This document shows, piece after piece, positions 1 through 24,589 of a stretch of 24,589 nucleotides of DNA. This stretch comes from a virus. Location of the stretch: positions 1-24,589 of the IMG/VR virus record IMGVR_UViG_3300020160_002474, one strand, 5' to 3'. The notes under the pieces are model-generated. The model did no database searches and was not told the DNA's origin. It saw only the letters and a program-made list of their open reading frames with translations. Position 1 is the stretch's first letter; each line of letters opens with the position of its first letter. The translations under genes and the position numbers were made by a program.

Positions 1-99
1 GACCTGCGGTGGCTCTGACCTGCGGTGGCTCTGACCTGCGGTGGCTCTGACCTGCGGTGGCTCTGACCTGCGGTGGCTCTGACCTGCGGTGGCTCTGAC
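1..99. repeat. Tandem 16-bp direct repeat, six perfect copies
   Basis: The unit GACCTGCGGTGGCTCT occurs six times without a mismatch (1-96), followed by the first three bases of a seventh copy. The array touches the window edge, so its true length is unknown. On the + strand every unit contains CTCTGA, which gives stops. Read on the minus strand the 16-nt period cycles through all three frames and gives an open Arg/Ala/Thr/Pro pattern, which I take as accidental. It lies about 0.5 kb before the terminase gene, so a packaging or replication iteron role is possible. A host intergenic repeat at a prophage edge is equally possible. Confidence 0.95.
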
Positions 100-245
100 A
101 AACCCCGCACGAAATATACCGAAGTGGAAACCGCCTCTTTACCCACCCACTCACCACCAGAAAAAATAAAAAACAAGAATTACTAGATTTTTCCGACGGA
201 ATTGCTACGCTGTGAAAGATGCCATTTTATGAAAGGGCGAATGAG
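100..245 (+). promoter_or_regulatory. A/T-rich leader before the first gene
   Basis: This stretch has no supported gene. It contains an A-rich tract and a T-run (about 160-192), the kind of sequence that can act as an upstream promoter element. No convincing -35/-10 pair is visible. TTTACC near 158 and TACTAG near 181 are weak candidates. A promoter for the late operon is expected somewhere before 246, and this is the only long non-coding stretch available in the window. Confidence 0.2.
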
Positions 246-482
246 ATGAAGCGAATGGAATTTAGGGTCCAGTTTGTAGTGGATCAGGTGACAGAGGATG
301 GCGCGGAGTCTTTGGTAGCGAAGTTGCTGGCAAAGACTGGATCTGCGAAGGTGAATGTTGTGGGTTTCAGTCGCGTTGGTCAGGAGACAGGCGTTGGCTT
401 TGTTCCGAGTTTATGGCGTGCGGCTCCGCAGCCTCTTTCTGATACGGTTTATTCGGTGACATCGGTTGACGAGACTGCGTAG
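246..482 (+). CDS. Small conserved-looking protein of unknown function
   Basis: The product is 78 residues with no family I recognise. It begins MKRMEFRVQFVV and has an alternating beta-strand-like N-terminal half (FRVQFVVDQV), then a helix-like AESLVAKLLAKTG and another strand (VNVVGF). This suggests a small alpha/beta fold. The ATG at 246 is preferred because AAAGGG sits about nine bases upstream; an ATG at 219 would add nine residues but has a purine run only two to four bases away. The gene is the first of the operon. A small terminase is often found here, but no helix-turn-helix is visible, so I do not call it that. Confidence 0.6.
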   Translation: MKRMEFRVQFVVDQVTEDGAESLVAKLLAKTGSAKVNVVGFSRVGQETGVGFVPSLWRAAPQPLSDTVYSVTSVDETA

Positions 483-566
483 GTAGAGTGAGACTTCCTG
501 CCTCGGAGATATGGAGAGCCCCGTGCGGTGACGCGCCCGCAGCACAGGAATGCAGGCAGGAGTTTT

Positions 567-1985
567 ATGTCGATTAACGTGAGTGTGAACCAGTGGAAAT
601 TGCTATCATGCCCTGCGGACTGGTGTTTATTTGGTGGTTCGGCGGGTGGCGGCAAGTCTTACGCATTGATTCTGGACATGCTGAGGCATTCGCAGGGTCC
701 GCATGCTCATAGGGACTTCCGTGGGAGTTTGTGGAGGCAGAGTTTTCCGCAGTTGAGTCAGCCTGGGGGGTTGATTGACAACACGAAGGACATATACGAG
801 AAGTTTGGGGCCCGGTACAACCACACGTCGAGCGAGCACAGGTTTCCGTGTGGAGCAAAAGTCAGTTTGAACACATTGCAGAACGTGAAGAAGATCGAGG
901 GTTATCTCGGCGCTCAGTTTGATGCGATTGGAATTGACGAGGCGAACCAGTTTTCGCAGAAGAACGTGTTATTTTTGTGGGGTCGATGCCGTTCGAAGTC
1001 TGGAATTCGTCCGACTTTGCGGATGTCGACGAATCCGGACAGGGATTCGTGGCTTTTCCCGGTGGTTCAGTGGTATTTGGACCGTGACGGGTATCCCGAT
1101 CCGGACAAGTCTGGTGTGATTCGGCATTTCCGTGTTGAGGACGGCCGGTTCAACTGGTACTCGGAGCCTCAGTTTGACGAGACGGGGGAGAAGTGCAGCA
1201 ACAGTTTCACGTTTATTCCGTCGAAGTTGACGGACAATACGCATTTGATGGAGAAGGACCCGGCCTATCGCCAGCGTCTCCTCCAGTTGCCGACGCAGGA
1301 GCGAGAGAGGTTTCTGCATGGCTCGTGGTTGGCGAGCAGCAACACGGACGTGGAGTGGCCGAGGGAGTTGTTCGTTGATGTGTCGATCCCGTTTGAGGAT
1401 TGGCCGATGCCGGAGCATGTAACGCAGAGTGTGCGGATGTTTTCGGTGGATCCGAGCAAGGGGCGGAACGAGAAGAAGGGCGACTACTCGTCGATTTGCT
1501 GTTTGATGCAGACGCGGGAGCTGAAATACGTGGACGCTGACCTGGCGCGACGGCCTCCGGGACAGATTGTGGAAGATTTGTTTCGGTTTTGTGAGCAGCC
1601 GCACCATCGGATCCGTTCGGGGGACCTGATTGGGATGGAATCGACGGCGTTTCAGGAGATTATGCACAATTTGGTGATGCAGTATGCGGCCGACCACCCG
1701 GAATATGCGTTGAGTCGGTATTTGCGAAGCGGGAACATCCTGATTCCTGTGCAGGACATGCTGAAGAAGGAGATGCGGATCCGTAGGCTCGATGGTCCGT
1801 TGAAAAGGCGAGAGTTTCGGTTCATGGACAATCCGGGCACGTCGTTGCTATTGAGTCAGTTGCGGAATTTCGATGGAATTCCGGGGGAAGGGAAGCACGA
1901 CGACGGCCCGGACAGTTTGGACATGTGTCAGCAGATGCCGACGTATTTGCATGATCATTACGAGAGACTGAGGGAGAAGAAGTGA
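567..1985 (+). CDS. Phage terminase large subunit (packaging ATPase and nuclease)
   Basis: This 472-residue protein is the motor that pumps DNA into the prohead and cuts the concatemer. The N-terminal ATPase shows Walker A GGSAGGGKS at residues 23-31, Walker B IGIDEA with D124/E125, and the coupling motif MSTNPD near 153-158. The C-terminal RNase H-like nuclease shows acidic residues in the usual order: D295 in FSVDPSKG, E358 in GMESTAF, and the D445/D446/D449 cluster in KHDDGPDSLD. The length is normal for the family. The ATG at 567 has AGGAG four bases upstream, so it is preferred to a GTG at 528 that adds 13 residues of poor quality. The stop overlaps the next ATG (TGATG), suggesting translational coupling. 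Confidence 0.95.
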   Translation: MSINVSVNQWKLLSCPADWCLFGGSAGGGKSYALILDMLRHSQGPHAHRDFRGSLWRQSFPQLSQPGGLIDNTKDIYEKFGARYNHTSSEHRFPCGAKVSLNTLQNVKKIEGYLGAQFDAIGIDEANQFSQKNVLFLWGRCRSKSGIRPTLRMSTNPDRDSWLFPVVQWYLDRDGYPDPDKSGVIRHFRVEDGRFNWYSEPQFDETGEKCSNSFTFIPSKLTDNTHLMEKDPAYRQRLLQLPTQERERFLHGSWLASSNTDVEWPRELFVDVSIPFEDWPMPEHVTQSVRMFSVDPSKGRNEKKGDYSSICCLMQTRELKYVDADLARRPPGQIVEDLFRFCEQPHHRIRSGDLIGMESTAFQEIMHNLVMQYAADHPEYALSRYLRSGNILIPVQDMLKKEMRIRRLDGPLKRREFRFMDNPGTSLLLSQLRNFDGIPGEGKHDDGPDSLDMCQQMPTYLHDHYERLREKK

Positions 1986-2176
1986 TGCCGCGACCATCTT
2001 GTAAGTCCTGTAGGCCGACTGTTGATGAGTTAGTGACGGAGATGATCCGTGTCCGGAGTTGGGTGATTGCTGTTGGCTTCTGGGAGGATCTGAGTTACCC
2101 GGGAGTGTTCTTTGGCTGTCGCAGCAACGGGGACGAAGATTTGATAAATCGTTTTGGATGGTTGCCGTCGACGTGA
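1985..2176 (+). CDS. Small protein with an N-terminal CxxC, unknown function
   Basis: This 63-residue protein starts MPRPSCKSCRPTVDELV, with a CxxC at positions 6-9, and ends in aromatic-rich sequence (VGFWEDLSYPGVFFG, NRFGWLPST). The ATG shares its A with the TGA of the terminase gene, and AGGGAG lies eight bases upstream, so translation is well supported. I do not recognise a family. Its place between terminase and portal, and its early CxxC, match the Cys-rich small proteins elsewhere in this operon. Being short, it could still be a chance frame. Confidence 0.55.
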   Translation: MPRPSCKSCRPTVDELVTEMIRVRSWVIAVGFWEDLSYPGVFFGCRSNGDEDLINRFGWLPST

Positions 2177-2227
2177 TAGCCTGCGGATGTGAGCGGACTG
2201 TTGCGATGGTGAAAGGGAATGATCACG

Positions 2228-3802
2228 ATGGCGAATTTTATTGACGGCGGCAGGGAACATTCGCTGGGGACGGCGTTGGAGCTGCTTTATGTGCAGATGA
2301 CGAAGGCTGCGCAGGGGATCGTCGAAGATCTCGGCATGGGCGGTGGCGGGGACATCGACGATCGGGATGTGCCGGGCGGTGAGGATCCGTTCGAGAAGGC
2401 CACGATCGACGATATCCGGGAGATGTTGGCGACTGGAGAGAGTTTGTCCTCGACGCCCTGGGGTGACAATGCGTCGGCGAACCGGATGTTTTACACGGTC
2501 GACACGGGGCATTCGTATTCGGTGAAACCGAAGCAGGGAATGGAGTCGAGCGGAGCGGTGGGCCGTGTTGAGACGTTCCTGAAGTCGTGGCTGAACGAGA
2601 ACGACTGGGCATCACGGCAGGGCGAGGTTTCACTGCGGTTGGATAAACACGGAGAGTGTCTTGACCTGCTCTACTACGATCCGGATGGGATGCTAAGAAC
2701 GTCGTTCGTTGAGCCCTCTGACCTTGACGAAGACCCGAACAGTTTGTTCTTCAAGGACGAAGAATCGGACAAACCGTACATCGACAATCTCGGCGTCCGA
2801 CGAACCAATGATATTCGCAATTTAACGGTGGCGTTTTTTGTAGACGGCGGCGGTAAGGGGCAGTGGATTGGAGATCTGCGGTACAATACAAAATCGACAG
2901 GCCTTGCCAATTGGGCGGCGAATTCGCGGGATTTGCGGTGTCTGGTGAATTGCCGGCGGCGGAACGTCTTGTCGGTGGATCCGAGAGGGAAGACGTTCTT
3001 TTGGAACGTCCGGCAGGAGTTGAAGTGGTCGAAGACGCTGTTGAGCAATCTGATGCGGATTTCTTCGTTCCAGGCTTCGTTTGGCGCGATCCGGACGATA
3101 TCGCAGGCTGTTGGTCCGGATGCAGTCAAGAGCTTTCTGGCGACGAGTCAGAGTGGCTCGAAGGACAGCACGCCGGAGCAGATGGGGTTTCCTGCGCCGT
3201 CGGTTGTGACGATCCCGAGCACGGTGAAGTATGAGTTTCCGGAGACAGGAGCGGGGCAGTCGAACCACATCGAGGTTTTGGTGCAGTTACTGCGGGCGTG
3301 TGCGAGCGGGATGAAGCTGCCGGAGTTCATGCTGACGGCGAACGTGAGTGAAGGGAATTTTGCGAGCACGCTGGTAAGTGAAGGCCCGTTTCACAAAGCG
3401 ATGCGGAGGAGTCAGGACCAGATGGTCCGTGAGGACCGGATGGTAATTCATCAGGCCTTGATGTACGCGGCGCAGAGCGGCTCGTTTGATCTGTCGGTTG
3501 ATGATGTGATGTCGGTGAACGTCGAGGTGAAGCCTCCGCGTGTGCAGACACGCAACCGGATGGAGGATTTTGAGATCGGGTACAAGTTGTGGGAGGGATC
3601 ACTGCTGGACGGAAAGCAGTTGATGGCTCAAGAGGGTTTTGAGTTCGACCAGTCTCAGCCGCAGGTGAGATCTGAGAGGGACGAGGAAATTTCTCCGCCG
3701 ATGATTGCAAAGGTTCCTGTGACAGGCCCTGCTCCGGATGCTAAAGGCGATCCGATGAAGGAAAAGGGCGTATCGAAGGGCGATCCAACGAAAACCGTGT
3801 AA
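2228..3802 (+). CDS. Phage portal protein
   Basis: This 524-residue protein is called portal from its size, its position directly after terminase and before the protease/scaffold gene, and its sequence layout. The layout is a long alpha/beta N-terminal half, then a helical stretch with LVQLLRACASGMKLPEFML followed by NVSEGNFASTLVSEGPFH. That arrangement resembles the stem and wing region of siphovirus portals, where a Gly-rich segment precedes a long helix contacting DNA. Portals form the 12-fold ring through which DNA enters and to which the neck binds. The C-terminal 25 residues are a Lys/Gly/Asp/Pro-rich tail with a repeated KGDP. Start choice: GAAAGGGA is nine bases before the ATG at 2228 but only one base before the ATG at 2219. 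Confidence 0.8.
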   Translation: MANFIDGGREHSLGTALELLYVQMTKAAQGIVEDLGMGGGGDIDDRDVPGGEDPFEKATIDDIREMLATGESLSSTPWGDNASANRMFYTVDTGHSYSVKPKQGMESSGAVGRVETFLKSWLNENDWASRQGEVSLRLDKHGECLDLLYYDPDGMLRTSFVEPSDLDEDPNSLFFKDEESDKPYIDNLGVRRTNDIRNLTVAFFVDGGGKGQWIGDLRYNTKSTGLANWAANSRDLRCLVNCRRRNVLSVDPRGKTFFWNVRQELKWSKTLLSNLMRISSFQASFGAIRTISQAVGPDAVKSFLATSQSGSKDSTPEQMGFPAPSVVTIPSTVKYEFPETGAGQSNHIEVLVQLLRACASGMKLPEFMLTANVSEGNFASTLVSEGPFHKAMRRSQDQMVREDRMVIHQALMYAAQSGSFDLSVDDVMSVNVEVKPPRVQTRNRMEDFEIGYKLWEGSLLDGKQLMAQEGFEFDQSQPQVRSERDEEISPPMIAKVPVTGPAPDAKGDPMKEKGVSKGDPTKTV

Positions 3803-3858
3803 TTCCTGAAAAAAGGTTTTGGTGAGATTGGGTTTACAATTACAAACAGGAGACAGAC

Positions 3859-3951
3859 ATGTGTAATTGCTGGAAAAACAAGAAACCGAAGGAAACGCAG
3901 ACGACAGCGGCAAATCCTCCGGCTGGAACAAAAAGCGGAACGAATAAATGA
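3859..3951 (+). CDS. 30-residue micro-protein with CNC near its N-terminus
   Basis: A very short frame starts MCNCWKNKKPKETQTTAANP and ends with a TGA that overlaps the next ATG (ATGA). An excellent ribosome site, AGGAG, lies six bases before the ATG, better than those of most genes here. The peptide has two Cys at positions 2 and 4, then a Lys/Thr/Ala/Pro-rich, probably unstructured tail. I know no family for it. It may simply recruit ribosomes to the coupled protease/scaffold gene, or it may be a small virion or metal-binding peptide. Evidence for translation is good; evidence for function is absent. Confidence 0.6.
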   Translation: MCNCWKNKKPKETQTTAANPPAGTKSGTNK

Positions 3952-4862
3952 GCGGAATTTACACTGTTGATGCGTTTGAGCAGGTTGATGTCACGGAAGC
4001 GGAAGCTGGCGTGTTGAAGAACGTCAAGTTGTTGGGCCTCCGGTCGAAGAACCGGCGAACGTATGACACAGAGGGGGTCCGTAACACTGCGCCAAAGAAA
4101 CTGACTGGTGCGAGGATTTTTCTGGATCATCCAGCGGATCCGGCTGCGACTCGACAGTACAGGGACTCGTTCGGGGTTGTTGAGAGTGTGGAGTATCGCC
4201 CGGGACAGGGGTACTTTGGGGCGATCAAATACAATCCGGAACATCCGCTGGCGAAAAAGTTCGCCTGGGACGTGAAGAACGTACCGAAGACGTTCGGCAT
4301 GAGCATTAACGGGGTGATCAAGTCTGGATCTCGCAATTCGGACGGCGATGTTGTTGTCGAGTCTCTCGAAGAGATTCGTTCGGTTGACGTGGTGACTCGC
4401 CCCGGCACAGCCGAGGGTATTTTCGAGGAAGAGGATATGACAAAGGTTGATGAGAAGGCGAATCAGGACGCCAAAGAAGCGGAAACACTTCGTGGTGAGT
4501 TGAAGCAGGCTCTGGAAGAGCTTGCTGCAGTCCGCAAGGAAGCTGCAGAACGAAAAGACCGTGCCGAGGTGTCTGAGGCGTTTGGTGCGATCCTGAAGGA
4601 GACGACGATCGCTCAGGACCTGCAGAAAGAGATTGTTGAATGTGCGTGCCAGTTGGCCGGTGATCAGCGAGAGAAGTTCAAGGGCGTGATGTCGAAGATC
4701 GCTCCGCTGTTCAAGGTCGTGGACGATTCGGAGTTTGACGGCGAAGGTGATTCGCAGACGGAAGAGTCTGAACAGGAGAAGCCTGCTCCTCGTGTTGGAT
4801 CCGGCGGTCGGTCGGCAAAGGGTGGGTACAGCCTACTGGAGAGTCTTGGTCTGGGGAAATAG
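3948..4862 (+). CDS. Prohead maturation protease fused to a scaffold-like domain
   Basis: This 304-residue protein has two parts. Residues 1 to about 160 resemble the HK97-type (S78) prohead protease fold: LDHPAD gives candidate catalytic H61, FGMSINGV gives candidate S119, and LEEIRSVDVVTRPG gives candidate E142, in the usual His-Ser-Glu order. Residues 164-304 form an acidic, Lys/Glu/Ala-rich predicted coiled coil (ETLRGELKQALEELAAVRKE), as expected of an internal scaffold, ending in a Gly/Ser-rich tail. The protease would cleave scaffold and capsid N-termini during head maturation. It starts inside the stop of the micro-gene (ATGA). The catalytic assignment is by motif only. Confidence 0.8.
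   Translation: MSGIYTVDAFEQVDVTEAEAGVLKNVKLLGLRSKNRRTYDTEGVRNTAPKKLTGARIFLDHPADPAATRQYRDSFGVVESVEYRPGQGYFGAIKYNPEHPLAKKFAWDVKNVPKTFGMSINGVIKSGSRNSDGDVVVESLEEIRSVDVVTRPGTAEGIFEEEDMTKVDEKANQDAKEAETLRGELKQALEELAAVRKEAAERKDRAEVSEAFGAILKETTIAQDLQKEIVECACQLAGDQREKFKGVMSKIAPLFKVVDDSEFDGEGDSQTEESEQEKPAPRVGSGGRSAKGGYSLLESLGLGK
4437..4862 (+). CDS. Nested in-frame scaffold protein (internal start)
   Basis: The protease gene has an internal in-frame ATG at 4437 (residue 164), exactly at the border between protease and coiled-coil domains. It is preceded by GAGGAAGAGG (4425-4434), whose AGGA lies seven bases from the ATG. This would make a free 141-residue scaffold starting MTKVDEKANQDAKEAETL. Phage lambda does the same with gene C and its nested scaffold Nu3. 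I infer that free scaffold is made here in excess over protease. The GAGGAAGAGG also encodes Glu-rich residues (FEEED), so the match to a ribosome site could be partly chance. Confidence 0.6.
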   Translation: MTKVDEKANQDAKEAETLRGELKQALEELAAVRKEAAERKDRAEVSEAFGAILKETTIAQDLQKEIVECACQLAGDQREKFKGVMSKIAPLFKVVDDSEFDGEGDSQTEESEQEKPAPRVGSGGRSAKGGYSLLESLGLGK

Positions 4863-4919
4863 TCCGCTGTGACGTTTCTGTTGTGTTTTTGTGGTTTGTT
4901 TTTTGAATGGAGAGCAGAA

Positions 4920-5450
4920 ATGCCGCAGTGTTTTGATTGCATGTACCAGCAGGGTCACTACGGGAACGGCGTGATTGAAGTTCGTCACATGAACGTGCCG
5001 GATCCTGCTGTTGATATTTGTCCCGGCGACTTCCTGACCTCGCAGGCCTTGATGACCAGCGAGAAAGAGGCGGTACTGATCTCGTCGGTTGCTTGGGACA
5101 CGAATCTGGCGACGACTCAGGAGAACGCGAAGCTCGTTTTCGAGGGTGTGTCTGCCGGCGAGTACGAAGCGAATGCCTGCATTGAGCAGGAACCGACGAT
5201 GCCGTACTGGAAGTATCGTCAGGGTACTGGATTCGCTCGGTCCTACGAGATTGTTGACGCCACAGGAGCTGCTGAACCGTCGACTTGGTTGGAAGGTCAG
5301 GGATTTACGTTCGGAAAGAATTCTTCGAGCAATGCTCTTGTGAACAACAAGATCCAGATGACCAGCAATTCGGATCTGATTGTTTTCCGTGCGATTGCCA
5401 GCAGCGGTCCAACCGCCACGGCTCGGGCGATGGTTGAATTTGCTGAGTGA
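4920..5450 (+). CDS. Probable head decoration or capsid-associated protein
   Basis: This 176-residue protein lies between scaffold and major capsid genes, where siphoviruses usually encode the capsid decoration protein. It starts MPQCFDCMYQQGHYGNG, with CxxC at residues 4-7. It continues with beta-rich sequence (VDICPGDFL, AVLISSVAW, KLVFEGVSAGEY) and ends LIVFRAIASSGPTATARAMV. The ATG at 4920 has GGAGAG five bases upstream; a GTG at 4869 would add a hydrophobic leader encoded by T-rich DNA and is less likely. No clear family is recognised, so the role rests on position and fold style. Confidence 0.6.
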   Translation: MPQCFDCMYQQGHYGNGVIEVRHMNVPDPAVDICPGDFLTSQALMTSEKEAVLISSVAWDTNLATTQENAKLVFEGVSAGEYEANACIEQEPTMPYWKYRQGTGFARSYEIVDATGAAEPSTWLEGQGFTFGKNSSSNALVNNKIQMTSNSDLIVFRAIASSGPTATARAMVEFAE

Positions 5451-5508
5451 TTGACTTCTCGGTTTGATTTCTGTTTTTTCGGCCGAGAGGCCTTGGGAGT
5501 GTAGGAAG

Positions 5509-6699
5509 ATGCCAGACAAGGGTTTGACACAGAGGTTGGTAAAGGAAATCAAGAAGCATGGCGAAAATGCTCTTGAGCAGTTGGATGCGGCGCTGAAGTC
5601 GAAGCAGATTGGCTGGAAAGAGATCGACTTTACGGCGGCTCTTGAATCCGACTTTGGGCCCGACATGAAGGGAAAAGTCATGCGGATGGGTGATGACGCG
5701 ATTGAAGCGGTCATCACCAGCGGGACATTCAACAAAATGATCCCTCGCGTGATTCGGACTGCCTTGGCGGAGAATCCCAAAGAGCAGTACAAGATGTCTG
5801 CCGTCGTCCCGGTGGAAACCAAAGGCGAGTGCGAAGACAGCACGGAAGATCACGGCGTGTTTTCGGATCCTGAAGTTCAGGAAATCGGAGAACTGGAGAA
5901 GCCTCCGCTGTTCGGCGTTGCGACAGACTACATGAAGCACCCGAAGGGTCGGATGAGCGGTCTTTCGTTGGCGTTCACCCGTGAAGCGTTGTGCCGGGAC
6001 CCGAACAGTTTCATCCAGAAGCAGGTTCCGAAGATCGCGGACGCCCACAATCAGTACAAGGAGAACAAAATCCTTGACACGTTCATTGGGTATCTGCAGA
6101 CGTTCAATCGATCTGGAACGGCGTACAGTACCTACTACTCGGCTTCCGGAACTTCATTTCCGAGTGGTGGTCCTTGGGTGAATGCGGCATATAATAATTT
6201 CCTGTGCAGCAATGACCTGCAGTCTTTGCGGAACATGTTCTACGATCATCGTGACATGGTTCATGGCCGGCCGATCGAGATCGATACCGACAATCTTACC
6301 TTGCTGACCAGCAAGCAGAACGCGGATAGAATTCGTCCGTTGCTGCTTGCATCGGCAATTGAGAACGACGCGGATTGTTCTGGTGGAGAAAATCGCAAGT
6401 ACATCATGACGGCGGAAGTCGCCAACGGCATGACGTTCGACCTGATGTCGTATCAGCGGTTTGTTGATCGGATCAAACTTCGGTACGGAGTGAGTGCGTC
6501 TAACGCTCAACAGTGGTGGTGGGCTGGGCGTATTCCGGAGTTCATCAGTTGGGTGTCTCAGATCTCTCCAACCGTTACCCGATGTCCTCTTGGTGCTGAA
6601 GAATGCCAGCGAAGAGTTGTCGCACTTTACACCAGCGTCAGCAAGGGGTATGCTTATATCACGAACCAGTATGCAGGCGTGATGCTCGAACCAGACTAA
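5509..6699 (+). CDS. Major capsid protein
   Basis: This 396-residue protein is called the major capsid protein from its length, its position after protease/scaffold and decoration genes, and the strong terminator that follows it, a common arrangement for the most abundant virion protein. The N-terminal about 55 residues are charged and helical, like a scaffold-like delta domain removed by the protease. The middle contains E/P-rich loops and many aromatic residues, and the C-terminus ends in VSKGYAYITNQYAGVMLEPD. No diagnostic motif can be read by eye. Start: GGGAG is nine bases before the ATG at 5509, with a closer AGGA; a TTG at 5464 would add 15 poor residues. Confidence 0.75.
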   Translation: MPDKGLTQRLVKEIKKHGENALEQLDAALKSKQIGWKEIDFTAALESDFGPDMKGKVMRMGDDAIEAVITSGTFNKMIPRVIRTALAENPKEQYKMSAVVPVETKGECEDSTEDHGVFSDPEVQEIGELEKPPLFGVATDYMKHPKGRMSGLSLAFTREALCRDPNSFIQKQVPKIADAHNQYKENKILDTFIGYLQTFNRSGTAYSTYYSASGTSFPSGGPWVNAAYNNFLCSNDLQSLRNMFYDHRDMVHGRPIEIDTDNLTLLTSKQNADRIRPLLLASAIENDADCSGGENRKYIMTAEVANGMTFDLMSYQRFVDRIKLRYGVSASNAQQWWWAGRIPEFISWVSQISPTVTRCPLGAEECQRRVVALYTSVSKGYAYITNQYAGVMLEPD

Positions 6700-6737
6700 T
6701 CGGCTGATCGGAAACGAACAGACATGAAGTCAGTAGG

Positions 6738-6771
6738 AACGGCCATGCCTTGCATGGCCGTTTTCTTTTTT
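6738..6771 (+). terminator. Strong intrinsic terminator after the capsid gene
   Basis: AACGGCCATGC and GCATGGCCGTT form a perfect 11-bp stem around a 3-base loop (CTT), followed by TTCTTTTTT. It lies 38 bases past the capsid stop. Because more late genes follow in the same direction with no obvious promoter, it probably lowers rather than abolishes downstream transcription, favouring capsid mRNA. Confidence 0.93.
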
Positions 6772-6788
6772 GGCGTGAAAGAAATAAA

Positions 6789-7112
6789 ATGTCAAGTGGG
6801 TATGATGATCTGGAAAAGGTTGATCAGGCTGAGTCTGTGTTGCTGAGCAGCAAATCGAAGATTTGGCTGATTCGGATGCCCGGCGGTCCCTTGAAGGTCG
6901 TGAAGAGCGTAAAGCAGCCTTTGACTGTTGAGCAGGCGAAGGCTGTGTATCGGAAGTCTGTGAACTGCCTTGCTTCTGAATGCGACGTTGATCGAGAGTT
7001 GGAATGGCCTGAACTGAAGCCGATTGATGAAGTCACTCTGGTGCAGCGATACCCGTTCCTGATTGAGATTTCAGAAGTCACGAAGAAGCCGCGAGCCCTT
7101 GTGGAGTGCTGA
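6789..7112 (+). CDS. Small head-completion-region protein, unknown function
   Basis: This 107-residue protein starts MSSGYDDLEKVDQAESVLL. It is an alpha/beta sequence with a central helix (VEQAKAVYRKSVNCLA) and ends in ISEVTKKPRALVEC. I recognise no family. It directly follows the capsid terminator and precedes neck-type genes, so an accessory role in head completion is inferred from position only. Its ATG is 17 bases past the terminator T-run and has only a weak GAAAG purine site. A TTG at 6750 lies inside the terminator stem and is not credible as the start. Confidence 0.65.
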   Translation: MSSGYDDLEKVDQAESVLLSSKSKIWLIRMPGGPLKVVKSVKQPLTVEQAKAVYRKSVNCLASECDVDRELEWPELKPIDEVTLVQRYPFLIEISEVTKKPRALVEC

Positions 7113-7115
7113 GCC

Positions 7116-7433
7116 ATGGCGTCCTGCCTGACGTGTGCGGAACTGGAAGCGAAGATCTGCTCCCTGGCTGAAGAGATGGCCACTGATCCGGGCTGCGCAG
7201 GACACAAGGTTGTTGAGTCCGGGATCTCGTTTGATTACACGTCGCAGTTGATGGCAAAGCGAGAGGCCTTGTCGGTGTATCGGCAGATGTGGACCGACAA
7301 GAAGTGTGGCGACACGAACGAGGGCGGGATTTACGAGTTCGTCCATATTGCTTGCACAAAGCCAGTGGACTGTGTTGGCAGCAGTTGCAGGACGCGACAT
7401 AGCCAGAGGAAGCACCGGAGGTATTACCGATGA
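7116..7433 (+). CDS. Probable head-tail joining protein, Cys-rich
   Basis: This 105-residue protein starts MASCLTCAELEAKICSLAEE, with a CxxC at residues 4-7, then a helix, a VVESGISFDYTS segment and a second helix (LMAKREALSVYRQMW). The helix-strand-helix order, with a beta hairpin before a long helix, recalls gpW-type head-joining proteins, although it is longer because of a C-terminal Cys/Arg-rich tail ending TRHSQRKHRRYYR. The family match is by layout, not by motif. It overlaps the next gene by ATGA and sits where neck proteins are expected. Confidence 0.6.
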   Translation: MASCLTCAELEAKICSLAEEMATDPGCAGHKVVESGISFDYTSQLMAKREALSVYRQMWTDKKCGDTNEGGIYEFVHIACTKPVDCVGSSCRTRHSQRKHRRYYR

Positions 7434-8089
7434 GTTCGTGCTGCCCGGAAAGCTGTGCCTGTCAGGACTGGCTGACGACGTTCTGTGACTACATCACGGT
7501 GACTCACAGGTACTGCGGGCAGGAGACTGTTTTTGAGAAGGCCAGGGGGAAAGGAATCCCCTCTGAGTCTGCTCGGGCAGATGCTGGTGTTAATCCTGCA
7601 GACAGGATCTTCGAGTTTTCGTCGCTGGAGCAGGATGTTGGGTCGGGGATTGGGGCTCGGATTGTCGACGAGAACGATCAGGAGTGGATGGTTTACAAGG
7701 TTGAAAAGATCAGGTCATTTTGCCTGACTCGCGTTTGGGGACGAAACATCGAGACGTGTTTCGCATTGCTCGGGAAGATCGACGTTTTCGAAGCGATCCC
7801 GTGCGACACTGATTGCGGCGAGGCTGAGGAAATGCGGCATATTGGCCGACTGAAAGGAAACATTCTGACATCTGGTGGAACTCAGCAGTACCAGAACGAT
7901 TCGGACAGCATGGTGGTGGAGTATTCTGCCACGATTGCAGGCTGGCCGTTTGGTGTTCACCCGAAGCCCAGCCACAGACTGAGACACAATGGGACGACAT
8001 ATCGGATCAGTCGGTTTGTCGACAGTGGACCATTCCTGCCGTATTCCCTGACGCTGGAGAAAGTCGATGATAGTCAGTGTCAGAATTGA
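7430..8089 (+). CDS. Probable head-closure/neck protein with Cys-rich N-terminus
   Basis: This 219-residue protein begins MSSCCPESCACQDWLTTFC, with five Cys in the first 19 residues. It continues with beta-rich segments (QEWMVYKVEKIRSFCLTRVWG; MVVEYSATIAGWPF; TTYRISRFVDSG). Order and size suggest a head-closure or stopper protein, which bridges the portal/adaptor and the tail, but no decisive family motif is seen. The start overlaps the upstream stop (ATGA); the end overlaps the next gene by 23 bases. The dense N-terminal Cys cluster could bind a metal or form disulfides in the assembled neck. Confidence 0.55.
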   Translation: MSSCCPESCACQDWLTTFCDYITVTHRYCGQETVFEKARGKGIPSESARADAGVNPADRIFEFSSLEQDVGSGIGARIVDENDQEWMVYKVEKIRSFCLTRVWGRNIETCFALLGKIDVFEAIPCDTDCGEAEEMRHIGRLKGNILTSGGTQQYQNDSDSMVVEYSATIAGWPFGVHPKPSHRLRHNGTTYRISRFVDSGPFLPYSLTLEKVDDSQCQN

Positions 8090-8570
8090 AGATCACAGCG
8101 AGCGGATCAAACTACTGATTGAAGAGAAACTTGGCGACTTGTGTGAGCATGCCGCTGAACTTCTGGCTGAGCAGTACAAGGAAAGACTGGGCAGGCAAGA
8201 GGCTCCTCCGCATAGCCGCGCAGGCAGAACCCCGTATGCGTACAATGGATGGAAACCGGGAGGGTTTGGTCCTGTGAATCAGGACACGACAGTCAACAAT
8301 ATCCCGCCGTTTTTTTCTGCGGTTCAGCAGGAATCTCTCTACACATACATCAGCACGATGTATGGGTCTATCGGATTTCTTCGCAAGGGTCATGTGACCA
8401 AAAGAGATCAGAATTACCTGCTGTACTACAGCATCCGTCAGGACTCCGCACGGCGAGAGTGGGTGGTGAAAGAGTACAGGCAATACAAGAAGCAGTTGGT
8501 TTCTCAATTGCGACAACGAATGAAGGAGAATCTGGCGGCTCGTGGCGGGCAGTCGGCAACTCCATTCTGA
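8067..8570 (+). CDS. Probable neck/minor tail protein (HK97 gp10-like by layout)
   Basis: This 167-residue protein starts MIVSVRIEDHSERIKLLIEEKL and contains a long amphipathic helix (LGDLCEHAAELLAEQYKERL), a Pro/Gly-rich loop (PPHSRAGRTPYAYNGWKPG), and a Lys/Arg/Gln-rich C-terminal helix. The pattern of a helix, then a basic Ser/Gly/Arg loop, in a gene before the tail terminator and tail tube, fits the HK97 gp10-like neck protein family. I assign this with moderate confidence. It overlaps the previous gene by 23 bases, implying coupled translation. Confidence 0.6.
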   Translation: MIVSVRIEDHSERIKLLIEEKLGDLCEHAAELLAEQYKERLGRQEAPPHSRAGRTPYAYNGWKPGGFGPVNQDTTVNNIPPFFSAVQQESLYTYISTMYGSIGFLRKGHVTKRDQNYLLYYSIRQDSARREWVVKEYRQYKKQLVSQLRQRMKENLAARGGQSATPF

Positions 8571-8580
8571 AAGGGCGATC

Positions 8581-8718
8581 ATGGTATTCAAGATTTACGG
8601 TGCTGGATCTGTAGTTCGTGTGGAAGCATATTCGTCGGAGCACGCTGAAGCAGTGTTTCTGGAGGCGAACCCTTCGGTGTCTGTTGACCGGATTTTAGCG
8701 AGGCGATGTGATGCCTGA
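8581..8718 (+). CDS. 45-residue protein of unknown function
   Basis: This short frame starts MVFKIYGAGSVVRVEAYSSE and ends RILARRCDA. AAAGGG lies five bases before the ATG, a good ribosome site, and the stop overlaps the next gene start by eight bases, so it fits the spacing of the operon. The sequence reads as a beta hairpin (VFKIYGAGSVVRVEAYS) followed by a helix (EHAEAVFLEA) and a short strand, a compact beta-alpha unit. Its function is unknown. Confidence 0.65.
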   Translation: MVFKIYGAGSVVRVEAYSSEHAEAVFLEANPSVSVDRILARRCDA

Positions 8719-9121
8719 GTGCTGCATTGAAGATGCGTTTGTTGCTGGCCTTCGCACGCTGGACTGCACTCCGATCCCCGGGGACAATCACTACTCTTTC
8801 CTGCGAAGGAAGGACGATTGTTTTCCGTATTCTGTCGTGACGACTTCGGTTGTTGCCGGCCTGCGAACGTCAGATGGCTGCGAAAAAATCCAGCAGGTGA
8901 AGCTGTCGGGGTATTTTTCCGTGGACAAAATCTCAGACTGCAATAAATTCAGGGCTCTTGTTGAAGACTGGGTATTAGGGAGGAATTGCATTTCCCTTGG
9001 TGACTGCGGATGCTTTTGTGTCCGGTCTGTTGTCCCTGGGCAAATGCTGATTGCGAACAACGCTGTTCAGTTTTCGGTGACTTTGACTGGTAAGTATTCC
9101 GCTGCCGTACCGGTGGCATAA
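8711..9121 (+). CDS. Probable tail terminator/tail completion protein
   Basis: This 136-residue protein starts MPECCIEDAFVAGLRTLDC. It lies directly upstream of the tail tube gene, where siphoviruses encode the protein that caps the tail tube and joins it to the neck. Size and alpha/beta pattern (helix at residues 5-15, strands PYSVVTTSVV, KLSGYFSVDK, VQFSVTLTGKYS) fit that family, but I see no unique motif. It has eight or more Cys, including CC at 4-5 and a GDCGCFC cluster. The ATG at 8711 follows a GTG at 8708; ATG is preferred. Confidence 0.55.
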   Translation: MPECCIEDAFVAGLRTLDCTPIPGDNHYSFLRRKDDCFPYSVVTTSVVAGLRTSDGCEKIQQVKLSGYFSVDKISDCNKFRALVEDWVLGRNCISLGDCGCFCVRSVVPGQMLIANNAVQFSVTLTGKYSAAVPVA

Positions 9122-9136
9122 GATTGGAGAGTTGAG

Positions 9137-9643
9137 ATGCCATTTTCTGCAGGCGAGTTGTGCTGTTCCTCGAAGGCGTGCGTGTTGCTTGGCGTGACTT
9201 CCGGTTCCACGACGACTTTTGACAAGATTCCGCACGTTACGAATGTGAGTGTGCAGCTCCAGTCAAACAACCCGAAGCTGGTGACAAGCTCTACTAAGGG
9301 CAAGGAAACCAGCGCATGCGGCACTGTGACTCAGACGGGAACTCTTGAACTTGCGTGCCACAAAGGGGTTGGTCCTGGGTTGTTGAACGTCAATAATGTT
9401 TACCAGATTGTGTGGGCACAAGATTGCGACAACATCTGGGACAGCGAAGACTGTGTTGCAACAGCTTTTACCAATGACTATTTGCACGCCTACATTCGCA
9501 TCACTCAGGTTCCAATCAACTACAACATCAGCGGTAATCAGGCTCAGCTTTTCAGTTACCAGTTTGAAGTTGTCTCTTGGGTTGTTGGTCCGGATGATTA
9601 CCAACAGACTCCAGAAGTTATCGAAACTCTTTTTGACTGCTGA
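9137..9643 (+). CDS. Probable major tail (tube) protein
   Basis: This 168-residue protein lies between the tail terminator and the tail chaperone genes, the standard position of the tail tube subunit. The sequence is beta-rich (VSVQLQSN, TLELACHKG, YQIVWAQDC, YIRITQVPINYNI, YQFEVVSWVVG), as expected for the tube beta-sandwich fold, and its length is typical. It starts MPFSAGELCCSSKACVLLG, with three Cys in the first 15 residues. GGAGAG lies five bases before the ATG. The call rests on order plus fold style. Confidence 0.7.
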   Translation: MPFSAGELCCSSKACVLLGVTSGSTTTFDKIPHVTNVSVQLQSNNPKLVTSSTKGKETSACGTVTQTGTLELACHKGVGPGLLNVNNVYQIVWAQDCDNIWDSEDCVATAFTNDYLHAYIRITQVPINYNISGNQAQLFSYQFEVVSWVVGPDDYQQTPEVIETLFDC

Positions 9644-9657
9644 GAACTGAGGCGACG

Positions 9658-10194
9658 ATGATCAAAGTTCAGGTTGGCGGAACTGAACTTGTGATTGCTC
9701 CCAAAAGGCTGCTCGACTACTGCGAGAAGATTGATTTCATCAAATCTCGCAGAGAGCGGCCTTGGGATCTTTTGCAGAAGGTTCCGAAGAATCTATCGGC
9801 ACAGGACTTCACGGCATTCGTTGAGATTGCCATGCAGACCTGCTACAAGTTTTCGTCTGCAGTCTCGATTCAGGAGGAGCTGCAGTTCGACACGTCCGAG
9901 GAGGGGTTCTACTTTGACCTCTGGCGGGCGATACGTCGCGGCAGTCCGGCGGGCAAGAAGAAGCAGGCGATCAATCGCCTGACGAATCCGGATGCTGAGA
10001 ACAAAGAGCCTTGGCGTCAGGGGATCATGGATGCCAGAACGCTCTGGCAGAACGCGACGGACGACGAGAAGGCTTCGTTGAAGGCAGCGCTGTTTGCGTC
10101 TGACCAGCAGGCAATCCTAAAAAAATCCGATGGCCCGCCCGTGAGCGAGAAGAGCGATCCGGGACCGCAGGGCCAGGAAAAAACGTCTCCCTGA
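9658..10194 (+). CDS. Tail assembly chaperone (gpG-like, zero-frame product)
   Basis: This 178-residue protein follows the tail tube gene and precedes the tape measure, the place of the gpG/gpGT chaperones that coat the tape measure during tail assembly. It is mostly alpha helical (KRLLDYCEKIDFIKSRR; LWQNATDDEKASLKAALF) with a Pro/Gly/Ser/Lys-rich C-terminus. The frame contains an A-run at 10119-10125 read as CTA AAA AAA TCC. A second frame stays open past the stop, so this gene is probably also made as a -1 frameshifted longer form (see 10125-10358). Confidence 0.75.
   Translation: MIKVQVGGTELVIAPKRLLDYCEKIDFIKSRRERPWDLLQKVPKNLSAQDFTAFVEIAMQTCYKFSSAVSIQEELQFDTSEEGFYFDLWRAIRRGSPAGKKKQAINRLTNPDAENKEPWRQGIMDARTLWQNATDDEKASLKAALFASDQQAILKKSDGPPVSEKSDPGPQGQEKTSP
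10119..10125 (+). other. Candidate -1 ribosomal slippery site A AAA AAA
   Basis: Seven A residues fall so that the zero-frame codons are AAA AAA preceded by A, the X XXY YYZ layout that lets both tRNA-Lys slip back one base without mismatch. A weaker alternative lies at 10176-10182 (G GAA AAA), four codons before the zero-frame stop; it would need a mismatch in the P site. Slippage at either site enters the same open -1 frame. Lambda and many siphoviruses use such a shift in this exact gene. Confidence 0.6.
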
Positions 10195-10358
10195 ACATTG
10201 AGGATCCGTTTGCCGTTGACGGGCAGGAGATCTCCGGATGCCGGTACAAAATGCTGGCAATATCTGTGTGCCGAACTACGCACTTGTCGTTAGAATCGGC
10301 GATGGGTTTGACGTTGATTGAAGCTTATACGGCGATCGGTGGAGTGTGTTATGTCTAG
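10125..10358 (+). CDS. -1 frame extension of the tail chaperone (gpT-like part of GT fusion)
   Basis: From the slippery A-run the -1 frame runs 77 codons with no stop, ending at TAG 10356-10358, eight bases inside the tape measure gene. The part after 10182 reads NVSLNIEDPFAVDGQEISG, then RYKMLAISVCRTTHLSLES and MGLTLIEAYTAIGGVCYV, which looks like protein and not chance sequence. It has no good start of its own, whereas a shift would give a fusion of about 233 residues. The part between the two candidate sites is Arg-rich and less natural, which slightly favours the later site. The final helix resembles the short C-terminal T domains of other phages only in style. Confidence 0.55.
   Translation: MRWPAREREERSGTAGPGKNVSLNIEDPFAVDGQEISGCRYKMLAISVCRTTHLSLESAMGLTLIEAYTAIGGVCYV
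10238..10321 (+). CDS. Alternative 27-residue frame in the chaperone/tape-measure gap
   Basis: A short frame starts MPVQNAGNICVPNYALVVRI and ends GDGFDVD, with AGGAGA seven bases before its ATG. Its codons have a strong purine-first pattern (GCT GGC AAT ATC, GTC GTT, ATC GGC GAT), so it looks at least as coding-like as the -1 chaperone frame that overlaps it. It may be a genuine micro-gene, or part of the chaperone if a second shift occurs. I cannot separate these by eye, so confidence is low. Confidence 0.3.
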   Translation: MPVQNAGNICVPNYALVVRIGDGFDVD

Positions 10359-13300
10359 CGGATCCGCAGATTCCTTGATGGATGTGTTCGTCAACATCCA
10401 GCCAGATCCCGAAATGCTGAAGGCTTTCAATGTCTCTGTTGACGAAACTGTTGATCGCACACGAATCGCTTTTAATAAACTGCAGGCGACTGCGGATATC
10501 ACTGCAGCGAAGATGGCGACTGTTGCGGGGGCTGGATCCCGAGGCGGCGGACAAAAGCCGCCTGACACTGACGCTGGCCGCCGAAGCGAGTTGGCTGCAC
10601 AGATCAGGGCTGCATCGGATGAGCTGCAAAGGCTGAGGCAGTTGACGGGATTTACAAAGGCGGAACTGCAGGAGATTGGCCAATCAGATCTTGCGAAGCC
10701 GTTCAACGCTTCGCTTCGAGAGGCTTCTGCTCTTTCACTGGAGTTAAGGCAGATCCGAATTGCGGCTGACGCAGATGAAGAGGCGTTTGCTGATATTGAA
10801 TCACGTATTGGCTCGATTCAATCCCGTATTGGTGGATTAACCACCAATCTTTCTCAGTCGAGAGTTGCATCTCAGATACAGCTTGGCATCACTATTGACG
10901 ACGCCGAAACGAAAGCGGCCATCGATAGGTCAATCGCTGAAATTGAAGACCAGATCAAGCTCAAGAAGATTGACATATCGACTCTTAAAATGCAGACATC
11001 TGGCCTGCTTTCTCCGGAAGGGAAAGCTGCCGTTGCTGCCGTTTCGGATGAAATGAAGAGTTTCGAGGTGGCTGCTGCGCGGGCAAAGACTCAGTTGGAT
11101 GGCGGAGTGATCTCTGCCAGGCAGTTCTCTGAAGCACTGGAATTCGTTTCTGCCGCTGCAGACGACGTGAAGACTGCTCTTTCGTCCCGGGTTCCGCTGA
11201 CGATAGACAAGCAGGGCACGATCGAGAGCGTAAACCTTGCCATTGCCTACGCCCAGGACGAACTGAGAAACCGCAAAATCGAGATTGGTGTTTTGCAGGG
11301 GCAGGCTCGCCCATTGTCGTCCGCACAGGACATTGCCCGGACGGGGCAGTTGTCTGAGGAAGCCAAGAAACTGGAAGTGGCTGCTTCAAGAGCCAAGGAA
11401 AACTTGGATGGTGGAATTCAGTCGGCCCGTGAGTACGAAGAAGCACTGACGATGGCAGCACTGGCTGCTGAGCGAGTGGCCATCGAGCTTCAGGCAATCA
11501 TGAGCACTGGCGGTGTTCAGGCAGGACTGTCTGACCGTGTTCGAGATGCAGCCGAAAGCCTCAGGACACTGCAGCAGGCTGCTACAGACACGAAAAGGGA
11601 GTTCACGGACATTGGCCAGAAAGGTGTGACCAAACCTTTCGAGGATGTGATCTACAACGCCAAAAAAGTTGCTGGCGACTTGAGGCAGATCAAGATCACT
11701 CCGGAAGTCGATGTTGCCGATACGAATGCAAAGCTCGGGGCCATTGAGCAGAAGATCCTTGATTTATCGAGGCTGCTGTCTTCGTCTCAGGTGAAGGCTT
11801 CAGTTGATGTGCAGGTCAACGTCGACACAGAAAAAACAGTCGCGGAACTTCGGAAATCAATTGCCGAAATCGAAGACCAGATCAAGGTCAAAAAAGTCGG
11901 CATCGAGCTGACAGCTCCGAAACTTGTTGGTTCAGCGTCAGGGGAGGATCGCGAGAAGATCTATTTGCTTGTAAAAAACTTTCGAGAAGCAGAAATTGCT
12001 GCGGAGCGATTTAAGAAGCAGATCGACGGCACTCCGGAATCTTTTCAGCGATATGAAGGAGCGATGAATGGCGTAAAAGAAGCTGCGGAAGCATACGGCG
12101 CTGGGCTTAGCGAGATCGAACAGGTTCGCGGCAAGTCTTTCAACAACCTCGCCAACAATGCCTACCAGCTCGGACAGGCCTTTGAAGATGCGGCGATCGG
12201 GTATCAGCTTAACGGGATCACTGGGGCTGTTCGTGGGGCGAGCAACAACGTATCGTTTCTAATTAACGATTTGTCCCGGGTTCCTTTGGTTCAAAGCAAA
12301 ATTGCGAATGCTTTTGGGACGACTGAGAAGAAGGTTGCAGATCTTCTTCCACTTACTGCAGGGATAGGTGCAGCATTGGCAGTGACGGTTTTGGTTCCAA
12401 CCATTGAGTGGCTGCAAACACTCAATGACGTAGATTTGAAGATCAGAGATATCAGCCAGATACTGACGACAGAATTTCAAAAGACTGATTTTGATATTCG
12501 CATTCGGGCAGACGAACGATCATTTGCGAAATCAATATCTGATCTTGGCAGCGTTGAAGACGTGCTCAAGAAGATTTCTGAAATGGAATCTGAAGTCAAT
12601 GAAAAAACAAGACAGATCTCTGACTCATTAACCGAAATGTCGAAGTCTGCTGGTCAGGAGGAAATGTTTCAGCAGTTTGACACGATTCTTCAGCAAATCA
12701 AACCGCAAATTGAAGAGTTTGCCTCTGCTGCCGCATATGCAAAAGAGGAAAACATGCTTTTTAATGAGCAGGGCGCGGCTTCTCTTGAGTTTTTGGTCAG
12801 AAGTATTGAGGCCGTAACTTTCAGTATCAATAACGCTCAGACTCAGGCTAAAAGCGGAATTTTTGATAAAGCTGAATTAGAAAACATCAGAAGAGTTCTT
12901 GGAACGATTACTGAAGAAGTAAAAACAATCTCCATCAGTGGCGGATCAAAAGATCCTGAATTTGCACAAAAACTCAGTGCTGGCTTGGAGAAAGCTCAAG
13001 AACGATTTAAGTCACTTGCGGCAATTGCAGCGGAAGTTGAAAGTGCTGTTGGTGCAAAACTGAATTCAGCCATCGAGGCCGCAGTCAGCAAAACAATCGA
13101 ACTGGCGGACAAGCAGGCTTTGCTGCGAAAGCAGATCGAGGGATCAGCGACCGAGCAATCCATGTTCCTTTTGGACGTTCGAGACATTTCGAAAGTCTAC
13201 GCGGAACTGATTGACCAAACAGTCGAGTTCTATCGCCAACAGGGTCAGGATCCGGCAGGGATTCAGGAGATTCTTCGTCAGCAGGAAATCTTTGCTTCGG

Positions 13301-13875
13301 AGAACCGAATTCTTGAGCAGCAAAAGACTCTTGCAGAGAAACTGAAAGACGCCGAGGAAAAGCTCGGCCAGTTGCGAGAGAAGAACGGCGAGAATCAGGC
13401 ACGCAGATCACGTCAGACGACGCTGGAGTCGTTGTCGACGGGACTTCAGGAAAGTGTGCTCAGCATTGAATCGAACTCTGTGAAAGACAACACAGATGCG
13501 ATCTCAGAATTAACCGGCGAGATTACCGGACTGAATTTTGAGATCGCCAGATTGAACGCAACCCGGGAAAACCTGCAGACTCAGTTTACGGATCCAGCAG
13601 GGTTTGCTATCCGGCAGCGGGGGATCAGTTTCACCCAGGGCTTTGCGCCAATAGACTTCATGACTTCATTTGCTGGCGTGAATGCTGCGGTCAGAGAGGC
13701 AGGGACATACGCACCCGCTGCCGGAGAAATCTTAAATGGTGCTGCGATGACAGAGGCTGTCCGCGTTGGGATTGAGCAGGCACTGCAGAAAGTCCTGCCG
13801 ACGCTGAAGGAAGGACAGAATGGCATCAAAGACGCAATCAAACAACAAGACACAAAAGCAAGGGCTGCCCAATGA
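10351..13875 (+). CDS. Tail tape measure protein
   Basis: At 1174 residues this is the longest gene here, and it directly follows the tail chaperone, as tape measures do. It is almost wholly alpha helical and Ala/Glu/Lys/Gln-rich with long coiled-coil stretches. A hydrophobic segment at about residues 664-688 (LPLTAGIGAALAVTVLVP) fits the membrane-inserting part of tape measures. The first half carries internal repeats. At roughly 0.15 nm per residue, the family rule of thumb, the tail would be near 175 nm. Start: ATG 10351 has GGTGGAG six bases upstream; a TTG at 10318 adds 11 unlikely residues. The segment near 12430-13000 is clearly richer in A/T than the head genes. Confidence 0.93.
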   Translation: MSSGSADSLMDVFVNIQPDPEMLKAFNVSVDETVDRTRIAFNKLQATADITAAKMATVAGAGSRGGGQKPPDTDAGRRSELAAQIRAASDELQRLRQLTGFTKAELQEIGQSDLAKPFNASLREASALSLELRQIRIAADADEEAFADIESRIGSIQSRIGGLTTNLSQSRVASQIQLGITIDDAETKAAIDRSIAEIEDQIKLKKIDISTLKMQTSGLLSPEGKAAVAAVSDEMKSFEVAAARAKTQLDGGVISARQFSEALEFVSAAADDVKTALSSRVPLTIDKQGTIESVNLAIAYAQDELRNRKIEIGVLQGQARPLSSAQDIARTGQLSEEAKKLEVAASRAKENLDGGIQSAREYEEALTMAALAAERVAIELQAIMSTGGVQAGLSDRVRDAAESLRTLQQAATDTKREFTDIGQKGVTKPFEDVIYNAKKVAGDLRQIKITPEVDVADTNAKLGAIEQKILDLSRLLSSSQVKASVDVQVNVDTEKTVAELRKSIAEIEDQIKVKKVGIELTAPKLVGSASGEDREKIYLLVKNFREAEIAAERFKKQIDGTPESFQRYEGAMNGVKEAAEAYGAGLSEIEQVRGKSFNNLANNAYQLGQAFEDAAIGYQLNGITGAVRGASNNVSFLINDLSRVPLVQSKIANAFGTTEKKVADLLPLTAGIGAALAVTVLVPTIEWLQTLNDVDLKIRDISQILTTEFQKTDFDIRIRADERSFAKSISDLGSVEDVLKKISEMESEVNEKTRQISDSLTEMSKSAGQEEMFQQFDTILQQIKPQIEEFASAAAYAKEENMLFNEQGAASLEFLVRSIEAVTFSINNAQTQAKSGIFDKAELENIRRVLGTITEEVKTISISGGSKDPEFAQKLSAGLEKAQERFKSLAAIAAEVESAVGAKLNSAIEAAVSKTIELADKQALLRKQIEGSATEQSMFLLDVRDISKVYAELIDQTVEFYRQQGQDPAGIQEILRQQEIFASENRILEQQKTLAEKLKDAEEKLGQLREKNGENQARRSRQTTLESLSTGLQESVLSIESNSVKDNTDAISELTGEITGLNFEIARLNATRENLQTQFTDPAGFAIRQRGISFTQGFAPIDFMTSFAGVNAAVREAGTYAPAAGEILNGAAMTEAVRVGIEQALQKVLPTLKEGQNGIKDAIKQQDTKARAAQ
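10580..12120 (+). repeat. Protein-level repeats A-B-B-A-B inside the tape measure
   Basis: Two diverged modules alternate. Module A (about 10580-10905) contains ELQEIGQSDLAKPFNASL and LRQIRIAAD; its copy (about 11527-11815) contains FTDIGQKGVTKPFEDVI and LRQIKITPE. Module B (about 10909-11215) contains SIAEIEDQIKLKKIDI and AAARAKTQLDGGVISARQF; copies follow at about 11217-11505 (LEVAASRAKENLDGGIQSA) and 11821-12120 (SIAEIEDQIKVKKVGIEL). Some identity is kept in DNA: 10938-10958 and 11869-11889 differ at few bases. This shows lengthening by duplication of about 0.93 kb plus an extra B copy. Confidence 0.85.
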
Positions 13876-15020
13876 CACGCATGTGTTCGAGTTACACGTT
13901 CAACGTGATTGCCTCTCCATCGCCGCAGTTGCCGCAGTACAGTGGCGGCAAGGTGACGGCGAGCCGTATCTTTCTTGTACCATGCAATTATGCGGAGGAG
14001 TTCGCTCTTCGACAGATCGGCAAGTATTACGGCAACGGACTGTTTAGCCAACCACAGTTGCCGGCCAGATATCCGACTGACTTGTATTCAGAAGTATGTC
14101 CTCCGTATCGGCAATTGAATCTTGTTGCGACATCATTTTCAATCACTCAGGTTTCCACGGGGAACTTCAACACTGAGTATATGACTCCGGAGCAGGGAAA
14201 CAATATTGTGACCTGCATCAAGGATCCGGAGTCTCCGCTGCAGATGGAGAAGAATTACAGTCTGTCGTTTGTTTACGACGAAGAATCGATGGATCCACCT
14301 CAGATCGAAGAAGACACGGCTTGCGAATGCGTGTCTTCAGTGCAGATCAATTACGAGGAGCCGCCTTGGCATTGCACGGGGCCCACATCGGAAACCGATG
14401 AGATCTCAGTTTCAATCATGCCTGAGACAGCTCTTTCCGTGGACAAAAGTGCCGGGTATGAGATGTACACTGTCCCAAACAGAACTCTGCAATGGAAAAA
14501 TATTACGACAGGCGACCGGGCTTTGAAGGGTGACTCCTACGCGACGATAATTATCCCCAAGCGTGACATCATAGTGGATTGGCATAATGTTCCAGTCTCC
14601 AAACTGTGCCAGATTGAAAAGCGACTGACAGATCTTCGAGGCACAGTCAACGATGAAGAGTTCTCAATTCTATCTGAATGCTTGTGCGTTGCAGCGGAAG
14701 AAGAAGATTGCACATCTGTCAACGATGACTGCACCTTCCAGAGAGACACGCTATTGTTTGTCGACTGGACAGAAGAAAAGCAGTTCAGGACAACTGCTTT
14801 TCGCAAAATGAACACAACCACTCTGCGACTGCAGTTCAAGCAGAAAAGGGTGTTTGCTGGCGGCGATCCAGAATACGTTGGATGGAATCACCTGTTTTGT
14901 GACAGATTCACTGACAGCCTGAACTTTCCTGTTTGGCAGGAAGTTGAAGTGAAACTCGGGACAGGAACTCAGCCACTCTATATCCGTAAGGATTTTGGCA
15001 GCATTTTCTCGGACACATAA
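13872..15020 (+). CDS. Tail protein downstream of tape measure (distal tail/tip candidate)
   Basis: This 382-residue protein starts MTRMCSSYTFNVIASPSPQL, overlapping the tape measure stop by ATGA. Siphoviruses place distal tail and tip proteins here. The sequence is beta-rich with several Cys (DTACECVSSVQ, SECLCVAAEEEDCTS), and the last third includes a strand-rich segment (TTLRLQFKQKRVFAGGDPEYVGW). I recognise no specific family. A role at the tail end, near the host-contact structure, is inferred from gene order. Confidence 0.6.
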   Translation: MTRMCSSYTFNVIASPSPQLPQYSGGKVTASRIFLVPCNYAEEFALRQIGKYYGNGLFSQPQLPARYPTDLYSEVCPPYRQLNLVATSFSITQVSTGNFNTEYMTPEQGNNIVTCIKDPESPLQMEKNYSLSFVYDEESMDPPQIEEDTACECVSSVQINYEEPPWHCTGPTSETDEISVSIMPETALSVDKSAGYEMYTVPNRTLQWKNITTGDRALKGDSYATIIIPKRDIIVDWHNVPVSKLCQIEKRLTDLRGTVNDEEFSILSECLCVAAEEEDCTSVNDDCTFQRDTLLFVDWTEEKQFRTTAFRKMNTTTLRLQFKQKRVFAGGDPEYVGWNHLFCDRFTDSLNFPVWQEVEVKLGTGTQPLYIRKDFGSIFSDT

Positions 15021-15021
15021 A

Positions 15022-16140
15022 ATGAAGCCACAGAAATGGTCTGCCGGTGACGCAATCACTGCCGGCAGATTAAACAGCATGACCAGTGAGTCACTGCGAA
15101 GCAGAAACGCTGAAGCAGTTGGCCCTGGGAGTTCCATGGCCGGAGACAACTTTGGATCTTCATCAGCCAATCACCAAAAGCCTCAGGCTCAATTGTGCAT
15201 TGCTGTCGAAGATTTCAAAGACAACATCTACACTGATAACTACTTCGCACTGGACAAGATTCCTTCGGGAAAATGTCGCTTGATGCGATTCAACAGCACA
15301 AACGGAGAATACGAAGAAGAGGCAGTGTTTGAGCCATTTCGGGTGTGGGATCCAATCGCCAAACTGACATCTGCAAAAAACAAGATGGAGGGTGATTTCT
15401 TCTACGCTGTGTTCAATAAAGACAATCAGCGGCTTGAGGTATTGTCCGCTGGCGCTGGAGTGAAAATCCGTCACGGGCTCATGGTTCAGTGTTTGGGTTT
15501 TGGCTGGTATTTGATCGAACTGATGGACTCACTCGGGATTGAACCTCCTGTCGAGCAAGAATCGCTGAGCGGGTCCACCAGTGAATCGGATCCGGGAGAT
15601 CCGTGTTCAATTTGCGACATTCCGAAATTGCTTCCGGGATGCACAGACGAAGACTTTCTGTTGAAGTGCGGCGAAGGAGGGATCTTCGATCCTTTGAGGC
15701 CTCGCAAAGGTGTTGATACGCCTTGCGTCCCTGGACTAACAGGGACAGGAGTCTTTGTTGCTGCCTACGACAAGAGAGTCGTCCCGTTAAAGGAAAACGG
15801 GCAGGTAACAGTTCTGTTTACCGGAGATCGGCACATTCCGGGGTCTGAAAGTTACGATGCCAGCAGTTGCTCGGGGTCTTCATGTCAGCCAGAAGACAGT
15901 TGGACTATTTTAACTGGTGAATATCAGCTCGTCAAAATCCCCATTGAGAAATGGGAATGTTGCGACGGTGAAAACGTAAAGCGAGTGATGTGCCGGACGG
16001 TAATTGTTGAGGGAACAGAGTGCATTGGACCTTCAGACAGTTGCGATCAGAGCAGCAGCATGTCGAGCGGAAGCAGCGGAAGCGGTGATGTTCCTCCTGG
16101 CGGCGGAACTGGCGGCGGAACACCACCCGGAGAACTTTAG
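15022..16140 (+). CDS. Tail tip/fibre-like protein with Ser/Gly-rich C-terminus
   Basis: This 372-residue protein starts MKPQKWSAGDAITAGRLNSM, a W-x-x-GD-x-[IL]TA-x-x-LN motif often seen at the N-terminus of phage tail-fibre and adhesin proteins. The middle contains a Ser/Asp/Glu-rich linker (SLSGSTSESDPGDPCSICD) and Cys pairs, and the C-terminal 30 residues are almost only Ser, Gly, Pro and Thr (SSSMSSGSSGSG; GGGTGGGTPPGEL), probably flexible. The ATG at 15022 comes one base after the previous TAA; there is little ribosome-site sequence, so translation may be by re-initiation. Confidence 0.6.
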   Translation: MKPQKWSAGDAITAGRLNSMTSESLRSRNAEAVGPGSSMAGDNFGSSSANHQKPQAQLCIAVEDFKDNIYTDNYFALDKIPSGKCRLMRFNSTNGEYEEEAVFEPFRVWDPIAKLTSAKNKMEGDFFYAVFNKDNQRLEVLSAGAGVKIRHGLMVQCLGFGWYLIELMDSLGIEPPVEQESLSGSTSESDPGDPCSICDIPKLLPGCTDEDFLLKCGEGGIFDPLRPRKGVDTPCVPGLTGTGVFVAAYDKRVVPLKENGQVTVLFTGDRHIPGSESYDASSCSGSSCQPEDSWTILTGEYQLVKIPIEKWECCDGENVKRVMCRTVIVEGTECIGPSDSCDQSSSMSSGSSGSGDVPPGGGTGGGTPPGEL

Positions 16141-16149
16141 AGGCTCACA

Positions 16150-16845
16150 ATGGGACAGCAGGCAAGTAACAAGGGCGTTCTTGAGTGTTGCTGCGGGTGT
16201 ACTGGAGCGTGCTTCCCGTATTCGTGTATTGGCAGTGTCTGCACATTGGAAGACATTCCGTGGGTAATTGACGCTCCAAACTGCCCGGCGATTGACGGGG
16301 CATCTGGAGTGTTTTCTCCGTTTGGTGGAAATACAGGATTTCGGGACGGAAAATGCGGTCCATGCAAGTGCTACCAGTCAATCTCTACTATTTCAATGCC
16401 CGGAAAGCAGAAGCTTGAAGTCGGTGGTGGTGGTCCGCTTGATCCTCCGGGGTTTTGCACGACATTGGATTGCGCAATTCCATTGAAGTTTTACCTTGGG
16501 TTTGATGCCTCAATTCAAGGGTGCTGCACGTCATCAATAGTTGTGGAAATGCTTAATAGTGAGCTCGCCCTGAATTCCGGCTCTGCTCAAAAGCCAAACA
16601 CCATTGCGTGTATCCCACAAGTCATACCTGCAGACAACACAAGATTCCGGCAGTTTGAGTTTGATTCCTGCACATGCCTGACTCCGTATGGTACAGGTGC
16701 AGGCTTTTCTGCTATCTTTGATCTTTCGCGGATTGCATGGTTCTGCAAGTTTGGAAATCATCCGCCAGAATCAGCATGCTTTCCGTTTTCGAAGTGTTGT
16801 GAGTTATTTGGCTGTTCTCTTAACGGGGCGACGTTATCAATATGA
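16150..16845 (+). CDS. Highly Cys-rich tail-region protein
   Basis: Of 231 residues I count 23 Cys (about 10%). They occur in clusters: LECCCGCTGACF and YSCIGSVC at the N-terminus, GKCGPCKC near residue 75, QGCC, DSCTC, and SKCCELFGC at the end. There are also PFGG and Gly-rich loops. I know no family with this pattern. AGAGG lies six bases before the ATG, and the gene overlaps its neighbour by ATGA. The Cys clusters could form disulfides in an exposed tip protein or bind metal. The position between the tail-tip gene and the glycan cassette suggests an external particle protein. Confidence 0.6.
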   Translation: MGQQASNKGVLECCCGCTGACFPYSCIGSVCTLEDIPWVIDAPNCPAIDGASGVFSPFGGNTGFRDGKCGPCKCYQSISTISMPGKQKLEVGGGGPLDPPGFCTTLDCAIPLKFYLGFDASIQGCCTSSIVVEMLNSELALNSGSAQKPNTIACIPQVIPADNTRFRQFEFDSCTCLTPYGTGAGFSAIFDLSRIAWFCKFGNHPPESACFPFSKCCELFGCSLNGATLSI

Positions 16846-17174
16846 CAGCTTCATGTGAATGCCTTTTGGCAGGGTTTTGTGCTCGTAGAAACGCAAAGGT
16901 GGCGCTCCCACACTGGGAAAAATGTAAGTCAGGTGCTGTTGATGCAATCGACGGGCTTTACGAACGGTTTGCAATGAGCAAACAATCTGAATCTCTGACT
17001 CAGCAATCTGCTCCAAAAGCAAATTCAGCATCACGCCCAAACAGTTGCGGTATTTGTAAAAAAAAAGCAGTTCAGCAGTGCAGTTCGTGTGGCCGTACTG
17101 GCACGCCGGTGCAAGCGGCGACGAAATCAGATACAGCGTCCGAAGTGTCGAGCGATTCTTCGATGGCCCAGTGA
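16842..17174 (+). CDS. Small zinc-ribbon-like protein
   Basis: This 110-residue protein starts MTASCECLLAGFCARRNAKV. It shows two possible metal sites: CxC, C and a HWEKC element in the first 30 residues, and a clear C-x2-C-x7-C-x2-C ribbon (SCGICKKKAVQQCSSCGRTG) near residues 69-86. Between them is a Ser/Gln/Ala-rich linker, and the C-terminus is Ser/Thr/Asp-rich. The function is unknown; zinc ribbons serve in protein or nucleic acid binding. Its last 97 bases overlap the start of the glycosyltransferase gene in another frame, and the KKK codons form a possible slippery A-run (see 17058-17066). Confidence 0.7.
   Translation: MTASCECLLAGFCARRNAKVALPHWEKCKSGAVDAIDGLYERFAMSKQSESLTQQSAPKANSASRPNSCGICKKKAVQQCSSCGRTGTPVQAATKSDTASEVSSDSSMAQ
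17058..17066 (+). other. A9 run: candidate -1 slippage site joining zinc-ribbon and glycosyltransferase frames
   Basis: Nine A residues are read as AAA AAA AAA (KKK) by the zinc-ribbon gene. A -1 slip anywhere on the A AAA AAA (17060-17066) continues as SSSA and then straight into the glycosyltransferase frame. That frame is closed just upstream by TAA at 17057-17059 and is open from there to 19099. A short stem (GCCG 17092-17095 with CGGC 17116-17119, enclosing GCAC/GTGC) follows, but 25 bases away. A9 can also provoke transcriptional slippage or a sequencing error. Confidence 0.45.
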
Positions 17175-19099
17175 AATGCACAATCATTGGTGACAGGCCT
17201 CCGTGGTTCTCGGGGCACATGATTGAGCAGCAGCGTGTCCCTGAGCAACCATATCGGGGATTCAGGGACATGCTGGCCAAGGTTCACACGATGGCCAATC
17301 ATCCAGAAATCGACGACGAGTTTGTCTGGATGATGGATGATATCTATTTGATCCGCAATCTGTGCTGGGATGATTTGGATATACCCCGCGCTTATCAGTG
17401 GAGAGAAGACAGGCATACGACTTGGCAGAAGCTGAAAAGCGATTCGATGCGAGAGTTAAGGGGCCGGGGCAGAACAACTCATGACTACGCAACTCACCTT
17501 CCACATACCGTCAATAAAAGTCAGTTGAAACAGGTGTTTGCTGAGTTTGACTTGGTTGGAAAAACAATGCTCTGGGAAGTTCTGTACGGAAATACTTTCA
17601 AGAGTCATCCACAACAACCAGAAGCGTTTTTTGCAAGAACATCAAAAGTCGACAATCAAAAGTCCCTCAAGGCAAAAACAGAAAAAGCGTTCATCCTGAA
17701 TCACACTGCTGATGGATGGACTCCGGTAATGAAGGCGTTCCTGAAACGCATTTTGCCAGATCCCGGAGAGAATGAATTAACCGAGTTTTGTGATGCGCCA
17801 AAAATCAAAGAACCGGAACGTCGGGAACCGACAGTTCAGTCACGAAACTCAACACAGAAAAAACGCACAAAAGAAAGCAAAAAAATGCAGCCACATTACA
17901 TCTTGATTCAGTCTGCATATACGGACGCTGAATTGTCTCGCAGAAGACTGCAGATCTCTCGAAGCACTTGCATTCCGTCGTTGAAATATCAGACGCATCA
18001 GCCGATCGTTCATGTTGTTGTGAATCCGGCTGATCCGTTATTAAACGAACGAAAGGCGGCTTTTCAGGAAACTGGATGCGAGACACGATTCATTGAAAGG
18101 GATTCATGGAAACTTTACGGAGAAGATTGGGAACTACCGTCATTCAGGAAAGTTGTCAGTCGAGTTGATGATGATGACTGTCTGGCAAAAAAATTCATTG
18201 AGATGGTCAATTTGACTGCTCCGTTTTCAGGTGATTTTGCAATCATTTGGCCGACTGGATATGTCTACTGGAGAAATTCCTTTTATGTTTTGACGCACCC
18301 CGGAAACCAGTTTGTATCTCTTGTGTCATCAACATCTGATCCGCACCAGACAGGACATTGGAAATACCATAAGGAATGGAAGACAAAAGTTGTCAGCGAT
18401 AAGCCGGGATGGATTTGGATTCGTCATGGAGACGCAGCGACAAGCACATTGCAAAAGTATCGACCAAGGTTAGTTCGCAAGATTGATTTGTCTGACATCC
18501 CGATTGATGTTGGCGCGATGGCATACTCCATTGCCGAAAGCGGTGAACCTTCTGCTGATTATCGAGAACACGCAAAGCCAAAAGAGCCCGTTCTTTCTCC
18601 GGCTCACTGCCTTGGCGTGTGCGGAAGCGACAAGGTTACTATTCACAACTACGGAGCGTTTTACGATTCTCTGTTTGCAAAGGTCAATCCGCAGAGATTG
18701 CTTGAAATTGGTGGATTCAAAGGAGCCAGCATGCGAGCGTGGAAGATGGCAAAGCCGTCTCTCAAGGCTCTCGTGCTGGACAGGTCACCCATCCCTGGGC
18801 AGGACACAATTCTCTGTGTGACTCCAGACTTCTGGCCTGCAATCCAGAGGCTGTCCAATCTTGAGCCAATGGATATCATTATTGATGATGGTTCGCACAA
18901 GATTGGATGCCAAGTCAGCGGAGCAAACAATCTCTGGCAGTTTCTTCGCCCTGGCGGAATCTACGTCATTGAAGACCTGCAGGATCAGCAGGCTGTAGAT
19001 TACTTCCGGAGCCAAGGCTGGCAGATTGAAGATTTCAGGATGAAAACTGGAAGATATGACGATGTGATTGCGTGGAAGGAAAAGCCAGCAAATGCCTGA
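17078..19099 (+). CDS. Three-domain glycosyltransferase / rhamnosyltransferase-like / methyltransferase fusion
   Basis: This 673-residue protein has three enzyme-like parts. Residues 1-235 begin VQFVWPYWHAGASGDEIRYS, then VRSVERFF and FVWMMDDIYLI (D87/D88), as in Stealth-like phosphosugar/glycosyltransferases. A Lys/Arg/Glu-rich linker (236-269) leads to residues 270-480, with LQISRSTCIPSLKYQT and RVDDDDCL (near 363-366), matching putative rhamnosyltransferases (PF11316). Residues 505-673 form a class I methyltransferase of the macrocin-type O-methyltransferase kind: LLEIGGFKGAS (near 541), DIIIDDGSH (near 598) and GGIYVIEDL (near 626). The GTG at 17078 has no evident ribosome site; initiation or frameshift entry are both possible. 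An ATG at 17885 could yield the last two domains alone. The gene is A/T-richer than its downstream neighbours. Confidence 0.75.
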   Translation: MQFVWPYWHAGASGDEIRYSVRSVERFFDGPVKCTIIGDRPPWFSGHMIEQQRVPEQPYRGFRDMLAKVHTMANHPEIDDEFVWMMDDIYLIRNLCWDDLDIPRAYQWREDRHTTWQKLKSDSMRELRGRGRTTHDYATHLPHTVNKSQLKQVFAEFDLVGKTMLWEVLYGNTFKSHPQQPEAFFARTSKVDNQKSLKAKTEKAFILNHTADGWTPVMKAFLKRILPDPGENELTEFCDAPKIKEPERREPTVQSRNSTQKKRTKESKKMQPHYILIQSAYTDAELSRRRLQISRSTCIPSLKYQTHQPIVHVVVNPADPLLNERKAAFQETGCETRFIERDSWKLYGEDWELPSFRKVVSRVDDDDCLAKKFIEMVNLTAPFSGDFAIIWPTGYVYWRNSFYVLTHPGNQFVSLVSSTSDPHQTGHWKYHKEWKTKVVSDKPGWIWIRHGDAATSTLQKYRPRLVRKIDLSDIPIDVGAMAYSIAESGEPSADYREHAKPKEPVLSPAHCLGVCGSDKVTIHNYGAFYDSLFAKVNPQRLLEIGGFKGASMRAWKMAKPSLKALVLDRSPIPGQDTILCVTPDFWPAIQRLSNLEPMDIIIDDGSHKIGCQVSGANNLWQFLRPGGIYVIEDLQDQQAVDYFRSQGWQIEDFRMKTGRYDDVIAWKEKPANA

Positions 19100-19823
19100 G
19101 AACCTCTGCACCGTCATTGTCTCCGTTGAATTCAGCGACTTCCTGTCAGTGACGCTGCCTTGGAATCAGAAGTCACTCGGCAGGATCCTTGTCGTCACGG
19201 ATCCGGAAGACGAAGCAACGATTGCAGTAGCAGAGCAGCACGGCGCGGAGATCCTGACGACCAAAGTATTTGAGCAGCGGAATGCGTATTTCAATAAGTG
19301 GTCTGCTGTCAATCAGGGACTCGACTATCTGTCGGCAAATGAGTGGTGTCTGATTCTGGATTCAGACATTCTCCTGCCACAGGAGTGGCCTGTGTTTCGG
19401 CCAAAGGTTGGGAATCTGTATCAGGCGAGGAGATTGCAGGTTCCGGACTGGAAGAAGAAAATCGAACCAGAGAAGCACTGGAAGCGATATCGAAAAATCA
19501 CCGAGCGCCCGAGCGGATACTTCCATCTGTTCCACGCCAAGGATCCCCGTGGATCCAGATACCTGGACTGCTGGCGATGGTGCGGCACTGGTGACTGGGA
19601 GTTTCAGGACCGGCGGCCCGAGGCGTCGAAAGTCCTGATGCCGTTTGATGTCGTGCATTTGGGGACACCTGAAGTAAACTGGTGTGGTCGGTCGGAAGTG
19701 TTCTGTGATGGAAGCAAGCACAGCAAAGCCACGGAGCGAAAGCTGATGGCGCAGAGCCTTCGTCGCCAGACCAGAATCAATGCAGGGCTCGACGATAAGT
19801 ACCAAGGGGACCGGATTCAGTGA
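19092..19823 (+). CDS. GT-A-type glycosyltransferase with DxD motif
   Basis: This 243-residue protein starts MPENLCTVIVSVEFSDFLSV and has the pattern of nucleotide-sugar glycosyltransferases: an N-terminal Rossmann-like half with RILVVTDPEDEAT, the conserved-looking NKWSAVNQGLDYL, and LILDSDILLP, whose D90-S-D92 would bind the metal and nucleotide-sugar. The C-terminal third is rich in Trp, His and Cys (LDCWRWCGTGDWEFQ; FDVVHLGTPEVNWCG). It overlaps the fusion gene by eight bases and the next gene by GTGA, so the three make one translational unit. Donor and acceptor sugars cannot be read from sequence. Confidence 0.75.
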   Translation: MPENLCTVIVSVEFSDFLSVTLPWNQKSLGRILVVTDPEDEATIAVAEQHGAEILTTKVFEQRNAYFNKWSAVNQGLDYLSANEWCLILDSDILLPQEWPVFRPKVGNLYQARRLQVPDWKKKIEPEKHWKRYRKITERPSGYFHLFHAKDPRGSRYLDCWRWCGTGDWEFQDRRPEASKVLMPFDVVHLGTPEVNWCGRSEVFCDGSKHSKATERKLMAQSLRRQTRINAGLDDKYQGDRIQ

Positions 19824-20545
19824 AAGTCGTGCTGTTCATCTTGAGCGAGTATTTCGAAGTCGACAGTTCGAAGTATCGGTTGGCGATCACCAACGAAACA
19901 CTAATCCCGAGCCTGCGCGTGATGGACCTGGGAGGACACGATGTTTCGGTGGTTCTGCGAATGAGTCCGATGGATCCCAGGTGGACGGCCAGAATTGCGG
20001 CGTTTGAATCCTCGGGGCTTCCGGGATGTCTCTGGCATGATCATCGCAGGATCTCGTTCGCCAAGGGACTGCCTCCGTATGTGGAAGTAAACCTGCCAGA
20101 TGATCTGGCGCTCAGTCCGGACTGGCTTATGAAGACGATGAGCATCGTTGAGTCGATACCCGAGGGGGAACAGAACGTCTGGGTCAATAGCCACGCAGGC
20201 TGCGTGTTCGATGCTGAGGGCATTCGGGAATGCCGATCGGTGAACAGTGGATTCAAATGCAGACTCGTCCGGACATTGAAGCGAATGCCGGCGATTGGAG
20301 TTCCGGGGCCTGAAGATCCAATCTGGATGCAGCCACAGCACAAAATGATGTCCGGAGTGGAGATCGAGTCTTATTCAGAAAATGTTCTGAATAAGTTTTG
20401 CTGGGATTCAATTCATCTGAATACACTCCGAAGGTATTGCGAGTTGCGTGTGTGTACAGGCACCTCGGCCGGTGCAACGTCATATCGTCACCGCAGCAAA
20501 TCAGTTATTCACGCAAGAGATTATCGAGGCGGGCGTCTCCGATGA
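19820..20545 (+). CDS. Second rhamnosyltransferase-like protein
   Basis: This 241-residue protein starts MKVVLFILSEYFEVDSSKYR, and its first 70 residues repeat the layout of the middle domain of the fusion gene: YRLAITNETLIPSL against RRLQISRSTCIPSL, followed by VSVVLRMSPMDPRWTARIAA against VHVVVNPADPLLNERKAAF. The acidic motif is degenerate here: VNLPDDLAL where the fusion has RVDDDDCL. I therefore place it in the same putative rhamnosyltransferase family (PF11316-like), by internal comparison plus memory of the family. The start is GTG in a GTGA overlap. It may have changed acceptor or lost some activity. Confidence 0.6.
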   Translation: MKVVLFILSEYFEVDSSKYRLAITNETLIPSLRVMDLGGHDVSVVLRMSPMDPRWTARIAAFESSGLPGCLWHDHRRISFAKGLPPYVEVNLPDDLALSPDWLMKTMSIVESIPEGEQNVWVNSHAGCVFDAEGIRECRSVNSGFKCRLVRTLKRMPAIGVPGPEDPIWMQPQHKMMSGVEIESYSENVLNKFCWDSIHLNTLRRYCELRVCTGTSAGATSYRHRSKSVIHARDYRGGRLR

Positions 20546-20856
20546 GTCTTACAGAGCTGTTCGTATTCTGGCTCGCCGTGTTCGGCGTGAGCATTACCGT
20601 TTCGCAATTACACGGGCCATTTGGGCTCTGCAGCAGACTTCGTCAGTTTGTGTGGGCGAAAACGAAGAGTGAATGGATCCGTGACGGCATTTATTGCCCG
20701 ATCTGCGTGTCCTTCTGGGCTTCGATACCGTTGGCTGTGCTTGTGAGCCCCCATTTGACGGTGATTGAGTTCATCGGCGCCTGGTTCAGTGGCGTAGGAT
20801 TCACGGCTGCAGTCAAATATCTTTCGCCTCCGGGTGATCCCGATGGCGGAGCATAA
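20542..20856 (+). CDS. DUF1360-like small membrane protein
   Basis: This 104-residue protein starts MSLTELFVFWLAVFGVSITV, a hydrophobic segment, followed by HGPFGLCSRLRQFV and then YCPICVSFWASIPLAVLV. The CPxCxxFW motif followed by a second membrane helix is the mark of DUF1360 proteins, found in many phage and bacterial genomes with unknown function. A third hydrophobic stretch (IEFIGAWFSGVGFTAAV) follows. It overlaps the previous stop by ATGA and lies just before the lysis genes, so a membrane role near lysis is an inference only. Confidence 0.7.
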   Translation: MSLTELFVFWLAVFGVSITVSQLHGPFGLCSRLRQFVWAKTKSEWIRDGIYCPICVSFWASIPLAVLVSPHLTVIEFIGAWFSGVGFTAAVKYLSPPGDPDGGA

Positions 20857-20857
20857 T

Positions 20858-20920
20858 CCTGTCGGGGATGCCAGTCCGAAAGGATTGGAACGCCCCTCTC
20901 CGACAGGGTTTTCCTTTCTT
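20858..20920 (+). terminator. Structured terminator-like RNA before the holin-like gene
   Basis: CCTGTCGG (20858-20865) pairs with CCGACAGG (20900-20907), then GG + TTTTCCTTTCTTTT follows. Inside the loop a second hairpin, CCAGTCC-GAAA-GGATTGG (20871-20888), has a GNRA tetraloop and seven pairs with one G-T. The GGGG/CCCC runs could add further pairs. It is more elaborate than a simple terminator, so an RNA regulatory function for the lysis genes is possible. Confidence 0.6.
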
Positions 20921-20935
20921 TTCTGGAGAGTTGAG

Positions 20936-21103
20936 ATGAACGAGAAAGTTCTTGGCGCATTGGTTCGGCATGTTTTGACGATTGCCGCAGGGGCTCTTGT
21001 GAGCAAGGGTATTTTGGAATCATCCACCGTCGAACCGCTGGTTGGTGGATTGATGGCGGTGATTGGCGTTGGCTGGAGTGTGTTTCAGAAGGTGAAGGCA
21101 TGA
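20936..21103 (+). CDS. Holin-like small membrane protein
   Basis: This 55-residue protein reads MNEKVLGALVRHVLTIAAGA and continues LVSKGILESSTVEPLVGGLM, AVIGVGWSVFQKVKA. The pattern R-H-x-L-T-x-x-A-G-x-L-V-x-K-G, an acidic turn, then a second hydrophobic helix ending G-W-S-V-x-x-K, is typical of short two-helix phage holins (Pam3 gp28-like). GGAGAG precedes the ATG by seven bases. It overlaps the next gene by ATGA and precedes the candidate endolysin by two genes, which supports a lysis role. Holins form the membrane lesion that lets endolysin reach the wall. Confidence 0.75.
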   Translation: MNEKVLGALVRHVLTIAAGALVSKGILESSTVEPLVGGLMAVIGVGWSVFQKVKA

Positions 21104-21381
21104 ACATTGAAATCAACTGGACGATGGTCACAGGTGTTCTGATGATTGTTTCCGGAGCGGCGTGGTCTGCCTGGGGAGCAATTAGAAAACTCATTCCGGT
21201 GAAACAGTCGTCCGTTGTTTCATCTGGTGGAACTTCGCAGGCAGATTGGGTCAAAGAGATCTGCTCTGTCTGCGAAGCAATTCCAGCAGAACAAACGCTG
21301 GAGATTCTGAAGGCGGGTTCTAATCGGACAGAAGCCTTAGAGGCTGTTGTGATGTATTTGACCGAAGGGGCGAAGTCTTGA
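21100..21381 (+). CDS. Small membrane-anchored lysis-region protein
   Basis: This 93-residue protein starts MNIEINWTMVTGVLMIVSGA, followed by AWSAWGAIRKLI. It has one N-terminal membrane helix (about residues 7-28) and a soluble acidic helical tail (EICSVCEAIPAEQTLEILKAG). The arrangement is like holin-associated or spanin-like small proteins, but no family is recognised. It is coupled by ATGA to the holin-like gene and by TTGA to the next. A role as second holin, antiholin or spanin part is open. Confidence 0.55.
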   Translation: MNIEINWTMVTGVLMIVSGAAWSAWGAIRKLIPVKQSSVVSSGGTSQADWVKEICSVCEAIPAEQTLEILKAGSNRTEALEAVVMYLTEGAKS

Positions 21382-21728
21382 AACCTCCTATCGCGTTGCT
21401 TTTGATCGGCGGATTGCTGCTGGCCATCGCAGGGACGATCGACAATTCGCCGGCGTCACGCAAGCAATCTTCTCTCGACGCTGCAGGAACGGCGTTCAGG
21501 AAGTATGAGTCTGCTTGGCGAGATGCTCAGAAAGGCCTTGCTGAGCGGTTGGAGCGAGGCGAGATCACTTCCGAGTCTGATGCCTCGAAATGGTTTGGTT
21601 CAGCGAATGCCGCAGCAATGAAAGCGGCGTTTCAGCCTCTGGTTGAGACGGAGTACGAAGCCTTTGGCGGCGACAAGTGGACAGCTCAATCTCAAGCGAA
21701 GTTTATCAGAGGTTATGTCAATGAGTGA
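21378..21728 (+). CDS. Small protein with signal/anchor helix, lysis region
   Basis: This 116-residue protein begins at TTG (TTGA overlap with the previous stop) as MKPPIALLLIGGLLLAIAGT, a signal anchor or signal peptide. The rest is helical and charged (GTAFRKYESAWRDAQKGLAERLERGE) with a C-terminal FQPLVETEYEAFGG segment. It would therefore act in the envelope or periplasm. Its place between a holin-like gene and the peptidase fits a spanin-like or lysis-accessory role, but no motif proves it. Confidence 0.55.
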   Translation: MKPPIALLLIGGLLLAIAGTIDNSPASRKQSSLDAAGTAFRKYESAWRDAQKGLAERLERGEITSESDASKWFGSANAAAMKAAFQPLVETEYEAFGGDKWTAQSQAKFIRGYVNE

Positions 21729-22578
21729 ACGCCCCGGCCTGATCATTCCTTCTACGGAAGAATTTCAGTACGTCAACAGCACCATGCTGGTGAAAGCGAT
21801 TGATGCTCGCGACTTCCCAAATTGGGAACAGCGACTGCTCGATCCGAAGAACGATCCATGCCCACACATGGAGATTGAACGACAGCAGAGATCGGACTGC
21901 CAGGGGAATGCAGCGGCCAACGGCGCTGAGAAGCGAACGTGGTATTGCACGGGAGTGATGCCGAAACTCTCTGAAACGTATGCTTACAATGCCTCAGAGT
22001 ACGTAACTGGAACAAAGTACGTTGGGCTGGATCAGGGCACGACGATGACTAGCGGAGTCATCATTCAGACAAAGGGAATCACAACTCTCGGAGTAGCTCC
22101 CGGAATTCCCATGGAGTCAATTTGGTCCTATTCGAGCTACGAGAAATCGGCATCGCGGTTTGCCACGCGAGCGAAGCAAACGAAGATCGAAACAGCGAAC
22201 ATTACCGAGCATGGTGAGATGCCGGACTTTCAGGGAATGCTGATTGCTGTCGCGGCCGGTGGTACTGGACACATCGGCACGAACTGGAATGTGAATTGGC
22301 AATCGCTGAATGGCAAGAACTTGATGGACCGAAAGCCAATCGGCGGCGGTGGCCATGCCACCGAGATCATTTGGGCCTACAAGATCAATGGGAAATGGTA
22401 TCTTGTCGTGTGGAATTCACACGGTTACGGATACTATTTGATGAGCCAGCGAGCGTATGAAGAGCATCGAGACTGGCAGCCCTATGGAGCATACCTGCTG
22501 ATGCCGGATCAGCCGGTGAAGCGTTTCGAGGATCGCCGGGTGACTGGCGGCGGATACATTTTAGGGAATGTTGCATGA
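21721..22578 (+). CDS. Papain-like cysteine peptidase, probable endolysin
   Basis: This 285-residue protein shows the catalytic set of the papain (C1) fold in the right order and spacing: QQRSDCQGNAAANG with C60 and Q55/Q56, GGGGHATEIIWAY with H212, and VVWNSHGYGYY with N232, 20 residues after the His. It lies after the holin-like and small membrane genes, so I infer a cell-wall-peptide-cleaving endolysin. Most endolysins cut glycan or amide bonds by other folds, which makes this unusual. Start: the ATG at 21721 has AGAGG eight bases upstream; the ATG at 21715 is too close to it. No signal peptide is visible. Confidence 0.75.
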   Translation: MSERPGLIIPSTEEFQYVNSTMLVKAIDARDFPNWEQRLLDPKNDPCPHMEIERQQRSDCQGNAAANGAEKRTWYCTGVMPKLSETYAYNASEYVTGTKYVGLDQGTTMTSGVIIQTKGITTLGVAPGIPMESIWSYSSYEKSASRFATRAKQTKIETANITEHGEMPDFQGMLIAVAAGGTGHIGTNWNVNWQSLNGKNLMDRKPIGGGGHATEIIWAYKINGKWYLVVWNSHGYGYYLMSQRAYEEHRDWQPYGAYLLMPDQPVKRFEDRRVTGGGYILGNVA

Positions 22579-23204
22579 GATCTTTGCTGCTGTTATTGGT
22601 GTGTGGATGCGCTGCTGTTGAAGCGACTCCGAAGGAGGGCCCGTCACTGCCTCGTGATGTTATGGACGCAATCATCCGACAGGCGGACAATCAGACGGCC
22701 ATTCTTGCGAAACTCGACGCCATCGAGTCAAAGACTCAGGAGATTCAGTCTGCTGTGGAATCTCAGAAAGCAGTTCCGGAAGAAAAGCCTGCAATTGAGG
22801 TGAAGGTAAAAGATCCCGGGGTTCCGCTTTACGTGTCGACAATCCCGGGATGTCTTCCCTGTCAGAAACTCAAGGACGACTTGGAAGCTGGTAAGTTCGA
22901 AGGCTTCGATGTGCAGTTTGTTGATGATCCGAATGTTAATCTGTATCCGAGGATCCGGTACGACGATCCCGATCGTCCGGGGAATTCGGCATGGATGACA
23001 GGATACAACTCACAAACGATTGGTTTTCTCAAGTCTCGATTGCTGAAAGGTGACTCAGATGCCGTTGGCCAAAGTCCGCAAACAGGTTCCAGGCAAAGCA
23101 GCAGCCGAGTTGCTGTTCCTGTTGTTCAGAGGCGAACAAGTCGAAATCGCGGGTTTCTCGGTTTGTTTGGCTCCTCCAATTGCGCTTCCGGAACCTGTCG
23201 TTGA
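22575..23204 (+). CDS. Lipoprotein with thioredoxin-like CxxC domain
   Basis: This 209-residue protein starts MRSLLLLLVCGCAAVEATPK; LLVCGC fits a lipobox with C12 as the lipid-bearing Cys (C10 is also present). A coiled-coil-like helix (NQTAILAKLDAIESKTQEIQ) follows. The second half reads VPLYVSTIPGCLPCQKLKDDL with C93-L-P-C96 and a strand-loop YPRIRYDDP near the expected cis-Pro, a thioredoxin/glutaredoxin-like fold. The C-terminal tail is Ser/Arg-rich, ending FGSSNCASGTCR. It would sit in the envelope facing the periplasm as a disulfide-handling protein. The 3-prime 146 bases overlap the next gene in another frame. Confidence 0.7.
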   Translation: MRSLLLLLVCGCAAVEATPKEGPSLPRDVMDAIIRQADNQTAILAKLDAIESKTQEIQSAVESQKAVPEEKPAIEVKVKDPGVPLYVSTIPGCLPCQKLKDDLEAGKFEGFDVQFVDDPNVNLYPRIRYDDPDRPGNSAWMTGYNSQTIGFLKSRLLKGDSDAVGQSPQTGSRQSSSRVAVPVVQRRTSRNRGFLGLFGSSNCASGTCR

Positions 23205-23352
23205 CGGCGATTCGATCCGATGGACGTTTCAGAGTGGAATCAGGATCGGAACTCCCGGTCCTGATTCTGTTGTGACAGAAATTGTGCAGACTGAATCGGA
23301 GATCCGGTTCAAGGTTGGCATGTGGGCAACAGTGATTTTGGAGCTAACATGA
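23059..23352 (+). CDS. Unknown protein, frame overlapping the lipoprotein gene
   Basis: This 97-residue protein starts MPLAKVRKQVPGKAAAELLF. It is probably beta-rich in its second half (VDGDSIRWTFQSGIRIGTPG; SEIRFKVGMWATVILEL). AAAGGTG lies six bases before the ATG. It overlaps the lipoprotein gene by 146 bases in the +1 frame and no in-frame start is available past the overlap, so both frames are probably used. The stop overlaps the next start by ATGA. No family is recognised. Confidence 0.6.
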   Translation: MPLAKVRKQVPGKAAAELLFLLFRGEQVEIAGFSVCLAPPIALPEPVVDGDSIRWTFQSGIRIGTPGPDSVVTEIVQTESEIRFKVGMWATVILELT

Positions 23353-23681
23353 GCATCGAGAACGAACTGGCGGTGGCTTTTGACTGCCATTCTCTGCTTG
23401 CCGACAATCAGCGAGCAACGCCGGCAGAGGTTCGGCGGGACAAGAAAAGAACAGAGAAACGCCAGAGGATTCTGGCGATTCAGGACAGGTTCGCCGATGT
23501 GTGGGAGTCCGATCAGCGACCTGAATCCAGAGAAGCGGCTGTGGCCATGCTGACTCCTTTGGCCACTTACATGTTGAGTTTTGTGTTCAAGATGCTGGCA
23601 AGGAAAGTGATCGAGTGGCTGTGGGACAGGTACACCAAAGCCGAAGCATGTGGGGAGTTCCACGTAGCGGTTTCCAGATAA
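23349..23681 (+). CDS. Unknown helical protein with hydrophobic segment
   Basis: This 110-residue protein starts MSIENELAVAFDCHSLLADN and is highly charged in its first half (EVRRDKKRTEKRQRILAIQDRF). It then has a hydrophobic helix (AVAMLTPLATYMLSFVFKML) and WLWDRYTK. A cytoplasmic coiled coil followed by a membrane helix is possible. It is the last gene before the inverted repeat and promoter-like region at 23686-23730. Function unknown. Confidence 0.6.
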   Translation: MSIENELAVAFDCHSLLADNQRATPAEVRRDKKRTEKRQRILAIQDRFADVWESDQRPESREAAVAMLTPLATYMLSFVFKMLARKVIEWLWDRYTKAEACGEFHVAVSR

Positions 23682-23685
23682 TCTG

Positions 23686-23730
23686 TTGCGTGAAATTGGG
23701 TGTTTGATAGTATCAGCAGGACAAACACCC
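23686..23730 (+). promoter_or_regulatory. Promoter-like element within an inverted repeat
   Basis: GGGTGTTTG (23698-23706) and CAAACACCC (23722-23730) form a perfect 9-bp inverted repeat with a 15-base spacer and no T-run, so it is not a terminator. Between the arms is an extended -10 element, TGATAGTAT (23705-23713), with a weak -35 (TTGCGT, 23686-23691) 16 bases upstream. A repressor bound to the arms would block this promoter. It would drive the small genes from 23749 on. Confidence 0.4.
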
Positions 23731-23748
23731 CTTGCCGGACTGGACGCG

Positions 23749-23940
23749 ATGGATGAAAATGAGAAAAAAGATGATGGCATCGACATCAACATGCCCGGAT
23801 TCCAGGGCAGCGTTGACAAAAACGTCTTGATGGCCATTGTTCATTACATGGGGCCCCATCTCTGGGTGATCGTTTACACGACTGGATGGGGAATTGCAGC
23901 AATCACTCTTGGATATGCAGTGAGTCTTGTATGGAACTGA
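23749..23940 (+). CDS. Small single-pass membrane protein, unknown
   Basis: This 63-residue protein starts MDENEKKDDGIDINMPGFQG, acidic and soluble, and ends with a membrane helix (WVIVYTTGWGIAAITLGYAV) followed by SLVWN. A TTG at 23686 would add 21 residues, but that stretch covers the inverted repeat, so the ATG at 23749 is preferred despite a weak ribosome site. It is the first gene after the putative promoter. Function unknown. Confidence 0.5.
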   Translation: MDENEKKDDGIDINMPGFQGSVDKNVLMAIVHYMGPHLWVIVYTTGWGIAAITLGYAVSLVWN

Positions 23941-24404
23941 CCACCGAATTTCACCGAGCGGCGATGGTGTCGTGGACCTGCTTTATTTTTGGCATGATCC
24001 TTTTCCATGGTTATCGGAATTGTCGGTCAAGCCAGAATTTGAGTAAGATCCTGCTCTGGCTTTCGCCAGCAGTCCTGACAGCGTATGGACTTCATTCTGT
24101 TCAGGTATGTGACCAGATTTTAGCAGCAAGGGGACAGAAAGTTGACAGCCGCGTTTTTCTCACAAGACTCGACACAGTCCGACTTCGTAGCGGAGCCATC
24201 ATCACTTCCGAGCAGTTCTCCAACTCCACCGTTTCAAGACGGCTGTCATCTGCAGGAGGACGCACTGGACGAAACCTTCAGTCAATTGGATCTGCTGTTG
24301 GTCCAGATGGATCAGCGGAGAGAGGCGTTGTTTCAGTGCAGGCACAGAATTTCGATCAGTCAGGCGATCAGCAGGATCTCACATCCTCAGCCTCTCAGTT
24401 CTGA
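23931..24404 (+). CDS. Unknown membrane protein with Ser/Gly-rich soluble tail
   Basis: This 157-residue protein starts MELTTEFHRAAMVSWTCFIF, with two predicted membrane helices (about residues 10-27 and 40-55). The soluble remainder is rich in Ser, Gly, Arg and Gln (RRLSSAGGRTGRNLQSIGSA; FDQSGDQQDLTSSASQF), probably flexible. The ATG overlaps the previous stop by ten bases. Its last 263 bases are shared with another open frame (24142-24513), and both frames look protein-like. Function unknown. Confidence 0.5.
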   Translation: MELTTEFHRAAMVSWTCFIFGMILFHGYRNCRSSQNLSKILLWLSPAVLTAYGLHSVQVCDQILAARGQKVDSRVFLTRLDTVRLRSGAIITSEQFSNSTVSRRLSSAGGRTGRNLQSIGSAVGPDGSAERGVVSVQAQNFDQSGDQQDLTSSASQF

Positions 24405-24513
24405 TTGGTTGAAGGCAGCAGAAGAGGCGCACTCTGCTCGCGAGAAGATGAATGCCCTGCGGCGGGCTGTGGCGATTCAACGGGACAGGACAACAGGAAT
24501 TAAAATCGAATGA
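24142..24513 (+). CDS. Unknown protein overlapping the previous gene out of frame
   Basis: This frame starts at TTG 24142, with AAGGGGA seven bases upstream, and reads MTAAFFSQDSTQSDFVAEPS, then a Ser/Pro-rich stretch (SLPSSSPTPPFQDG). A helical C-terminus follows (LDETFSQLDLLLVQMDQRREA; WLKAAEEAHSAREKMNALRR). The last 109 bases lie outside the overlap and are clearly coding-like, so the gene is real at least in part. An ATG at 24307 would cut the overlap to 98 bases but has no ribosome site. Function unknown. Confidence 0.55.
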   Translation: MTAAFFSQDSTQSDFVAEPSSLPSSSPTPPFQDGCHLQEDALDETFSQLDLLLVQMDQRREALFQCRHRISISQAISRISHPQPLSSDWLKAAEEAHSAREKMNALRRAVAIQRDRTTGIKIE

Positions 24514-24589
24514 GCATCCTGGCCTTTTTGTCAACGCAGGTTATCGACACAACCACGGTCGGGCGTGCGGTCATGACTGCGGTAGATGC
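24510..24589 (+). CDS. 5-prime end of a gene cut by the window end
   Basis: This frame starts MSILAFLSTQVIDTTTVGRA at an ATG overlapping the previous stop (ATGA) and is open to the last base of the window (26 complete codons). The short visible part has a hydrophobic N-terminal stretch. No product can be named from this little sequence. Confidence 0.5.
   Translation, partial: MSILAFLSTQVIDTTTVGRAVMTAVD

Follow-up and report, generated by a model that had tools for sequence, protein, structure and literature searches.

In dnaX of Thermus thermophilus, slippage on a run of nine A makes the shorter form of the protein, about 50% of the product (PMC1088944), and in Shigella mxiE overlapping reading frames are joined by one base added within a homopolymer, which yields a longer fused product (PMC1088944). 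E. coli dnaX and the IS1/IS3 families undergo -1 programmed ribosomal frameshifting on A_AAA_AAR (PMC4066793), and many heptamers in E. coli shift above background without stimulators (PMC4066793). Tailed phages have the gpG/gpGT arrangement, a tail-assembly ratio switch in which a phage gene is given a -1 extension (PMC5009743). Here we describe a junction in a stretch of viral DNA (all 24,589 nucleotides of it, from IMG/VR record IMGVR_UViG_3300020160_002474, hereafter the window) that resembles each of these systems in part. Like T. thermophilus dnaX, it has a sense-strand run of exactly nine A (A9) in a coding region, with two product lengths expected; however, slippage in dnaX gives the shorter product, whereas at this junction it is a prediction, and the longer product is the one that would require it. 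With E. coli dnaX and IS1/IS3 the junction shares the phase of the heptamer and an open -1 ORF, but its A-run is longer than such a site needs and no clear stem-loop, pseudoknot or Shine-Dalgarno (SD) stimulator was found. The overlapping ORFs and the longer fused product are as in mxiE, although there the run is of U and the product is a bacterial transcription activator. The likeness to gpG/gpGT, an arrangement that also occurs in the window itself (10119-10125), lies in the -1 extension of a phage gene, but the product here is an enzyme.

A run of nine A where two reading frames overlap

All features of this junction and of the enzyme lie on the + strand. The upstream frame is a Cys-rich ORF (16842-17174) that starts in a 4-nt ATGA overlap with the preceding gene. 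In the frame of its ATG at 16842, positions 17055-17069 read TGT AAA AAA AAA GCA; the run at 17058-17066 is exactly nine A long and contains an A_AAA_AAA heptamer in phase for a -1 slip, downstream of which the -1 ORF continues. The 75 residues up to and including the run (16842-17066) make up a Cys-rich, zinc-finger-like N-terminal domain with the motif pattern CEC...GFCARR...HWEKC...CGICKKK, and the 35-residue 0-frame tail beyond it (AVQQCSSCGRTGT..., 17067-17174) ends at the TGA at 17172-17174. The downstream frame, offset by -1, encodes a glycosyltransferase (GT) and is open from 17060 to 19099. A TAA (17057-17059) just 5' of the A-run closes this frame and so prevents entry into it at any point before the run. 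Its first start codon is the GTG at 17078-17080, a candidate internal start, and in the 20 bases 5' of this codon SD matches do not exceed 3 nt. A preliminary description of this DNA had drawn attention to the A9 in the Cys-rich frame, to the closed and then open GT frame and to the GTG lacking an SD, and we confirm all three.

The A9 is the sole A/T run of at least eight within the 24.6-kb window. Since shuffling the window gives a mean of 1.69 eight-A matches, it is the location of the run that is unusual and not its length. In the sequence GTGA at 17171-17174 the 0-frame stop overlaps a GTG codon that is in frame with the GT ORF, an arrangement that resembles a coupling site. We rejected reinitiation from this stop: the GTG at 17171 lies inside the GT domain, past the conserved WPYW strand, and the stop of the second phage described below is elsewhere, so that the overlap is probably due to chance.

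The downstream frame encodes a three-domain enzyme

The enzyme opens with a domain of GT-A fold (17078-17776) that matches phrog_7999. This is followed by a second transferase-like domain (approximately 17885-18560; Pfam Rhamno_transf, PF11316, above cut-off over enzyme residues 361-455) and by a SAM-dependent methyltransferase domain (18600-19099, start approximate; phrog_21658) with a fold like that of the sugar O-methyltransferase MycE. In AlphaFold models QFVWPY forms the first strand of the GT domain (residues 2-7), in agreement with the earlier proposal that the enzyme's N-terminal strand lies right after the GTG. A Foldseek search with the model of a fused relative, L036, placed the GT-A fold nearest stealth-type, CpsY-like phosphotransferases (CpsY, E 5e-10), GNPT and LgtC, and the acidic motif DD at residues 87-88 is invariant. 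The enzyme may build or methylate a glycan, one that is perhaps carried by the virion or the host surface. The L036 model has a folded Cys-rich domain and a low-confidence linker, including a CGGC pair, that is probably disordered; it is compatible with the Cys-rich domain acting as a tethered binding module. The GT, rhamnosyltransferase-like and methyltransferase domains share one ORF in the window (17078-19099) and in L102 (10382-12373). In most relatives, L116 and L023 among them, the last two domains are encoded by a separate overlapping ORF, and L098 fuses the first two.

Relatives carry a Cys-rich domain and the GT in one frame

A scan with the GT domain found 19 viral relatives and a profile scan found 80 loci, with about 60 distinct in-frame fusions among them; searches of bacterial genomes with the GT and the terminase found no relatives. 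In each of the 19 from the first scan a Cys-rich domain is in frame with the GT (for example ...CGGCGETKHRAPDAPA followed directly by MQFVWPYW...), and the roughly 60 distinct viral fusions are 47-69% identical to the GT in the best segment. Their Cys-rich domain has six invariant or near-invariant cysteines. These genes (L022-L095) have the same domain order as the window, the same GT family and a similar basic linker. They differ in being one continuous frame that lacks the nine-A run at the junction, in usually placing the second and third enzyme domains in a separate ORF, and in a Cys-rich sequence with no detectable similarity to that of the window. A profile search with the Cys-rich ORF recovered L102 as its only relative, and in a tblastn search with the window's Cys-rich domain against the loci of 20 relatives nothing but L102 matched; the architecture is therefore common, but homology of the domain is not demonstrated. 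Common architecture in frame nevertheless suggests that a fused product would be biologically meaningful. In the GT-domain tree the window and L102 group together with an SH-aLRT of 100, nested within the clade of in-frame fusions; the in-frame fusion is thus probably ancestral to their arrangement.

A different layout was seen in the distant GT relatives L101 (the same as L103; 2298-3229), L111 and L112 (both near 3000). A small separate ORF there ends ...CGCGKKK, encoded as GGT AAA AAA AAA TGA, so that A9 again precedes the GT, and its stop forms an ATGA overlap with the GT start; a -1 slip would fuse these frames as well. We do not count them as further slip cases, since the GT can start through the ATGA overlap and ordinary coupling suffices. 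L109 shares this layout, with a GTGA overlap and no A9.

A second phage keeps the run and the offset

We searched IMG/VR DNA with a pattern of A7, up to 30 bases and the codons of QFVWPY, which would match A10 too. This recovered one further contig, L102 (IMGVR 3300044701_003987), assembled independently from another metagenome; no other junction with A7 or longer was found in IMG/VR, and the 11 other matches of a looser pattern showed no GT relative. The L102 junction reads AGT AAA AAA AAA GTG ATG TCG TGC..., in which the A9, the stop that closes the GT frame and the -1 offset are as in the window: the stop is a TAA where the run begins, after which the GT frame is open for 660-odd codons (ORF 10382-12373). 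As the slip proposed in the preliminary description would lead one to expect, we found no homologue with the same overlap but without the A-run, and the sole frame-broken relative, L102, keeps its A9. Across 334 kb from 61 loci of this phage group there are two A/T runs of at least nine, and both are these junctions.

The enzymes of the two phages are 67% identical in amino acid sequence and the Cys-rich domains 63%. For enzyme and Cys-rich domain dN is 0.23-0.28 (0.28 for the latter) with dS saturated; both halves are under purifying selection and equally constrained. The 0-frame tail past the run is 35 residues long in the window and 19 in L102, with CSSCGRTGT the only part in common.

The stretch between the A9 and the GTG reads SSSAV in the -1 frame of the window and SDVV in that of L102, and RDSAV, RESAT and RSDVL in fused relatives. 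SSSAVQFVWPYWHAGA of the window resembles RDSAVQFVWPYWHAGA of L036 and L038, SDVVQF of L102 resembles SDVLQF of L055, and scored against a profile of the fused relatives the linkers give p values of 0.016 (window) and 0.042 (L102). This likeness is modest evidence for translation of the DNA 5' of the GTG in the GT frame. Between the two phages 7 of 7 degenerate codons are unchanged (p about 0.016), and the 52-nt overlap shows 8 differences where the median is 17; such synonymous conservation is suggestive only of dual coding, as a conserved motif could give the same result.

Explanations of the junction

The A9 and its offset recur in L102, the clade of the two phages lies within the fused family, and purifying selection acts on both halves; -1 recoding is therefore the best explanation. 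We favor a model, with a probability of roughly 0.8, in which -1 recoding at the A9 connects the Cys-rich domain to the three-domain enzyme as the two halves of a single gene. The anatomy of the DNA, the run and offset conserved in L102 and the in-frame fusion of relatives are observed; that recoding takes place, and with what mechanism, rate and benefit, is our inference.

The main rival, in our judgment unlikely, holds that two separate proteins are made: the enzyme would start at the GTG at 17078 without an SD, helped by the A-rich, unstructured stretch upstream, and the A9 would be incidental lysine codons. The GTG is conserved in L102, the modeled first strand of the fold follows it, and the GT of the distant relatives L100 and L101 begins at this very position, which counts against recoding; so does the number of genomes with the -1/A9 arrangement, only two, such that slip site and offset are conserved in a single independent relative. 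However, an SD is present in neither phage, and counted from the GTG the ORFs overlap by 97 nt in the window and 52 nt in L102, whereas 4 nt is the typical overlap at gene junctions in the window's genome and plausible overlaps do not exceed about 26 nt. Fused relatives have ACN, GTY, CTN, TTG, ATT, GTG or ATG at the GTG position, so many that make the fusion lack a start codon there, and the similarity of the -1-frame linker extends 5' of the GTG. Incidental lysine codons are also a poor account of the run. AAG is preferred over AAA in both phages (AAA/AAG 136/207 in the window and 55/98 in L102), which puts the chance of an all-AAA KKK at about 0.06 and 0.05, and the one other KKK that turned up in the main ORFs of the window is encoded as AAGAAGAAG. 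Free enzyme may still be made from this GTG in addition to the fusion.

More improbable still is phase variation, in which the A-run would be a DNA contingency locus with A9 as its "off" state and A10 variants encoding the fusion in frame. Homopolymers of this length are slippery in replication and A10 would restore the frame exactly, but both independent genomes have A9, a search able to match A10 found no A10 relative, and purifying selection on both halves in the broken state is better served by recoding. An artefact, with another true run length, or a recent inactivating frameshift can hardly be credited: sequencing and assembly are prone to errors at homopolymers, but a phage from an independent metagenome, at 67% identity, has the identical A9 and offset, which argues against the miscounted run that the preliminary description had considered, the downstream ORF is intact over 660-670 codons in both phages with dN far below saturated dS, and on the strength of L102 we reject both sequencing error and fresh mutation.

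How the fusion might be made

Under -1 recoding, most readings would yield a 110-aa Cys-rich protein ending at 17174, and a fraction would enter the -1 frame to give a fusion of ~750 aa (...SCGICKKKSSSAVQFVWPYW...). This could happen if two tRNA-Lys slip in tandem by -1 on A_AAA_AAA, or if RNA polymerase adds one A; the two routes are inseparable here and both may contribute. For the ribosomal route speaks an A_AAA_AAA site elsewhere in the same phage, in a tail-assembly-chaperone-like ORF (9658-10194, with a -1 extension to 10358) just before the tape-measure gene. This slip site (10119-10125) reads CTA AAA AAA TCC, and its A_AAA_AAA is conserved in L102. The -1 extension, KKIRWPARERE...EAYTAIGGVCYV, is 72% identical to that of L102, and over the 54 codons past the 0-frame stop of the chaperone dN is 0.17 and dS 0.85 between window and L102. 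For the RNA polymerase route speaks a run of exactly nine, as in T. thermophilus dnaX, where the chaperone site has only seven; A/T runs of about 9 or more, the length taken as the criterion for transcriptional realignment, are present in both phages.

No SD that could act as a stimulator was found upstream of the A9. Downstream, a hairpin of -9.7 kcal/mol can be drawn in the window and one of -15.0 kcal/mol in L102, and a 28-nt block (GTGCAGTTCGTGTGGCCGTACTGGCACG) that is exactly the same in both phages could pair with itself. No dedicated hairpin stimulator stands out, as fused relatives reach similar energies and an identical block gives no covariation.

The preliminary description regarded the upstream protein as a zinc ribbon. 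A Cys-rich domain is indeed present, but the second CxxC (CSSC, 17079-17090) is encoded after the A-run, within the DNA for QFVWPYW, and would therefore be absent from the fusion. In a tentative and rather doubtful extension of the recoding model, selection would act on both frames and the A9 would serve to make two products. The 0 frame would complete a zinc ribbon of its own with CSSCGRTGT in the QFVWPYWH overlap, slippage, mainly by RNA polymerase, would produce the fused enzyme, and a 1:1 fusion would have become a free Cys-rich regulator and a fused enzyme in controlled ratio.

Implications

The fusion by slippage envisaged at the outset has gained from the roughly 60 relatives that carry it in frame and from the A9 kept in L102. 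The accompanying ideas of low-level synthesis, dosing and targeting found no support; for low dosage this is because most relatives make the fusion constitutively, 1:1, without a slip. The same domain order, in frame in about 60 relatives and in the -1 frame at an A9 in a small clade, provides a clean natural comparison through which one can test directly whether slippage is selected for, how often it occurs and what follows from it. Annotation confined to single frames will list a GTG start and a small protein at the A9 junction, both of them doubtful. If the recoding model is true, programmed recoding in phages would reach beyond tail and head proteins and include a sugar-modifying enzyme.
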